Assembly: GCA_030683705.1 (NCBI GenBank)
Contig: JAUXPP010000142.1
Coordinates: 1-64,000 of the forward strand
Direction: 5' to 3'
Origin: Polaromonas sp.
Lineage (GTDB): Bacteria; Pseudomonadota; Gammaproteobacteria; Burkholderiales; Burkholderiaceae_C
DNA length: 64,000 nt
This document shows positions 1-64,000 of the stretch, one piece after another; positions within the stretch are counted from its first letter, which is position 1, and every line of letters starts with the position of its first letter. A program made the translations under genes and the position numbers. A model generated the notes under the pieces. It worked only from the letters and a program-made list of their open reading frames with translations. It did no database searches and was not told the origin of the DNA.

Positions 1-603
1 GTCCACGCCCTCGATCTCGAAGGTCGGGTAGGTCTCGGCGTACCCCAGGCGCAGCGCTTCCTTGAGCACGACGGCAAAGTCCAGGCCCTTGTCGCGCATC
101 TCGGAGAGGATGAAGTTGGTCGTGCCGTTGATGATGCCGGCGATCCACTGGATGCTGTTGGCGGTGAGCCCCTCGCGCAGCGCCTTGATGATGGGAATGC
201 CGCCAGCCACCGCCGCTTCGAACGCCACCATCACACCCTTGGCTGAAGCCGCAGCGAAGATTTCGGTGCCGTGCACCGCAAGCAGCGCCTTGTTGGCGGT
301 GACCACGTGCTTGCCCGCGGCGATGGCCTCCAGCACCAGCGCCTTGGCAATGCCGTAGCCACCGATGAGCTCGATCACGATGTCGATGTCGGGGTTGGCG
401 ATGACGGCGCGTGCGTCGTTCACCACCGTCACGTTCGGGCCCACGATGGACTGCGCACGCGCGGTGTCCAGGTCGGCCACCATGGTGATTTCAATACCGC
501 GACCGGCGCGCCGGCGAATCTCTTCCTGGTTGCGCTGCAGCACGTTGAACGTGCCGCTGCCCACGGTGCCTATGCCCAGAAGGCCTACTTGGATCGGTTT
601 CAT
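1..603 (-). CDS. hom: Homoserine dehydrogenase (partial, C-terminus off window)
   Basis: NADPH-dependent reduction of aspartate semialdehyde to homoserine, the branch step to threonine and methionine. Translating the minus strand gives MKPIQVGLLGIGTVGSGTFN, a Rossmann GxGxxG nucleotide site at the N-terminus, followed by the TANKALLA stretch and the GIINGTTNFIL substrate-domain motif typical of the family. Only about 200 of the usual ~430 residues lie in the window, so the ORF track missed it. An ATG nine bases upstream (612) is an alternative start; neither has a clear ribosome site. It follows alaA by under 30 bases on the same strand, so co-transcription is likely. Confidence 0.93.
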   Translation of the reverse strand, partial: MKPIQVGLLGIGTVGSGTFNVLQRNQEEIRRRAGRGIEITMVADLDTARAQSIVGPNVTVVNDARAVIANPDIDIVIELIGGYGIAKALVLEAIAAGKHVVTANKALLAVHGTEIFAAASAKGVMVAFEAAVAGGIPIIKALREGLTANSIQWIAGIINGTTNFILSEMRDKGLDFAVVLKEALRLGYAETYPTFEIEGVD

Positions 604-630
604 GTCGGTCATGGTTGGGGAGCAGAAAAA

Positions 631-1857
631 TCAGGTGCCGTGGCGTTTTCGCCAGCCTTCAAAGAACCTGGCGACGCGGTTGATGGCCTCGCGCAGGTCG
701 TCTTCGTGCGGCAGGAACACGATGCGGAAATGCTGGTTGTCGGGGTAGTTGAAGCCCGAGCCCTGCACCAGCATCACGCGCGTTTCCTGCAGCAGTTCGA
801 GGAACATCTGCTGGTCGTCTTCGATCGGGTACATCTTCGCGTCGAGCTTGGGAAACATGTAGAGCGCAGCCGAGGGCTTGACGCAGCTCACGCCTGGAAT
901 GGCCGTGATGAGTTCGTAGGCCAGATCGCGCTGGCGACGCAGGCGACCGCCCTCGCCCACCAGGTCATTGATGCTCTGGTAACCACCCAGCGCCGTTTGA
1001 ATGGCCCACTGGCCCGGCACATTGGCGCACAGGCGCATGTTCGAGAGCATGTTCAGGCCCTCGATGTAGTCCTTGGCGGGCTTCTTGTCACCCGAGACGA
1101 TGAGCCAGCCCGCGCGGTAGCCGCACGAGCGGTAACTCTTGGACAGCGAGTTGAAGGTGAGCGTGAGCACGTCGTCCGACAGACTGGCAATGGCGGTGTG
1201 CTTGACGCCGTCGTACAGCACCTTGTCGTACACCTCGTCGGCAAAAATCACCAGGCCATGTTCGCGCGCGATCTCCACGATCGCCTTGAGCAGGTCGTCA
1301 GAGTACAGCGCGCCGGTCGGGTTGTTGGGGTTGATGACCACGATGCCTTTGGTGGCTGGCGTGATCTTGCTGCGGATGTCGTCCAGGTCGGGCATCCAGC
1401 CGTTGGACTCGTCGCACATGTAGTGCACCGGTGTGCCGCCGGACAGACTCACAGCCGCGGTCCACAGCGGGTAGTCGGGTGCAGGCAGCAGCAGCTCGTC
1501 GCCATCGTCGAGCAGGGCGTTGGTGGCCATCACGATCAGTTCGCTCGCACCGTTGCCAAGGTAGATGTCGTCGAGCGTCACGCCCTTGATGCCCTGCTTC
1601 TGCGTCTCGTGCATCACCGCCTTGCGCGCGCCGAAGATGCCCTTGCTGTCCGAGTAACCCGCCGAGTTCGGCAGGTTGCGAATCATGTCCTGCTGGATCT
1701 CCTCGGGCGCATCAAAACCGAACACCGCCAGGTTGCCGATGTTCAGGCGAATGATCTTGTGCCCCTCGTCCTCCATCTTGCGCGCGGCGTCCATGATCGG
1801 ACCCCGGATGTCGTAGCACACGTTGGCCAGCTTGGCGGACTTCTGGATGGTCTTCAA
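631..1857 (-). CDS. alaA: Alanine/glutamate-pyruvate aminotransferase AlaA
   Basis: PLP-dependent class I/II aminotransferase that makes alanine from pyruvate with glutamate as donor. The protein (408 aa) closely follows the AlaA pattern: KSAKLANVCYDIRGP at the N-terminus, NPNNPTGA around the PLP pocket, DEVYDK, the SLSKSYR lysine loop and GGYQSI. The track starts at 2037, but the homologous region begins near 1857, where a TTG is preceded by AGGGAG at good spacing; I chose that start. Downstream lies hom on the same strand. It is divergent from the Mth938-like gene, with about 140 bases between them for both promoters. Confidence 0.92.
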   Translation of the reverse strand: MKTIQKSAKLANVCYDIRGPIMDAARKMEDEGHKIIRLNIGNLAVFGFDAPEEIQQDMIRNLPNSAGYSDSKGIFGARKAVMHETQKQGIKGVTLDDIYLGNGASELIVMATNALLDDGDELLLPAPDYPLWTAAVSLSGGTPVHYMCDESNGWMPDLDDIRSKITPATKGIVVINPNNPTGALYSDDLLKAIVEIAREHGLVIFADEVYDKVLYDGVKHTAIASLSDDVLTLTFNSLSKSYRSCGYRAGWLIVSGDKKPAKDYIEGLNMLSNMRLCANVPGQWAIQTALGGYQSINDLVGEGGRLRRQRDLAYELITAIPGVSCVKPSAALYMFPKLDAKMYPIEDDQQMFLELLQETRVMLVQGSGFNYPDNQHFRIVFLPHEDDLREAINRVARFFEGWRKRHGT

Positions 1858-1996
1858 AATCACTCCCTGGGGGTTCTGGGGTCGTGCGGGGCGGTATTTC
1901 CGGTGCATTGCACCGGGCGTTATATTCGGTCTCGTCTGCAGGGAAAACCTGCAATTTGACCACAGTTCTGCACCCCATCCGATTGGCCTCCGCCCC

Positions 1997-2377
1997 ATGA
2001 AACTGCACTCCGACAAGCTGGAAATCCAGTCCGTCACCGCCTATGGTGAAGGCTGGATCGCGGTGAACGGCCAGCGCCATTCCCACAGCCTGGTGCTCAC
2101 ACCCAAAGGCCAGTTGCAGCCCTGGCCATGTTCCCGTTTTGAGTTGCTGGAAGCCTCGCACTTCGAGATGCTGAGCGAACTGGCCGCCGAGCCGCCCGAG
2201 CTCATCGTGTTCGGAAGTGGCTCGCGGTTGCGCTTCGCACCACCGGCCCTGCTGCGCGGCCTGATGGCCCGGCGCATCGGTGTTGAAACCATGGACACGG
2301 CTGCCGCCTGCCGCACCTACAACATCCTCGCGGGAGAAGGCCGGCGCGTCGTTGCAGCCTTGTTGCTGGAGACCTGA
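1997..2377 (+). CDS. Mth938-like domain protein (Xcc1710/DUF498 type)
   Basis: Small 126-aa protein of the Mth938/NDUFAF3-like fold family. I see the characteristic ELIVFGSGSRLRF strand-loop and a C-terminal GVETMDTAAACRTYNILAGEGR block, which match bacterial members. The biochemical role in bacteria is not established; eukaryotic relatives help assemble respiratory complex I. The track ORF begins at 1823, but the conserved part begins at MKLHSDKLEIQ, so the ATG at 1997 was taken. It is divergent from alaA and lies upstream of bcp in the same direction, with about 165 bases between them. Confidence 0.82.
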   Translation: MKLHSDKLEIQSVTAYGEGWIAVNGQRHSHSLVLTPKGQLQPWPCSRFELLEASHFEMLSELAAEPPELIVFGSGSRLRFAPPALLRGLMARRIGVETMDTAAACRTYNILAGEGRRVVAALLLET

Positions 2378-2543
2378 GACCTCGGCACCTACCTCGGGTT
2401 GCCACCGTGACGGCTGGGCCCAATCAGGGTAAAATAGCGGATTGTTTCCTGCCACGGGTCCCATTGCTGCAACGCAGGGCTCGCCGTGAAACAGCCGGGA
2501 AGCCAACGCATCACCACCAACTTACGTCAGGGGTCCACGCAGT

Positions 2544-3026
2544 ATGGCAGTCGTTGTCAATAAACCCATTCCCGAATTCGAATCGATGGCCACGGGCGGC
2601 ATCAAGGTCAGCAACCAGACGCATCTGGGCCAGACCATCGTGCTGTACTTCTATCCCAAGGACAACACGCCTGGCTGCACCACCGAAGCCATGCAGTTCC
2701 GCGACAAGTACAAGGATTTCGTGAAGGCCGGCGCCACCGTGTTCGGTGTTTCGCGTGACAACATGAAATCGCACGATGAGTTCAAGGCCAAGCTGGAGCT
2801 GCCCTTCGAACTCATCGCCGACACCGAAGAGAAGATGTGCCACATGTTCGGCGTCGTCAAGAACAAGATCATGTACGGCAAGAAGGTCAAGGGCATTGAG
2901 CGCAGCACCTTCCTGATCGGTACCGATGGCCAGCTCAAGCAGGAATGGCGCGGCCTGAAGGTGCCAGGCCATGTGGACGAAGTGCTCAAGGCCGTCAAGG
3001 TGCTGAAAAAAGCCGCTGCCGCCTGA
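2544..3026 (+). CDS. bcp: Peroxiredoxin, Bcp/PrxQ family
   Basis: Thiol peroxidase that reduces hydrogen and organic peroxides in the cytoplasm. The 160-aa protein has the active site FYPKDNTPGCTTEA with the peroxidatic cysteine near residue 45. The resolving cysteine found five residues later in E. coli Bcp is a methionine here, so it probably works as a 1-Cys enzyme or uses the other cysteine (EKMCHMFG). A TAAAAT-like -10 sits near 2431 and a strong hairpin terminator follows. Bcp and PhoH are often neighbours in this group (family knowledge); here a block of about 6.5 kb separates them. Confidence 0.93.
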   Translation: MAVVVNKPIPEFESMATGGIKVSNQTHLGQTIVLYFYPKDNTPGCTTEAMQFRDKYKDFVKAGATVFGVSRDNMKSHDEFKAKLELPFELIADTEEKMCHMFGVVKNKIMYGKKVKGIERSTFLIGTDGQLKQEWRGLKVPGHVDEVLKAVKVLKKAAAA

Positions 3027-3065
3027 TCCCGAGAGGCCGGGCGCAAGCAAACCGCCCCGCACCTG

Positions 3066-3095
3066 AAAGCCACCCGGTCAACCTGGGTGGCTTTT
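3066..3095 (+). terminator. Rho-independent terminator after bcp
   Basis: AAAGCCACCC and GGGTGGCTTT form a 10-bp stem with an eight-base loop, followed by a T-rich tract. It is placed directly after bcp and before the convergent exonuclease gene. Confidence 0.85.
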
Positions 3096-3171
3096 GCTTT
3101 TGTGCCTCTGCTGCAGGCACTTGGAACTTGCCGGACGACGTCTGGGCCAGGCACGGTCGGTAGCCTGGGGA

Positions 3172-3816
3172 CTATGCCCTGGCAATCCACCGCTGCTGCC
3201 GCGCCAGCCGCTCCACCTCATGCCAACTGGCGCACTGCACTGCCACACGGGGCCAGATCCGCTGCAGCACCTCGCATTCCGCCAGGGTATCGGCCGCCGC
3301 TTGATGCCGGACGGCGCAGCGGATGCCGAAATAGTCCATCCACTCATCCAGCGATCGGGCCCGGACCTGCTCATGGGTCACAGCGCACAACTGCTCGATA
3401 TCCACCCACGGATTAGGCAGGTCTGCCCCCCGATGGGCACGCGCGAAACGGGAAATCATGGTCTGGTCGAATGCCGCATGAAAAGCCAGCAAAGGCGAAC
3501 GCCCGACAAAATCGGCAAAAGCCTGCAGGGCTGCCGCGGGGGCCTCGCCCTCGCGTTGCCGCTGCACGCCAATGCCGTGCAGCAGGATGTTGTCCTTGCT
3601 GGAGGCCACATCCTGGCGCAGCACCACTTCGAAACTGTCCCCCAGGTCGACCGTCAGGCGCCGGCGTTGCCAGTCCACCCGCATCGCAATGGCAGCAATG
3701 GCGAGCAGACGGTCCTGCTGTGGATTCAAACCGCTGGTTTCGACATCGAGCATGACCCAGCGCTGCTCATCGACCTGCGGACGCCCGCCTCCAGTCAGCC
3801 ATTTCATCCAGCCCAT
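3172..3816 (-). CDS. DEDDh 3'-5' exonuclease (DnaQ/epsilon-like)
   Basis: Probable DNA or RNA 3'-5' exonuclease. The 214-aa protein shows the three exonuclease motifs in order: DVETSG (Exo I, near residue 24), HAAFDQTM (Exo II) and a C-terminal H-A-A-A-D block (Exo III, DEDDh type). It lacks polymerase-binding extensions, so a role as the true replicative proofreading subunit is unlikely. Its ATG lies three bases after the DUF294 stop, so the two are translated as a pair. Exonuclease plus DUF294 genes next to SSS symporters is a recurrent arrangement in proteobacteria (family knowledge). Confidence 0.85.
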   Translation of the reverse strand: MGWMKWLTGGGRPQVDEQRWVMLDVETSGLNPQQDRLLAIAAIAMRVDWQRRRLTVDLGDSFEVVLRQDVASSKDNILLHGIGVQRQREGEAPAAALQAFADFVGRSPLLAFHAAFDQTMISRFARAHRGADLPNPWVDIEQLCAVTHEQVRARSLDEWMDYFGIRCAVRHQAAADTLAECEVLQRIWPRVAVQCASWHEVERLARQQRWIARA

Positions 3817-3819
3817 GGT

Positions 3820-5718
3820 CTACCTCTCGTAATCGAGTTGCAGCCGCTGCTGCAGGGAGCGCGCCACACGGAACGACTCCTTCAGAATGCGTCGGTCGAT
3901 ATCGTTGAGGCTGGCAACCTCGATGTGATTGGGCTGCTCGGACATGACGCCGCTCTGAAGCTGGATCTGCAAACGCAGCATTTGCAGGAACTCGAAGCCA
4001 CGGACCCACGCCTCATATTCGGCGGCGGTAACCCCCAGTACCGGGCCAACCGCCTCCAGCCGTTCACGCGTTCCCGTCGCCGCCACACTGTGCGCCAGGC
4101 CATACAAGCGTGCCGCATCGACAAAAATGGCCGAGCCCTGCAGCTTGAGATCAATCAGCCCTCTCTCGTCCGTGGCAATGCCGCCCACCCAGTTCAGCGG
4201 TACGCTGCGCGTCAACGCATTGAGGGCCAGCTGTTTGAAGAAGCGTGGCACGTTCTGGACCCGCTGGTTGACCTCGGCACGCAGGGTCTGCGCCAGTGTC
4301 ATGTCGCCCGCCAGTGGCCGAAAGTCGAAATAGATGCTGGCGCTGAGCAGGTCCTGCGGCGCACCTTGCTCGATCCACTGCGCAAAACGTTCGCGCCATT
4401 GTTGCAATGTCAGACAGCAGGCCGGGTTACCGGCCATGATGCCGCCCTTGCACAAGGGATAACCGCAGGCATCAAGCGCCTCGTTGACACCACGGGCAAA
4501 CGCCAGCACCGCTTCGCGTTGCGCATCGCTGATGTCGTCGGACAGGATCAGGGCATTGTCCTGGTCGGTGGCAATGGTCTGTTCGCTGCGCCCCTCCGAG
4601 CCCAGCGCCAGCCAGCACAGACGGCTCATGTCGACGCTGTGCTCGGCCGCCTTGAGCTCCAGCAGGCGCTCGGTCAGCACATCGTTCAGGTGGCTGATCA
4701 GTGTCGTCAGCTGGCGTGCCTGCACCCCCTGGCTGAGCAGGCTGCGGGCAAAGCGGCGGATGTCCTGCGCCACCAGCTTGAGCGTGTCGATGTCCGGAGC
4801 GCCCCGAATCGAGGTACTGACGTGCTTGAGACTCAGGCGCTGCATGGCAAACAGGTCGCGTTCGGACACGATACCGACGACCAGGCCATCGCGCGTGATG
4901 GGCACATGCCGGATGCCGTGCCGGCTCATCAGCAAAGCCGCATCCTCAGCCGTGTGTTCATGGGTCAGGCTCTGCACCGGCTGCACCATCACCGCGTGAA
5001 TCGGGGTCTCCAGCGGCACCGACGGCAAGGTCACGCGCCCCAGGATGTCTTCGCGCGTCAGAATGCCCAGCGGTTCACCACGTTCACCCGTCACCAGCAT
5101 CGAGCCGATGCGGCGCTGCTGCATCTCCGTCAACGCTTCGCGCAAGGCGGTTGCAGGCCGGCACGTCACCGGCGGGCGTCGAACCAGATCGCCCAGCCGT
5201 GTCTCCAGCGATTGTTCGGCCAGGGTCTGGGAGGAATAGGCCACCTGCAAGGCCTGGCGCGACAACTCGAGAAACTTCAGTACCCGCCGGTTCAGAAAGT
5301 CGGCAAAAGGCACACTCTTTTCGGCCAGCGTCTGCATGGCACTGCACGGCAGCGCCAGAACAAAGGTATCCGCCACAGCCTGATAGGTGGCCGTGACGGC
5401 CCGTTTGGCCATGGCGGCACTGATCGGGAACAGATCACCTGCCTCGTACTGGAAGGCCCCGCCCGACAGGTCGGCCAGGCCGCGCGTACCGCTCACCGCG
5501 CCCTGGCGGATGAAGAACAGGTGTGTCACCTCGCCACTGGCCGGTTCGATCAGCGTTTCTTCGGGTGCGAAATACTGTTGTTCAGAATGGCTGAGAAAAA
5601 AATCGAGATCCTCTGCCGCCATCTGGGAAAACGGCGTGTAGCGCCCCAGTTCCTGCCGCAAGTTGGCCAGCAGACTGCTGGAAGGCGTTTGCGCCGGAGA
5701 TGATTTGCTGGCTTGCAT
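3820..5718 (-). CDS. cNMP-binding/CBS/DUF294 nucleotidyltransferase-like regulatory protein
   Basis: Cytoplasmic multi-domain protein of 632 aa, presumably a sensor. In order I see a cyclic-nucleotide-binding-like barrel (about 20-130), a pair of CBS domains (about 170-290; HEHTAEDAALLMSRHGIRHVPI in the second), a GlnD-like nucleotidyltransferase core with GSEGRSEQ followed by TDQDNA (about 360-390), and a DUF294 C-terminal domain. Catalytic activity is unproven for the family. A good AGGAG site precedes the ATG. A terminator separates it from the symporter upstream, but the same-strand order symporter-DUF294-exonuclease suggests a shared task in sensing carbon or energy status. Confidence 0.85.
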   Translation of the reverse strand: MQASKSSPAQTPSSSLLANLRQELGRYTPFSQMAAEDLDFFLSHSEQQYFAPEETLIEPASGEVTHLFFIRQGAVSGTRGLADLSGGAFQYEAGDLFPISAAMAKRAVTATYQAVADTFVLALPCSAMQTLAEKSVPFADFLNRRVLKFLELSRQALQVAYSSQTLAEQSLETRLGDLVRRPPVTCRPATALREALTEMQQRRIGSMLVTGERGEPLGILTREDILGRVTLPSVPLETPIHAVMVQPVQSLTHEHTAEDAALLMSRHGIRHVPITRDGLVVGIVSERDLFAMQRLSLKHVSTSIRGAPDIDTLKLVAQDIRRFARSLLSQGVQARQLTTLISHLNDVLTERLLELKAAEHSVDMSRLCWLALGSEGRSEQTIATDQDNALILSDDISDAQREAVLAFARGVNEALDACGYPLCKGGIMAGNPACCLTLQQWRERFAQWIEQGAPQDLLSASIYFDFRPLAGDMTLAQTLRAEVNQRVQNVPRFFKQLALNALTRSVPLNWVGGIATDERGLIDLKLQGSAIFVDAARLYGLAHSVAATGTRERLEAVGPVLGVTAAEYEAWVRGFEFLQMLRLQIQLQSGVMSEQPNHIEVASLNDIDRRILKESFRVARSLQQRLQLDYER

Positions 5719-5777
5719 GGACTTCTCCTGTCATGCCTACAAGGAATGCTTGTGCGAAGGATATGCCAATCCCGCAG

Positions 5778-5809
5778 AAAAAAGCCCGGCAATTTGCATT
5801 GCCGGGCTC
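5778..5809 (-). terminator. Terminator after symporter cassette 1
   Basis: On the minus strand AGCCCGGC and GCCGGGCT form a stem followed by TTTTTT. Nearly the same hairpin closes cassette 2 at 14838-14870. A second inverted repeat, GTTCAGGCC/GGCCTGAAC, lies just before it at about 5832-5853. Confidence 0.85.
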
Positions 5810-5862
5810 ATCATCCAAACGGAATCAGATGCCGTTCAGGCCCGAAGGCCTGAACGCTGACT

Positions 5863-7980
5863 TCAACTTGCCTTCAGGTTCGGGTAACGGACATGGTCCA
5901 CCAGATCCTGGATCTTCTTGCTCGGTGCCGGCGTCACCAGGCTGACCAGGAGGATCACGGCAAAGCCCACCGGCACACCGAACAGACCGGCCGAGATCGG
6001 CTGGATGTCCCACCAGAGCTGGATCGGCGACGTGACACCGAAGATGCCACGCAACCAGGGCTGGGTCGTCACCATGTAGTAGAAGGTCGTCCCCAGACCG
6101 GCGATCATGCCCAACGAGGCAGCGATGCCGGTGGCGCGCTTCCAGAAGATGCCCAGCACCAGACAGGGGAAGAACGCGGCCGCAGCAAACGAGAAGGCCG
6201 CCGACACCAGGAACAGGATGTCCGCCGGTTTCTGCGCCGCCACGTAGGCTGCACACAGCGCCACCACCAGCAGCAGGACCTTGGAAATGGTCACGCGGCG
6301 TGCGGTCGAGGCGTTCGGGTCGATCATCTTGTAATACAGATCGTGGCTCAGCGCGTTGGCAATCGTCAGCAGCAGGCCGTCAGCCGTGGACAGCGCAGCC
6401 GCCAGACCACCGGCCGCCACCAGACCGGAGATCACGTAGGGCAGGCCACCGATTTCCGGCGTGGCCAGCACCACGATGTCGCCACCGATGGACATTTCAT
6501 TCAACTGCAGGAGGTTGTCCTTGTTGATGTCCACGATCGAGAGCAGCGTCGGATCCACCCTGTTCCATGACTGCACCCAGGCGGGCAACTGGTCAAACGG
6601 CGTGCCGATCAGCACATGGAACACCTCGTACTTCACCAGCACGGCCAGGGCCGGTGCCGTGAAATACAGCAGGAAGATGAAGAACAGCGACCAGCTCACC
6701 GATTCACGCGCTTCTTTCACGCTTGGCACGGTGTAGTAGCGCATCAGGATGTGCGGCAGCGCAGCGGTACCGACCATCAGGCAGAAGATCAGCGCCAGGA
6801 AGTTGCGACGCGAGACGTCGTAAGCCTTCTGAGCCGCTGCATCGCCGTTCGGGTCGCCTGCAAACTGGGCTGCATGGGGCGGCATACCGTTGAGCGGTTT
6901 GGACTTGACGTCCGCCCCCGCCTTGGCCGCCGTCCAGGCCTTTTTGGCTGCATCGGCATCCTTGGGCAGTCCTGACAACGCCTTCTCGGCCGCGGCGATC
7001 TCGGTCACCGGGGCATTCGCCGCCTTGAGATCGGCCACTTTCTTCTCGGCCGCAGCTTTATCGGCAGCGAGCGCAGCCACAGGATCCTTCAGCTTTTCAG
7101 CCAGGGAGGCCGAGCGCTGTTTGAAGATCTCGCGAACTTCGAGCTCTTTGGCGTCCGTGGTCAGGAGCTTTTCCTTGGCTGTGACTTTCTCAAGCTGGTA
7201 GCCGTAGATGATTTGCGGCACCGGCACATTGGTCTGTTTGACCGACAACCACACCACCGGGATCATGTAGGCCACGATCAGGATGATGTACTGGGCCACC
7301 TGCGTCCAGGTCACAGCGCGCATGCCACCGAGGAAGGAGCAGACCAGAATGCCGCCCAGACCAAGGAAAATGCCGACCTCGAAGGCCACACCGGTCAGAC
7401 GGGCGGTGATCAGGCCCACGCCGTAGATCTGTGCCACCACGTAGGTGAAGGAGCACAGGATGGCAGCCAGAATGCCCAGGAAACGCGGCAGGTTGCCACC
7501 GTAGCGTTCACCCAGGAAGTCCGGCACGGTGAACTGGCCGAACTTGCGCATGTAGGGCGCCAGGAACAACGCCACCAGACAGTAGCCGCCGGTCCAGCCC
7601 ATGATGAAGGCCAGACCGCCGTAGCCCGTGAGGTAGAGCGTACCGGCCATGCCGATGAAGGATGCGGCCGACATCCAGTCAGCACCGGTGGCCATGCCGT
7701 TGTAGACGGCAGGCACGCGGCGGCCGGCCACGTAGTACTCGGCCGCGTCGGTGGTACGGCTCATGATGCCGATGCCGGCATACAGGCCAATGGTGGCCAG
7801 CAGAAAGATGAAGCCGATCCACTGTCGTGGCAGACCCATCTGTTCGAGAATGGCCAAGGCCACCACGAAGATCAGAAACCCGCCCGTGTACCACTTGTAC
7901 ACCTTGTTCAGGTTTTGCTTGAACGCCTTGTTAGAGGCGGCGCTGGGGGTGCCAGCGTCAGAGCCAAACATTCCAGCCAT
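5863..7980 (-). CDS. Sodium:solute symporter, large subunit (VC_2705 type), copy 1
   Basis: Inner-membrane Na+-coupled transporter of the SSS family (705 aa); relatives include acetate permease ActP, so a small organic acid is the likely substrate, but the sequence does not prove which. Hydrophobic segments alternate along the whole length; GIGIMSRTTDAAEYYVAGRRVPA and LSTADGLLLTIANALSHD are SSS landmarks. Between about residues 261 and 390 there is a 130-aa soluble Ala/Lys/Glu-rich insert with coiled-coil character, unusual for SSS proteins. It starts three bases after the small-subunit gene. By hand alignment it is about 88% identical to the copy at 14907-17024, with no gaps. Confidence 0.93.
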   Translation of the reverse strand: MAGMFGSDAGTPSAASNKAFKQNLNKVYKWYTGGFLIFVVALAILEQMGLPRQWIGFIFLLATIGLYAGIGIMSRTTDAAEYYVAGRRVPAVYNGMATGADWMSAASFIGMAGTLYLTGYGGLAFIMGWTGGYCLVALFLAPYMRKFGQFTVPDFLGERYGGNLPRFLGILAAILCSFTYVVAQIYGVGLITARLTGVAFEVGIFLGLGGILVCSFLGGMRAVTWTQVAQYIILIVAYMIPVVWLSVKQTNVPVPQIIYGYQLEKVTAKEKLLTTDAKELEVREIFKQRSASLAEKLKDPVAALAADKAAAEKKVADLKAANAPVTEIAAAEKALSGLPKDADAAKKAWTAAKAGADVKSKPLNGMPPHAAQFAGDPNGDAAAQKAYDVSRRNFLALIFCLMVGTAALPHILMRYYTVPSVKEARESVSWSLFFIFLLYFTAPALAVLVKYEVFHVLIGTPFDQLPAWVQSWNRVDPTLLSIVDINKDNLLQLNEMSIGGDIVVLATPEIGGLPYVISGLVAAGGLAAALSTADGLLLTIANALSHDLYYKMIDPNASTARRVTISKVLLLVVALCAAYVAAQKPADILFLVSAAFSFAAAAFFPCLVLGIFWKRATGIAASLGMIAGLGTTFYYMVTTQPWLRGIFGVTSPIQLWWDIQPISAGLFGVPVGFAVILLVSLVTPAPSKKIQDLVDHVRYPNLKAS

Positions 7981-7983
7981 GGG

Positions 7984-8253
7984 TTACTCCTCTATTTCCT
8001 GGACACCGTGCTCGATGTCCAGATTGTTCATGTACCGGGCGTAGTACCAGATGATCAGGCAGTACACGACCAGCGAACCCTGTGCCCCCATCCAGAAACT
8101 GAAGGGCCAGCCAAAGAAATTGAAGTTCAGATCGCGTGCAAAGTAACCCACGACAAAGGTCACGACGAACCAGATCGCCAGCAGGACAGCTGTGATATTG
8201 AGGTTCTTCTGCCAATATCGTCGATGGTTTTCGGTCAGTTCCATGTTTCCCAT
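7984..8253 (-). CDS. DUF4212 symporter small subunit, copy 1
   Basis: Small two-helix membrane protein (89 aa) of the DUF4212 family, the partner subunit of VC_2705-type symporters. The sequence carries NHRRYWQKNLN, two hydrophobic helices separated by FFGWPFSFWMGAQGS, and an acidic C-terminus (DIEHGVQEIEE). GGAGG lies ten bases before the chosen ATG; an internal ATG nine bases on (MELTENH) would match copy 2 better at the N-terminus. It is followed almost immediately by the large subunit. Confidence 0.92.
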   Translation of the reverse strand: MGNMELTENHRRYWQKNLNITAVLLAIWFVVTFVVGYFARDLNFNFFGWPFSFWMGAQGSLVVYCLIIWYYARYMNNLDIEHGVQEIEE

Positions 8254-8350
8254 GATTTACCTACCTCCAACAAGAAAACCCTTACGGGCGTTTCGCGATC
8301 ACCACTTGTCTCTTATGTGGCCTGCCTGCCTGATCGCGGCTTATCAACTC

Positions 8351-8373
8351 TGACCCCGACTTGCGCCGGGGTC
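8351..8373 (-). promoter_or_regulatory. Hairpin in the TPR-DUF4212 spacer, cassette 1
   Basis: TGACCCCG and CGGGGTCA form an 8-bp stem in the 150-base spacer between the TPR gene and the small-subunit gene. It has no T-tract, so it could be an attenuator or an mRNA processing or stabilising hairpin that adjusts expression of the transporter relative to the upstream genes. Confidence 0.4.
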
Positions 8374-8404
8374 ATCCAGTGCCCGCTCAACTGGTTCACG
8401 AAGG

Positions 8405-8974
8405 TCACGCCGTGCGCAACCCGGTTTCGCGTTCCAGCTGGGCGGCCACCTTGGGCTCGAACCCCTTGAGATGGCGAATGATCTTCACCGCCTCATCAGG
8501 CTCTTGCCGATCTACATGAACCCGCGCCAGCTGATACCAGCCGAACGGGCTCATGGGCTGCAGTTCCGTGTTTTTCTTCAGGGCCACGACCGCTTCGTCA
8601 AAGCGGCGCTCCTGGATCAGCACCAGGGCCAGGCCGTACCAGGCGCGATCCATCTTGGGTTCGATCTCAAGGGCGCGGCGAAAGGCGGTTTCAGCCTGCT
8701 CGTGTTGACCGTTCTCCTCCAGCATGTAGCCGAGGTTGAACCAGCTGGCCGACAAATCAGGGTAATGGCGGGCCAGCAAGTCCTGGGTCACGATCGCCTC
8801 GGACTTGCGCCCCAGTTGTGACAGCAGATGTGCCCGGCTGGCCAGGGCGTAGCGGTCTTGAGGCTTCAGCCGCAGCATCTCGTCGAAGCGCACCAGGGCC
8901 TCTTGCCTGCGGTTGAAGAGCAGCAGCGCAATGGCCTGCAACTTGAGGAAAAGGTAGTTCGCCATCTGGCTCAT
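8405..8974 (-). CDS. Tetratricopeptide-repeat protein, cassette 1
   Basis: A 189-aa protein built of about four TPR units (for example ASWFNLGYMLEENGQHEQAETAFRRALEIEP and MDRAWYGLALVLIQERRFDEAV), preceded by a hydrophobic N-terminal segment (YLFLKLQAIALLLF) that may anchor it in the membrane. TPRs bind proteins; the partner is unknown, but the fixed position beside the symporter suggests it acts on it. The track ORF starts far upstream; the start taken overlaps the stop of the 98-aa gene as ATGA, implying translational coupling. The C-terminal half is nearly identical to copy 2, while the N-terminal half has diverged. Confidence 0.85.
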   Translation of the reverse strand: MSQMANYLFLKLQAIALLLFNRRQEALVRFDEMLRLKPQDRYALASRAHLLSQLGRKSEAIVTQDLLARHYPDLSASWFNLGYMLEENGQHEQAETAFRRALEIEPKMDRAWYGLALVLIQERRFDEAVVALKKNTELQPMSPFGWYQLARVHVDRQEPDEAVKIIRHLKGFEPKVAAQLERETGLRTA

Positions 8975-9267
8975 TTGCACAGCTCCACGCCCATCTGAAG
9001 GCAAGTCTGGATCTTGTAAATCGTGGCACCGAGCCAGATGAACAGCAGGAGGAGAAAAGCCACCAGCGGTACATGCCGGTCCAGCACCAGTTTGGGTGTC
9101 AGCAGCCGAGCCACCGACACAAAAGGCCGACCAATGATCTGAAGGACCTGATAGAAGAGATTGCTCTCCTTCTTGGCCCCGGCCAACAAGCCCAGCAGCC
9201 ACTGGCCCAGCAAGGCCATGAGGGCAATTTCGGCAATCAGTTTGATAGCGGATGCGACAGCAAGCAT
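8971..9267 (-). CDS. Unknown 98-aa membrane protein, cassette 1
   Basis: I do not recognise this family with certainty. The protein has two hydrophobic helices (IKLIAEIALMALLGQWLLGLL and HVPLVAFLLLLFIWLGATIY) with a central polar loop (FYQVLQIIGRPF...LTPKLVLDRH), faintly reminiscent of YggT-type proteins. It ends in TCLQMGVELCK with two cysteines, also kept in copy 2 (TCLEIGVELCK). It is the first gene of the cassette and overlaps the TPR gene. Strong conservation between the two copies says it is a real, selected gene. Confidence 0.8.
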   Translation of the reverse strand: MLAVASAIKLIAEIALMALLGQWLLGLLAGAKKESNLFYQVLQIIGRPFVSVARLLTPKLVLDRHVPLVAFLLLLFIWLGATIYKIQTCLQMGVELCK

Positions 9268-9317
9268 ATGGACCCGTCCATGCAGTTGAGTGCATTGTTG
9301 GCGTCGCGCTTACCGTT

Positions 9318-9371
9318 TTCTTACAAACCAACAGGAAAACTGACAACTTCGGGTCTAACCCTCTGAGGGTT
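9318..9371 (-). promoter_or_regulatory. Cassette 1 promoter and operator palindrome
   Basis: The perfect palindrome AACCCTCTGAGGGTT (9357-9371) lies about 90 bases before the first cassette gene. Downstream on the minus strand are TTGTCA and, 17 bases later, TAAGAA inside TTTGTAAGAA. The same arrangement, palindrome then TTTGTAAGAA, precedes cassette 2, which argues for a shared regulator. Palindromes of CCCT/AGGG type are bound by LuxR/NarL-type response regulators that control acetate uptake genes in other bacteria; that link is inference. Confidence 0.6.
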
Positions 9372-9398
9372 TTCCCGCGCTCATGCCGACCGGGGTAT

Positions 9399-9456
9399 CT
9401 ATCGATGGCCGATAGGACAAGCGACTCGGCGCAATCCATCTGTGTGTCTGTCCTAT
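9399..9456. promoter_or_regulatory. Two inverted repeats upstream of cassette 1
   Basis: CTATCG-N5-CGATAG (9399-9415) is followed by ATAGGACA (9412-9419), whose inverse TGTCCTAT lies at 9449-9456. They may be further regulator sites for the cassette. They have no counterpart that I can see before cassette 2. Confidence 0.35.
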
Positions 9457-9713
9457 GACCTAGTCGGTGCTTGCAAGAGCAAGGTGACGCCCCCATGACA
9501 TTCCAGGCGAAAAGCCTCAGCCAGAATTTGCCGGGACGTGTATCGACGGAGTCGCCTGGTCGTCATGCGGCACATGAAAAAAGCGGTCCCCTGTAACGGT
9601 CACCGGATTGGTCGGCTGACTTTTGATGCAATGCAGCAACAAGGGATGCGCAGCCGTTCTGGCTCATGCATAATGAACTCATGCCGTTGAAAACTGCAAC
9701 TGCGCTCCCCCAG

Positions 9714-9747
9714 AAAAGCCGCCTAGGTTTACCAGGCGGCTTTTTTG
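9714..9747 (+). terminator. Orphan rightward terminator before phoH
   Basis: AAGCCGCCT and AGGCGGCTT form a 9-bp stem followed by TTTTTTG TTTTTT. No plus-strand gene is visible upstream of it, so it may end a small RNA or a transcript that reads through the gap. A CATAAT hexamer at 9669-9674 could be a -10, but I see no matching -35. Confidence 0.65.
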
Positions 9748-9792
9748 TTTTTTCGGCGACATCCGGTAACCTTTTTGCGAGCCCTACGCCCC

Positions 9793-11499
9793 ATGCCCCT
9801 GCCTCCCGCCCCCACCAAGCGCGCAGCCCTGCTGTCTCCCGACGCCTTTGATGCACCGGCCCGTAGCAAGCCCCGGTCATCGAGAGAATCAGCTACTGCC
9901 TTCGAAGCCCCCCCCGCCGACCACAAGCCGCAGGCCCGTGACCTGTTCGAGCATGGTGGCGGGGCCACGGCCGAAGTAGCCACCCCAGCGCAGCCGGTTC
10001 GCGGCAAAACCAGCCCCAGAACCTCCCGCAACAAGGCGAAGGCCACGCCGGTGAACACGGCACCAGCCACGCAAAGCCCGCCCCAACCGAAGAAAAACAA
10101 GTCCAGTGGGCCGAGCAAGCTGTTTGTGCTCGACACCAATGTGCTGATGCACGACCCGATGTGCCTGTTCCGCTTCGAGGAACACGACATCTTCCTGCCC
10201 ATGATCGTGCTGGAAGAACTCGACGGCCACAAGAAAGGCATGACCGAGGTCGCCCGCAACGCGCGCCAGACCAGCCGCATGCTCGACGGGCTGGCCGATG
10301 CCCACCAGGGCGCCGACATTGCGGCCGGCCTCAAGCTCGACAGCACCGGCCACCGCGAGGCCGGCGGCAAGCTGTTTTTCCAGACCCAGCCGCTGAACTA
10401 CACCCTGCCCACCAGCCTGCCGCAAGGCAAGGCGGACAACCAGATCCTGGGCGTGGTGGAGGCGCTGCGCCTGCAGTACGCACCGCGTGAAGTCGTGCTG
10501 GTGTCCAAGGACATCAACATGCGCGTCAAGGCCCGCGCCCTCGGCCTGGCCACCGACGACTACCAGAACGACAAGACGCTGGACGACGGCGATCTGCTCT
10601 ACGCCGGTTCGCTGGCGCTGCCGGCCGACTTCTGGACCACACACGGCCAGACCGTGGAAAGCTGGCAGCAGGGCCCGCACACCTTCTACCGCATCAATGG
10701 CCCGATCGTGCCCAGCCTGCTGATCAACCAGTTCGTCTACTTCGAAGCACCGGGCGAGCCCAGCCTGTACGCCCGCGTGTCCGAAATCCGCGGCAAGACC
10801 GCGGTGCTCAAGACACTGAAGGACTACACCCACCTCAAGAATTCCGTCTGGGGCGTGGCCGCGCGCAACCGCGAGCAGAACTTCGCCATGAACCTGCTGA
10901 TGGACCCGGAAGTGGACTTCGTGACGCTGACCGGCACCGCCGGCACCGGCAAGACGCTGATGGCGCTTGCCTCCGGCCTAACCCAGGTGCTGGACGACCG
11001 ACGCTACACCGAGATCATTGTCACCCGCGCCACGGTGAGCGTGGGCGAGGACATCGGTTTCCTGCCCGGCACCGAAGAAGAAAAGATGGGCCCCTGGATG
11101 GGCGCGCTTGACGACAACCTGGAAGTGCTTTCCAAGACCGACACCGGCGCCGGCGAATGGGGGCGAGCGGCCACCAGCGAGCTGATCCGCAGCCGCATCA
11201 AGATCAAGAGCATGAACTTCATGCGGGGGCGCACCTTCATGAACAAGTACGTCATCATCGACGAGGCGCAGAACCTGACGCCCAAGCAGATGAAGACCCT
11301 GATCACGCGCGCCGGCCCGGGCACCAAGATCATCTGCATGGGCAACTTGGCGCAGATCGACACGCCCTACCTGACCGAAGGATCGTCCGGTCTGACCTTC
11401 GCGGTGGACAAGTTCAAGGGCTGGCCGCACGGCGGCCACATCACGCTGGCGCGCGGCGAGCGCTCGCGCCTGGCGGACTTTGCCAGCGAAGTGCTATAA
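9793..11499 (+). CDS. PhoH-family protein: PIN domain plus PhoH ATPase
   Basis: Fusion of an N-terminal PIN nuclease domain and a C-terminal PhoH P-loop ATPase/helicase domain (PhoH2 type), 568 aa, proposed to act in RNA metabolism. After a low-complexity N-terminus come the PIN motif LFVLDTNVLMHDP (about residue 112), Walker A GTAGTGKT and Walker B YVIIDEAQNL with a later Q-rich loop. The track starts at a TTG inside the terminator T-run; the ATG at 9793 is more likely. The last codons and stop (GTG CTA TAA) lie in a copy of the dispersed palindromic element described below. It is convergent with dnaB. Confidence 0.9.
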   Translation: MPLPPAPTKRAALLSPDAFDAPARSKPRSSRESATAFEAPPADHKPQARDLFEHGGGATAEVATPAQPVRGKTSPRTSRNKAKATPVNTAPATQSPPQPKKNKSSGPSKLFVLDTNVLMHDPMCLFRFEEHDIFLPMIVLEELDGHKKGMTEVARNARQTSRMLDGLADAHQGADIAAGLKLDSTGHREAGGKLFFQTQPLNYTLPTSLPQGKADNQILGVVEALRLQYAPREVVLVSKDINMRVKARALGLATDDYQNDKTLDDGDLLYAGSLALPADFWTTHGQTVESWQQGPHTFYRINGPIVPSLLINQFVYFEAPGEPSLYARVSEIRGKTAVLKTLKDYTHLKNSVWGVAARNREQNFAMNLLMDPEVDFVTLTGTAGTGKTLMALASGLTQVLDDRRYTEIIVTRATVSVGEDIGFLPGTEEEKMGPWMGALDDNLEVLSKTDTGAGEWGRAATSELIRSRIKIKSMNFMRGRTFMNKYVIIDEAQNLTPKQMKTLITRAGPGTKIICMGNLAQIDTPYLTEGSSGLTFAVDKFKGWPHGGHITLARGERSRLADFASEVL

Positions 11500-11520
11500 A
11501 AAGAATAGCTAATCGCGCAA
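11493..11520. repeat. Dispersed palindromic element, copy 1 (phoH stop)
   Basis: GCTAT-N7-ATAGC hairpin core that supplies the phoH stop codon, followed by AATCGCGC. It is a short member of the family. Confidence 0.5.
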
Positions 11521-11524
11521 TAAG

Positions 11525-11549
11525 AAAGGGGCCTGGAGCCCCTTTTTTT
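11525..11549. terminator. Bidirectional terminator between phoH and dnaB
   Basis: AAAGGGGC and GCCCCTTT form the stem, with a T-run on the plus strand and a weaker T-rich tail on the minus strand. It serves the convergent phoH and dnaB genes. Confidence 0.8.
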
Positions 11550-11551
11550 AT

Positions 11552-12961
11552 TTAAAAATCGCCATTGCTGTAACCGCTGGCCAGGTTTTCGAAGCGGGTC
11601 AGGCGGTTGAGGAAGGCCAGCTTGACGGTGCCGGTCGGGCCGTTACGCTGCTTGGCGATGATGATCTCGGCCACCCCCGGTTCCTTGCAGGCGTCCTTGG
11701 TGTAGTACTCGTCGCGGTAGATGAACATGATGATGTCCGCGTCCTGCTCGATGGCGCCGGATTCGCGCAGGTCGCTCATCATGGGGCGCTTGTCGGGGCG
11801 CGTTTCCACACTGCGGTTGAGCTGCGAGAGCGCAATCAAGGGACAGCCCAGTTCCTTGGCCAACATCTTCATGCCGCGCGAGATCTCGCCCAGTTCGGTG
11901 GCGCGGTTCTCGTTGTCGCCACTGGAGCCGCTCATGAGTTGCAGGTAGTCCACCACAATGAGGCCGAGCTTGCCGCACTGGCGCGCCAGCCGGCGGGCAT
12001 TGGCGCGCAACTCGCTGGCGGTCAGGCCGGCGGTCTCGTCGATGTGCAGCGAGATGGTGCGCAGCTTCTCGATCGCCTCGGTCAGGCGCGGCCACTCCTC
12101 GTCGGTCAGCTTGCCGGTACGCAGATGGCCTTGGTCGATGCGGCCGATGGAGCCAACGATACGCACCGCCAGCTGGGCCGCGCCCATTTCCATCGAGAAC
12201 ACGGCCACCGGCAGGCCTTCGTTGAGCGCCACGTGCTCGGCGATGTTGATGGCGAACGCCGTCTTGCCCATGGAGGGACGCGCTGCCAGCACGACCATGT
12301 CGCCCGGCTGCAGGCCGGAGGTCATGCGGTCCAGGTCGTAGAAGCCGGTGGGCACGCCGGTGATGTCGTTCGGGTTGTCGGCCATCTCCTGCACGCGGTC
12401 CAGCAGGTCCACCACCAGGGTGTCCATGGACTGGAAACCGCGCTTCATGCGCGAGCCTTCCTCGCCGATGTTGAAGATCTTCTGCTCGGACTCGTCCAGG
12501 ATGGCGGCCACGGGACGCCCCTGCGGGTTGAATGCGTTGGTGGCGATCTCGTCGCTGGCAGCCACCAGCTTGCGCAGGATGCCGCGCTCACGCACGATCT
12601 CGGCATAACGGCGGATATTGCCGGCGCTGGGCACGTACTGGGCCAGGGAGTTGAGGTAAGCCAGACCGCCGACCTCCTCCGCCTTGCCCTGGCTTTGCAA
12701 TTGCTCGAAGACCGTGATCACGTCGGCCGGCTTGGTGGCATTGATCAGCGCCGCGATGGCGGTGTAGATCAGCCGATGCTCATAACGGTAGAAATCCCCC
12801 TCGTTCAGCAGGTCACCGACCCGGTCCCAGGCACCGTTGTCCAGCAGCAACCCACCGAGCACACTGGATTCGGCCTCGATCGAATGCGGCGGCACACGCA
12901 GTTGCGCTACTTGTCGGTCTTGTCCGTAGTCGTCATCTACGGGGGTCAATACGGCTGACAT
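11552..12961 (-). CDS. dnaB: Replicative DNA helicase DnaB
   Basis: Hexameric 5'-3' helicase that unwinds DNA ahead of the replication fork and recruits primase. The 469-aa protein has the N-terminal primase-interaction domain (SIEAESSVLGGLLLDN) and a RecA-type domain with Walker A ARPSMGKTAFAIN, the LIVVDYLQLM Walker B/H3 segment and the DLRESGAIEQDAD motif. The ATG at 12961 (MSAVLTPVDDD) has AAGGAAA upstream; the longer track ORF is not supported. Same strand as the ribosomal S6 operon but separated from it by a terminator. No intein is present. Confidence 0.96.
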   Translation of the reverse strand: MSAVLTPVDDDYGQDRQVAQLRVPPHSIEAESSVLGGLLLDNGAWDRVGDLLNEGDFYRYEHRLIYTAIAALINATKPADVITVFEQLQSQGKAEEVGGLAYLNSLAQYVPSAGNIRRYAEIVRERGILRKLVAASDEIATNAFNPQGRPVAAILDESEQKIFNIGEEGSRMKRGFQSMDTLVVDLLDRVQEMADNPNDITGVPTGFYDLDRMTSGLQPGDMVVLAARPSMGKTAFAINIAEHVALNEGLPVAVFSMEMGAAQLAVRIVGSIGRIDQGHLRTGKLTDEEWPRLTEAIEKLRTISLHIDETAGLTASELRANARRLARQCGKLGLIVVDYLQLMSGSSGDNENRATELGEISRGMKMLAKELGCPLIALSQLNRSVETRPDKRPMMSDLRESGAIEQDADIIMFIYRDEYYTKDACKEPGVAEIIIAKQRNGPTGTVKLAFLNRLTRFENLASGYSNGDF

Positions 12962-13101
12962 GAATGATGGTTTCCTTGTAATCCCCGATGCTAAGCCCTC
13001 AACACACGATCGTCGAGGAACATGCTGGGGACAACTGACCCCACAAGCTGTGGGTAATCTGTGCAAATGCATGTATGGGCGAAAACGCCCATCACAAATA
13101 C

Positions 13102-13134
13102 AAAAGCCGCCAGAGGCAGGCCCTGGCGGCTTTT
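13102..13134 (-). terminator. Terminator of the rpsF-priB-rpsR-rplI operon
   Basis: AAAAGCCGCCAG and CTGGCGGCTTTT form a long stem, read on the minus strand just after rplI. Confidence 0.8.
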
Positions 13135-13152
13135 GATGGGGACGACTGCAGC

Positions 13153-13605
13153 TTAGGCGGATTCGCCGTACACGGAGACGGTGATGTCAACCACCACGTC
13201 GGTGTGCAGAGCCACGCTGACCGTGCTGTCGCCGATGGTCTTGATCGGGCCGTTGGGCATACGCACCTGGGCCTTCACAACCTTGTAGCCGTTCTTGTTC
13301 AGCTCTTCGGCAATGTCAAAGTTGGTCACGGAGCCGAACAAACGGCCATCCACGCCAGCCTTTTGCGTCAGCTTGATGGCGGTACCAGCCAGCTTCTCGC
13401 CCAGGCCTTGCGCTTCAGCCAGCTTGGCAGCAGCGGCTTTTTCGAGCTCGGCGCGCTTGACTTCGAACTCGGCCTTGGCTGCTTCGGTGGCACGACGGGC
13501 GCGGCCGGAGGGGATCAGGAAGTTGCGGGCATAACCGTCTTTGACCTTGACGATCTCGCCGAGGTTACCCAGGTTCACGACCTTCTCGAGCAGAATGATT
13601 TGCAT
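13153..13605 (-). CDS. rplI: 50S ribosomal protein L9
   Basis: Large-subunit protein that binds 23S rRNA at the base of the L1 stalk. The 150-aa sequence has the diagnostic N-terminus [32 protein letters not shown], a central charged helix and a C-terminal domain. Last gene of the S6 operon, 11 bases after rpsR. Confidence 0.97.
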
Positions 13606-13616
13606 GGGTCTACTCC

Positions 13617-13898
13617 TTAGATCTTGTGCTGGTCGCTGTACGGCAGCATCGCGAGGAAACGCGCGCGCTTGATAGCGGTGTTGAGCTGGCGCTGGTAGAT
13701 GGCCCGGGTACCGGTCAGACGGGCCGGAATGATCTTGCCGTTTTCAGCAATGAAATCACGCAGCGTGTCGATGTCCTTGTAGTCGATTTCTTCGACGCCA
13801 GTGACGGTGAAGCGGCAGAAACGCTTGCGCTTGAACAGCAGCGACTGGGTATTGCGCTTCGGGCGCTTGTCTTTGTTGAATTTTTTGAACGTGGCCAT
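13617..13898 (-). CDS. rpsR: 30S ribosomal protein S18
   Basis: Small-subunit protein that pairs with S6 on the 16S rRNA platform. The 93-aa sequence carries the [18 protein letters not shown] and [11 protein letters not shown] signatures. Placed between priB and rplI, the standard betaproteobacterial order. A GGAGG-like site precedes the ATG. Confidence 0.97.
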
Positions 13899-13913
13899 GG
13901 GGGCCTCCTGAAA

Positions 13914-14213
13914 TTAATCTTGACTGAACTCTCGGATATGAAACACCAGGCTCTTGCCGTTGCGAGGGGTGGCGACAAAGCCGCTGAAGCACCAGACACT
14001 GCCAATGGCCTGCTTTGCAAGCCGCTCGGCCAGGGCACCAAAGGCAACCGCCTTGACACCGGCCAAAACCCGCCTGTCCTGTCCTGCTTCCGGCACCATC
14101 GACTCATGTTCGAGCTTCAGGTCCAGTGCCGGCAATCCGGCCGGGGTGTAGCGCAAAGGGGCTACCTCGGCGATACAGGCAGTCAGTACGAGCTGGTTGG
14201 CGCTGGGATTCAC
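13914..14213 (-). CDS. priB: Primosomal replication protein PriB
   Basis: Single-stranded-DNA-binding OB-fold protein of the PriA-PriB-DnaT restart primosome. The 99-aa sequence (NQLVLTACIAEVAPLRYTPAGLPALDLKLEHES) matches PriB, and its place between rpsF and rpsR is the classical one. It ends 15 bases before rpsR. Confidence 0.93.
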   Translation of the reverse strand: MNPSANQLVLTACIAEVAPLRYTPAGLPALDLKLEHESMVPEAGQDRRVLAGVKAVAFGALAERLAKQAIGSVWCFSGFVATPRNGKSLVFHIREFSQD

Positions 14214-14231
14214 TCCTCGCTATTCGGAAGA

Positions 14232-14597
14232 TCAGGCCTGGAATTCTGCCTGCTGGGCCTTGCGGGCGTCTTCACGCTCGACGGTCTTCATCATGGAGGA
14301 AGGACCGGTATCGGCCTTCTTCTTCAGAACCGTCAGGTGACGCAGCACGGCATCGTTGAACTTGAATGCATGCTCCAGTTCAGCCATCACAGCCTTGTCA
14401 GCTTCGATGTTGATGCACAGGTAGTGGGCCTTGGCGAGTTTCTGGATCAGGTACACCAGCTGGCGCCGGCCCCAATCTTCAACCCGGTGCACTTTTCCGC
14501 CGCCGGCGGTAATCATGCTTTTGTAACGTTCCAGCATGGCTGGAACCTGCTCGCTTTGATCCGGATGGATCAGCAAGACGATCTCGTAGTGACGCAT
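14232..14597 (-). CDS. rpsF: 30S ribosomal protein S6
   Basis: First gene of the ribosomal/primosomal operon; binds 16S rRNA together with S18. The 121-aa sequence begins [21 protein letters not shown] and has the [14 protein letters not shown] core. AAGGAGAG precedes the ATG. The S6:S18 complex autoregulates this operon through the mRNA leader in many bacteria. Confidence 0.97.
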
Positions 14598-14621
14598 AAA
14601 CTCTCCTTGTGGTTGATGAAA

Positions 14622-14670
14622 GCTGCCCCAGCGTCGTTAAGGGTGCAGCAAGGCGAAGCCCATGATTATA
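14622..14670 (-). promoter_or_regulatory. rpsF promoter and leader hairpin
   Basis: On the minus strand a perfect TATAAT (14665-14670) lies about 70 bases before rpsF. The transcribed leader can fold GCTGCACCC against GGGGCAGC (14622-14649). It stands where S6:S18 leader motifs occur, but I cannot confirm the conserved motif by eye. Confidence 0.45.
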
Positions 14671-14837
14671 TACCAGCCTCCACGTTCGTTCGCTACGCGT
14701 CACCCTCTGCCCCCTCCAGGCGGGCTCCGCAGGTCCTGAGCCTGCCGAGGATGCGCCTGCAGGCCGGCGGGGCCGGACCCGCGGCCCCGGCTTGAAAGGA
14801 AAGGCGTCCTGGTGAGGATGAAAAACACCCGCCCATG
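14671..14837. other. Spacer between the rpsF promoter and the cassette 2 terminator
   Basis: About 170 very GC-rich bases with repeated GGCCGG/CCGGCC-type tracts. I see no gene here and no further site I would defend. Confidence 0.5.
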
Positions 14838-14870
14838 AAAAAAGCCCGGCAACTTGCGTTGTCGGGCTTC
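14838..14870 (-). terminator. Terminator after symporter cassette 2
   Basis: On the minus strand AGCCCGACAACG and a pairing CGTTGCCGGGCT-like arm are followed by TTTTTT. It is the counterpart of the cassette 1 terminator; a second inverted repeat (CCTGAACTCAGTTCAGG) lies beside it. Confidence 0.85.
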
Positions 14871-14906
14871 GGACCTGAACTCAGTTCAGGTCATGGCGGA
14901 GCCAGT

Positions 14907-17024
14907 TCAGGCGGCGCGCAGCGTTGGGTAACGCACGTGCTCGACCAGTTCCTGGATCTTGCGGCTAGGCGCAGGTGTCACCAGGCTGACCAGGATGATC
15001 ACGGCGAAGCCGATAGGCACACCGAAGATACCGGCCGAGATCGGCTGGATATCCCACCAGAGCTGGACCGGCGAGGTGATGCCGAACAGGCCGCGCATCC
15101 AGGGCTGGGTGGTGACCATGTAGAAGAACGTGGTTCCCAGACCGGCGATCATGCCCAGGGAGGCGGCGATACCGGTGGCACGTTTCCAGAAGATCCCCAG
15201 GGTCAGCGCCGGGAAGAACGCTGCTGCTGCGAACGAGAACGCCGCAGAGACCAGGAACAGAATGTCGGCCGGTTTCTGGGCAGCCACGTAAGCGGCAGCC
15301 AGCGCAACGATCAGCAGCAGGACCTTGGAGATGGTCACGCGGCGTGCAGTCGAAGCGTTCGGGTCAATCATTTTGTAGTACAGGTCATGGCTCAAGGCGT
15401 TGGCAATCGTCAGCAGCAGGCCGTCAGCAGTCGACAGCGCCGCAGCCAGACCGCCGGCAGCCACCAGGCCGGACACCACGTAAGGCAGGCCGCCAATCGC
15501 AGGCGCGGCCAGCACGATGATGTCGCCACCAATGGACATCTCGTTGAGCTGCAGCAAACCGTCCTTGTTGATGTCCACCACCGACAGCAGTGACGGATCG
15601 ACCTTGTTCCAGGCCCCTATCCAGTCCGGCAGCGCATTGAACGGCGTGCCCACCAGCAGCGTGAACACCTCGTATTTCACCAGCACAGCCAGGGCCGGCG
15701 CGGTGAAGTAGAGCAGGAAGATGAAGAACAGCGACCAGGTCACCGACTGCCGCGCTTCCTTCACGCTTGGGACGGTGTAGTAACGCATCAGGATGTGCGG
15801 CAACGCAGCGGTACCCACCATCAGGCAGAAAATCAGCGCCAGGAAGTTGCGACGCGAGACGTCGTAAGCCTTCTGGGCAGCTGCATCGCCATTCGGATCA
15901 CCGGCAAACTGCTGGGCGTGCGGTGGCATGCCGTTGAGCGGACGGGACTTGGCGTCAGCGCCAGCCTTGGCAGCGGTCCATGCCCGTGTGGCAGCGGCCG
16001 CATCTTTCGGCACGGCAGCCAGCGCTTTTTCAGCCGCAGTGATGTCCGACAGCGCGCCGTTGGCGGCTTTCAGGTCGGCCACGGCTTTTTCCGCAGCAGC
16101 CTTGTCGGCTGCCAGAGCCGTTGCCGGGTCTTTCAGCTTTTCAGCCAGGGCTGCAGAACGCTGCTTGAAGATGTCGCGCACGGCAACTTCCTTCGCGTCA
16201 ACAGTCAGCTCTTTTTCCTTGGCGGTCACCTTCTGCAGCTGGAAGCCGTAGATGGCTTGCGGGATCGGCACGTTGGTCTGCTTGACCGACAGCCACACCA
16301 CCGGGATCATGTAAGCCACGATCAGGATGATGTACTGGGCCACCTGCGTCCAGGTCACGGCACGCATGCCGCCCAGGAAGGAGCAAACCAGAATACCGCC
16401 CAGACCGAGGAAAATCCCGAGCTCGAAAGCCACGCCGGTCAGACGCGCAGTGATGATGCCGACGCCGTAAATCTGTGCCACCACATAGGTGAAGGAGCAC
16501 AGGATCGCAGCGACGATACCCAGGAAACGCGGCAGGTTGCCGCCATAACGTTCACCCAGAAAGTCGGGAATCGTGAACTGGCCGAACTTGCGCAGGTAGG
16601 GCGCGAGGAACAGCGCGACCAGGCAGTAACCGCCGGTCCAGCCCATGATGAAGGCCAGGCCGCTGTAACCCGTCAGGTAGAGCGTTCCGGCCATACCGAT
16701 GAAGGAAGCGGCGGACATCCAGTCGGCGCCGGTTGCCATGCCGTTGTAGACCGCCGGCACGCGGCGTCCGGCCACGTAATATTCGGCAGCGTCCGTCGTG
16801 CGGCTCATGATGCCGATACCGGCATACAGGCCGATGGTGGCCAGCAGGAAGATCAGACCGATCCACTGACGGGACAGGCCCATCTGCTCGAGAATGGCGA
16901 GCACCACCACGAAGACCAGAAAGCCCCCGGTGTACCACTTGTAGACCTTGCCGAGGCCCTTCTTGAAGGCAGCGTTGGATGCGGCAGTGTTGGTGCCGGC
17001 ATCATTACCAAAAATTCCAGCCAT
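14907..17024 (-). CDS. Sodium:solute symporter, large subunit (VC_2705 type), copy 2
   Basis: Paralogue of the symporter at 5863-7980, again exactly 705 aa. SSS landmarks are intact (SRTTDAAEYYVAGRRVPA, LSTADGLLLTIANALSHD). The soluble Ala/Lys-rich insert at about 261-390 is also present but is the most changed region (roughly 18 differences in one stretch of 100), whereas the membrane core is almost unchanged. It starts two bases after the small-subunit stop. Substrate unknown; acetate or pyruvate-type acids are the reasonable guess, given the ActP relation and the neighbouring PEP synthase. Confidence 0.93.
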   Translation of the reverse strand: MAGIFGNDAGTNTAASNAAFKKGLGKVYKWYTGGFLVFVVVLAILEQMGLSRQWIGLIFLLATIGLYAGIGIMSRTTDAAEYYVAGRRVPAVYNGMATGADWMSAASFIGMAGTLYLTGYSGLAFIMGWTGGYCLVALFLAPYLRKFGQFTIPDFLGERYGGNLPRFLGIVAAILCSFTYVVAQIYGVGIITARLTGVAFELGIFLGLGGILVCSFLGGMRAVTWTQVAQYIILIVAYMIPVVWLSVKQTNVPIPQAIYGFQLQKVTAKEKELTVDAKEVAVRDIFKQRSAALAEKLKDPATALAADKAAAEKAVADLKAANGALSDITAAEKALAAVPKDAAAATRAWTAAKAGADAKSRPLNGMPPHAQQFAGDPNGDAAAQKAYDVSRRNFLALIFCLMVGTAALPHILMRYYTVPSVKEARQSVTWSLFFIFLLYFTAPALAVLVKYEVFTLLVGTPFNALPDWIGAWNKVDPSLLSVVDINKDGLLQLNEMSIGGDIIVLAAPAIGGLPYVVSGLVAAGGLAAALSTADGLLLTIANALSHDLYYKMIDPNASTARRVTISKVLLLIVALAAAYVAAQKPADILFLVSAAFSFAAAAFFPALTLGIFWKRATGIAASLGMIAGLGTTFFYMVTTQPWMRGLFGITSPVQLWWDIQPISAGIFGVPIGFAVIILVSLVTPAPSRKIQELVEHVRYPTLRAA

Positions 17025-17026
17025 GA

Positions 17027-17287
17027 TTATTCCTCGCTTTCCTGGACGCCGTGCTCAATATCGAGCTTGCCCATGTACCAGGCGTAATACCCGATGATGG
17101 CCACGTAAATCACCAAAGCCCCCTGCGCACCCATCCAGAAACTGAAGGGCCAGCCGAAGAAATTGAAGCTCAATTCGCGTGCGTAATAACTCACGACGAA
17201 CGTCACGACGAACCAGATCACCAGCAGGATTGCCGTGATATTCAGGTTCTTTCGCCAGTAACGGCGATGGTTGTCAGTCAACTGCAT
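17027..17287 (-). CDS. DUF4212 symporter small subunit, copy 2
   Basis: 86-aa two-helix membrane protein, partner of the large subunit. The track ORF begins at 17323, but the ATG at 17287 (MQLTDNHRRYW) has GGAGG eight bases upstream and aligns with copy 1. The helices and the FFGWPFSFWMGAQG loop are conserved; the C-terminus is again acidic (DIEHGVQESEE). Confidence 0.92.
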   Translation of the reverse strand: MQLTDNHRRYWRKNLNITAILLVIWFVVTFVVSYYARELSFNFFGWPFSFWMGAQGALVIYVAIIGYYAWYMGKLDIEHGVQESEE

Positions 17288-17426
17288 AACACTTGCCTCC
17301 ATCAACAACACCCTTGCGGGCACATCACGATCACCACCACCCCTGGCGTGGCCTGCAAGCCGGATCGCGTCTTATAAGCCTGGGCTCAGACCCTGGCCAT
17401 CAAATACCCGCCCCGCTGGTTCCCGG

Positions 17427-18005
17427 TCAGGACGACTGAGCTGCGCTCAGTCCCGTCTCGCGCTCCAGCTGGGCGGCCACTTTAGGCTCAAACCGTTTGA
17501 GGTGGCGAATGACCTTCACCGCCTCATCAGGGTCTTGCCTGTCTACATGAACCCGCGCAAGCTGATACCAGCCGAACGGGCTCATGGGTTGCAGTTCTGT
17601 GTTTTTCTTGAGCGCCTGCACCGCTTCGTCGAAACGGCGGTCACGGATCAGCAGCAGCGCCAGGCCATACCAGGCGCGGTCCATCTTGGGCTCGATCTCC
17701 AGGGCGCGGCGGAAGGCCGGCTCGGAATCGGCATGGCCTCCGGCGTCTTCCAGCATGTAAGCGAGGTTGAACCAGGCCGCGGCGGTGTCGGGGAAACGCG
17801 CCACCAGTTCGCGCAGGGCCGCGATGGCGCCCGGCTTGTCGCCCAGCTGGGCCAGCACATGCGCCCTGCTCGCCAGCGCGTAGCGGTCGCCGGGGCGAAC
17901 CTGCAGCATCTGGGTGAACTTTTCCAGGGCCGCAGCCTGTTTGCCGAACACCAGCAGCACCAGCGCCTGCAGCTTCAGATACCAGTAAGCCAGGGTATTG
18001 CTCAT
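17427..18005 (-). CDS. Tetratricopeptide-repeat protein, cassette 2
   Basis: 192-aa paralogue of the TPR protein in cassette 1. The hydrophobic N-terminus (YWYLKLQALVLLVF) and about four TPR units are kept; from RRALEIEPKMDRAWYGLAL to ERETGL the two copies are nearly the same. The start overlaps the upstream stop as ATGA, exactly as in cassette 1. Partner unknown. Confidence 0.85.
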   Translation of the reverse strand: MSNTLAYWYLKLQALVLLVFGKQAAALEKFTQMLQVRPGDRYALASRAHVLAQLGDKPGAIAALRELVARFPDTAAAWFNLAYMLEDAGGHADSEPAFRRALEIEPKMDRAWYGLALLLIRDRRFDEAVQALKKNTELQPMSPFGWYQLARVHVDRQDPDEAVKVIRHLKRFEPKVAAQLERETGLSAAQSS

Positions 18006-18298
18006 TTGCACAACTCCACGCCGATTTCGAGGCAGGTGCGGATTCTCATGATGGTCGCAGCCAGCCAGATGAACAGCAGCAACAAAAACGCCACGAGCGG
18101 AACGTGGCGGTCGATGATTTGTTTGGGGGTGATGAAACGTGTGGCGACCACAAACGGTTTGCCGACGATCTGCAGGATCTGGTAGAACAGATTGGTGTCT
18201 TTTTTGGCGCCGGCCAGCAGGCCCAGCACCCATTGCCCGAACAGCGCGAGCAAGGCGATCTCGGCTATCAGTTTGATCGTGGAAACGGTAAAAAGCAT
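18002..18298 (-). CDS. Unknown 98-aa membrane protein, cassette 2
   Basis: Paralogue of the 98-aa protein at 8971-9267 with the same length, the same two helices, the LAGAKK and DRHVPLVAFLLLLFIWL segments, and the same C-terminal TCL-GVELCK with two cysteines. Differences are mostly conservative. First gene of cassette 2. Function not recognised. Confidence 0.8.
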   Translation of the reverse strand: MLFTVSTIKLIAEIALLALFGQWVLGLLAGAKKDTNLFYQILQIVGKPFVVATRFITPKQIIDRHVPLVAFLLLLFIWLAATIMRIRTCLEIGVELCK

Positions 18299-18345
18299 AG
18301 GGCCTTCGAAACAATGGCTTGATTGTTTCCCCGGCGCTTACCGCC

Positions 18346-18402
18346 TTCTTACAAATCCTGACGAAACCCGCCGGACCTAGCTGAAACCCTCCTAGGGGTT
18401 TC
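18346..18402 (-). promoter_or_regulatory. Cassette 2 promoter and operator palindrome
   Basis: GAAACCC-N6-GGGTTTC (18383-18402, with CCTAGG at its centre) lies about 85 bases before the first cassette gene; TTTGTAAGAA follows on the minus strand at 18346-18355, as in cassette 1. The order and spacing are shared, but the palindrome sequence has drifted. Confidence 0.6.
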
Positions 18403-18457
18403 CCTTGGTTCGGCCCCTGCAGCGCAAGGGCCGGGAACCAAAGACCTCACAGGCAGG

Positions 18458-20857
18458 CTAGTTGGCCAGCTGCTTCCAGGTCGCAATCACCGTGTCAGGA
18501 TTGAGCGACAGCGAGCTGATGCCCTCGTCCTTGAGCCACTGCGCGAAGTCCGGGTGATCGCTGGGGCCCTGGCCGCAGATGCCGACGTATTTGCCCTGGC
18601 GCTTGCAGGCCTGGATGGCGCGGCTCAGCATGGCCTTGACGGCCGGGTCGCGCTCGTCGAAGTCCTCGGCCAGGATGGCCATGCCCGAATCACGGTCCAG
18701 GCCCAACGTGAGCTGGGTCAGGTCGTTGGAGCCGATCGAGAAACCGTCGAAGAACTCGAGGAACTCGTCGGCCAGAATGGCGTTGCTCGGCACCTCGCAC
18801 ATCATGATCACGCGCAGACCCTGCTCGCCGCGTTTCAGGCCGTGCTGGCCCAGCAGGTCGGTGACCTTTTTCGCCTGGCCCAGGGTGCGCACAAACGGCA
18901 CCATGACCTCGACATTGACCAGACCCATGTCGTCGCGCACGCGGCGCAGCGCCTCGCACTCCATCGCAAAGGCCTCACCGAAGTCAGCGCTGAGGTAACG
19001 CGAAGCGCCGCGGAAGCCCAGCATCGGGTTTTCTTCTTCCGGCTCGTAACGCGAGCCGCCGATCAGCTTGCGGTACTCGTTGGACTTGAAGTCCGACAGG
19101 CGCACGATCACCGGCTTGGGCCAGAACGCTGCGGCGATGGTCGCCACGCCTTCGGCCACCTTGTCGACATAAAAAGCGCGCGGCGAGGCATGGCCCCGGG
19201 CCACACTTTCCACCGCCTTCTTCAGGTCGGCATCGACATTCGGGTAGTCGAGGATGGCCTTGGGGTGCACGCCGATGTTGTTGTTGATGACAAACTCCAG
19301 CCGCGCCAGGCCCACGCCATGGTTGGGGATCTGGCAGAAGTCGAAGGCCAGCTGCGGGTTGCCGACATTCATGGTGATCTTCAGGTCGATCTCCGGCATG
19401 TCGCCACGCTGGACTTCGGTGACTTCGGTCTCCAGCAGGCCGTCGTAGATGTTGCCGGTGTCGCCTTCGGCGCAGCTCACGGTGACCAGCATGCCGGTCT
19501 TGAGCGTTTCGGTCGCATCGCCGCAACCGACCACGGCCGGGATGCCGAGCTCTCGCGCAATGATGGCGGCGTGGCAGGTGCGCCCGCCGCGATTGGTGAC
19601 AATGGCGCTGGCCCGTTTCATGACCGGTTCCCAGTTCGGGTCGGTCATGTCGGTGACCAGCACGTCGCCGGGCTGGACCTGGTCCATCTCGCTGATGTGG
19701 TGCACGATGCGGACCGGGCCGGTGCCGATCTTCTGGCCGATGGCGCGCCCTTCGGCCAGCACGGTGCCGGTACCCTTGAGCTTGTAGCGCATCTCGGCCT
19801 TGCCCTTGGACTGGCTTTTCACCGTCTCGGGACGCGCCTGCAGGATGTAGAGCTGGCCGTCGGTGCCGTCCTTGCCCCACTCGATGTCCATGGGGCGGCC
19901 GTAGTGCTCTTCGATGATCACGGCGTAACGCGCCAGCTGCTCGACGTCGGCATCGCTCAGCGAGTAGCGGTTGCGCAGTTCGGCCGGCACGTCGGTGGTC
20001 TTGACCAGCTTGCCGCCGGCTTTTTTCTCTTCGGCGGTGGTGAACTCCATCTGCAGCAGCTTGCTGCCCAGGTTGCGGCGGATCACGCAGCGTTTGCCGG
20101 CTTTCAGCATGGGCTTGTGCACGTAGAACTCGTCGGGGTTGACGGCGCCCTGCACCACGGTTTCGCCCAGCCCGTAGCTGGAGGTGATGAACACCACGTC
20201 TTCGAAGCCGCTTTCGGTGTCGATGGTGAACATCACGCCGGCCGCGCCGATGTCGCTGCGCACCATGCGCTGCACGCCCGCCGACAGGGCCACATCGGCA
20301 TGGGCAAAGCCCTGGTGAACGCGGTAGCTGATGGCGCGGTCGTTGTAGAGCGAGGCAAATACCTCTTTCATCTTGTGCAGCACGTCCTCGATGCCGACCA
20401 CGTTGAGAAAGGTTTCCTGCTGGCCGGCAAAGGACGCGTCAGGCAAGTCCTCGGCGGTGGCCGAGGAGCGCACCGCGAAGCTGGCTTGGGCATTGCCTGC
20501 ACTCAGCGCGGCGAAGCTGGCGCGCACCGCCTGTTCCAGGTCCTGGGGGAAGGGCTGGGCCTCGACCAGCGCGCGGATCTTGCTGCCGGTCTCGGCCAGC
20601 GCGCGCACATCGTCGGTGTTGAGCGCGTCGAGCAGCGCGTTGATTTTCTTGTCCAGGCCGTCGTGGGCCAGGAACACGCGAAAGGCGTGGGCGGTGGTGG
20701 CAAAACCGGTCGGCACCTGCACCCCCTTGGGGCCGGTCGGCAGTTGCGAGATCATCTCGCCGAGGCTGGCGTTTTTACCGCCTACGGCCTCGACATCCGT
20801 CATCCTCAGGTTTTCAAACGGTACGACCAGGGCGGTCGGCTCAAAAAGGTTGGACAT
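18458..20857 (-). CDS. ppsA: Phosphoenolpyruvate synthase
   Basis: Converts pyruvate, ATP and water to PEP, AMP and phosphate, allowing growth on C2-C3 acids. The 799-aa protein has the N-terminal ATP-grasp domain ([12 protein letters not shown]), the swivelling phospho-histidine domain ([24 protein letters not shown], near residue 420) and the C-terminal TIM-barrel PEP-binding domain ending in [15 protein letters not shown] with the catalytic cysteine. GGAG precedes the ATG. It lies next to symporter cassette 2 on the same strand and is divergent from ppsR, its regulator. Confidence 0.96.
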
Positions 20858-21036
20858 GAAAATACTCCGGGAGGTTTAAAAACCGGGACGTGGCACATGC
20901 GCGGCAGGCAACCTTGTTGTTCTTGGAAGGGGTGGGCGCGGGGCATGGCAGGGAATATCGGGATAATTGCCCTCATTGTAGAGGCGGCCCGCCTTTTCCG
21001 GCCTCCGCGCCCTTTCACCAACCTGACCCCTCGCCC

Positions 21037-21858
21037 ATGTCCAACCGCACCGTGTTCTTCATCTCCGACGGCACCGGCATCACGGCCGAGACCTTTGGCA
21101 ACGCCATCCTGGCCCAGTTCGAGCTGAAACCGCGCCATGTGCGCCTGCCCTTCATCGACAGCGTGGACAAGGCGCACCAGGCGATCCGCCAGATCAACCA
21201 CACGGCCGAGGTCGAGGGCCTCAAGCCGATTGTGTTCACCACCCTGGTCAACATGGAAATCCTGGAGGTGCTCAAGACCAACTGCCACGGCATGCTGCTG
21301 GACATGTTCGGCATGTTCGTGGCGCCGTTGGAGACCGAACTGGGCCTGAAGTCGAATCACCGGGTCGGGCGTTTTTCGGACGCCTCCAAAAGCAAGGAGT
21401 ACGACGACCGGATCGAGGCCATCAATTTCTCGCTGGCCCATGACGACGGCCAGAGCAACCGCGACCTGGCCGGCTCGGACGTGATCCTGGTCGGCGTCAG
21501 CCGCAGCGGCAAGACGCCGACCTCGCTCTACCTGGCGATGCAGTACGGCCTGAAGGCCTCCAACTACCCGCTGATCCCGGAAGACTTCGAGCGCCGCCAG
21601 CTACCGCCGGCGCTGCTGCCGCACCGCAAGAAGATCTTCGGCCTCACGATCGCTGCCGAACGGCTGGCGCAGATCCGCAACGAACGCCGGCCCAACTCCA
21701 AATATGCCAGCCTGGAGAACTGCCGCGACGAGATCCACGAGGCCGAAGCCATGATGCGGCGCGAAGGCATACGCTGGCTGTCGACCACCACCAAGTCGAT
21801 CGAAGAGATCGACACCACCATCCTGCAGGAACTCCGGCCGGAGCGGCTGGAGTACTGA
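21037..21858 (+). CDS. ppsR: PEP synthase regulatory protein (bifunctional kinase/pyrophosphorylase)
   Basis: DUF299-family enzyme that inactivates PEP synthase by ADP-dependent phosphorylation next to the catalytic histidine and reactivates it by phosphorolysis. The 273-aa protein begins [16 protein letters not shown] and has the P-loop [11 protein letters not shown], both diagnostic. The track start at 20890 is not supported; the homologous sequence begins at MSNRTVFF. Divergent pairing with ppsA is the normal arrangement. Confidence 0.95.
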
Positions 21859-21879
21859 AACCGGCGCCGTTTGCTCTGG

Positions 21880-21929
21880 TTTTGATAGCTGCCCGCGCTT
21901 GTCTGGCGTGGGCTTGAGCCCAATTTAAG
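21880..21929. repeat. Dispersed palindromic element, copy 2
   Basis: TTTTGATAGCTGCCCGCGCTT, then GTCTGGCGTGGGCTTGAGCCC and AATTTAA: hairpin remnant, GCGCTTG block and GGGCTTGAGCCC palindrome. It lies just downstream of ppsR. Confidence 0.6.
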
Positions 21930-22010
21930 CATCAAGCTCGGGCACCCTCGCGCGGTGGCGACCCACCCGTGCCGGATCAGGTGTCAAAAAGATCTGAAAG
22001 CCCCGCCAAT

Positions 22011-22042
22011 CAAGCGTGGGCAGCTCCGCTTTTGATAGCAGA
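22011..22042. repeat. Dispersed palindromic element, copy 3
   Basis: CAAGCGTGGGCAGCT followed by TTTTGATAGCAGA, in the reverse orientation to copy 2, between ppsR and modC. Confidence 0.55.
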
Positions 22043-22047
22043 CCGGT

Positions 22048-23124
22048 TCATCCCAGCACCGCGACGCCCTTGACCTGCGCAAACACCGGACAGCCCGGCT
22101 GCAGCTGCAGCGCCGCCGCCGACTTGCGGGTGATACGTGCCAGCAGCGTGCTGCCGCCGGCGTCCAGGCTGACCATGACTTGTCCCGGGCTGTCGCCGGC
22201 CAGGCCGGTGACGGTCGCGGCGAACACATTGAGCACACTGCTGCCCTCCTGCCGCAACAGGCTCAGGCTGACGTCGCGCGCCTGGATGCGCAACCGCACG
22301 CGCTGGCCGGGCTGCAGCGTCTGGCTCGGCAGGCTGATCTGGCCGCCGGAAAATTCCAGATGGCTCAGCTGCCAGGCGGGTTCCAGATGGGTCACGGTAG
22401 CCGCAATCACGGCCGCGGCCGCGTCGCCGTGGGCCAGCGGCAGATCGAGCCGGGTCAGCAGGTCTCGCGTGGGGCCGGCCGCCGTGACACGGCCCGCTTC
22501 CAGCAGCAGCAGGTGATCGGCCAGCCGGGCCACCTCGTCCGGCGCGTGGCTGACATACAGGATGGGAAGCTCCAGTTCAGCCTGCAGGCGTTCCAGGTAG
22601 GGCAGGACCTCGGCCTTGCGCTGCAGGTCCAGCGCCGCCAGCGGCTCGTCCATCAGCAGCAGGCGCGGGCTGGTGGCCAGCGCGCGTGCGATTGCCACGC
22701 GCTGGCGCTCGCCGCCCGACAGCGTGTCCGGTCGCCGCGCCATCAGCGGCGCGATGCCCAGCAACTCGACCGCCTGCTCCAGCGAGACCCGGCGCTCGGC
22801 CGCCGGCACGCGGCTGCGCCCGTAGGCCAGGTTGCGCCGCACATCCAGGTGGGCGAACAGGCTGGCGTCCTGGAACACAAAACCCAGCGGGCGCCGGTGC
22901 ACCGGCAGGAAAACACCGGCCGCGTCGTCCTGCCAGACCTCGCCGTTAACGACCAGGCGGCCGCTGTCTGCACGTTCCAGCCCGGCGATGCAGCGCAGCA
23001 AACTCGTCTTGCCGGAGCCCGAGACACCAAAAATGGCTGTGACGCCGCGACCGGGCAGGTCGAAGCACACATCCAGCCGGAAGCCGCCCAGGCTGTGGCA
23101 GAAAGTGCCCGCGATGCCGCTCAC
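22048..23124 (-). CDS. modC: Molybdate ABC transporter ATP-binding protein
   Basis: ATPase of the high-affinity molybdate importer. The 358-aa protein has Walker [10 protein letters not shown], the Q-loop, the signature [15 protein letters not shown] and Walker [13 protein letters not shown], then a C-terminal MOP/TOBE oxyanion-binding domain (about 290-355). The start is GTG and overlaps the modB stop as GTGA, so translation is coupled. Confidence 0.95.
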
Positions 23125-23810
23125 GCGCCCTGCCCCCGGTGCCGCCGGCTGCCAGGCTGCAGCAGATACAGCGCCAGCAGCACAACAAAGGAAAACAGCA
23201 ACAAGCCGCCGGCCAGCCAGTGCGCCTGTGCATATTCCAGCGCTTCGACATGGTCGTAAATCTGCACCGACAACACCCGCGTCTGGCCCGGGATGTTGCC
23301 GCCCATCATCAGCACGATGCCGAACTCGCCGACGGTGTGGGCAAAACCCATGACCGCCGCCGTCACATAGGCCGGACGCGCCAGCGGCAGCACCACCGTG
23401 ACAAAGGTGTCCAGCGGCGAGGCGCGCAGGGTGGCGGCGACTTCCAGCGGGCGTTCACCGATCGCTTCAAACGCGTTCTGCAAAGGCTGGACCACAAAAG
23501 GCAGCGAATAAAACACCGAGCCGACCACCAGCCCGGCAAAACTGAAAGGCAGCAGGCCCCAGCCCAGCGCTTGCGTCAGCGCCCCGACCGGGCCCTGCGG
23601 TCCCATCAGCACCAGCAAATAAAAACCCAGCACCACCGGTGGCAACACCAGCGGCAAAGCCACCAGCGCGCCTACCGGCCCCTTGAGCCAGGAGCGTGTG
23701 CGGGCCAGCCACCAGGCCAGCGGCGTGCCCGCGAGCAGCAGCACGCCGGTGGTGGTCGCTGCCAGTCTGGCGGTCAGCGCAATGGCCTGCAGGGCAGCGT
23801 CGTCAATCAT
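23121..23810 (-). CDS. modB: Molybdate ABC transporter permease
   Basis: Inner-membrane permease of the molybdate importer, 229 aa with about five helices and the ABC-permease EAA loop ([24 protein letters not shown]). The start [17 protein letters not shown] at 23810 lies one base beyond the modA stop and is preferred to the longer track ORF. Confidence 0.94.
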
Positions 23811-23811
23811 G

Positions 23812-24606
<795 letters not shown>

Positions 24607-24611
24607 GATCG

Positions 24612-25391
24612 ATGCCACGCGATCAGCACCCCATGAAAAAAGCCGCCCCTGCCCTGTCCTTCGGCAGCGCCCTCAGCCACGAGCCCGCCGACAAACGCAT
24701 CGAGATCCTGCGCCGGGTCGGCGACAGCGGCTCGATCTCGCAGGCCGCGCGGGATGCCGGCGTCAGCTACAAGGCCGCCTGGCAGGCGATCGACACGCTG
24801 AGCAACCTGGCCGGCGGCGTGCTGGTGCAGCGGGCGGTGGGCGGCGCCGGCGGCGGGGGCGCACTGATCACTGACGCCGGCAAACACCTGCTGGCGGTGG
24901 CCGCGCAACTGGCCGAATCGCGCCGGCAGGTGCTGGCCGCGGCGACAGCGCCAGCAGCAGCCACACTGCCCCACACCGGCCTGCGCACCAGCATGCGCAA
25001 CCAGTTTCCCTGCCGGGTGGACCGGCTCGAGGCCAAAGGCCAGACCGTGCGCGTGGTCCTGCGCCTGCCCGACGGCAGCCAGTTGGTCTCACGCATCACC
25101 AAAGCCAGCGCAGAACTGCTGGGCCTGAAAAAAAAACTCGCGGTGCTGGCGCTGTGCAAGGCCACGGCTGTGCGCGTGAGCCCCCAATCTGCCAGCCCTG
25201 CCGAGGGTCAACAGCTCAGCGGCCGGGCCCAGCGTGTCAGCCGCGGCGCCAACGGCGACGAGGTCTCGCTGCTGCTGGCCGCCGGCCTGCAACTGGTGGG
25301 ATTTGCCGCAGCCGGCAGCGGCATCCGGGCCAAAACACCGGTGAGCGCGCTGATCGACGAGTCGGCCGTGGTGATCGCCCTGCCCGCCTGA
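24612..25391 (+). CDS. modE: Molybdate-responsive regulator ModE
   Basis: Dimeric transcription factor that senses molybdate. The 259-aa protein has an N-terminal LysR-like winged helix (RIEILRRVGDSGSISQAARDAGVSYKAAWQAIDTLSN) and two MOP/TOBE domains (about 125-190 and 195-258; NQFPCRVDRLEAKG starts the first). The initiator may be the first ATG or the internal MKKAAP seven codons on. Confidence 0.92.
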   Translation: MPRDQHPMKKAAPALSFGSALSHEPADKRIEILRRVGDSGSISQAARDAGVSYKAAWQAIDTLSNLAGGVLVQRAVGGAGGGGALITDAGKHLLAVAAQLAESRRQVLAAATAPAAATLPHTGLRTSMRNQFPCRVDRLEAKGQTVRVVLRLPDGSQLVSRITKASAELLGLKKKLAVLALCKATAVRVSPQSASPAEGQQLSGRAQRVSRGANGDEVSLLLAAGLQLVGFAAAGSGIRAKTPVSALIDESAVVIALPA

Positions 25392-25436
25392 CGCGACCTG
25401 CATAGGACAGCCCCTTAGCGGCCGGCAATGCATTTC

Positions 25437-25480
25437 ATAGCAAATATCTATCAATTTAATGCAATCAACAGAGTTATACT
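25437..25480 (+). promoter_or_regulatory. ahpC promoter with OxyR-like site
   Basis: ATAGCAAATATCTAT (25437-25451) fits the OxyR half-site pattern ATAG-N7-CTAT. TATACT at 25475-25480 is a good -10, with a poor -35 directly beside the OxyR-like site, as expected for an activator-dependent promoter. Confidence 0.65.
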
Positions 25481-25535
25481 ATGCACTGGCCAGCAAATTT
25501 CAGCTGTTTTTTATCAACTCCAGAAAGCGATACCC

Positions 25536-26099
25536 ATGTCCCTGATCAATACCCCCGTCCAGCCTTTCAAGACCCAGGCCTTCCTCAATGGCAAGTTCAT
25601 TGAAGTCTCCAACGAATCGCTCAAAGGCAAGTGGTCGGTCCTGATCTTCATGCCGGCGGCTTTCACCTTCAACTGCCCGACCGAAGTCGAGGACGCTGCC
25701 GACAACTACGCCGAATTCCAGAAGGCCGGCGCCGAGGTCTACATCGTGACCACCGACACCCACTTCTCGCACAAGGTGTGGCATGAGACCTCTCCTGCCG
25801 TCGGCAAGGCCAAGTTCCCGCTGGTGGGCGACCCGACCCACGTGCTGACCAAGGCTTTCGACGTGTTCATCCCTGAAGAAGGCCTGGCACTGCGCGGCAC
25901 CTTCGTGATCGATCCCGAAGGCATGATCAAGACGGCCGAAGTGCATTCCAACGAAATCGCCCGCGACGTCAAGGAAACCCTGCGCAAGCTCAAGGCTGCC
26001 CAGTACACCGCCGCCCACCCCGGCCAGGTCTGCCCTGCCAAGTGGAACGAAGGCGCCAAGACGATTGCCCCGTCGATCGACCTCGTCGGCAAGATCTAA
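25536..26099 (+). CDS. ahpC: Alkyl hydroperoxide reductase subunit C
   Basis: Typical 2-Cys peroxiredoxin that detoxifies peroxides, recycled by AhpF. At 187 aa it has the E. coli length; the peroxidatic cysteine is Cys47 (FTFNCPTEVED, with N in place of the usual V) and the resolving cysteine is in HPGQVCPAKW. The start is MSLINTPVQPF, not the track start. A strong terminator follows, so ahpF is probably made from its own or a read-through transcript. Confidence 0.96.
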   Translation: MSLINTPVQPFKTQAFLNGKFIEVSNESLKGKWSVLIFMPAAFTFNCPTEVEDAADNYAEFQKAGAEVYIVTTDTHFSHKVWHETSPAVGKAKFPLVGDPTHVLTKAFDVFIPEEGLALRGTFVIDPEGMIKTAEVHSNEIARDVKETLRKLKAAQYTAAHPGQVCPAKWNEGAKTIAPSIDLVGKI

Positions 26100-26113
26100 G
26101 ACCCCGCGGTCCC

Positions 26114-26157
26114 AGCCCGGGCGAAACACACCTCCGGGTGTGTCCCGGGCTTTTTTG
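26114..26157 (+). terminator. Terminator after ahpC
   Basis: AGCCCGGG and CCCGGGCT enclose an inner ACACAC/GTGTGT stem, followed by TTTTTT. Confidence 0.85.
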
Positions 26158-26198
26158 TTCCCTTTTGACACGATATTCCAACCGAAAGTGAGTTTTTC

Positions 26199-27770
26199 AT
26201 GCTCGACGACGCCACCAAAGCCCAACTGCAAAGTTACCTCGAACGCGCCAGCCAGCCGATCGAAATCGTCGCCTCGCTCGACGACAGCGAGGCCTCGGGC
26301 GAAGTGCTGTCGCTGCTGAAAGACGTGGCTGCCTCTTCGCCGCTGGTCACCTTGACCGAAAGCCGCGACGACCCGCACCGCAAACCCTCGTTCTCGATCA
26401 ACCGCCCCGGTGAGAACCACGGCCCGCGTTTTGCCGGCCTGCCCATGGGCCATGAGTTCACCTCGCTGATCCTGGCGCTGCTGCAGATCGGCGGTTATCC
26501 GCCCAAGGTCGAGCAGGAAGTGCTGGAGCAGATCCGCGCGCTGGACCGCGACCTCGACTTCGAGGTGTACGTCTCGCTGACCTGCCACAACTGCCCGGAC
26601 GTGGTGCAGGCGCTGAACCTGATGGCGGTGCAGAACCCGCGCATCAAGACCACCATGATCGAAGGCGGCACCTTCCAGGACGAGATCAAGGAACGCGAGA
26701 TCATGGGCGTGCCCACGGTTTTCCTGAACGGCACCATGTTCGGCAACGGCCGCATGAGCCTGGAGGAAATCCTCGCCAAGATCGACACCAGCGGCACCGA
26801 GCGCGAAGCCAAAAAGATCGATGCCAAGGACCCCTTCGACGTGCTGATCGTCGGCGGCGGACCTGCCGGCGCCGCAGCCGCCGTGTATGCCGCACGCAAG
26901 GGCATACGCACCGGCGTGGCCTCCGAGCGTTTCGGCGGCCAGGTGCTGGACACCCTGGGCATCGAGAACTTCATCTCGATCAAGGAAACCGAAGGCCCGA
27001 AATTCGCGCACGCGCTCGAGGAACACGTGCGCAACTACGACGTGGACATCATGAACCTGCAGCGCGCCAAGGCGCTGGTGCCCCACAGCGGCGCGGGCAA
27101 GGACCTGATCGAAGTCCAGCTCGAGAGCGGCGCCTCGCTGAAAAGCAAGTCGGTCATCATCTCCACCGGCGCGCGCTGGCGCAACATCAATGTGCCCGGC
27201 GAGCAGGAGTTCAAGAACAAGGGCGTGGCTTATTGCCCGCACTGCGACGGGCCACTGTTCAAGGGCAAGCGTGTCGCGGTCATCGGCGGCGGCAACTCCG
27301 GCGTCGAGGCGGCGATTGACCTGGCCGGCATCGTCGGCCATGTGACGCTGATCGAATACGACACCGCACTGCGTGCCGATGCAGTGCTGCAGAACAAGTT
27401 GAAGAGCCTGGCCAACGTCGATGTGTTCACCAACGCGCAGACCACCGAGATCACCGGCGACCAGAAAGTCACCGGCCTGGTCTACAAGGACCGCGCCAGT
27501 GGCGAACTCAAAACCGTGGCGCTCGAAGGCGTGTTCATCCAGATCGGCCTGGTGCCCAATACCGACTGGCTCAAGGGCGTGGTCGAGCTGTCCAAACACG
27601 GCGAGATCATCGTGGATGCACGCGGCCAGACCTCGGTGCCCGGTGTGTTTGCGGCCGGCGACGCGACCACCGTGCCCTTCAAGCAGATCATCATCGCGGC
27701 CGGTGATGGCGCCAAGGCGGCGCTGGGCGCGTTTGATTATTTGATCCGCAGCCCGGCCACCGTGCACTGA
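26199..27770 (+). CDS. ahpF: Alkyl hydroperoxide reductase subunit F
   Basis: FAD/NADH-dependent disulfide reductase that recycles AhpC. The 523-aa protein has the N-terminal double thioredoxin-like domain with redox centre CHNC at residues 129-132, FAD motif [21 protein letters not shown], thioredoxin-reductase-type CPHC, and NADH-binding [19 protein letters not shown]. Lies 100 bases after ahpC. The large antisense ORF in the track is a codon-bias shadow. Confidence 0.96.
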
Positions 27771-27791
27771 GCGCGCAGGCCTGCCTCTGCC

Positions 27792-27817
27792 AAGCCCGCC
27801 ACTGGCGGGCTTTTTTG
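27792..27817 (+). terminator. Terminator after ahpF
   Basis: AAGCCCGCC-ACT-GGCGGGCTT followed by TTTT. Confidence 0.85.
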
Positions 27818-27958
27818 CGTCCGTGTCGCGGCCTTGTGCAATACGAACGGTTATCACACTCACACGCAAACCGACCGCCCGCGTGGGGACATGCCTTGAG
27901 CAGAAGCGGTCGCCGGGAGACAATGGGCCATCAACAATACACAACAAGAGGAAATGCC

Positions 27959-28435
27959 ATGAAAGGCGACGCACAAGTCATCACCCACCTGCAGGCCCAG
28001 CTCAAGAACGAGCTGACCGCCATCAACCAGTACTTCCTGCACTACCGCATGTACAAGCACTGGGGCCTGGACAAGCTGGCCAAGAAGGAATACGAGGAGT
28101 CCATCGGCGAGATGAAACACGCCGACAAGCTGATGGACCGCATCTTCATGCTCGACGGCCTGCCGAACCTGCAGGACCTCGGCAAGCTGATGATCGGTGA
28201 GGACGTTCCCGAAGCGCTCAATTGCGACCTGCAGGCCGAAACCGGCGCGCAGGCCACCATCAAGGCCGGCATGGCCCACTGCGAAAGCGTGCGTGACTAT
28301 GTGTCGCGCGATTTGCTGCAAGGCATCCTCGACGACACCGAGGAACACATCGACTTCCTGGAAACCCAGATCGAGCTGATCAACAAGGTCGGCATCCAGA
28401 ACTACCTGCAAAGCCAGATGGGCGAACTGAGCTGA
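27959..28435 (+). CDS. bfr: Bacterioferritin
   Basis: 24-mer haem-containing iron store with ferroxidase centre. The 158-aa protein follows the E. coli Bfr pattern: MKGDAQVITHLQ, Glu18 (KNELTAINQYFLH), the E-M-K-H block around residues 51-54 with the haem-ligand methionine, PNLQDLGKLMIGEDV, and the EEHIDFLETQ ligands. AAGAGG precedes the ATG at 27959. It opens the iron island; its partner bfd is encoded 10 kb downstream. Confidence 0.96.
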   Translation: MKGDAQVITHLQAQLKNELTAINQYFLHYRMYKHWGLDKLAKKEYEESIGEMKHADKLMDRIFMLDGLPNLQDLGKLMIGEDVPEALNCDLQAETGAQATIKAGMAHCESVRDYVSRDLLQGILDDTEEHIDFLETQIELINKVGIQNYLQSQMGELS

Positions 28436-28464
28436 TTTCCGCCTGCGCTGCGGCGCACTGCTCC

Positions 28465-28490
28465 CGGCCCGCCGCCTGGCGGGCCGTTTT
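28465..28490 (+). terminator. Terminator after bfr
   Basis: CGGCCCGCC-GCCT-GGCGGGCCG followed by TTTT. Confidence 0.8.
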
Positions 28491-28583
28491 GTTTCCGGCC
28501 CGCAGCACGACGCCGATGCGGGCCACCCGGGCGGACACCGGCTCCAGCTTTTTTTCTCCGCCGCCCCCGTCCTCATCACTCAA

Positions 28584-28615
28584 ACGAGAATAATTCGCAT
28601 TTGTTGCGTTAAGAT
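28584..28615 (+). promoter_or_regulatory. Fur-box promoter of the siderophore receptor
   Basis: GAGAATAATTCGCATTT resembles a Fur box; TAAGAT at 28610-28615 is the probable -10. About 105 bases from here to the start codon are repeated, with changes, before the PepSY operon (from 30889). Confidence 0.65.
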
Positions 28616-28684
28616 GCCGCACCCGCGAGCCGACATGCCCAGCCATGTGAAGCCAGCCAGCAACCTGACTGGACCCTGCCTCAC

Positions 28685-30871
28685 ATGTCTACCCCATCCC
28701 GTTTCCTTGCATCAACAACCCCTTTGTCCCCCGTCAGCCGGGCGTCATCAGCTACTAAACTAATAGCAAAATTCAGCCTCACCCCGCTCGCGCTGTGTGC
28801 CGCGCAACTGGTCGGTGCCCAGGTCCTGCCGGACATCACCATACGCGCGGATACCGAACAGGGCTACTCCCCGGCCAGCAGCAGCAGCGCCACCAAAAGC
28901 AGCGCGCCGCTGCGCGATATTCCGCAAACCGTCAACGTGGTCCCCGGCCAGCTGCTGCGCGACCAGGCGGCGCGCTCCATGGAAGATGCGCTGCGCAACG
29001 TGCCCGGCGTGGCGGCCAGCCATGGCGATGGCCAGCGCGACCAGGTGATGATCCGCGGCTTCACGGCGATTGCCGACCAGTTTTCCGACGGCCTGCGCGA
29101 TGACGCCCTGTACTTCCGCGACCTGTCCAACGTCGAGCGCGTCGAGGTGCTCAAGGGCCCTTCTGCCGTGCTGTACGGCCGGGGTTCCTCGGGCGGCCTG
29201 ATCAACCGCATCACCAAAAAACCGAAATTCGGCGAAACCTCGGGCGAGGCCGCGCTGATCCTGGGCAGCAACCAGCTCAGGCGCGTGGAAGCCGACGTGA
29301 ACCTGCCGCTGGGTGAAGCCGCGGCCTTCCGCCTGAACGCGGCGCGCGAGGACTCCGGCAGCTACCGCGACCAGCAATTCGTGGACCGCTACAGCTTTGC
29401 GCCGTCGCTGGCGCTCAAATTCAGCAGCCAGACGTCGCTGTTGCTGCAATACACCAGGGCGCGCGACCAGCGTGTGACGGACTTCGGCATCCCGGCACTC
29501 AACGGCCGCCCGGTGGATGTGCCCGCCGGCACCTACTACGGCTCGGGCAATGCCCGGCGCGACGACACCAGCACCAGCCGGGTCGACACCTACACCGCCA
29601 CCCTGAACCACAGCTTCAACGATGTGTTGAGCGTGCGCAACACCACGCGCTACTACAGCTACGAGCTGGACCGTTACAACACCCTGCCCAGCGGCACAAC
29701 CGACCCGGTGGCGCTGACCATCGGGCTGACCCGCAGCGCCGTCTTCCGCGACGAATCCGGCTGGTTCAACCAGACCGATGTCACCTACAAAAACACGCTG
29801 GGCGGCCTCAAGCAGGAATGGCTGTTCGGCCTGGAAATGGGCCAGCAGAAGCGCCGCTCCGAATCGATCTCGGCCGGCAACGTGGCGCGCGTGTCCATCT
29901 TCAACCCGGGCCTGGTGGCGGTACCGGCATTCAGCGCAGCCAACCTGGCTGCCGACAGCGCCATCCCCAACCACACCACCCAGGATGTGCTGGGGGTGTA
30001 CCTGCAGGACCAGGTCACGCTGGCGAAAAACTGGAAGGTGCTGGCAGGCATACGCTACGACGAGTTCAAGCAGTCCACCACCTTCGAGCGCAAGCTCGCG
30101 CCGCTGGCCCGCACCGACCGCAGCTTCAGCCCGCGCGCCGGCCTGGTGTGGCAGCCCACCGAGGCGCAGTCGCATTACCTCTCGTACAGCCGCTCGTTCC
30201 AGCCCTCGGCCGAGACCTTCGCCCTGGCCGGCAGCAATGTGGGCAACGAGCCGGAAATCACCCGCAACGTCGAGATCGGCAGCAAGCTCGGTTTCCTGGA
30301 CGGCGCGCTCAGCGTCACGGCCGCCCTGTTCAACTTGCAGCGCAGCAACATCAAGAACACCGACCCGGCCAACCCCAGCCAGCAGATCAACGTGGGCACG
30401 CAGCGCACCAACGGGCTGGAACTCACGGCCAGCGGCCGCCTGCCGGGCCGCTGGGACGTGAGCGCGGGTTACGCCTACCTGGACGGCAAAATGGTGGAGT
30501 CCGTGGCACGCGTCAGCTCGCTGCAGTTGCCGGTCGTTTCGGTGCCGTCGCTGGGCAAGGTGCCGGCGCTGACGCCACGCCACTCGGCCTCGTTCTGGGC
30601 CATGAAAGACCTGGGCAAGGGCTTCAGCCTGGGTGGCGGCCTCAACTACGTGGGCGAACGTTTCGCTTCGCTGACCAACCTCGTCGTCCTGCCGGCTTAC
30701 CTGACCGGTGACCTCGCCGGCAGCTACCGGACCGGCCGCTACGAATTCGGCGTGAACATCAAAAACGTCACCGACAAAAAATACATCGTCTCCAGCCACG
30801 GCAGCAACGACAACCTGATTCTGCCGGGCGCGCCGCGTGAGTTGCAGCTGAGCATGCGCGTCAGATTCTGA
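28685..30871 (+). CDS. TonB-dependent siderophore receptor
   Basis: Outer-membrane gated channel for ferric siderophores (TIGR01783-type, closest in style to catecholate receptors such as Fiu). The 728-aa protein has a long signal region, a plug domain (SAPLRDIPQTVNVVPGQLLRDQ; VERVEVLKGPSAVLYGRGSSGGLINRITKKP) and a 22-strand barrel ending in aromatic F (SMRVRF). Within the signal region, SATKLIAKF is encoded by a copy of the dispersed palindromic element. Energised by the TonB-ExbBD system encoded downstream. Confidence 0.93.
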   Translation: MSTPSRFLASTTPLSPVSRASSATKLIAKFSLTPLALCAAQLVGAQVLPDITIRADTEQGYSPASSSSATKSSAPLRDIPQTVNVVPGQLLRDQAARSMEDALRNVPGVAASHGDGQRDQVMIRGFTAIADQFSDGLRDDALYFRDLSNVERVEVLKGPSAVLYGRGSSGGLINRITKKPKFGETSGEAALILGSNQLRRVEADVNLPLGEAAAFRLNAAREDSGSYRDQQFVDRYSFAPSLALKFSSQTSLLLQYTRARDQRVTDFGIPALNGRPVDVPAGTYYGSGNARRDDTSTSRVDTYTATLNHSFNDVLSVRNTTRYYSYELDRYNTLPSGTTDPVALTIGLTRSAVFRDESGWFNQTDVTYKNTLGGLKQEWLFGLEMGQQKRRSESISAGNVARVSIFNPGLVAVPAFSAANLAADSAIPNHTTQDVLGVYLQDQVTLAKNWKVLAGIRYDEFKQSTTFERKLAPLARTDRSFSPRAGLVWQPTEAQSHYLSYSRSFQPSAETFALAGSNVGNEPEITRNVEIGSKLGFLDGALSVTAALFNLQRSNIKNTDPANPSQQINVGTQRTNGLELTASGRLPGRWDVSAGYAYLDGKMVESVARVSSLQLPVVSVPSLGKVPALTPRHSASFWAMKDLGKGFSLGGGLNYVGERFASLTNLVVLPAYLTGDLAGSYRTGRYEFGVNIKNVTDKKYIVSSHGSNDNLILPGAPRELQLSMRVRF
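28750..28770. repeat. Dispersed palindromic element, copy 4 (inside siderophore receptor)
   Basis: AGCTACTAAACTAATAGCAAA, in frame within the signal region of the receptor gene; a short, somewhat diverged core. Confidence 0.5.
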
Positions 30872-30872
30872 T

Positions 30873-30891
30873 GAGGGAAAGGATTTCCCTC
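30873..30891 (+). terminator. Hairpin after the siderophore receptor
   Basis: GAGGGAAA/TTTCCCTC stem two bases after the stop; it lacks a T-run, so it may only weaken read-through into the PepSY operon. Confidence 0.4.
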
Positions 30892-30894
30892 AAA

Positions 30895-30924
30895 CGCGAA
30901 TAATTCTCATTATTGCGTTAAGAT
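30895..30924 (+). promoter_or_regulatory. Fur-box promoter of the PepSY operon
   Basis: GCGAATAATTCTCATTATTGCG resembles a Fur box and TAAGAT (30919-30924) the -10. It is the second copy of the promoter and leader at 28578-28690. Confidence 0.65.
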
Positions 30925-31021
30925 ACCGCACCCGCCAGCCGACGCCTTTGCCGCGTGAAGCCAGCCAGCAACCTTGCCTGAGCCTGTGTTTCACCATGCC
31001 TGCCTTTTTTCCCGCTTCACA

Positions 31022-31081
31022 GCCAAAAGCGTCTCCAGCCCCCATCTATCCTGCGTGGGCAGCTAGCAAATTTGTAGCAAA
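31022..31081. repeat. Dispersed palindromic element, copy 5
   Basis: Long form: GTCTCCAGCCC block, CTGCGTGGGCAGCTAG and TTTGTAGCAAA, in the leader of the PepSY operon. Confidence 0.55.
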
Positions 31082-31133
31082 CCGCGTCTTCAGCCGACCC
31101 GGCAGTTGCAGTGCGCAGCTGCGGACTTGAGCC

Positions 31134-32282
31134 ATGTTGAGCGCCACCCACATCCGCCGCTGGTCCTGGGTCCACAAATGGTCCAGCCTGGTCTGTACCG
31201 TTTTCATGCTGCTGCTGTGTATCACCGGCCTGCCGCTGATCTTCCACCATGAAATCGGCCACCTGCTGGGCACCGAGGTCGAGGCGCCGGCCATGCCCGC
31301 CAACACGCCGCGCGCCAGCCTGGACCGCGTGATCGCCACGGCGAAAGCACTGCATCCGGACCGTGTGGTGCAGTTCGTGTCGCAGCCGGAGGACGATGAC
31401 GGCCTGTGGTTCGTCACGCTGACGCCGACGCCCGAACCCACCGACGACTTCAAGTCGGTCGCCGTCGATGCGCGCACCGCCGCCGTGCTGGCCCAGCCGA
31501 AGTTCGACGAAGGCTTCATGTATGTGATGTTCAAGCTGCATGTGGACCTGTTCGCCGGCCTGCCCGGCAAACTCTTCCTCGGCTTCATGGGCCTGCTGAT
31601 GCTGGTGGCGATTGTGTCGGGCGTGGTGCTGTATGCGCCCTTCATGCGCAAGCTCGATTTCGGCACGGTGCGGCGCGCGCGCCAGCCGCGCCTGAAGTGG
31701 CTGGACCTGCACAACCTGCTGGGCATCGTGACCCTGGTCTGGGCCTTCACCGTGGGTGCCACCGGCATGATCAACACCTGGGCCGACCTGATCGTCAAGT
31801 ACTGGCAGCACGACCAGCTCAGCACGCTGCTGGCGCCTTACCAGGGCCAGCCGCCGGTGCCGCCGGCCGAACGCGGCTCGCTGCAGGCCGCGCTGGACAG
31901 CGCGCTGGCCGCCGCGCCCGGCAACAAGCTGTCTTTCATTGCCTTTCCAGGCACGGCGTTTTCCAGCCCGCACCACAACACGGTGTTCCTGCGCGGCAAC
32001 ACCGCGCTGACCTCGCGCCTGCTGACACCGGTGCTGGTCGATGCGCGCAGCGGTGCAATCACGGCAAAGCCCGACCTGCCCTGGTACCTGACCGCGCTGC
32101 TGGTGTCGCAACCGCTGCACTTCGGCGACTACGGCGGCCTGCCGATGCAAATCCTCTGGGCCCTGCTCGACATCGCCACCATCATCGTGCTGGGCAGCGG
32201 CCTCTATTTGTGGGTCAAGCGCGGCCAGCCGCAAAGCCTGGCGCAGGAAGCCGGCGCCGCCTTGCCGGGGGCCGCGCGATGA
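31134..32282 (+). CDS. PepSY-associated transmembrane protein 1
   Basis: Inner-membrane protein (382 aa) of the PepSY-TM family, which includes siderophore-linked iron reductases such as FoxB. I see four membrane helices: SSLVCTVFMLLLCITGLPLIF, FLGFMGLLMLVAIVSGVVLYAP, LLGIVTLVWAFTVGATGM and a C-terminal ILWALLDIATIIVLGSGLYLWV, with conserved histidines (HKW, LHVDLF, LHNLLG) that could carry haem. Start of a five-gene overlapping operon under a Fur-type promoter; probable role in reducing ferric siderophore in the periplasm. Confidence 0.85.
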   Translation: MLSATHIRRWSWVHKWSSLVCTVFMLLLCITGLPLIFHHEIGHLLGTEVEAPAMPANTPRASLDRVIATAKALHPDRVVQFVSQPEDDDGLWFVTLTPTPEPTDDFKSVAVDARTAAVLAQPKFDEGFMYVMFKLHVDLFAGLPGKLFLGFMGLLMLVAIVSGVVLYAPFMRKLDFGTVRRARQPRLKWLDLHNLLGIVTLVWAFTVGATGMINTWADLIVKYWQHDQLSTLLAPYQGQPPVPPAERGSLQAALDSALAAAPGNKLSFIAFPGTAFSSPHHNTVFLRGNTALTSRLLTPVLVDARSGAITAKPDLPWYLTALLVSQPLHFGDYGGLPMQILWALLDIATIIVLGSGLYLWVKRGQPQSLAQEAGAALPGAAR

Positions 32283-32464
32283 GGCCGGGCTTCTGGCCAC
32301 TCTGGGGCTGGCCCATCGCTTTCGGCCTGCTCAGCGCCACCGGCCTGCTCAGCGCCCTGTTCTCCGACGGCTGGGGCGATGCCTGGTCCTGGCTGGCGCT
32401 GGGCCTGCCGGTGCTGGCCATGGCCTGGTTCTCGTGGCGTCCGCGCCAGGCCGGCGGCCGATGA
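32279..32464 (+). CDS. 61-aa membrane protein in the PepSY operon
   Basis: Small Trp-rich protein (MRPGFWPLWGWPIAFGLLSATG) with two hydrophobic helices. ATGA overlaps at both ends, with PepSY 1 upstream and DUF3649 downstream, are strong evidence that it is translated. The track shows it only as the tail of a frame-shadow ORF. Function unknown; probably a subunit or assembly factor of the same membrane system. Confidence 0.8.
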   Translation: MRPGFWPLWGWPIAFGLLSATGLLSALFSDGWGDAWSWLALGLPVLAMAWFSWRPRQAGGR

Positions 32465-32880
32465 ATCCCGCGACCAGGAACGCAAACATGCGCAGCACCG
32501 CTATCCCTATCGACAACACACCCGATTCCGCGCCATCCCCTGATGCCGACGCCGACGGCTACAGCCGGCACGGCTGGCTGCCGCGCGGCAACGCCGCCCT
32601 GATGTACCGGCTGGGCGTGGCCTCACGCGCCATCGCCGCCATCGTGGGCGGCTACGCGCTGTCGGCGCTGGTGGCCACGGTGTCGGCGATTTATTTTCCC
32701 GGTACACGCGCCGAAGCCGCGATCTTCGGCATGTTGCTGTCCTTCGTGATCTACACCGTGGCGGTGATGTGGGTGTTTGCGGTGCGCAGCGCCTGGCGCG
32801 CCTGGCTGGGCCTGCTGCTGCCTTCGATTCCGCTGGCGCTTGCCGTTCTTGTCCACCTGTATCTGCGGAGCGCGCCATGA
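32461..32880 (+). CDS. DUF3649-family membrane protein
   Basis: 139-aa protein with a polar N-terminus of about 45 residues and three hydrophobic helices (YRLGVASRAIAAIVGGYALSALV, AEAAIFGMLLSFVIYTVAVMWVF, LGLLLPSIPLALAVLVHLYL). This pattern and its position before a PepSY protein fit DUF3649, found in siderophore-uptake operons. The ATG overlaps the 61-aa gene stop. Confidence 0.8.
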   Translation: MNPATRNANMRSTAIPIDNTPDSAPSPDADADGYSRHGWLPRGNAALMYRLGVASRAIAAIVGGYALSALVATVSAIYFPGTRAEAAIFGMLLSFVIYTVAVMWVFAVRSAWRAWLGLLLPSIPLALAVLVHLYLRSAP

Positions 32881-34517
32881 AAGAGGGTTTTCGCCAGTCG
32901 ATGAACTGGGTCCACACCTGGAGCGGCCTGCTGGTCGGCTGGGTGCTGTTCATGGTGTTTGCGGCAGGCACCGCCTCGTATTACCGCGACGAGATCAGCT
33001 TCTGGATGAAGCCCGAGCTGCACCAGGCCAGCCTGGGACTGCCGCCGCAGGCCGAGATCGTCAGCCACACCGTCGCCGCGCTGCAGCAGCGCGCGCCCAA
33101 CAGCCAGCGCTGGTTCATCACCCTGCCCACAGCACGCGAGCCCGGCGTGCGCGCCAGCTGGTCGGCCGCGCCGCTCGCCAGGGGCGCGACCGAGCCGCCG
33201 CTGGAGCCCGGTATCACGCGCCGCGGCCGCTTCTACAGCGCCGTGCTGGACCCGGCCAGCGGCAAACCGCTGGCAGGTGCCCGCGAGACGCGCGGCGGCG
33301 AGTTTTTTTACCGCCTGCACTTCGACCTGCACTACATGCCGGCGGTCTGGGCGCGCTGGATCATCGGCTTTTGCGCGATGTTCATGCTGGTGGCCATCGT
33401 CACCGGCATCGTCACGCACAGACGCATCTTTGCGGACTTCTTCACCTTCCGCCCGAAAAAAGGCCAGCGCAGCTGGCTGGACGCGCACAACGCCACGGCC
33501 GTGCTGGCCCTGCCCTATCACCTGATGATCACCTACACCGGGCTGGTGACCTTGATGCTGATGTACATGCCCTTCGGTCCGCAGCTCACTTACAAGGGCG
33601 ACCCGCAGGCCTTCAGCGCCGAGGTGTTCCCGGCCAGCGGGCGCGACCCCAAGCCCTCGGGCATCGCCGCGCCGCTGACGCCGATCGCGCCGCTGGTCGC
33701 CCAGGCGCAGCAGCGCTGGGGCGAAGGCGGCCTGGGCCGCATCACCGTGAGCAACCCCGGCGATGCGGTGGCCACCATCACCTTGTCACGCCGGGCCGAC
33801 CGGGACATGTCGTCGGTACAGCCCGCGATGATCTTCAACGGCAGCAGCGGCCAGCTGCTCAGCGAGGTGGGCGAGGCGCCCGGCGCGGTCCTCGCCACCC
33901 GCAGCGTGTTGTACGGCCTGCACCAGGGTCGTTTCGCCGACCCGCTGCTGCGGGTGCTGTTTTTTGTGTCGGGGCTGGCCGGCTGCGTGATGGTGGCCAC
34001 CGGCTTGCTGCTGTGGGCCGTGAAGGAGCGCAACAAATACGCCAAGGTCGTGGCCAAAGGCGGGCGTGTCGGCTGGGGCTCGCGCCTGGTCGATGGGCTC
34101 AACGTCGGGGCCATCGCCGGGCTGATGATCGCGATTCCGGCCTTCTTCTGGACCAACCGGCTGCTGCCGGTGGGCATGGCGGCGCGCGGGCAGGCCGAGA
34201 TCGACCTGTTTTTCGGCGCCTGGGCCGTGGCCGCCATCGCCGGCCTGGCCTGGCCGACGCGGCGCATGTGGATGGTTCAGTTGGGTACCGCGGCGTTGTT
34301 GTTCGGCGCCATCCCGCTGCTGAACGCCGTCACCACGGCCACCCACCTGGGCGTGTCCGTCCCGGCAGGCCTGTGGGCAGTGGCCGGTGTCGACCTCGGC
34401 TGCCTGGCCCTGGGCGCAGCGCTGCTGGCCTGCGTGGGGTGGCTGGCGCGGCGCCAGCCGGCGCTGAAGGCGCAACGCGCGGCGCCAGCCGGCCTGAACC
34501 GGGAGCCTGCGCTGTGA
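32877..34517 (+). CDS. PepSY-associated transmembrane protein 2
   Basis: 546-aa inner-membrane protein. MNWVHTWSGLLVGWVLFMVFAAGTASYYRDEI is the typical first helix; further helices with conserved His (HFDLHYMP, ITYTGLVTLML) and a C-terminal multi-helix part follow. Likely a ferric-siderophore reductase or related electron-transfer protein. The ATG overlaps the DUF3649 stop; the DUF3325 gene overlaps its own stop. Confidence 0.87.
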   Translation: MKEGFRQSMNWVHTWSGLLVGWVLFMVFAAGTASYYRDEISFWMKPELHQASLGLPPQAEIVSHTVAALQQRAPNSQRWFITLPTAREPGVRASWSAAPLARGATEPPLEPGITRRGRFYSAVLDPASGKPLAGARETRGGEFFYRLHFDLHYMPAVWARWIIGFCAMFMLVAIVTGIVTHRRIFADFFTFRPKKGQRSWLDAHNATAVLALPYHLMITYTGLVTLMLMYMPFGPQLTYKGDPQAFSAEVFPASGRDPKPSGIAAPLTPIAPLVAQAQQRWGEGGLGRITVSNPGDAVATITLSRRADRDMSSVQPAMIFNGSSGQLLSEVGEAPGAVLATRSVLYGLHQGRFADPLLRVLFFVSGLAGCVMVATGLLLWAVKERNKYAKVVAKGGRVGWGSRLVDGLNVGAIAGLMIAIPAFFWTNRLLPVGMAARGQAEIDLFFGAWAVAAIAGLAWPTRRMWMVQLGTAALLFGAIPLLNAVTTATHLGVSVPAGLWAVAGVDLGCLALGAALLACVGWLARRQPALKAQRAAPAGLNREPAL

Positions 34518-34870
34518 GCGCCTGGCCCATGGCCGTCACCGCCTGGTGCACGGCGTTTTCCGGCTTCGCCGCCTTGAGCCTGGCGATGGACCGCCACCAT
34601 GAAGACAGTTACGGCCGCGGCAGCTCGCCCGGCGCGCGCCGGCCCTGGCTGCGCAGCGCCGGCACGCTGGCACTGCTGCTGTCGCTGGCGGCCTGCCTGG
34701 CGATCAAGGGACCGGCCCAGGGCTGGGTCTTGTGGCTGGGCGTGCTGACCGCTGGCGCGCTGGGGGTGGTGGGCGTGCTCAGTTATGCGCCGCGCCGCGC
34801 GGCAGGCCTGGCAGCGCTGGCCGGCGCGTTGGCGGCGATCACGGCCCTGTTGTCGCCGCTGGGCATATGA
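34514..34870 (+). CDS. DUF3325-family membrane protein
   Basis: 118-aa protein with about three to four hydrophobic helices and the family feature FAALSLAMDRHHEDSYGR. The GTG start overlaps the PepSY 2 stop as GTGA. Last gene of the operon; DUF3649-PepSY-DUF3325 is a recurring set next to siderophore receptors. Visible in the track only as the end of a shadow ORF. Confidence 0.8.
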   Translation: MSAWPMAVTAWCTAFSGFAALSLAMDRHHEDSYGRGSSPGARRPWLRSAGTLALLLSLAACLAIKGPAQGWVLWLGVLTAGALGVVGVLSYAPRRAAGLAALAGALAAITALLSPLGI

Positions 34871-34910
34871 CCCCCTTCCGGAATCCCCGCACTACCGACG
34901 AAAAAGAACC

Positions 34911-35222
34911 ATGTCCCTCATCAAGATCCCAGGCCCGGGTTTGCATGCCCCACCCGCACCCATGACCCCTGCCACCATGCCGCTGACCGACCTGGCGCCC
35001 AACCGGGCCAGCACCATCGTGAGCCTCAGCGCAGCGCAAGGTGAAGACGGCAGTTCCAGCCTGCTGCAACGTCTGGCCGAACTCGGCTTCATGACCGGCG
35101 AAACCATCAGTGTGTTGCGGCGCGGCCCCGGTGGGCGCGAACCAATCGCGGTGCAAGTCGGTGACACCCTGTTCGCGCTGCGCCACCACGAGGCGAGCTG
35201 CATCCAGGTGAGCGCAGCATGA
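34911..35222 (+). CDS. feoA: Ferrous iron transport protein FeoA
   Basis: SH3-fold cytosolic partner of FeoB. The 103-aa protein has the usual LLQRLAELGFMTGETISVLRRGPGGREPIAVQVGDTLFALR core preceded by an extra N-terminus of about 40 residues. Its stop overlaps the feoB start (ATGA). Confidence 0.92.
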   Translation: MSLIKIPGPGLHAPPAPMTPATMPLTDLAPNRASTIVSLSAAQGEDGSSSLLQRLAELGFMTGETISVLRRGPGGREPIAVQVGDTLFALRHHEASCIQVSAA

Positions 35223-37174
35223 GTATCGCTGCCCCCACCTCCCCCGCCACCATGCCGCGCATCGTCCTGGTCGGCAACCCGAACTGCGGCAAGACCGCGC
35301 TGTTCAACCTGCTCACCGGCGCACGCCAGAAGGTCGCCAACTATGCCGGCGTGACGGTCGAACGCAAGGAAGGCCGCACCCGCCTGCCCGACGGCCGCGA
35401 ACTGGCCGTGATGGACCTGCCGGGCGCCTACAGCCTGAACCCGGCAACCGCCGACGAAACCGTCACCCACGACGTGCTCATGGGCCTGCGCGCGGGCGAG
35501 GAGCGCCCCGACGGCATCATCGCGGTGGTCGACGCGACCAATTTGCGCATGAATTTGCGCCTGGTGCTGCAGCTGCGTGCGCTGGGCCGGCCCCTGGTGC
35601 TGGCGCTCAACATGATGGACGTCGCGCGTGCGCGCGGCCTGCAGATCGACATCAACCGGCTGTCGGCCGAGCTCGGCATGCCGGTGATAGCCACCGTGGC
35701 GGTGCACAACCCCTGGTTCGCCGCCTGGCGCGGCAAGGGCGCGGGCAGCGGCCGTGAGGCGCTGCTGCAGGCGGCGCAGCAGGCCTTTTACGGCGCCGAT
35801 CACCAGCCTTTTGTGCCGCCAGTGCCCGTCCCGCAAGCGCAAGCAGCTATCAATTCAATAGCAACCGGCGCACCCGACATGGCCGCGCTGCAGACCCAGG
35901 TGCGCGCCATCCTGGCCGCGGCCGTGCCGAATGCGGGCCAGGTCCAGCGTTTCAACCACCGCGTCGATGCGCTGGTGATGCACCCGGTGGCCGGCCTGCT
36001 GCTGCTGGCCACCGTGCTGTTCCTGATCTTCCAGGCGGTGTTTGCCTGGGCCAATTTGCCGATGGACATCATCAAGGACGCGGTGGCCTGGACCGGCACC
36101 GCCATCAATGACAACCTGGCGCCCGGGCTGCTGCAAAGCCTGCTGGTCGACGGCATCGTGGCCGGCGTGGGCGGCGTGCTGGTGTTCCTGCCGCAGATCG
36201 TGATCCTGTTCTTCTTCATCCTGCTGCTGGAAGACTCGGGTTATTTGCCGCGCGCCGCCTTCCTGCTGGACAACGTCATGGGCAAGGTCGGCCTGTCGGG
36301 CCGCGCCTTCATCCCGCTGCTGTCGAGTTTTGCCTGCGCGATTCCCGGCATCATGGCGACCCGCACGATTCCGCACTGGCGCGACCGGCTGGCCACCATC
36401 ATGATCGCGCCGCTGATGACCTGTTCGGCCCGCCTGCCGCTGTATGCCTTGCTGATCGGCGCCTTCATCCCGGACCGCAGCGTCGGTGTCTTCAACCTGC
36501 AGGGCCTGACGCTGTTTGCGCTGTACCTGGCGGGCATTGTGTCGGCGATGGCGGTGGCCTGGGTGTTCAAGCGCAGCTGGTCGAAAAGCAGCTACCAGCC
36601 GTTGATGCTGGAGCTGCCGCCCTACCGCCTGCCGAACCTGCGCAACCTGCTGCTGGGCCTGTGGCAACGTGTGGAGATTTTCCTGCACCGCGTGGGCGGC
36701 ATCATTTTTGCGCTGATGGTGCTGCTGTGGTTTCTCTCGACCTTTCCCGGCCCGCCCGAGGGCACGCCAGGTCCGGCGATCCAGTACAGCTTCGCCGGCA
36801 TGATAGGCAAGGCGCTGGAAGTCGTGTTTGCCCCCATCGGTTTCAACTGGCAGATCTCGATCGCGCTGGTACCCGGCATGGCGGCGCGCGAAGTCGCGGT
36901 CGGCGCACTCGGCACGGTGTATGCGCTGTCGGCTGCCGGTGACGATACGGCGGTGGCCCTGACGCCGCTGATCGCGCAAAGCTGGTCGCTGGCGACCGCC
37001 TATTCGCTGCTGGCCTGGTATGTGTTTGCGCCGCAATGTATCTCGACGCTGGCCGTGGTCAAGCGCGAGACCAACTCCTGGCGCTACCCGCTGCTGATGG
37101 CCGGCTACCTGTTTGCGCTGGCCTATGCCGCATCGTTTGTCACCTACCGCGCCGTGCTGGCGCTGACGGCATGA
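35219..37174 (+). CDS. feoB: Ferrous iron transporter FeoB
   Basis: Inner-membrane Fe(II) transporter with an N-terminal G protein. G1 is GNPNCGKT, G3 DLPG, G4 NMMD (rather than NKxD), and the membrane part contains GVLVFLPQIVILFFFILLLEDSGYLPRAAF and the Gate motif around MTCSARLPLY. At 651 aa it is shorter than E. coli FeoB (about 770). Residues QAQAAINSIATG between the G domain and the membrane part are encoded by a copy of the dispersed palindromic element. Confidence 0.95.
   Translation: MSIAAPTSPATMPRIVLVGNPNCGKTALFNLLTGARQKVANYAGVTVERKEGRTRLPDGRELAVMDLPGAYSLNPATADETVTHDVLMGLRAGEERPDGIIAVVDATNLRMNLRLVLQLRALGRPLVLALNMMDVARARGLQIDINRLSAELGMPVIATVAVHNPWFAAWRGKGAGSGREALLQAAQQAFYGADHQPFVPPVPVPQAQAAINSIATGAPDMAALQTQVRAILAAAVPNAGQVQRFNHRVDALVMHPVAGLLLLATVLFLIFQAVFAWANLPMDIIKDAVAWTGTAINDNLAPGLLQSLLVDGIVAGVGGVLVFLPQIVILFFFILLLEDSGYLPRAAFLLDNVMGKVGLSGRAFIPLLSSFACAIPGIMATRTIPHWRDRLATIMIAPLMTCSARLPLYALLIGAFIPDRSVGVFNLQGLTLFALYLAGIVSAMAVAWVFKRSWSKSSYQPLMLELPPYRLPNLRNLLLGLWQRVEIFLHRVGGIIFALMVLLWFLSTFPGPPEGTPGPAIQYSFAGMIGKALEVVFAPIGFNWQISIALVPGMAAREVAVGALGTVYALSAAGDDTAVALTPLIAQSWSLATAYSLLAWYVFAPQCISTLAVVKRETNSWRYPLLMAGYLFALAYAASFVTYRAVLALTA
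35833..35864. repeat. Dispersed palindromic element, copy 6 (inside feoB)
   Basis: GCAAGCGCAAGCAGCTAT then CAATTCAATAGCA: near-perfect core hairpin, in frame in feoB at the linker between the two domains. Confidence 0.75.
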
Positions 37175-37437
37175 CGCCCGCCCCGCTCGAAGCGCTGCTG
37201 GTGTACGCCGTGGTGATGGGCTGCGCGCTGTACTGCCTGTGGGCCTTTCTGCCGGCGTCGCTCAAGCGCCGCGCGGCAAGCCGCCTGATGCGCCTGTCGC
37301 CGCGCCTCGCGGGTTCGCGCCGACTGCAGAACCTGGCGCGCGCGCCCGGCGGCTGCGGCTCGAGCTGCGACAACTGCGGCAGCCGTGCAGCGCCGCCGCG
37401 CGAACACCGGGTGCAGATGGTGCGCCGGCGGCCATAG
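37171..37437 (+). CDS. FeoB-associated Cys-rich membrane protein (DUF6587-like)
   Basis: 88-aa protein with one N-terminal helix (EALLVYAVVMGCALYCLWAFLPA), a basic segment and a CGSSCDNCG cysteine cluster. It overlaps the feoB stop and fills the slot of FeoC or Cys-rich Feo partners in other bacteria. A metal-sensing or scaffolding role is inference. Confidence 0.8.
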   Translation: MTPAPLEALLVYAVVMGCALYCLWAFLPASLKRRAASRLMRLSPRLAGSRRLQNLARAPGGCGSSCDNCGSRAAPPREHRVQMVRRRP

Positions 37438-37444
37438 TTCCATT

Positions 37445-37508
37445 TATCAGCCAGGTACGGCTTCAGCCCATATTCCACCTGCGTAAGCAGCTCTCTTTTT
37501 GATAGCAA
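37445..37508. repeat. Dispersed palindromic element, copy 7
   Basis: GGCTTCAGCCCATATT, CTGCGTAAGCAGCT and TTTGATAGCAAC: long form between the feo operon and the DUF4198 gene. Confidence 0.65.
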
Positions 37509-37545
37509 CTTTCATCCAGCTTTTTACCCAACGGAGACCTCTGCC

Positions 37546-38292
37546 ATGACCACCCGACTGCTTCCCTCCTTGCGCACCATCGCCCTCGTCTCCAGCCTGC
37601 TGATGCTGGGTACGGCCCAGGCCCACCATGTGTGGATAGAACAAAACGCCCAGGGCGCCCAGCTTTTCTTCGGCGAGTTCGGCCAGAACATGCGCGAGGT
37701 GTCGCCCGGCCTGCTCGACAAGTTCGGCGGCCCGGTGGCCCAGCGCATCTCGGCCACAGGCAGCGAGCCGCTGCAGGTCAGCAAGACCGCCACCGGCTTC
37801 GGCCTGTCGGCACGCGCCGGCAAGGGCGAGTCGCTGGTCGCGCAAGACCCGGCCTACCCCTCGTTTGAAATCAAGGGCGACAAACCCGGCCGCGGCATTT
37901 ATGTGCCGGCGGCCCGCCTGGTGAGCGGCCTGGGCAAGCAGGAACCGACGCTGACCCTGGACCTTGTGCCTACCGGCGTGTCCGGCAAGGACGGCGCCGA
38001 GTTCCAGGCCTTCTACAAGGGCCAGCCCCTGCCCAAGGCCAAGGTCGCGGTGATCACGCCGTCCGGCTGGGCGCAGGAACACCACACCGACGAGCAGGGC
38101 AAGATGAAGGCCTCCCTGCCCTGGAGCGGTACCTATGTGCTCGAAATGTCCCACACCGACCGCACACCCGGCGAGCGCGCCGGTGAAAAATACGAGCGCG
38201 CCAGCTACGTCACCTCGCTGACCATCCGCCAGCCCGGCGGCCTCAAAGCCCTGCCGGCACCGGCAGCAGCGGCACCCAGCAAGGCGAACTGA
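37546..38292 (+). CDS. DUF4198 periplasmic protein
   Basis: 248-aa exported protein with a signal peptide (cleavage after GTAQA), mature N-terminus HHVWIEQNAQGAQLFFGEF and an Ig-like/carboxypeptidase-regulatory C-terminal half (PLPKAKVAVITPSGW...TDEQGKMKASLPWSGTYVLEM). DUF4198 proteins accompany metal-uptake genes; the N-terminal histidines could bind metal. GGAG precedes the ATG. Confidence 0.82.
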   Translation: MTTRLLPSLRTIALVSSLLMLGTAQAHHVWIEQNAQGAQLFFGEFGQNMREVSPGLLDKFGGPVAQRISATGSEPLQVSKTATGFGLSARAGKGESLVAQDPAYPSFEIKGDKPGRGIYVPAARLVSGLGKQEPTLTLDLVPTGVSGKDGAEFQAFYKGQPLPKAKVAVITPSGWAQEHHTDEQGKMKASLPWSGTYVLEMSHTDRTPGERAGEKYERASYVTSLTIRQPGGLKALPAPAAAAPSKAN

Positions 38293-38424
38293 GCAGCGGC
38301 CGCCGCCTGCAGTCCTTGACGCCAAGCATCTTCCTCGCTGGAAGGGGCTTTTTTTCGCCCTGGCGCTTCGGGAAGGCAGGCCGGGGTGACCCCGCAAAAG
38401 CAAAGGATTTCAAACAAGTATTGC

Positions 38425-38450
38425 AAATGCGACAGATTCGCATTTATACT
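38425..38450 (+). promoter_or_regulatory. bfd promoter with perfect Fur-like dyad
   Basis: AAATGCGA-N5-TCGCATTT is a perfect 8-bp dyad overlapping TTGCAA-N18-TATACT (-10 at 38445-38450). This is the strongest Fur-type operator in the window. Confidence 0.75.
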
Positions 38451-38484
38451 TGAGACACCCAATCACCAACCAGCAAGCCACTCC

Positions 38485-38745
38485 ATGATTGTTTGTGTCT
38501 GCCGCAGAATCTCCGACCGCGAAATCGCCCGCCACGCCCGTGCCGGCCTGGGTTTCGACGAGATCCAGTTCGAACTGGGTGTCGCCACCCAGTGCGGCCA
38601 GTGTGAACGCTGTGCGCGCGACGTGGTCGCGCAATGCAGCGGCACCTGCCCCACCGCAAACATCCACCAGCGCGCCATTCACTCTCCGGAAGGCAGCCCA
38701 TGGAATCCTCCCTCACCTTGTTTGCAACTCTCGCCGGCAGCCTGA
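38485..38745 (+). CDS. bfd: Bacterioferritin-associated ferredoxin
   Basis: [2Fe-2S] protein that reduces the iron core of bacterioferritin to release Fe(II). The 86-aa protein has the four ligands C-x-C (MIVCVCRRISD) and C-x2-C (QCGQCERC) in Bfd order. The tail of about 25 residues beyond the usual end (SPEGSPWNPPSPCLQLSPAA) overlaps a separate small gene and may be non-conserved. Confidence 0.92.
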   Translation: MIVCVCRRISDREIARHARAGLGFDEIQFELGVATQCGQCERCARDVVAQCSGTCPTANIHQRAIHSPEGSPWNPPSPCLQLSPAA

Positions 38746-38786
38746 TCCTGGCGGTCGTCCCGCTCTGGTGGATCTTTCGCCCGTGA
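38700..38786 (+). CDS. 28-aa single-helix membrane peptide
   Basis: MESSLTLFATLAGSLILAVVPLWWIFRP: one hydrophobic helix with an aromatic C-terminal edge. GGAAGG lies seven bases before the ATG, and the gene overlaps the bfd tail in another frame. Too short for the ORF track. Located between bfd and tonB, so it may be a small accessory of the TonB/ExbBD complex; function not known. Confidence 0.6.
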   Translation: MESSLTLFATLAGSLILAVVPLWWIFRP

Positions 38787-38840
38787 TGCGCGCTGTGCGC
38801 GCAGCCCCGCAGGCCACCGCCTGCATCCACTAGACTTCCC

Positions 38841-39551
38841 ATGAACGCTCCCGCCATTCCGGGCTCCAACGCCCCTGCACTTCCGCTTGCTCCCGTGCGC
38901 TTGCCTATCAGCCGCAACATCGTCATCGCCGCCAGCGTGGTCATCTTCCACGTGGCGGTGCTGTGGGCCATGCAGAACGGCCTGCTGCGTCGCGCGGCCG
39001 AGGTGGTGGTGCCGGCAGAAATCCTGACCCGCATCATCGAAATCGAACCGCCCAAGGTGGCGCCGCCACCCCCACCGCCGCCGCCCAAACCGGCGCCCAA
39101 GGTGCCCAAGCCGCCGCCCATGCCGGTGGCCGTGCGCGAGCCGGTGCCGACACCGGCGCCGAATGCGCCGGTTGGCGTGGTCGAGCCGCAGCCGCCCGCG
39201 CCGCCGATGCCGGCCCCGCCGGCACCGGCACCCCCGGCCCCGCCCGCGCCAGCGCGCATGATTGAAGTGACCGAGGGTGAAACCCGCTATGTCAAGGCGC
39301 CTGAGCCGGTATGGCCCCGGGCCAGCCAGCGCAGCGGCGAATCCGGCAAGGTGGTGATCGCGGTGTATTACAACGCCGCCGGCCGTGCCGTGCGGGCCAG
39401 CGTTTTCCAGTCCAGCGGCTTCGAGCGGCTGGACCGCGCCGCCTACGAGGCGGTGATGGCCTCGCAGGTCACCCCGTTTCGCCGCGCAGGTACCGATGCC
39501 AACACCGAGTACCTGCTCAAGGCGCCGATCAATTTTCAATTTAGGGAGTAA
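38841..39551 (+). CDS. tonB: Energy transducer TonB
   Basis: Couples the proton-motive force to outer-membrane receptors. The 236-aa protein has one N-terminal helix (IVIAASVVIFHVAVLWAMQ, with the functional His), a long Pro-rich spacer and a C-terminal TonB domain (YVKAPEPVWPRASQRSGESGKVVIAVYYNAAGRA). Followed within three bases by exbB. Confidence 0.94.
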   Translation: MNAPAIPGSNAPALPLAPVRLPISRNIVIAASVVIFHVAVLWAMQNGLLRRAAEVVVPAEILTRIIEIEPPKVAPPPPPPPPKPAPKVPKPPPMPVAVREPVPTPAPNAPVGVVEPQPPAPPMPAPPAPAPPAPPAPARMIEVTEGETRYVKAPEPVWPRASQRSGESGKVVIAVYYNAAGRAVRASVFQSSGFERLDRAAYEAVMASQVTPFRRAGTDANTEYLLKAPINFQFRE

Positions 39552-39554
39552 ATC

Positions 39555-40271
<717 letters not shown>

Positions 40272-40296
40272 AACCGAAACTGAACGAGGACCCGCC

Positions 40297-40710
40297 ATGG
40301 CCTTTGGAACACAGGACGACACCGACGATGTCATGAACGAGATCAACATGACGCCCCTGGTGGACGTGATGCTGGTCTTGCTGATCATCTTCATCATCAC
40401 CGTGCCGGTGATGAAACACGCGGTCAACATCGACCTGCCGCGCGCCACCAACGAGGCGCAGGACAGCAAGCCCGAAACCGTGCGCCTGACGGTGGACGCT
40501 CAAGGGACCTACTACATCAACGAAGCACCGGTTGAGGACAAGGATCTCGCGCCGCGTTTCCAGGCCGCCGCGGCGCAGAACCCGCAGCCCGAACTGCACA
40601 TCCGCGGCGACAAGGCGGTGCGTTACGAACGCGTGGCCCAGGCCATGGCCGCGGCGCAGGTCTCCGGCCTGCGCAAGATCGGCTTCATCACCGAACCCGA
40701 CAAGCCCTGA
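40297..40710 (+). CDS. exbD: Biopolymer transport protein ExbD
   Basis: Proton-channel stator partner of TonB/ExbB. The 137-aa protein has INMTPLVDVMLVLLIIFIITVPV with the essential aspartate, then a periplasmic domain ending GLRKIGFITEPDKP. End of the tonB-exbB-exbD operon, followed by a terminator. Confidence 0.95.
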   Translation: MAFGTQDDTDDVMNEINMTPLVDVMLVLLIIFIITVPVMKHAVNIDLPRATNEAQDSKPETVRLTVDAQGTYYINEAPVEDKDLAPRFQAAAAQNPQPELHIRGDKAVRYERVAQAMAAAQVSGLRKIGFITEPDKP

Positions 40711-40731
40711 GGCATCGCCGCCCGCTCTGGC

Positions 40732-40765
40732 AACGCCCGGCGCCGCAAGGCGGCCGGGCGTTTTT
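40732..40765 (+). terminator. Terminator after exbD
   Basis: AACGCCCGGC and GCCGGGCGTT stem followed by TTT. Confidence 0.85.
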
Positions 40766-40825
40766 CTGACTGCCCCCGGCCAACCCACGGCGAGGAAAAA
40801 AATGCAAAAAACATCGGCGGGCATG

Positions 40826-40860
40826 TTGACTTTTAATTGCGAATCATTATCATTACGATA
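40826..40860 (+). promoter_or_regulatory. hemP promoter with Fur box
   Basis: TTGACT-N16-TATCAT promoter overlapped by GCGAATCATTATCATTACG, close to the Fur consensus GATAATGATAATCATTATC. Confidence 0.8.
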
Positions 40861-40883
40861 ACGACAGTCCACCAGGTAACACC

Positions 40884-41102
40884 ATGTCCCTTGCCCTTCA
40901 CCCCAGCACCCTGAGCCTGCCTTCCCGCGCCGCACGCCAGGCAGAAATGGCCCTGCCGGCTGCACCGGCGCGCACAGAGTCCGGCGGCGCCCTGGAAAGC
41001 ACCGAGATCCTGCGCGGACAAAAAGCCGTGGAGATCAAGCACAACGGCCTGACCTACCGCCTGCAGGCCACGCGCCTGGGCAAGCTGATCCTGACCAAAT
41101 AG
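40884..41102 (+). CDS. hemP: Haemin uptake protein HemP
   Basis: 72-aa protein with the HemP C-terminal core STEILRGQKAVEIKHNGLTYRLQATRLGKLILTK. Members of the family are needed for haem use and, in Burkholderia, bind regulatory DNA of haem-uptake genes; which activity applies here is open. No haem receptor gene is adjacent. Strong Fur-type promoter upstream. Confidence 0.9.
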   Translation: MSLALHPSTLSLPSRAARQAEMALPAAPARTESGGALESTEILRGQKAVEIKHNGLTYRLQATRLGKLILTK

Positions 41103-41131
41103 GCAGCGCGTCACACAGTTTCATCGTGGGG

Positions 41132-41169
41132 CGATCCGAGGCTTACCCAAGCCTCACAGATCGTTTTTT
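41132..41169 (+). terminator. Terminator after hemP
   Basis: CGATC/GATCG and inner GAGGCTT-ACCC-AAGCCTC arms followed by TTTTTT. Confidence 0.75.
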
Positions 41170-41231
41170 GCTAGCCAGACCTGCGCTTTCGGGCACAGGC
41201 AGTAGCCAGGCTTTTTTTCCACGCAGCATGC

Positions 41232-41257
41232 AAAAGCCGGCTCTCAGCCGGCTTTTT
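41232..41257 (-). terminator. Terminator after the GlcG-like gene
   Basis: AAAAGCCGGCT-CTC-AGCCGGCTTTTT stem, usable from either side; on the minus strand it lies downstream of the GlcG-like gene. Confidence 0.6.
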
Positions 41258-41283
41258 GCGTCAAATCGGGCGCTAGCCCTTGG

Positions 41284-41320
41284 TTGACAAGCGCAGGCAG
41301 CTATCGATTCGATAGCAAAA
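41284..41320. repeat. Dispersed palindromic element, copy 8
   Basis: TTGACAAGCGCAGGCAGCTAT then CGATTCGATAGCAAA: a near-perfect core palindrome directly downstream of the GlcG-like gene. Confidence 0.75.
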
Positions 41321-41333
41321 GCGCAACTGCGGC

Positions 41334-41741
41334 TTACAGGCCGATGGCCGCAATACCGGCACGCGCGATCTGCGCATCTTCGGTGGACTTCACGCCGCTG
41401 ACGCCGACGGCGCCCAGGCACTGGCCGTCCTTCATGATGGGCACACCGCCTTCGAGCAGGCCCTTGAGCTCGGGCGCGCTCAGGAAGGACACGCGGCCGC
41501 CGTTGATCATCTCTTCGTAGATGCGGCTTTCACGGCGTCCGAGGGCGGCCGTGTTGGCCTTGGCCGGGGCGATGTGCGCCGAGATCGGCGCCGCGCCGTC
41601 CAGCCGCTGCAAATGCAGCAGATGGCCGCCGTCATCGACCACGGCAATCGTCACCGCCCAGTTGTTCTTGAGCGCCTCGGCGGTCGCTGCGGCCGCGATG
41701 GCCTGCACGTCGGAAAATTCCAGTGTCGGTTTTGATTTCAT
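41334..41741 (-). CDS. GlcG/HbpS-family (DUF336) protein
   Basis: 135-aa single-domain protein of the GlcG/HbpS family: NNWAVTIAVVDDGGHLLHLQRLDGA and LEGGVPIMKDGQCLGAVGVSG are the family blocks. HbpS binds degraded haem, while GlcG-type members accompany glycolate, diol or aromatic pathways; the position beside hemP makes haem-related binding plausible but unproven. Start at MKSKPTLEF; the longer track start is unlikely. Confidence 0.85.
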   Translation of the reverse strand: MKSKPTLEFSDVQAIAAAATAEALKNNWAVTIAVVDDGGHLLHLQRLDGAAPISAHIAPAKANTAALGRRESRIYEEMINGGRVSFLSAPELKGLLEGGVPIMKDGQCLGAVGVSGVKSTEDAQIARAGIAAIGL

Positions 41742-41939
41742 GTCGGTCCCGGGAGTTTTTGTTGAGCAGCCGCCAAGCATACGCAAGTTTTATGCGCCTG
41801 CAGCGCGCCATTGCATGCATCGAAACCTGTAGAACCCTGACAAAAAGTAGGAAGTGTCTGGGGTTATTCCATTGAAATGAAGGCCCGCACCCTAAAATGA
41901 TCGTGCCTGCATATGCTGGCCTCTATGGAGAAGACTCTC

Positions 41940-42629
41940 ATGAATGACAATGTTCAAACCCTTGACCGCGGCTACGTGGGCTCTGCCGAGCAACGCAACC
42001 GGGTCTTGCGCAACACCTACTGGCTGCTGGCCCTGAGCATGCTGCCCACCGTGCTGGGCGCCTGGGTCGGCGTTGCCACGGGCATCACCGCCTCGCTGAC
42101 CGGCGGCCTGGGCCTGATCGTGTTCCTGGGCGGCGCCTTCGGTTTCCTCTACGCCATCGAGAAGACCAAAAATTCCGCCGCCGGCGTGCCGGTGCTGCTG
42201 GCCTTCACGTTCTTCATGGGCCTTATGCTCTCGCGCATGATCGGCATGATCCTGGGCTTTCGCAACGGCTCCGAACTGATCATGACTGCCATGGGCGGCA
42301 CGGCCGGCGTGTTTTTCGTGATGGCCTCGCTGGCCAGCGTGATCAAGCGTGACCTGTCGGGCATGGGCAAATGGCTGTTTGTCGGCGCCATGGTCGTGAT
42401 GGTGGGCGGCATCATCAATGTGTTTGTCGGCTCCACCGCCGGCATGCTGGCCCTGTCGGTCGCAGTGATCGGCATTTTCAGCGCCTACATGCTGTATGAC
42501 CTGAAGCAGATCCTGGACGGCGGCGAGACCAACTACATCAGCGCCACCATGCGCCTCTACCTGGACCTGTTCAACGTGTTCCAGGCCATGCTCGCCCTGC
42601 TGGGCATCATGGGCGGCGACCGCGAGTAG
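41940..42629 (+). CDS. yccA: Bax inhibitor-1/YccA family membrane protein
   Basis: 229-aa protein with seven hydrophobic helices and the family C-terminus (YMLYDLKQILDGGETNYISATMRLYLDLFNVFQAMLALLGIMGG), including the aspartates of the pH-sensing pair. E. coli YccA modulates the FtsH protease. GGAGAAG precedes the ATG at 41940. TAAAAT near 41893 may be its -10. A terminator follows. Confidence 0.92.
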   Translation: MNDNVQTLDRGYVGSAEQRNRVLRNTYWLLALSMLPTVLGAWVGVATGITASLTGGLGLIVFLGGAFGFLYAIEKTKNSAAGVPVLLAFTFFMGLMLSRMIGMILGFRNGSELIMTAMGGTAGVFFVMASLASVIKRDLSGMGKWLFVGAMVVMVGGIINVFVGSTAGMLALSVAVIGIFSAYMLYDLKQILDGGETNYISATMRLYLDLFNVFQAMLALLGIMGGDRE

Positions 42630-42647
42630 TCCGCTTCGCTCCGGATT

Positions 42648-42672
42648 AAAAAAAGGGCCTTCGGGCCCTTTT
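42648..42672. terminator. Terminator between yccA and rlmD
   Basis: AAAAGGGCC-TTC-GGGCCCTTTT with an A-run before and a T-run after, so it serves both convergent genes. Confidence 0.85.
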
Positions 42673-42694
42673 CCTTTTTTGATTGTTTTTCAGC

Positions 42695-44185
42695 TCAATC
42701 AAGGTTCAGGTCAAAAACCGCGATGGACTCGACGTGCGCCGTGTGCGGGAACATGTTGACCACGCCGGCCGCGCTGCAGCGGTAACCCGCGTCATTGACC
42801 AGCACACCGGCATCGCGTGCCAGCGTCGCCGGGTTGCAGCTCACATACACGATGCGCCGGGGCGGTGTCCAGTCACCGATCTGCAGGTTCTGCTGGCCGC
42901 CCGCGTCGTCGCAGGGCACGCCGGTGAGCGACTGCTGGTGCAGCGCCGCCAGCGCCTTGAACAGCTCGAACGCGCCCTCGCGCGGCGGATCGACCAGCCA
43001 CTTGTCGGCCGCGCCGTCCGCCACCAGCATGCCGGGGGTCATCTCGAACAGGTTGCGCGCTACGAATTTTGTAGCTGCCAACGCTTGTCCCACAGGCCTT
43101 GCCGCCTGATTCGATGCGTAATTTTCGCGCGAGCGGGCGACCAGGACCTCGCTGCCCTCTATGCCCAGTACCTCGCGCGCCTGGGTCGCCAGCGGCAGGG
43201 TGAAGTTGCCGAGGCCGCAGAACCAGTCGATCACGCGTTCAGCGCGCTGCACGTCGAGCAGGCGCAGCGCGCGCGATACCAGCACCTGGTTGATCTGCGG
43301 GTTGACCTGGGTGAAATCGGTCGGGCGAAAAGGCATGCTGATGCCGTAGGCCGGCAACGCATAGGCCAGTTGCTGCGCGGGATCACTCACCGCATCGAGC
43401 AAGGTCACGGTGTCGGGCCCGCCCGACTGCAGCCACCACTGCAGGCCGGGATGGGCCGCCGCAAAGGCGCGCAGCTTCGCGACATCACCCTCGGACAACG
43501 GCTCCATGTGGCGCAGCACCAAGGCCGTGATGGCGTCGCCGCAGGCCAGCTCGATCTGCGGCAGGGTTTCCTTGGCATCCATCGCGCCTATCAGCGCACG
43601 CAGCGGCAGCAGCAGCTCGCTCACGTGTTGCGGCAATACATGGCATTCACGGATGTCGGCGACATAGCCGCTTTTGCGCTCGTGAAAACCGACCAGCACC
43701 TCGCCTTTCTTGCGCACGAAGCGCACCGACAGGCGCGCGCGGTAGCGGTAGTTCCAGGCCGGGCCCTCGATAGGCCGCATGATGTTGCCGGCCTTGAGCT
43801 TGCCGAGGTGCCAGAGGTTGTCTTCCAGCACACGCTGCTTGACCGCCACCTGCGCGCCCACATGCAGGTGCTGCATCTTGCAGCCGCCGCAGGCGCCGGT
43901 GTGCAGGCCGAAATGCGGGCACTGCGGGCGCACGCGCTGCGAGGACTCGCGCAGCACCGCCATCAGCGTGGCCTTTTCAAACGTTGGCTTCTTGCGGTAG
44001 ACGCTGGCGCTGACGCGTTCAAACGGCAGCGCGCCGTCGATGAACACCACCTTGCCATCCTCACGGTGGGCGATGCCCTGGGCCTCGATGTCGAGCGACT
44101 CGACGTCGAGGATGTCGGGCGGGTAGTCCACCGGCGGCGTGGCAGGTGCGGGGTGTTTTGTTTTGTTCTGGTGTCGTCTGGCCAT
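42695..44185 (-). CDS. rlmD: 23S rRNA (uracil-1939-C5)-methyltransferase RlmD
   Basis: SAM-dependent tRNA/rRNA m5U methyltransferase of 496 aa. N-terminal TRAM-like domain, [4Fe-4S] ligands [18 protein letters not shown] motif [16 protein letters not shown], and catalytic [13 protein letters not shown]. Residues [19 protein letters not shown], after the motif [16 protein letters not shown], are encoded by a palindromic-element copy and look like an insertion in the Rossmann domain. Confidence 0.93.
43059..43111. repeat. Dispersed palindromic element, copy 9 (inside rlmD)
   Basis: GCTACGAATTTTGTAGC hairpin, then TGCCAACGCTTGTCC and a degenerate GGC...GCC part; in frame in rlmD on the minus strand. 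Confidence 0.65.
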
Positions 44186-44249
44186 CCCCCATTGTCTCAG
44201 GCCGCGCTACCATTTCCGGGAGGCCGACGAAGCAACACAGGAGCAAACC

Positions 44250-44669
44250 ATGGAACTGCGCATCTGCATCGACGTGAACGACATGGAACGCGCCATTGCG
44301 TTCTACACCGAAGGACTGGGGCTGCGATGTGGCCGGCGCTTCCAGAGCAGCTTCACCGAAATCCTGGGCGCCAGCAGCCCCATCGATTTGTTGCTCAATG
44401 CGGCCGGCACCCGGCCCGTCACCGGCAGCGACACGCAACGCAGCTACCAGCGCCACTGGACGCCGGTGCATCTGGACTTTGTGGTGGACGACATCGACGC
44501 CGCGGTCACGCGCCTGGTGGAACACGGCGCTGTGCTCGAAATGCCGGTGAATCAGCGCGCCTGGGGCCGCATCGCCGGCCTGGCCGACCCCTTCGGCCAC
44601 GGCATCGACCTGCTGCAGTTCACCGGCCGCGGTTACGACGCGTTGTTGCAGCCGGCCGAGCCACTATGA
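44250..44669 (+). CDS. VOC-family (glyoxalase/bleomycin-resistance fold) protein
   Basis: 139-aa single VOC domain: MELRICIDVNDMERAIAFYTEGLGLR, HLDFVVDDIDAAVTRLVEHGA, DPFGHGIDLLQF. Substrate not predictable. AGGAG precedes the ATG. The stop codon lies inside a copy of the palindromic element. It sits between rlmD and nlpD, the place where rpoS occurs in many betaproteobacteria. Confidence 0.88.
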   Translation: MELRICIDVNDMERAIAFYTEGLGLRCGRRFQSSFTEILGASSPIDLLLNAAGTRPVTGSDTQRSYQRHWTPVHLDFVVDDIDAAVTRLVEHGAVLEMPVNQRAWGRIAGLADPFGHGIDLLQFTGRGYDALLQPAEPL

Positions 44670-44718
44670 AATTTATAGCTGCTCACGCTTGCCGGACAAG
44701 GGCTGGAGGCTGATTTAA
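44662..44718. repeat. Dispersed palindromic element, copy 10 (VOC stop)
   Basis: CTATGAAATTTATAGCTGC, CACGCTTGCCGGACAAG, GGCTGGAGGC and TGATTTAA: full-length form providing the stop of the VOC gene. Confidence 0.75.
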
Positions 44719-44742
44719 CCATCAACAGCTGCGGGGTAGCCA

Positions 44743-44775
44743 TGAAAAAAGGCCCTGCAATGAGGGCCTTTTTTT
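44743..44775. terminator. Bidirectional terminator between VOC and nlpD
   Basis: AAAAAAGGCCCT and AGGGCCTTTTTTT stem with A- and T-runs on the two sides. Confidence 0.85.
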
Positions 44776-44788
44776 CATCCGTACCGGC

Positions 44789-45685
44789 TTATTTGGGCGG
44801 CAGGTACTTGGCCGGGTCCACCGGCTTGCCCTGGCGGCGGATTTCGAAATGCAGCTTCACGCGGTCGGCGTCGCTGTTGCCCATCTCGGCAATCTTCTGG
44901 CCCTTGCGCACCGACTGGTCTTCCTTGACCAGCAGGGTCTGGTTGTGTGCATAGGCCGTCAGGAAGGTGTTGTTGTGCTTGAGGATGATCAGGTTGCCGT
45001 AACCGCGCAGGCCGGCACCGGCATACACGACGCGGCCGTCGGCCGAAGCCATCACCGCGTCGCCGGCCTTGCCGGCGATGTCCATGCCCTTGTTCTTGGC
45101 CTCGTCGAAGCCTGCCAGCACGGCGCCCTGCGCCGGCCAGATCCAGGCCACGTCCTCGTCGCCACCGCTGGCCGCGGGCTTGGGCGCGCTGGACGCCGCT
45201 GCGGGCGCACTGGCTGCCGGCGCCGGGCTGACCGGCGTGACCGTGCTGGACGTCACCGGCCGCGCCACCGCCACCGGCTCCGGCGGCACCACACGCAGCA
45301 CCTGGCCGACCTCGATCAGGTTGGGGTTCTCGAGATTGCTCCAGCGGCCGATGTCGCGCCAGTTCTGGCCGGTGTCCAGGCCGATGCGAATCAGCGTGTC
45401 ACCGGGCTTGACCGTGTAGTAACCGGGTTTGCCGGCGTTTTCGGCACCGGGCAGCAGCTTGACACTGGCAGGATCCACGGCCGCAGCGGGCGGGCGTGTC
45501 ATGCCGGTGCCCCGGTCTTCGACCGGTGCGCGGTTCGGGCCACGCGAGCCGCAGGCCGCCACCAGCAGCACGGCGGCGGCCAGCAGGCAGCTCAGGGCCA
45601 GGCGAGCGGCGCCCTTGCCGGCGCGGGGCGCTTCAAGGGCCGTGGGAGAAAACGCTGCCATGGGAAGCCCTGCTTGTTGATTCAT
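44789..45685 (-). CDS. nlpD: Murein hydrolase activator NlpD
   Basis: Lipoprotein that activates amidases at the division septum. The 298-aa protein has a lipobox (LVAAC, lipidated Cys near residue 44), a LysM domain (YYTVKPGDTLIRIGLDTGQNWRDIGRWSN), an Ala/Pro-rich linker and a LytM/M23 domain in which zinc-binding residues are partly lost (KGMDIAG; LHFEIRRQGKPVDP), as in NlpD activators. Start MNQQAGLP at 45685 rather than the track TTG. Downstream of surE-pcm on the same strand, but no rpoS follows; a terminator does. Confidence 0.9.
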   Translation of the reverse strand: MNQQAGLPMAAFSPTALEAPRAGKGAARLALSCLLAAAVLLVAACGSRGPNRAPVEDRGTGMTRPPAAAVDPASVKLLPGAENAGKPGYYTVKPGDTLIRIGLDTGQNWRDIGRWSNLENPNLIEVGQVLRVVPPEPVAVARPVTSSTVTPVSPAPAASAPAAASSAPKPAASGGDEDVAWIWPAQGAVLAGFDEAKNKGMDIAGKAGDAVMASADGRVVYAGAGLRGYGNLIILKHNNTFLTAYAHNQTLLVKEDQSVRKGQKIAEMGNSDADRVKLHFEIRRQGKPVDPAKYLPPK

Positions 45686-45781
45686 TGATGTAGTTACCTT
45701 TTCCAAATGCTGTGGATGACAGGTGTGACGCGTGGCGCCGGTTTTGGTTCAGGACAGCCAGCCCGTGCTTGTGGGCGCTGG

Positions 45782-46612
45782 TTAGCTGGTGCCCGATTTT
45801 AAAGGGACAAAGTGCACGGCCTCCAGAACCGTCTGCGTCACGCCCTGCGCGGTCTTGTCGAGTACCACCAGTGCCTGGGCGCCGCCGGCCATGTGCATGG
45901 GCGCGACCAGGCGGCCGCCGACGGCCAGTTGTTCCACCCAGGCCGGCGGAATCGCCTCACCGCCGGCCGCCGCGATGATGGCCGCATACGGCGCGCCCTT
46001 GGCGTAACCCACCATGCCGTCGCCGAACAGCAAATGCACATTGGCCAGCCGGAAGGCGCGCAGGTTCTCGCGCGCCTTGTCGTGCAGCCCGCGCAGGCGC
46101 TCGATGCTGTAGACCTCGCTGGCGAGCTGGCCCAGCACCGCCGCCTGGTAGCCGCAGCCGGTGCCGATCTCCAGCACCCGGCCCAGTTTGCCGGCCGGGC
46201 TGCCCGCCCCCTGGCGCAGCAACTCCAGCATGCGTGCCACCACATTGGGCTTGGAAATCGTCTGGCCCAGGCCGATCGGCAGGCTGGTGTCTTCGTAGGC
46301 CTGGTTGACCAGAGCGGTATCGACAAACCGGTGCCGCTCCACATGCCCCATCGCGGCCAGCACCTGCGCATCGGAAATGCCCTGCCCGGCGAGTTTTTGC
46401 ACCATGCGCGCGCGCACCGCACGGGAATCCAGGCCGACGCCGCTCGAGACCACGGTCTTGGCCGGCGTTTTCATGTCAAAAATACCTGTAGCCCTTTCTG
46501 GATGAGCGCGGCCAGCTACTTTTTTGGTAGCAGATGGCGTGCCGGCGTCAGGCTCCAGCCGGACCGGAAAGCCCGGGCGTTGGGCCGCTGTGGGCTTGGC
46601 CGGCGGCTTCAT
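45782..46612 (-). CDS. pcm: Protein-L-isoaspartate O-methyltransferase
   Basis: Repairs isoaspartyl residues using SAM. The 276-aa protein has LEIGTGCGYQAAVLGQLA (SAM site), DTALVNQAYEDTSLPIGLGQTISKP and GGRLVAPM motifs. The chosen ATG overlaps the surE stop (ATGA), giving an N-terminal extension of about 65 residues before AVRARMVQKLAGQG; part of it (ATKKVAG) is encoded by the palindromic element. An internal start at MKTPAKTVV (46474) is the alternative. Confidence 0.9.
   Translation of the reverse strand: MKPPAKPTAAQRPGFPVRLEPDAGTPSATKKVAGRAHPERATGIFDMKTPAKTVVSSGVGLDSRAVRARMVQKLAGQGISDAQVLAAMGHVERHRFVDTALVNQAYEDTSLPIGLGQTISKPNVVARMLELLRQGAGSPAGKLGRVLEIGTGCGYQAAVLGQLASEVYSIERLRGLHDKARENLRAFRLANVHLLFGDGMVGYAKGAPYAAIIAAAGGEAIPPAWVEQLAVGGRLVAPMHMAGGAQALVVLDKTAQGVTQTVLEAVHFVPLKSGTS
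46510..46561. repeat. Dispersed palindromic element, copy 11 (pcm N-terminus)
   Basis: AGCTACTTTTTTGGTAGCA hairpin, GATGGCGTGCCGGCGTCA and GGCTCCAGCC, in frame in the N-terminal extension of pcm. Confidence 0.6.
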
Positions 46613-47415
46613 GCGGCCAGCGGCGTGGCGGCGCTGTCCTGGGTGAGTTTGGCCGCGGTCTGCGCCCAGTAAGGCAGGCGCTCATGGTCGGTCAGGTCCA
46701 CCTGCAGCGGCGTGATGGCGATGAAGCCATGCCGGGTGGCAAAAAAGTCGGTGCCTTCGCCCTCTTCCTTGGCCGGCCCCGCACCGCCTATCCAGTACAT
46801 GGTTTCGCCGCGCGGGCTGGTCTGGGTGATCACGCGTTCGGCCGCATGGCGCCGGCCCAGGCGGCAGACCTTGTAGCCCTGGAGCTGCTCGTCGGGCAGG
46901 TTGGGAATGTTCACGTTGAGCAGCCAGGGCGCCACCGTCGGCAAGGCACCCTCGGAGATTTTTTCCAGCGAGGGGATCAACTGCTGCACCAGGTCGCGCG
47001 CGCGCCGGCCTGCAGTGTCGATGTGGCCCCAGCCCTTTTCGGTCTGCGAAAACGCGATCGACGGGATGCCGAACAGATAACCTTCCATGGCCGCGCCGAC
47101 GGTGCCCGAATAAATCGTGTCGTCGCCCATGTTGGCGCCGTTGTTGATGCCCGACACCACCAGGTCGGGCCGGTAGCCCAGCAGGCCGGTCAGCGCAATG
47201 TGCACGCAGTCGGCCGGTGTGCCGTTGATGTAGCGAAAACCGTTGGCCGCCGTCTGTACATACATCGGCGAATGCAGGGTCAGCGCATTCGATTTGGCAC
47301 TGTTGTTCTGCTCGGGCGCCACCACCTCCACATCGGCAATGTCCTTCAGGGCGTCGTACAGGGCAATGATGCCGGAGGCCTGGTAGCCGTCGTCGTTGCA
47401 GATCAGGATTTTCAT
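46609..47415 (-). CDS. surE: 5'/3'-nucleotidase SurE
   Basis: Metal-dependent phosphatase acting on nucleoside monophosphates and short polyphosphate. The 268-aa protein begins MKILICNDDGYQASGI with the metal-binding NDD, followed by VVAPEQNNSAKSNALT and VVSGINNGANMGDDTIYSGTVGAA. First gene of the surE-pcm-nlpD operon. Confidence 0.96.
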   Translation of the reverse strand: MKILICNDDGYQASGIIALYDALKDIADVEVVAPEQNNSAKSNALTLHSPMYVQTAANGFRYINGTPADCVHIALTGLLGYRPDLVVSGINNGANMGDDTIYSGTVGAAMEGYLFGIPSIAFSQTEKGWGHIDTAGRRARDLVQQLIPSLEKISEGALPTVAPWLLNVNIPNLPDEQLQGYKVCRLGRRHAAERVITQTSPRGETMYWIGGAGPAKEEGEGTDFFATRHGFIAITPLQVDLTDHERLPYWAQTAAKLTQDSAATPLAA

Positions 47416-47528
47416 GCATCGATTTTACGGTCTCACGGGCGACAAACCCGGGGCCCGCAAGGCCTATTTGGCCTCGCAACCTGCCTATGATCTGTAACCC
47501 CCACGTTTTTCACTGCGTGTAATGCACT

Positions 47529-47575
47529 GCCCCCCGAGGGGGCTATTTTTCCTAGGGGCGGCCCGTCGGAAAAAT
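47529..47575. repeat. Compound inverted repeats upstream of the quinone oxidoreductase
   Basis: GCCCCC-CGA-GGGGGC (47529-47543) directly followed by ATTTTTCC-N15-GGAAAAAT (47545-47575). It could be a terminator/operator pair or a repeat of another family; only one copy is seen in this window. Confidence 0.5.
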
Positions 47576-47616
47576 GCATGGAATTTTCGCCGCGATAACC
47601 ATCAATGGAGACCCTC

Positions 47617-48591
47617 ATGCATGCCTGGCTTTGTGAAGACCCCACCGGCGTTGACGCCCTGACCTGGAAAGAACTGCCCACGCCCGAGCCGAAAGCCGGC
47701 GAGGTGCGTATCGCGATCAAGGCCGCGAGCCTGAACTTCCCGGATCTGCTGATCGTGCAGAACAAGTACCAGATCAAGCCGCCGCTGCCCTTTGTGCCAG
47801 GCTCCGAATACGCCGGCGTGATTGAAGCCGTGGGTGAAGGCGTCAAACACCTGAAGGTCGGCCAGAACGTGGCCTGCCTGTCCGGCACCGGCGGTTTCGG
47901 CACCCACACCATCGCGCCGGCAGCCCTGTGCATGCCGCTGCCTGATGGATTCCCCCATGTCGATGCCGCGGCCTTCATCATGATTTACGCCACCTCGCAC
48001 CATGCGCTGGTGGATCGCGCACAGCTCAAGGCCGGTGAAACCGTGCTGGTGCTGGGCGCCGCCGGCGGCGTCGGCACCTCGGCCATCCAGATCGCCAAGG
48101 CGCTGGGCGCGAAAGTGATCGCGGCGGCATCGACCGACGAAAAATGCGCGCTGTGCACGTCCATCGGTGCCGACGCCACCATCAACTACAGCAGGGAAAA
48201 CCTGCGCGAAGCCATCAAGACGCTGACCGGTGGCAAGGGCCCGGACGTGATTTACGACCCGGTGGGCGGAGAGTTCGCCGAGCCGGCCTTCCGCTCCATC
48301 GCCTGGCGTGGCCGTTACCTGGTGGTCGGTTTCGCCTCGGGACCGATCCCCTCGCTGCCGCTGAACCTGACGCTGCTCAAGGGCGCCTCCATCGTCGGCG
48401 TGTTCTGGGGCGGCTTCGCCAAGAACGAGCCCAAGGCCAGCGCCGCCGCCATGGCTGAACTCGCCCAGTGGTATGCCCAGGGCAAGATCAAGCCGGTGAT
48501 CGACCGCACCATGCCCATGGCCGAGCTCAAGGCCGCCTATGCCCACATGGGCTCGCGTGGCGTCAAGGGCAAGCTGGTGATGGTCAACTGA
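47617..48591 (+). CDS. NADPH:quinone oxidoreductase-family (zinc-independent MDR) protein
   Basis: 324-aa medium-chain reductase: GroES-like N-terminus (PFVPGSEYAGVIEAVGEGV), Rossmann motif VLVLGAAGGVGTSAIQIAKALGA and a C-terminal segment GRYLVVGFASG. No zinc ligands of alcohol dehydrogenases are visible, so quinone or enone reduction is more likely. GGAG six bases before the ATG at 47617 favours it over the upstream ATG at 47605. Divergent from surE. Confidence 0.88.
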   Translation: MHAWLCEDPTGVDALTWKELPTPEPKAGEVRIAIKAASLNFPDLLIVQNKYQIKPPLPFVPGSEYAGVIEAVGEGVKHLKVGQNVACLSGTGGFGTHTIAPAALCMPLPDGFPHVDAAAFIMIYATSHHALVDRAQLKAGETVLVLGAAGGVGTSAIQIAKALGAKVIAAASTDEKCALCTSIGADATINYSRENLREAIKTLTGGKGPDVIYDPVGGEFAEPAFRSIAWRGRYLVVGFASGPIPSLPLNLTLLKGASIVGVFWGGFAKNEPKASAAAMAELAQWYAQGKIKPVIDRTMPMAELKAAYAHMGSRGVKGKLVMVN

Positions 48592-48703
48592 GTGCAGCCA
48601 GCCGGCGCCAGCGGCGGGTTGTTGCACCGCGATCACAGGGGAAACATCTGCTTACGACTAGGCCTTATGGGTATATATTGAAAGTTCCTATTAAAGGCGG
48701 CTC

Positions 48704-49144
48704 ATGAACAAACCAACCATGCTGGTGGTGGAAGACAACCCTGACCACCTGGAATTGACGCTGACGACGCTGGAGGCCAACGGCGCGCCCCACCACATCG
48801 TGGTGGCCCGCGACGGCCAGCAGGCGCTGGACTACCTGTTCTGCGAGGGCCCGCACAGCGGCCGCCATCACGACGAGCAGCCCGAACTCGTGCTGCTGGA
48901 CCTGAACATGCCGAAAATGAACGGGCTGCAGGTGCTGCAGCGCATGCGCAATGACCCGCGAACGTTTTTTGTGCCGGTGGTTTTGCTGACCTCGGCCAGC
49001 GAACAGTCCGACGCGGTGCGCGAACTCACGGGCGGGCTCAACAGCTACATCGGCAAGCCGCTGGACTACCGGGAGTTCGAAGCCCGGCTCGAGGAAGTCC
49101 GGGAGTACTGGCGCACCTCCAACTTCGCTCCCCTGATGTCCTGA
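48704..49144 (+). CDS. Single-domain response regulator (Rcp1-like receiver)
   Basis: 146-aa CheY-like receiver without an output domain: acidic pocket VVEDN, phospho-acceptor LVLLDLNMPKMNG, conserved T/S (LLTSAS) and K (YIGKPLDY). The long loop before the acceptor (LFCEGPHSGRHHDEQPEL) is typical of phytochrome-partner Rcp1-like receivers. No kinase gene is adjacent. A TATATT -10 lies about 30 bases upstream. Confidence 0.9.
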   Translation: MNKPTMLVVEDNPDHLELTLTTLEANGAPHHIVVARDGQQALDYLFCEGPHSGRHHDEQPELVLLDLNMPKMNGLQVLQRMRNDPRTFFVPVVLLTSASEQSDAVRELTGGLNSYIGKPLDYREFEARLEEVREYWRTSNFAPLMS

Positions 49145-49166
49145 AAAAGCGGCGGCAAGCGCCCAC

Positions 49167-49194
49167 AAAAAAGCCCCTGTGAAGGGGCTTTTTG
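49167..49194 (+). terminator. Terminator after the response regulator
   Basis: AAAAAGCCCCT-GTGA-AGGGGCTTTTT stem with a T-tail. Confidence 0.85.
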
Positions 49195-49199
49195 AATAC

Positions 49200-49276
49200 T
49201 GGGGTGGCTGATGGGGCTCGAACCCACGACAACAGGAATCACAATCCTGGACTCTACCAACTGAGCTACAGCCACC
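49200..49276 (-). tRNA. tRNA-His (GTG)
   Basis: Minus-strand cloverleaf beginning GGTGGCTGTAGCTCAGTTGG, anticodon loop TTGTGAT with anticodon GTG, T-arm GTGGGTTCGAGCCC, and acceptor ending CACC-CCA with encoded CCA. The extra 5' G (G-1 opposite C73) is the tRNA-His identity feature. Lies downstream of ppiD on the same strand. Confidence 0.96.
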
Positions 49277-49328
49277 GGAGCCTCGAATTATAGCGGGTCC
49301 CGCGCGACTGTTCGCGCGGCACCCGGCT

Positions 49329-51236
49329 TTATGCGCCGGTTTTCTGCTCGGGACGGCTCACCTTGATGTCGGCCTTGAAGCGTTCTTTCAGGATGTTGTA
49401 GTAGGCCAGGCTCTCGGCCGAGGTCCACCACTGCGTGTACTGGGTCTGCTCCTGCTGAGCCTGGGCCGGCGCAGGCGCCTGGCGCGGCAGAACCTTGAGC
49501 ACCTTGACCACGGCGTAGCCCTGGGCGCCCAGGTCCACACCCACCAGGGCAGGCAAGCTGGCCGTATCGGCGCTCAGGGCCGCCTTCAGGGCGTCGATCG
49601 GCAACTGCTGCGCCTGTTCGCGCGACACCACCACCGCCGGCGGCATGGCGGCTGTCGCCGGGCTGGCTTTCCAGGCGGAGAGTTTCTCTGCGCCGTCCTT
49701 GCGCGCCATTTCGGCACCGCGCTGCTGCTGCAGGCGCTGGCGCACCTGGTCCCTGACTTCAGCCAGCGGCAAGGCCCGTGCGGGCGTGTGCTGCGTGATG
49801 CGGCCCGACACGAGCTGATTGCCGCCCAGGTCGACGGCTTCGGTGTTGCGCTTTCTCTCGATGGCATCCGGCGAAAACAGGGCTTCAAGGAATTTGGGAT
49901 TGGCCAGGGCGCCGGTGGCGCCGGAGGCCGGCGCACGGGTCAGCTTGCTGGCGGTCCGGACTTCCAGCTTCAGGCGTTCGGCAATCGGGCGCAGGCTCTC
50001 GGACTGCTCGTACACCGCGTTGCTGAAGGCCTCGGCCGTCTCCGCGAATTTCTTGAGGGCCTGCTGCTGGCGCAGGTCGGCTTCGAGCTCTGGCTTCATC
50101 TCCTCAAACGTTTTCTGCTTGGGCGCCCGGATGTCGGTCAGCCGGATGATGTGGTAACCAAACTCGGTCTCGACCACATCGCTGATGTCGCCCTTCTTCA
50201 TCGCGAAGGCGGCGTCGGCAAAAGGCTTGACCATGGACTTGCGGGAAAAGAAATCGAGATCGCCGCCGTTGGCCGCCGAGCCCGTGTCGCTGGAGTTCTT
50301 GCGGGCCAGATCGGCAAACGAGTCCGGCGCCTTCTTCACCGCGGCGAGCAGCTGCTCGGCTTTTTCCTTTGCTTTCTGCCGGTCTGCGGCGGGGGCGGAC
50401 GCGGGTGCTTCGATCAGGATGTGGCTGGCGCGGCGCTCTTCATTGCCGGCGAGCTGGGCCGCGTTCTGCTCGTAATAAGTCTTCAGATCCTGCTCATTGA
50501 GCGTGATGCCTTTTGTCACCGCATCCTGGTTGAGCACCACGTACTCGATGTCCACCTGCTCCGGCGCCTGGAACAGAGCCTGGTTGTCCTTGTAGAACTG
50601 TTCGAGCTCGGCATCGCTGGGATTGACACGCGCGGCGTAGTCCGCCGTGTTGAAGCGGGCGAACTGGACTTCGCGCTTTTCAAAAAAAGCATTGAGCGAC
50701 ACATCCGCCGCCCCCTTGGCCGCAAAACCACTGCCGGCCACACCCAGCATCACCTGGCGCGTCGCAAGCTCCGCTCGCAGGCTGGCCTCATAGGCTTCCG
50801 GCGTCATCCCGGCCTGCGCAATAAAGCCGGCGCGGTCGAATTTGCCGTCGGGCAAGCGGAATGATGCAATGGCCTTGTCTTCGGCATACAGCCGCTGCAG
50901 CTTCTGGTCGGGAACCACCAGGCCGCTCTTGAAGGCCGCGACAGCGAACACACGGTCGCGCACCAGGCGTTCCAGCGTCGCGTATTTGGCTTCGGGCGAA
51001 TCCAGCAACTTGGCGTCGATGGTCGGCATGGAGGCGCGCAGCCGGTTCACTTCATTCTGGTGGGCCATGTCCCATTCGGCCTGCGAGATGTCCTGGCCAT
51101 CGACCCGGGCGACCACAGCGGTGTTCTGGTCCGAACGGTTGTAGCCGTCCAGGCCGAACAGCACGAAGGACGGAACAATGAGCAGGAACAGCAAGCCCAT
51201 GGTGACCTTGGTGTGCTTGCGAATGAATTCAAACAT
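49329..51236 (-). CDS. ppiD: Periplasmic folding chaperone/peptidyl-prolyl isomerase PpiD
   Basis: Inner-membrane-anchored chaperone of exported proteins, 635 aa. N-terminal anchor (VTMGLLFLLIVPSFVLFGLDG), SurA-like N domain, one parvulin domain (RRASHILIEA ... GGDLDFFSRKSMVKPFADAAF ... TEFGYHIIRL, about 265-375) and a C-terminal chaperone domain. Placed between tRNA-Val/hupB and tRNA-His. Confidence 0.93.
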   Translation of the reverse strand: MFEFIRKHTKVTMGLLFLLIVPSFVLFGLDGYNRSDQNTAVVARVDGQDISQAEWDMAHQNEVNRLRASMPTIDAKLLDSPEAKYATLERLVRDRVFAVAAFKSGLVVPDQKLQRLYAEDKAIASFRLPDGKFDRAGFIAQAGMTPEAYEASLRAELATRQVMLGVAGSGFAAKGAADVSLNAFFEKREVQFARFNTADYAARVNPSDAELEQFYKDNQALFQAPEQVDIEYVVLNQDAVTKGITLNEQDLKTYYEQNAAQLAGNEERRASHILIEAPASAPAADRQKAKEKAEQLLAAVKKAPDSFADLARKNSSDTGSAANGGDLDFFSRKSMVKPFADAAFAMKKGDISDVVETEFGYHIIRLTDIRAPKQKTFEEMKPELEADLRQQQALKKFAETAEAFSNAVYEQSESLRPIAERLKLEVRTASKLTRAPASGATGALANPKFLEALFSPDAIERKRNTEAVDLGGNQLVSGRITQHTPARALPLAEVRDQVRQRLQQQRGAEMARKDGAEKLSAWKASPATAAMPPAVVVSREQAQQLPIDALKAALSADTASLPALVGVDLGAQGYAVVKVLKVLPRQAPAPAQAQQEQTQYTQWWTSAESLAYYNILKERFKADIKVSRPEQKTGA

Positions 51237-51298
51237 CTCGAATTTCCTGTGCTGCCGTAAACCGGCATTGATACAAATTTTCCGCCAGCCATCAATAA

Positions 51299-51323
51299 AA
51301 AAGGCGAACCCTCAGTTCGCCTT
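51299..51323 (-). terminator. Hairpin after tRNA-Val
   Basis: AAAGGCGAAC and GTTCGCCTTT stem on the minus strand, between tRNA-Val and ppiD. Confidence 0.7.
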
Positions 51324-51334
51324 TGTCCAGTTTC

Positions 51335-51410
51335 TGGTGGGTGCTGACGGGCTCGAACCGCCGACCTACGCCGTGTAAGGGCGCTGCTCTACCAACTGAG
51401 CTAAGCACCC
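51335..51410 (-). tRNA. tRNA-Val (TAC)
   Basis: Minus-strand cloverleaf starting GGGTGCTTAGCTCAGTTGG, anticodon loop CTTACAC with anticodon TAC, T-arm GGCGGTTCGAGCC and acceptor AGCACCC-A-CCA with encoded CCA; 76 nt. Follows hupB. Confidence 0.95.
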
Positions 51411-51435
51411 CACCTCAACTTTTACTTCATCGGTT

Positions 51436-51708
51436 TCAGTTCAGGGCGTCCTTGAGCGCTTTGCCTGGACGGAACTTGGGCACCTTGGCTGCCTTGATTT
51501 TAATCGCATCGCCGGTACGCGGGTTGCGGCCGGTGCGGGCAGCGCGTTTGCCGACGGCAAACGTGCCAAAACCCACCAGAGACACGGAGCCTCCTTTTTT
51601 CAGGGTTGATTTGACAGCGCCAATGGTCGACTCCAGCGCGCGCGTCGCGGCAGCTTTGGAAATGTCAGCGTTCTTGGCAATGTGCTCGATCAGTTCAGTC
51701 TTGTTCAC
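51436..51708 (-). CDS. hupB: Nucleoid protein HU-beta type
   Basis: 90-aa histone-like DNA-bending protein: [26 protein letters not shown], then [27 protein letters not shown], the beta-arm region. The start is GTG at 51708 with GAGGGG upstream, not the longer track ORF. Followed by tRNA-Val. Confidence 0.95.
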
Positions 51709-51821
51709 AAGGAGCCCCTCGTTGATAAAGTTAATCTGGTTGTCTCTGGAAATATCTCCCCTGGACACCTGCAAAAAGATGGCAGCGGGAGGCGGCGTGT
51801 GCAGATCGTCTGCTGCGTCCA

Positions 51822-51850
51822 ATTAGAGCCATGGACTCCAACCGTGTCAA
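51822..51850 (-). promoter_or_regulatory. hupB sigma-70 promoter
   Basis: On the minus strand a perfect TTGACA, 17-base spacer and TCTAAT. It would give a leader of about 105 bases before the GTG start. Confidence 0.75.
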
Positions 51851-51970
51851 GACAACATCAGATTTTTACAACGTGCGGTGGCGGATTCTAGTCTTTTTTT
51901 TCACGCTTTCCGCGACTGTTCATGGGCACACCCAGTATTTCAGCGACCCCGCCAGACGGGCCCGTTTGCC

Positions 51971-53071
51971 TCAGCCCAGCGCCTGTGCGATGGCCTTGCC
52001 CAGGTCGGTACCGCTCGCGGTGCCGCCGAGGTCGGGCGTGCGCGGCGCGCCGCTCTGGGGACTGAGGACTTTTTCAATCGCGGCCAGTACGGCGTCGTGC
52101 GCGTCCTTGTGGCCGAGGAACTCCAGCATCATGGCGCCGCACCAGATCTGCCCGATCGGGTTGGCGATGTTGCGTCCGGCAATGTCGGGAGCCGAACCGT
52201 GCACGGGTTCGAACAACGAAGGGAAGTTGCGTTCGGGATTGAGGTTGGCGCTGGGCGCGATGCCGATGGTGCCGGTACATGCCGGGCCCAGGTCACTGAG
52301 GATGTCGCCAAACAGGTTGCTGGCCACCACCACGTCGAAGAAGTCCGGGCGTTGCACAAAGTGGGCAGTCAGGATGTCGATGTGAAACTTGTCGAGCCTG
52401 AGATCGGGATAGTTTCTGGCCATCTCGGTCACGCGTTCATCCCAGTAGGGCATGGTGATCGCAATGCCATTGGACTTGGTGGCACTGGTCAGGTGCTTTT
52501 TCGGCCGTGACTGGGCCAGCTCGAAGGCGAACTTCAGCACCCGGTCCACGCCGATGCGCGAAAAGACACTTTCCTGCATCACGATCTCGCGCTCGGTGCC
52601 GGCATACATGCGTCCACCGATGCTGGAGTATTCGCCTTCGGTGTTTTCGCGCACGATATACATGTCGATCTCGCCAGGCAGGCGCGCGCTGCCATCGCGG
52701 CGCACCACCGGCGCAATGATGCCGGGCATCAGGCGCGCGGGTCGCAGGTTGATGTACTGGTCGAATTCGCGGCGGAACAGCAACAGCGAACCCCACAGCG
52801 ACACATGGTCGGCGATTTTTTCCGGCCAGCCCACTGCACCGAAATAGATCGCGTCATGCCCGCCGATCTGGTCCTTCCAGTTGTCCGGCATCATCTGGCC
52901 GTGTTTCTCGTAGTAGTCCCAGCTTGAAAAATCGAAGTGGTCGAACTGCAGGTCGATGTTGAATTTCGAGGCCGCCGCCTCCATCACACGAATGCCCTCG
53001 GGCATGGTCTCCTTGCCGATGCCGTCGCCGGCGATGACTGCTATTCTTTTCCTGCCGCTGCTCTTGTTCAT
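51971..53071 (-). CDS. Tartrate/D-malate dehydrogenase-family enzyme
   Basis: NAD-dependent beta-decarboxylating dehydrogenase of 366 aa, of the TTC/DmlA group (tartrate dehydrogenase, D-malate dehydrogenase, isopropylmalate-dehydrogenase-like fold). Begins RIAVIAGDGIGKETMPEG; YIVRENTEGEYSSIGG, KSNGIAITMPYWDE and FEPVHGSAPDIAG are the substrate and cofactor blocks. ACAGGAAAC precedes the ATG at 53071. Thirteen bases after the hydrolase gene, so the two form an operon. Confidence 0.88.
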   Translation of the reverse strand: MNKSSGRKRIAVIAGDGIGKETMPEGIRVMEAAASKFNIDLQFDHFDFSSWDYYEKHGQMMPDNWKDQIGGHDAIYFGAVGWPEKIADHVSLWGSLLLFRREFDQYINLRPARLMPGIIAPVVRRDGSARLPGEIDMYIVRENTEGEYSSIGGRMYAGTEREIVMQESVFSRIGVDRVLKFAFELAQSRPKKHLTSATKSNGIAITMPYWDERVTEMARNYPDLRLDKFHIDILTAHFVQRPDFFDVVVASNLFGDILSDLGPACTGTIGIAPSANLNPERNFPSLFEPVHGSAPDIAGRNIANPIGQIWCGAMMLEFLGHKDAHDAVLAAIEKVLSPQSGAPRTPDLGGTASGTDLGKAIAQALG

Positions 53072-53084
53072 GGTGTTTCCTGTT

Positions 53085-53963
53085 TCAGTGGGTAAAAAAA
53101 TCCAGCGCTTCGTCCAGCAGCGCGGCTGGCGCTTCTTCCGCAATATAGTGTCCGCAAGGCAGTGCCCGTCCCGAGACCGCGAGGGCGCACTCGTGCCACA
53201 AGGCCAGCACATCGAAACACTGGCCCACCGCGCCGTGTTCGCCCCAGAGAACACGCAGCGGCTGGGCCAGCTTGCGGCCGGCGGCCATGTCGGCCCGGTC
53301 GTGGTCCAGGTCGATGCCGGCGGACGCGCGGTAGTCCGCGCAGATGCTTTCTGCCGTTCCGGGAATTTGCGCGCAACGTTCGTATTCCGCCATCGCCTCG
53401 GGGGTGAACGCCGCCAGGCCGGCATGGCGCTTGCCCATCACGCTGCGGATGTAGCGCACCGGGTCGCTGCTGATCAGCGCCTCCGGCAAGGGCGGCGGCT
53501 GGATCAGGAAAAACCAGTGCCAGTAGGCGCGCGCAAAAGCTTCGGTGGTGTTCTGGTACATGGCCAGCGTGGGCGCAATGTCCAGCAACAGCAGGCGCTG
53601 GACGGCTTCGGGATGATCGGCTGCGAGGCGATGCGCGACACGTGCGCCACGGTCATGCGCCAGCACCTGGAAACGTTCGAAACCATGGTGGCGCATCACC
53701 ACCATCGCATCCCCTGCCATGGCGCGCTTCGAATAAGCGATGTGCGCGGGGTCCGTTCCCGGCCGCGCCGAGTCGCCATAACCGCGCAGGTCCATCAGGA
53801 TGACGGTGAAGTGCCGCGCCAGGTCATTCGCCACCCGATGCCACATCACATGGGTCTGTGGGTGGCCGTGGATCAGCAGCAGCGGCGCCCCCTGCCCGCC
53901 CCGCAGTGTGCGCAGCGTGCCGGCCGGCCCGCGGACATCCGACGGCGTAAAACCCGCGAACAT
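53085..53963 (-). CDS. Alpha/beta hydrolase, haloacetate (fluoroacetate) dehalogenase-like
   Basis: 292-aa alpha/beta hydrolase resembling DehH1/fluoroacetate dehalogenases, which turn haloacetates into glycolate. I see the oxyanion motif LLLIHGHPQTHVMWHRV, a nucleophile elbow with Asp (LAHDRGARVAHR, including both substrate-binding arginines), the halide-pocket HW pair (RAYWHWFFL), the DYRASAGIDLDHD segment and a late His (CGHYIAEEAP). All family residues seem present, so dehalogenase activity is possible though another ester or epoxide substrate cannot be excluded. Start at MFAGFTPSD with GGAGG upstream. Confidence 0.8.
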   Translation of the reverse strand: MFAGFTPSDVRGPAGTLRTLRGGQGAPLLLIHGHPQTHVMWHRVANDLARHFTVILMDLRGYGDSARPGTDPAHIAYSKRAMAGDAMVVMRHHGFERFQVLAHDRGARVAHRLAADHPEAVQRLLLLDIAPTLAMYQNTTEAFARAYWHWFFLIQPPPLPEALISSDPVRYIRSVMGKRHAGLAAFTPEAMAEYERCAQIPGTAESICADYRASAGIDLDHDRADMAAGRKLAQPLRVLWGEHGAVGQCFDVLALWHECALAVSGRALPCGHYIAEEAPAALLDEALDFFTH

Positions 53964-54048
53964 CAGGCGGCCCCTCCGGTGTTTTTTCGAATCGTCATGG
54001 CTTTCATGGATGGATCGATTCTGCGCAATCGGCATCGGTGATTCAAGC

Positions 54049-54070
54049 AATAATCAGGCAATTGATTATT
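54049..54070. promoter_or_regulatory. Operator-like palindrome upstream of the LysR gene
   Basis: AATAATCA-GGCAAT-TGATTATT, a perfect 8-bp dyad 15 bases before the LysR start, between divergent genes. It may be the autoregulatory/recognition site; its AT-richness stands out in this GC-rich region. Confidence 0.65.
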
Positions 54071-54085
54071 TCCCTGGAAGCATGA

Positions 54086-55045
54086 ATGGAACGCAGTGAC
54101 CTGGAACTCGTGCTGGCGGTGCGTGACCACGGCAGCCTCAGTTCGGCCGCCCTGAGCCTCGATGTCGCGCCGCCGGTGGTCACCAAACGCCTGGCTGCGC
54201 TGGAGGCGCGCCTGGGCCAGCGCCTGTTCCAGCGCACCACCCGGCGTGTCAGCCCGACGGCCGAAGGCGAGACTGTCTGTGAGCGCGCGCAGGTGCTGCT
54301 GCGCGGCTTCAACGAACTCGAGGCCGAACTGCAGGAGCGCAAGTCCGAGCCCACCGGCCTGATCCGGCTGGCGGCCACGCTGGGCTTTGGCCGGCTCTGG
54401 CTGGGGCCGGCGCTGGCCAGCTTCCAGGAGCGTTACCCGCGCATCGAGATCCAGTTGCAGCTGAGCGAACAGTTGCCGGACCTGGCCGCCGAGGGTTATG
54501 ACGGCGCCATCTGGCTGTGGCAGGTCGAGGGGCGGCAGGCAGCGCAGTGGGTGTCACGCCGGCTGGCGCGCAACCAGCGTGTGCTGGTGGCCGCGCCGCG
54601 CTACCTCCGCCAGCACGGCATGCCCGCCAGCCTGGACGAACTGCAGCAACACGCCTGCCTGATCGTGCGCGAAAACCGCAGCGCCAGCGGCCAGCGCTTC
54701 GATGTCTGGCCACTGCAGAAAGAGCGCGACAAAACCCCGGCGCGGGTCCGCGTGCAGGGGCCGCTGTCCAGCAATTCCGGCGAGCTGGTGCGCGACTGGT
54801 GTATCGCCGGCCGCGGCATCATGCTGCGCAGCCTCTGGGACATCGCGCCGCAACTGGCCAGCGGCGAGCTGGTGCGTGTGCTGCCGGCCTATGCCATGCC
54901 GGATGCCGACATCCACTGGCTGGCGCCATATCGCGCAGATTCGCCGCGGCGTATCCGCCTGCTGATCGACCATTTGCTCGCGCAGTTCCAGGGCGCGCCC
55001 TGGAAAACTAAACCGCAGCCTTTGCGGGCCGCACCACGAGACTGA
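54086..55045 (+). CDS. LysR-family transcriptional regulator
   Basis: 319-aa regulator with N-terminal winged helix (LELVLAVRDHGSLSSAALSLDVAPPVVTKRLAALEARLGQRLFQRTTRRVSPT) and a periplasmic-binding-like effector domain. Divergent from the dehalogenase-like/tartrate dehydrogenase operon, the usual position of its activator. Its last 38 bases overlap the convergent EamA gene. Confidence 0.92.
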   Translation: MERSDLELVLAVRDHGSLSSAALSLDVAPPVVTKRLAALEARLGQRLFQRTTRRVSPTAEGETVCERAQVLLRGFNELEAELQERKSEPTGLIRLAATLGFGRLWLGPALASFQERYPRIEIQLQLSEQLPDLAAEGYDGAIWLWQVEGRQAAQWVSRRLARNQRVLVAAPRYLRQHGMPASLDELQQHACLIVRENRSASGQRFDVWPLQKERDKTPARVRVQGPLSSNSGELVRDWCIAGRGIMLRSLWDIAPQLASGELVRVLPAYAMPDADIHWLAPYRADSPRRIRLLIDHLLAQFQGAPWKTKPQPLRAAPRD

Positions 55046-55916
55046 CACCCAGCGCCGTGAGCGCCGTGCCGGCCACCGTCACCACCGTGATGGTTTCGCC
55101 AAACAGCAGCCAGGCCATCAGGGCCGTGGTCGGTGGCACCAGGTACAGCAGGCTGGTCACGGCGGTGGCGGCGCCGCGCTGGATCAGCATGTAAAGCAGC
55201 GAACTGCCGCCCAGGGTCAGGCCCAGCACCGACCACGCCAGTGCACCGACAAAACCGCCGGTCCACTGCACTGCTTCGGTTTCGAGAAAGGCAAACGGCA
55301 GCGTCACCAGCAAGGCGGCGCCGAGCTGGATGGCATTGGCGCTGCGCACATCGGCGGGCTGGACAAACCGTTTCTGGTACAGCGTGCCGGCGGTGATGCT
55401 GAGCAGCGCAAACACCGCCCAGGCGAGCGTGTAGGCCGTGGCTTCATTGCCCGCGCCGAACTTGCGCGAGACCACCAGCAGCAGCCCGGCCAGGCCCAGC
55501 ACCAGGCCCAGCCACTGGCGCGCACTGACGCGTCCCTTGCCCGCACCCGACTCGCCCATCTGCGACACCCAGACCGCCGTCAGCACCGGCTGCAGGCCGA
55601 CCACCAGCGCCGACAGGCCAGAGCCCATACCGCCCTTGATGGCGGACCAGACTCCGCTCAGGTAACCCGCATGGATCAGGATGCCGGTGACAGCCAGGTG
55701 CAGCCACTGGATGCGGCTGTTGGGCCAGGCCACCCGCGCGATGCTGATCCAGGCGATAAAACACAGCAGGGACAGGGCGTAACGGATCGCCAGAAAGCTC
55801 AGCGGCGGCGCGTAAGGCAGGCCGTACTTGGCGACGATGAAGCCGGTGCTCCAGATCAGGACAAAGACGGCGGGCATCGCCCGGATCAGGGCGTCATTCG
55901 ATGCGGGCCGGCTCAT
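55008..55916 (-). CDS. EamA/DMT-superfamily transporter
   Basis: 302-aa inner-membrane protein with ten hydrophobic helices in two EamA repeats (RAMPAVFVLIWSTGFIVAKYGLPYAPPLSFLAIRYAL; then the second half ending LLFGETITVVTVAGTALTALGVSLVV). Probable metabolite exporter, substrate unknown. The ATG overlaps the pgsA stop; the 3' end overlaps lysR. Confidence 0.88.
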   Translation of the reverse strand: MSRPASNDALIRAMPAVFVLIWSTGFIVAKYGLPYAPPLSFLAIRYALSLLCFIAWISIARVAWPNSRIQWLHLAVTGILIHAGYLSGVWSAIKGGMGSGLSALVVGLQPVLTAVWVSQMGESGAGKGRVSARQWLGLVLGLAGLLLVVSRKFGAGNEATAYTLAWAVFALLSITAGTLYQKRFVQPADVRSANAIQLGAALLVTLPFAFLETEAVQWTGGFVGALAWSVLGLTLGGSSLLYMLIQRGAATAVTSLLYLVPPTTALMAWLLFGETITVVTVAGTALTALGVSLVVRPAKAAV

Positions 55917-56479
55917 TTGGCGCGGGCGCGGATTTCGGGGATGGCTTTTTTCAGGTAATAAACCATGGACCACACCGTCAGGATGGCCGACAACCAGATC
56001 AGCCAGGTGCCCCAGACATTGGTGTTGATGATGCCGAAAAGAATGCCGTCAAACAGCAGGAAAGGGATGGCCACCATCTGCACCGTGGTCTTGACCTTGC
56101 CCAGCATGTGCACGGCCACGCTTTTGGTCGCGCCAATCAGCGCCATCCATTCACGCAAGGCCGAAATCGCGATTTCGCGGCCGATGATGATGAGGGCCAC
56201 AAAAACATCGGCACGCTGCAAGTGCACCAGCACCAGCAAGGAGGCGCAGACGAGAAACTTGTCCGCCACCGGATCGAGGAAGGCGCCGAAGGACGAGGTC
56301 TGGTTCAGCTTGCGTGCCAGGAATCCGTCCAGCCAGTCGGTGGCCGCAAACACCACGAACATGACTGTCGCGATCAGGTTGCGGCTGGCCGGGGTCATGT
56401 CGAGGTAGAAAATCCCCACGATCAGCGGAATCGCAACAATGCGCGTCCAGGTCATCACGGTGGGTATGGTCAGAAACAT
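55913..56479 (-). CDS. pgsA: CDP-diacylglycerol-glycerol-3-phosphate 3-phosphatidyltransferase
   Basis: Committed step of phosphatidylglycerol synthesis in the inner membrane. The 188-aa protein has MTWTRIVAIPLIVGIFY and the CDP-alcohol phosphotransferase motif TDWLDGFLARKLNQTSSFGAFLDPVADK (D-x2-DG-x2-AR-x8-G-x3-D-x3-D), plus four to five helices. Downstream of uvrC on the same strand. Confidence 0.95.
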   Translation of the reverse strand: MFLTIPTVMTWTRIVAIPLIVGIFYLDMTPASRNLIATVMFVVFAATDWLDGFLARKLNQTSSFGAFLDPVADKFLVCASLLVLVHLQRADVFVALIIIGREIAISALREWMALIGATKSVAVHMLGKVKTTVQMVAIPFLLFDGILFGIINTNVWGTWLIWLSAILTVWSMVYYLKKAIPEIRARAK

Positions 56480-56606
56480 GGCCTGATTTTGGCATGAGCC
56501 GGTGCCGGCGGGCCGGCTGCGGCCGCAGGGCCCCGGAAATTCACCCGCTTTCGTCCCGCTTCGTGGTGCAAACCCCGACAGCGGACCAGGGTCTGGTCAC
56601 AGGCCC

Positions 56607-58520
56607 CTAGTGCAAGGCGCGGTAGATTTCATCGGCCAGCTCGCGCGAGATACCCTCGACGGTGGCGATGTCTTCGGCACTCGCCGACGTCACCCCGCGG
56701 ATCCCGCCGAAACGCTGCAGCAGGCTGGCGCGTTTTTTCGGGCCTATGCCGGCGATGTCCTCGAGACGGCTGGCGCCGACCCGCACCTTGGCGCGTTTGG
56801 CGCGCATGCCGGTGATGGCGAAACGGTGCGCCTCGTCGCGGATCTGGGCAATCAGCATCAGCGCGGCCGAATCCCGGCCGAGATACACCTTGTCACGGCC
56901 GTCGGCAAACACCAGTTCCTCGAGGCCAACCTTGCGGCCCTCGCCTTTTTCGACGCCGGCGATCAGTCCCAGGTCCAGGCCGAGTTCCTCGAACACTTCG
57001 CGCGCCATGGACACCTGGCCCTTGCCGCCATCCACCAGCACCAGGTCAGGCAAGCGGGCCGTGTTGTTGCGCGCGGCTTCGGCGAGTTTGCTGTAGCGGC
57101 GCATCAGCACCTGCCGCATCGCGGCATAGTCATCGCCCGGCGTGATGCCGTCGATGTTGTAGCGCCGGTATTCGGCGCTCTGCATCTTGTGGCCATGGAA
57201 CACCACACATGAAGCCTGGGTCGATTCGCCGGCCGTGTGCGAGATATCGAAACACTCGATGCGCAGTGCATCCAGGTTGTCGAGCGAGAGCTCCAGCGCC
57301 TCGGCCAGCGCCCGCGTGCGCGCCTGCTGGGAGCCCTGCTCTGCCAGCAGCCGGGCCAGCTGCAGATCGGCGTTTTTCTGCGCCATCTCCAGCCAGATGC
57401 GGCGCTGCTCGCGCGGCTGATGGATGGCCGTGACCTTGTTGCCGGTCTGCATGATCAGCGCGGCGATCAGTGCCTTGTCCACCGGCTCGCTGCACACCAG
57501 CACCGGGGGCACCGGCACACCGACGTAGTGCTGGGCAATAAAAGCCTCGAGCACCAGCGCTTCCAGGCTTTTGGGCCGGCCCGCTGCCACGGCGGCACCG
57601 GTCTCCATGCTGTCCTCGTCGAGCCCGGCCAGGTCGGCCGCATGCTCCACATGGGTCGGGAAGTAGGGCCGGTCGCCCAGGTGCCGGCCACCGCGCACCA
57701 TGGCCAGGTTCACGCAGGCCTTGCCACCGTGCACCTTGACCGCAAGGATGTCCACATCCTTGTCGCCGCCGGTTTCCATGGACTGCTGGTGCAGCACCTT
57801 GGACAGCGCCGACATCTGGTTGCGCAGTTCCGCCGCCTGTTCGAATTCGAGCCTTTCCGCATGGCCGCGCATCTGCTGTTCGAGCTCGGTCAGGATTTCT
57901 TCGGCCTGCCCTTGCAAAAAACGCTCGGCATTGGCGACATCCAGCGCGTACTGCTCCGGCGTCACATGGCCCACACAGGGCGCGGAGCAGCGCTTGATCT
58001 GGTACAGCAGGCAGGGCCGGGTGCGGTTGTTGAACACCGTGTCCTCGCAGGTGCGCAGCTTGAACACCTTTTGCAGCAGCAAGATCGTTTCCTTGACCGC
58101 CCAGGCGCTGGGATAAGGTCCGAAATAGCGGTGTTTTTTCTCCACCGCGCCGCGGTAATAGGCCACGCGCGGAAAGTCGTGCGACGCCAGCTTCAGGTAG
58201 GGGTAGCTCTTGTCGTCGCGGAACAGGATGTTGAACCGCGGGTTCAGCGTCTTGATCAGGTTGTTTTCCAGCAGCAGCGCTTCGGCCTCGGAGCGCACCA
58301 CCGTGGTCTCCATGCGGACGATCTTCGTGACCATGTGGCCGATGCGCGTGCCACCGTGGTTTTTCTGGAAGTAGCTGGAGACGCGTTTTTTCAGGTCGCG
58401 CGCCTTGCCGACGTAAAGCACGCCGCCTTCGGCATCGAAATAGCGATAGACGCCCGGCATGGCCGGCAGGGCCGCGACTTCGCTGAGCAACTGGGGATCG
58501 AATTCGTGGGGAGCGGTCAT
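56607..58520 (-). CDS. uvrC: Excinuclease ABC subunit C
   Basis: Dual-incision nuclease of nucleotide excision repair, 637 aa. GIY-YIG domain ([27 protein letters not shown]), Cys-rich segment ([15 protein letters not shown]), UVR motif, RNase-H-like C-terminal nuclease ([31 protein letters not shown]) and tandem helix-hairpin-helix ([21 protein letters not shown]). The track ORF runs 400 codons upstream without support; [12 protein letters not shown] at 58520 is the start. Divergent from earP with under 40 bases between. Confidence 0.96.
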
Positions 58521-58559
58521 GGTGATGCGGAAAGTACCCGTATTGTGGACAATCCGGAA

Positions 58560-59672
58560 ATGAATCGCAGCCGGCAGTGGGACATATTTTGCAAAGTCAT
58601 CGACAACCATGGCGACATCGGTGTCTGCTGGCGGCTCAGCACCGACCTGGCCGCGCGTGGACATCAGGTGCGGCTGTGGGTCGATGATGCCTCGGCGCTG
58701 GCCTGGATGGCGCCGCCAGGGCATGCAGGCGTCACCGTGCTGCCCTGGCTGGAGCCACTGGGCCTGAACCTGCTGCGCCTGGACAGCGCGCCCTGCGAGG
58801 TGCTGGTGGAAGCCTTCGGCTGCGAGATTGCTCCTGAATTCATAGCTGCCTGTGCAGACCAGCACAGGGCTGGAGCCCCAAATCCCGTATGGATCAACCT
58901 CGAATACCTGTCGGCCGAGCCTTATGTGGAGCGTAACCACGCCCTGCCCTCGCTGGTACAGCACGGCCCCGCTGCCGGCTGGACCAAATGGTTTTTCTAC
59001 CCTGGCTTCACGCCGGCCACCGGCGGCCTGCTGCGCGAGCCCGGCCTGCTGCAGCGGCAGGCGGATTTCGACCGGTCGGCCTGGCTGGACGCTCAGCACA
59101 TCGCCTGGGCTGGCGAAAAGCTGGTGGGACTGTTCTGTTATGAGCCCCCCGCCCTGCCCGCCCTGCTGGAACAATTCGCGCGCGCGGGACTCCACGGCGA
59201 GCCCGTGCGGCTGCTGGTCGCCGCCGGCCGCGCCGCCGCCGCGGTACGCGCCGCCCTCGTGAATGAAAAAGGGCTGCAGCCGATACTGGACAAACACCAG
59301 TTGCTGTCCATAACCTACCTGCCGCTGTTGCCCCAAACCGATTTTGACCACCTGCTGTGGGCCTGCGACCTCAATTTCGTGCGCGGTGAAGACTCGGTGG
59401 TGCGGGCTCTTTGGGCCGGCAAACCGCTGGTCTGGCAAATTTATCCGCAGGACGACCAGGCGCACCAGGCCAAGTTGCAGGCCTTCCTGGACCGGCTGGA
59501 CGCGCCGGCCTCGCTGCGCGCCTTTCACCAGGCCTGGAACGGCCAGCACCCGCATCTGCCGGCCATGGACACGCAGGGATGGTCTGATGGCCTGCGTGCA
59601 GCCAGGCAGGCGCTGCTGGGCCAGCCGGACCTGTGCAGCCAGTTGCTCGGGTTTGTGGCAAAAAAAAGCTAA
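58560..59672 (+). CDS. earP: EF-P arginine rhamnosyltransferase EarP
   Basis: Transfers rhamnose from dTDP-rhamnose to Arg32 of EF-P. The 370-aa protein begins [37 protein letters not shown] and contains [12 protein letters not shown] and [23 protein letters not shown](D/E), the EarP donor site. Residues [16 protein letters not shown] are encoded by the palindromic element. Its start is only visible inside a longer antisense-derived track ORF. efp follows at 105 bases. Confidence 0.94.
58831..58884. repeat. Dispersed palindromic element, copy 12 (inside earP)
   Basis: CTGAATTCATAGCTGCC, TGTGCAGACCAGCACA and GGGCTGGAGCCCC AAAT, in frame in earP. Confidence 0.7.
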
Positions 59673-59777
59673 AATCAGGGGCTTTGCGGAGAGTCCCGAC
59701 CGGGCCGGCCGCACAACCCGCTGCAGAACCAGCCGTCCAGGCCGGCGTTTCGCGGCCCAGACTCAAGTAGAACTGTT

Positions 59778-60332
59778 ATGAAAATCGCTCAAGAAATACG
59801 CGCCGGCAACGTCATCATGCACGGCAAGGACCCGATGGTCGTGCTCAAGACGGAATACAGCCGCGGCGGACGCAATTCCGCCACCGTGCGCATGAAACTC
59901 AAAAGCCTGATCGCCAACTTCAACACCGAGCAGGTGTTCAAGGCCGACGACAAGGTGGACCAGGTCATCCTCGACAAGAAGGACTGCACCTACTCCTACT
60001 TCGCCGACCCGATGTACATCTGCATGGACGCCGACTACAACCAGTACGAGGTCGAGGCCGAAAACATGGGCGACTCGCTGAACTACCTGCAGGACGGCAT
60101 GGAGCTCGAAGTCGTTTTTTATGACGGCAAGGCGATCTCGGTCGAGCTGCCCACCAGCGTGCAGCGCGAAATCACCTGGACCGAACCTGCCGTCAAGGGC
60201 GATACCTCCGGCAAGGTGCTCAAGCCCGCCAAACTGGCCACCGGCTTTGAAATCGGTGTGCCGATTTTTGTGGCCCAGGGCGATCTGGTCGAGATCGACA
60301 CGCGCACCGGCGAATACCGCAAGCGCGTCTGA
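59778..60332 (+). CDS. efp: Elongation factor P
   Basis: Rescues ribosomes stalled at polyproline. The 184-aa protein has three OB-like domains; the modified loop reads [12 protein letters not shown] with arginine at residue 32, the site rhamnosylated by EarP, which is encoded just upstream. C-terminal signature [24 protein letters not shown]. Confidence 0.97.
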
Positions 60333-60349
60333 GCCTGTCCGCTCCCCGC

Positions 60350-60375
60350 AAAAAGGCTCCCCCGTGGAGCCTTTT
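60350..60375 (+). terminator. Terminator after efp
   Basis: AAAAAGGCTCC-CCCGT-GGAGCCTTTTT stem. Confidence 0.85.
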
Positions 60376-60405
60376 TGCTGGGCGGCCTCAGGCAACCTCC
60401 CCTTC

Positions 60406-61284
60406 ATGGACAATGCAGTCATGGAATCCACACAAGACCTGAACGAGAACCGGCTCGCCGATGCCTGGGCCGAATTGCAGACACATGCCGACCAGGGCAA
60501 CCCGCTGCAGGCCGATGCCTACCGGCTGGCTTTTGCCGACCCGGAGTTTTTGCTGCGCCGCGAGACGCGCGGCATCCGCTTCCAGCTCGAGATGCTCAAG
60601 CCCGACATGGAGCAGCACGCCCAGGGCATTGAAAACACCATCGTGGTTTTCGGCAGTGCGCGCTTTCCGGCGCCCGAGCAGGCCCAGGAAGCGCTGAAGC
60701 TGGCCCGCGAAAGCGGCGATGCGCAGGCCATGGCGCTGGCCGAGCGGCATGTGCGCAACGCGCACTACTACGAGCAGGCGCGGCTTTTTGGCCGCCTGGT
60801 GGCCACGCACAGCAAGCGGCACCCGCCAGCCGAGCAGCTTTTTATTTGCACCGGCGGTGGCCCCGGCATCATGGAAGCGGCCAACCGCGGCGCCCACGAA
60901 ATGGGTGTGCCTACCGTGGGCCTGAACATTGCGCTGCCGCACGAGCAAAGCTCCAACCCCTATGTCACGCCCTCGCTGAGCTTCAAGTTCCACTACTTCG
61001 CGCTGCGCAAGATGCATTTCATGATGCGGGCCAAGGCGCTGGTGGCGTTTCCCGGAGGCTTCGGCACGCTGGACGAGCTGTTCGAGGTCATCACCCTGGT
61101 GCAGACCCGCAAGGCCAAGCCGGTGCCCATCATCCTGTTCGGCTCCGACTACTGGAAACGCCTGCTCAACTTCGACGTGCTGATCGAGGAAGGCGCGATC
61201 TCGCCGGAAGACCTCAAGCTCTTCGAATATGTCGACGACCCGCAGGTGGCCTGGGACGCGATCAAGACTTTTTACCAGTTGTAG
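60406..61284 (+). CDS. LOG-family (TIGR00730) Rossmann protein
   Basis: 292-aa protein of the lysine-decarboxylase-like/LOG family, several of which are nucleotide phosphoribohydrolases: VVFGSARFPAPEQ, CTGGGPGIMEAANRGAHEMG and PGGFGTLDELFE are the active-site motifs. The N-terminal 80 residues are longer than in plain LOG. Start at MDNAVMEST or the internal M five codons on. Confidence 0.88.
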   Translation: MDNAVMESTQDLNENRLADAWAELQTHADQGNPLQADAYRLAFADPEFLLRRETRGIRFQLEMLKPDMEQHAQGIENTIVVFGSARFPAPEQAQEALKLARESGDAQAMALAERHVRNAHYYEQARLFGRLVATHSKRHPPAEQLFICTGGGPGIMEAANRGAHEMGVPTVGLNIALPHEQSSNPYVTPSLSFKFHYFALRKMHFMMRAKALVAFPGGFGTLDELFEVITLVQTRKAKPVPIILFGSDYWKRLLNFDVLIEEGAISPEDLKLFEYVDDPQVAWDAIKTFYQL

Positions 61285-61317
61285 AGCCACCACGCTCGCG
61301 CACTGGCCTCCCGTTTG

Positions 61318-62496
61318 TCAGTGAGGCAGTTCGGCCCGGTCTTTGAGCCCCCACGCGGCGCGGGCGCCGGCGCCGACCACGGCGCCGGTGGCCCAGAACA
61401 CGCCGGCGATGCCGATCACGGCACCCAGGGTGCCGAACAGCATGGGCATCACCACGCTGGACGCGTTGATCGCCATCAGGCGCAGGCCCAGTGCCTCGCC
61501 GTGGCGTGCCTCGGGCGTGATCTGGTGCAGCATGCTCATGATCATGGGCTGGACCGTGCCCAGCGCGAAGCCCAGCAGCACCGAACACACGCCCATGCCC
61601 AGCGCCGTGCCCATCAAGGGGTAAACGCCGAACAACACGGCCGTCATGAGCATCGCGCCCACCAGCACGAGCCACTCGCGCAGGTGCGCGGCCAGCAGCG
61701 GCATGAGCATGCGGATGGCAGCGGCCGCCACGGCAAAAGCCCCGAGGATGGAACCGATGACCGAGGCGCTGATGCCTTTTTCAAAACCCAGCACCGGCAC
61801 GACAAAAGTGTGTACGTCCCAGCAGGACGACAAAAACCAGTTCACCAGCATCAGGCGGCGAAAGGCCGGGTCGCGCAGCAGGTCCCAGGCACTGGCCGGG
61901 GCGCTGCCCGGCGCGACCACCACCGGCGGAAGCTCGCGTGTGGGCCGCACCAGCAGCCAGCACGCCAGTGGCAACACCGCCATGAGAAAAAAAGCGGCGC
62001 GATAACCGGTGGTGCTGTTCGGCGCGGCGCCCGCATGGTCGATCAGCAAGCCGGCGGCGAAAGGACCGATGAAGTTGGACACCGCCGGGCCTATGGACAG
62101 CCAGCTGAACACGCGCCGCAGTTGCAGCGCCCCCACCGCGGCGCGCCCGACATGGCGCTGCAGCGAAATCACCGCCACACCGGTGGCGCCGCCGGTCAGC
62201 AGCGCAGCCAGGCACAAGACCGGGAACACCGGGAAAGCCACGGCCAGGCCGGCGCCCAGCATGGCCGCCACCACGCTGTAGCCGATGGGGCGCTTGAGGC
62301 CGTGGCGGTCGGCAAACCGGCCCGCCGGCAGCGCCAGGAACACCTGGGTCAGCGCAAACAGCGCCAGCAGCACGCCCACCGCCGCGGGACTGTAACCCTC
62401 GCGCAGCGCCAGCAGCGGTGCGGCCATGCGGGTGCCGGCCATGCAGGCGTGCAGGCACACCTGCGCAAGGATGAGGCGGGCCAGTTCAGGCGTCAT
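61318..62496 (-). CDS. MFS transporter
   Basis: 392-aa protein with twelve hydrophobic helices and the MFS loop motif GRFADRHGLKRPIGY between helices 2 and 3. Substrate not predictable from the sequence. Convergent with the LOG gene; a palindromic-element copy separates it from rmuC. Confidence 0.9.
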   Translation of the reverse strand: MTPELARLILAQVCLHACMAGTRMAAPLLALREGYSPAAVGVLLALFALTQVFLALPAGRFADRHGLKRPIGYSVVAAMLGAGLAVAFPVFPVLCLAALLTGGATGVAVISLQRHVGRAAVGALQLRRVFSWLSIGPAVSNFIGPFAAGLLIDHAGAAPNSTTGYRAAFFLMAVLPLACWLLVRPTRELPPVVVAPGSAPASAWDLLRDPAFRRLMLVNWFLSSCWDVHTFVVPVLGFEKGISASVIGSILGAFAVAAAAIRMLMPLLAAHLREWLVLVGAMLMTAVLFGVYPLMGTALGMGVCSVLLGFALGTVQPMIMSMLHQITPEARHGEALGLRLMAINASSVVMPMLFGTLGAVIGIAGVFWATGAVVGAGARAAWGLKDRAELPH

Positions 62497-62511
62497 GGTT
62501 GATAGTCAAAT

Positions 62512-62562
62512 CCGGCTCCAGCCCTTACGCGACAAGCGTAAGCAGCTATCAAATCAATAGCA
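62512..62562. repeat. Dispersed palindromic element, copy 13
   Basis: Most complete copy: GGCTCCAGCCCTTACGC, ACAAGCGTAAGCAGCTAT, CAAATCAATAGCA; intergenic between the MFS gene and rmuC. Confidence 0.8.
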
Positions 62563-62580
62563 TCCAAAACCGTGAACGAC

Positions 62581-63921
62581 TCAGTCGTCCAGCACATCCG
62601 GATCCAGCACCGGCGGAAGCAGCACCTGGGACTCGGCGTCGGGCAGGGCCTCGACCTTGCGCAAGGCCAACCGCATCTGTTTGGCGCGGGTGTCGGCCTT
62701 GTCCAGCGTGTCGGAGGCCTTGGCCACCTGCTCCTTGATACGCGCCACCCATTCGCCGTAACGTTCGAACTCGGTCTTGACAGCGCCCAGCACCTTCCAC
62801 ACTTCCGACGCCTGCTGCTCCAGCGCCAGCGTGCGAAAACCCATGTGCAGGCTGTTGAGCATGGCCAGCAAGGTGGTCGGACCGGCCAGCGTCACGCGGT
62901 GCTGGCGCTGGATCGCGTCCATCAGCCCGGGCCGGCGCAACACCTCGGCATACAGGCTTTCGACCGGCAGGAACAGGATGGCGAAATCGGTGGTGTGCGG
63001 CGCCGCCAGGTAATTCTCGGCAATCGACTTGGCTTCGGTGCGTATACGCGCCTCCAGCGCCTTGCCGGCCAGTTCCACCGCGGCCGGATCGACACGCTCA
63101 TGTGCGTCGAGCAGGCGCTCGTAGTCGTCACGCGGAAATTTGGCGTCGATCGGCAGCCACACCGGCGCGCCCTCGTCGCCGCGTCCCGGGAAACGGATCG
63201 CAAAGTCGACGCGCTGGCCGCTGCGCGGTTTGGTCTCGACCTGCTTGGCGTACTGGTCGGTGGTCAGCACCTGCTCGAGCAGGGCTTCCAGCTGCACCTC
63301 GCCGAATACGCCGCGCGTCTTGACGTTGGTCAGCACGCGCTGCAGGTTGCCCACGCCGACCGCCAATGACTGCATCTCGCCCAGGCCCTTGTGCACCTGC
63401 TCGAGCCGGTCCGCCACCTGCTTGAAGCTTTCACCGAGCCGCGTTTCCAGCGTGGTCTGCAGCTTTTCGTCCACGGTCTTGCGCATCTCGTCGAGCTTGG
63501 CCGAATTGGTCTGCTGCAACTGGGCCAGTTGCTGCTCCAGCGTCTCGCGCACTTCGAGCATGCGCCTGGCGTTCGATTCGCTGACCGACTGCAACTGGGT
63601 GCTCAGGGTGTCGGACAGGTTTTTTTGCAACAGCGTCAGTTGCTGGGCAAAGGCGTCGATCTGCGTGTTCTGGGTCCGCGTCGCTTCCGCCGCCTGCTTG
63701 ACCAGGGTCTCCTGGAAAGTTGCCAGGCTGTGTGTCATCTCCTGGCGCGCGCCGCGCGAGGATTCGCTGATCTCGCGCCGCAGCTCGCGCTCCAGCCGCT
63801 CGCTGGCGGCCAGCAGTTCGGCGCGGCCGCTGTCGGGCACCGCAGGCTTGCGCACCAGCAGCACGATGACGGCCACCAGGATGGCCAGCGCCAGGGCGAT
63901 GAGGAACCACAGTTCGATCAA
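62581..63921 (-). CDS. rmuC: DNA recombination protein RmuC
   Basis: 446-aa protein with one N-terminal helix (LWFLIALALAILVAVIVLLV), a long coiled coil (about 35-190) and the RmuC nuclease-like core (TRGVFGEVQLEALLEQVL; VWLPIDAKFPRDDYERL; DFAILFLPVESLYAEVL). Limits DNA rearrangements between inverted repeats in E. coli. The start is TTG, nine bases after the upstream stop. Confidence 0.93.
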   Translation of the reverse strand: MIELWFLIALALAILVAVIVLLVRKPAVPDSGRAELLAASERLERELRREISESSRGARQEMTHSLATFQETLVKQAAEATRTQNTQIDAFAQQLTLLQKNLSDTLSTQLQSVSESNARRMLEVRETLEQQLAQLQQTNSAKLDEMRKTVDEKLQTTLETRLGESFKQVADRLEQVHKGLGEMQSLAVGVGNLQRVLTNVKTRGVFGEVQLEALLEQVLTTDQYAKQVETKPRSGQRVDFAIRFPGRGDEGAPVWLPIDAKFPRDDYERLLDAHERVDPAAVELAGKALEARIRTEAKSIAENYLAAPHTTDFAILFLPVESLYAEVLRRPGLMDAIQRQHRVTLAGPTTLLAMLNSLHMGFRTLALEQQASEVWKVLGAVKTEFERYGEWVARIKEQVAKASDTLDKADTRAKQMRLALRKVEALPDAESQVLLPPVLDPDVLDD

Positions 63922-63930
63922 GACCGGTCC

Positions 63931-64000
63931 TTACGCCGCCAGCACCGAGGGATTCAGCGGGGTCACGGGCTTTTTGTCCTTGAAGAAACCGATCAGGTTG
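63931..64000 (-). CDS. C-terminal tail of a probable D-2-hydroxyacid dehydrogenase (partial)
   Basis: Only 22 codons lie in the window: NLIGFFKDKKPVTPLNPSVLAA followed by TAA. The N-L-I-x-F-F...P-x-N-P end is typical of glycerate/phosphoglycerate-type 2-hydroxyacid dehydrogenases; the evidence is thin. Directly upstream of rmuC on the same strand. Confidence 0.5.
   Translation of the reverse strand, partial: NLIGFFKDKKPVTPLNPSVLAA

Follow-up and report, generated by a model that had tools for sequence, protein, structure and literature searches.

Iron receptors are textbook targets of Fur. In Caulobacter, the sRNA ChvR engages the chvT mRNA at one site at the 5′ end and at another before the start codon (PMC6237742), and RusT, an iron-starvation sRNA of the same genus, acts post-transcriptionally on several TonB receptor mRNAs (PMC11005374). 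In the btuB cobalamin riboswitch and the chuA FourU element, as outlined in published summaries, alternative structures govern access to the start codon of receptor mRNAs. Here, we describe a promoter and RNA leader of ~105 bases that occurs twice, as copies A and B, in the iron-uptake locus of a Polaromonas sp. As in chvT, the downstream gene encodes a TonB receptor, and a leader containing a weak stem-loop has one candidate site at its very 5′ end and another close to the start codon (PMC6237742). Unlike in chvT, these sites are direct repeats of a single motif, which is common to many receptors across a betaproteobacterial family (the GTDB family of Polaromonas). RusT belongs to a different bacterial class, and no common twin motif was seen in the description of its targets (PMC11005374). 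The btuB and chuA elements differ in that our leader has no Rfam match and that its conserved part consists of two short unpaired repeats. The Fur-regulated receptor operons hiuABC and the Burkholderia hydroxamate system, as represented by their abstracts, have PiuC or PepSY partners; here, too, a receptor is accompanied by PepSY in the window or by PiuC-like genes in other genera. Those abstracts mention no such leader.

The analysed stretch of 64,000 nt is referred to as the window. Pfam and homology searches gave the gene order AhpC-like, AhpF-like, bacterioferritin (Ferritin domain, PF00210), leader A, TonB receptor, leader B, PepSY_TM, DUF3649, a DUF3325-containing frame, FeoA and FeoB, where the first two names are ones we presume from sequence and domains. 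The features of both copies are as follows.

28580–28601, + strand: Fur-like box of copy A; best 19-nt match to GATAATGATAATCATTATC, 11/19
28610–28615, + strand: −10-like hexamer TAAGAT of copy A; from sequence, putative promoter judged by conservation
28625–28631, + strand: repeat 1 of copy A, GCGAGCC, differing at a single base from GCCAGCC; from alignments
28633–28648, + strand: hairpin P1 of copy A, ACATG (28633–28637) with CATGT (28644–28648); from fold and pair counts
28647–28684, + strand: helix P2 of copy A, GTGAAGC (28647–28653) with GCCTCAC (28678–28684) plus AUG; from folds and permutation test
28651–28664, + strand: repeat 2 core AGCCAGCCAGCAAC of copy A; AGCCAGCC..CAA invariant in 25 aligned members
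28685–30871, + strand: TonB-dependent siderophore receptor behind leader A, 728 aa; PF00593 (E 4e-58), PF07715 (E 9e-25)
30890–30914, + strand: Fur-like box of copy B; 13/19 consensus match
30919–30924, + strand: −10-like hexamer TAAGAT of copy B; from sequence and alignment
30934–30940, + strand: repeat 1 of copy B, GCCAGCC; from alignments
30942–30956, + strand: hairpin P1 of copy B, ACGC (30942–30945) with GCGT (30953–30956); from fold and pair counts
30955–30994, + strand: helix P2 of copy B, GTGAAGC (30955–30961) with GTTTCAC (30988–30994); from folds
30959–30972, + strand: repeat 2 core AGCCAGCCAGCAAC of copy B; from alignments
30996–31130, + strand: 44-codon remnant ORF matching the receptor signal-peptide region; ends 3 nt before PepSY
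31134–32282, + strand: PepSY_TM protein, now behind orphan leader B; PF03929 (E 1e-65)

A first-pass annotation had pointed to a duplicate of about 105 bases with a Fur-type box and a −10 in both copies. A Fur-like box and a −10 were found in each copy, and the duplication is real: 28575–28684 and 30885–30994 align with 85% identity across 92 nt (E 2e-20), and the local alignment score is 111, whereas none of 2000 shuffles scored above 26. The interval originally given, 28578–31000, covers both copies plus the intervening gene, the copies proper lying at ~28580–28684 (A) and ~30890–30995 (B). Identity is not confined to the Fur box and −10. It extends ~50 nt past the −10, and since the identical blocks CCGCACCCGC and GTGAAGCCAGCCAGCAACCT lie downstream of it, the claim of a shared leader stands. 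Similarity drops off at the start codons, except for a short palindrome, AGCTA..TAGCA. The palindrome GCTA-N9-TAGC occurs eight times in the window (0.2 expected); two copies (28751–28767 and 31062–31078) take the same position in the receptor signal-peptide region behind leaders A and B, and six lie at other sites. The two leaders (28575–28684 and 30885–30994) also share spacer bases, GCACCCG, that the orthologous copies in the relative G004 lack, so that some gene conversion between them is possible.

BLAST of leader A (28575–28684) against the whole genome, a MAG of 92% completeness and 5% contamination, returned itself and 30886–30974 (query 2–92) and no further copies. An exact leader 19-mer is present only at A and B in 4.1 Mb, and a third site elsewhere carries three mismatches to it. 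The genome's remaining TonB receptors, with which a comparison had been suggested at first, all lack the leader; receptors in other genera have it.

The box matches suggest that both leaders are putatively Fur-controlled. Scores of at least 11/19, as in copy A, arise in ~6% of random 80-mers from the window, and the 13/19 of copy B was reached by 9 of 3000; homologous positions in relatives mostly match the Fur consensus at 10–14/19. A promoter scan found no sigma-70 consensus pair at copy A, and the promoter assigned to A, with its presumed transcription start, is for this reason based on conservation.

Family-wide, the element is laid out as Fur-like box, −10, GCCAGCC, hairpin P1, AGCCAGCC, and helix P2, in which the bases ahead of repeat 2 pair with those right before the start codon. 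A covariance model built from 14 leaders and used to search other genera retrieved divergent members with a Fur-like promoter, mostly ahead of a receptor, the weaker matches being chance. The core GCCAGCC...AGCCAGCCrrCAA is small (~20 nt) and is kept in 25 members from nine genera, whose receptors are merely ~25–31% identical between the most distant clades. Between the repeats lie 13 to 36 nt. Many leaders have no Shine-Dalgarno sequence; in some divergent members a Shine-Dalgarno-like sequence is present and rrCAA is missing. Conservation of the core extends to every position and does not follow codons. A uORF or leader-peptide attenuator was rejected upon inspection of the alignments, as no start codon, frame or stop is kept across members.

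Given that arm sequences differ by genus, each genus's 5′ arm could be paired with its own 3′ arm and with those of other genera. For P2, cognate pairing reached −10.5 kcal/mol versus −6.8 kcal/mol across genera (genus-permutation test, p 1e-5), and the difference recurred in 15 further genus/locus groups that had played no part in framing the hypothesis (p = 0.003). Cognate pairing of trimmed P1 segments gave p 0.004–0.025, depending on the trim. P1 segments, listed by hand and in some cases noticed as hairpins beforehand, also fold better than shuffles over 24 genera combined (Stouffer Z 5.5, p ~1e-8). Two P1 pairs show changes on both sides, and the P1 stems of A and B themselves differ by a paired change. 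In the Polaromonas–Rhodoferax alignment by itself the 5′ arm of P2 is invariant, hence compensatory changes are absent there, and support for P2 is drawn from the wider set. Minimum-energy folds of this genome's copy B and of copy B in G056 do not exceed shuffled sequences in stability (z −0.1). Across the wider set the helices are kept via compensatory change, as expected of a structured cis-regulatory RNA, which strongly supports the early suggestion that the leader matters as RNA.

In many members the 3′ arm of P1 overlaps the 5′ arm of P2; both helices cannot form fully together and hence compete. In copy A, the 5′ arm of P2 can be extended to CATGTGAAGC (28644–28653), of which 28644–28648 are common to P1, and the 3′ arm of P1 takes in the bases complementary to the AUG as well. 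In copy B the AUG has its first two bases free of pairing, so sequestration differs between the copies. No Rfam family scored above its gathering threshold at the leader, the window otherwise giving two tRNAs only; a match to istR at another locus (L079) fell below threshold. A search of the published literature found no description of the motif. The leader is thus apparently an undescribed structured RNA family ahead of iron-receptor genes. As far as its published description goes, Burkholderiales-1, a candidate RNA of unclear function from Burkholderiales that lacks an Rfam entry (Weinberg 2010, PMC2864571), may be the same element.

Across the family, the pattern CATT (a Fur half)–GCCAGCC–AGCCAGCC matched in 137 of 391 genomes, many matches being coding sequence and chance, and the reversed pattern in seven genomes among the matches listed. 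Among 27 loci fetched after visual selection for promoter-like sequence, ~20 lie ahead of a TonB receptor, identified visually by signal peptides and TonB-box-like starts; among 30 unselected loci, four precede a receptor and one a porin-like gene. The exact twin motif marks 7 of the 30 top-scoring receptor genes in ten genomes, partly chosen for having matches, and hence particular receptors rather than all. In other genera the leader is followed by a receptor and then by PiuC-like hydroxylase and ExbB/ExbD-like genes, as judged by eye from ORF starts. In g163 a porin-like gene is preceded by a similar leader. At four further loci (L208, L209, L171 and L172), of which two belong to a different family of the order, porin-like genes stand behind twin GCCAGCC leaders whose Fur match is weak or absent. 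In g104, a neighbouring PiuA-type receptor (L138 and L139, reverse strand, ~8000–8170) starts with TTG and has a twin-repeat leader of its own that is more divergent and contains a Shine-Dalgarno-like sequence. Outside the family, a search with GCCAGCCN{12,36}GCCAGCCRRCAAY gave Fur scores at background and mostly chance-like matches, some of which lie ahead of receptor-like or porin-like genes.

The reading we lean towards takes the repeat for an mRNA leader that regulates, in cis, TonB receptor genes under Fur control and works as a switch together with a trans-acting factor. When iron is plentiful, Fur would repress transcription. Once the mRNA is made, P1 and P2 would compete for their shared bases: P2, which pairs right up to the start codon and in copy A takes in the AUG itself, would close translation, and formation of P1 would open it. 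Both unpaired repeats, the 5′-terminal GCCAGCC and the AGCCAGCC adjoining P2, would serve as docking sites for the trans-acting factor, which would tip the balance between the helices and is most likely an sRNA with GGCUGGCU loops. Copy A would control the intact receptor, and copy B PepSY, via the short remnant ORF. For such a dual-site sRNA model, ChvR–chvT appears to be the nearest worked example. In contrast to that pair, a partner sRNA was not found here: searching 81 genomes for GGCUGGCU or GGCTGGCT followed by a T-run yielded no clear conserved candidate. We propose more tentatively, as a possibility rather than an expectation, that the twin AGCCAGCC repeats, with the competing hairpin between them, constitute an undescribed RNA element through which one shared trans-acting regulator controls outer-membrane iron receptors, and some porins, post-transcriptionally and family-wide.

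Mutually exclusive helices, one of them reaching the start-codon region, are also found in riboswitches and thermosensors, and the frequent lack of a Shine-Dalgarno sequence would suit a self-contained switch, in which the P1/P2 equilibrium senses a small molecule, a metal ion or temperature without a trans-acting RNA. We regard this as unlikely, given that the helices vary freely, that the core is so small, and that what is conserved are two short, identical, single-stranded repeats. Such a combination of conserved single strands and variable helices is less suggestive of a ligand pocket than of recognition through base-pairing or by a dimeric protein. Direct repeats on either side of a hairpin of variable sequence, in C-rich, A-containing single strands, could accordingly be bound by an RNA-binding protein, perhaps as a dimer, affecting translation or mRNA decay in place of an sRNA; no candidate protein was identified, and this seems rather improbable. 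The position next to a promoter and the direct repeats would also be compatible with an operator for a second transcription factor just 3′ of the Fur promoter. We give little credence to such a DNA-level element: the P1 inverted repeat stays paired as its sequence changes between genera, the arms of P2 change in step with the bases ahead of the start codon, and the distance between the repeats is variable.

The preferred reading, a leader that switches receptor translation, also includes an account of how copy B came to stand before PepSY. Three relatives (G004, G025 and G019) carry tandem receptors, ~31% identical, each preceded by its own leader, whereas our genome and G056 have one receptor and then a second leader before PepSY. 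The DNA of the remnant ORF aligns with that encoding the signal peptide of tandem receptor 1 in G004, including a run of 21 identical nt, and alignment scores of 49 (G004) and 47 (a Rhodoferax deletion) compare with maxima of 27 and 28 in 2000 shuffles. At the same place, Rhodoferax has an in-frame fusion of signal peptide to receptor C-terminus (GAQTLP-TYRF*) before PepSY, and in G038 an intact receptor C-terminus, SATYRF*, directly precedes PepSY on a contig that ends ahead of its leader. In G055 the first receptor is lost and its leader remains ~220 bp upstream of the second. Together, the G055, Rhodoferax and window cases indicate that the receptor body was lost and the leader retained more than once. 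At L138 (3371–3667) and the same place in L139 (reverse strand), a leader stands before a fragment of a receptor signal peptide that is joined to, or lies close to, a small membrane protein; here again a receptor was lost and its leader kept. Leaders also stand ahead of PepSY or DUF3649-like genes without a receptor in g164 and g176. G056 carries another TonB receptor between PepSY1 and the DUF3649 gene (L051, 3003–5063; 27% identical to receptor A), which the window does not have.

On balance, we consider it probable that an adjacent paralogous receptor gene lost its body by deletion and that copy B is what it left behind: promoter, leader and the beginning of the signal peptide. The first-pass annotation had envisaged that a whole promoter-leader was copied, placing two operons under the same control; the shared control of PepSY is retained in our account, as an inheritance from the receptor operon, since copy B is the 5′ end of the deleted receptor gene. 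That the promoter-leader alone was copied ahead of PepSY is scarcely plausible, the shared GCACCCG spacer being its one point in favour, as similarity at copy B runs beyond the promoter into a receptor signal-peptide remnant, a receptor occupies that place in relatives, and Rhodoferax preserves a deletion junction. Compared with G056, orphan leader B is 91% identical, the PepSY CDS 93% and the remnant ORF 65%; the leader is thus kept as the remnant decays, and appears to be retained by selection. Because the remnant ORF stops 3 nt before PepSY in our genome and overlaps the PepSY start in G056, it probably couples its translation to that of PepSY.

A conserved RNA leader before receptor genes suggests RNA-level control on top of the usual iron repressor. 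If true, such a layer atop Fur would account, in this large family of environmental bacteria, for the tuning of individual receptors out of many, and the leader element would be a precise handle for finding its regulator. It would also mean that a leader can outlast its receptor and take over an adjoining gene.
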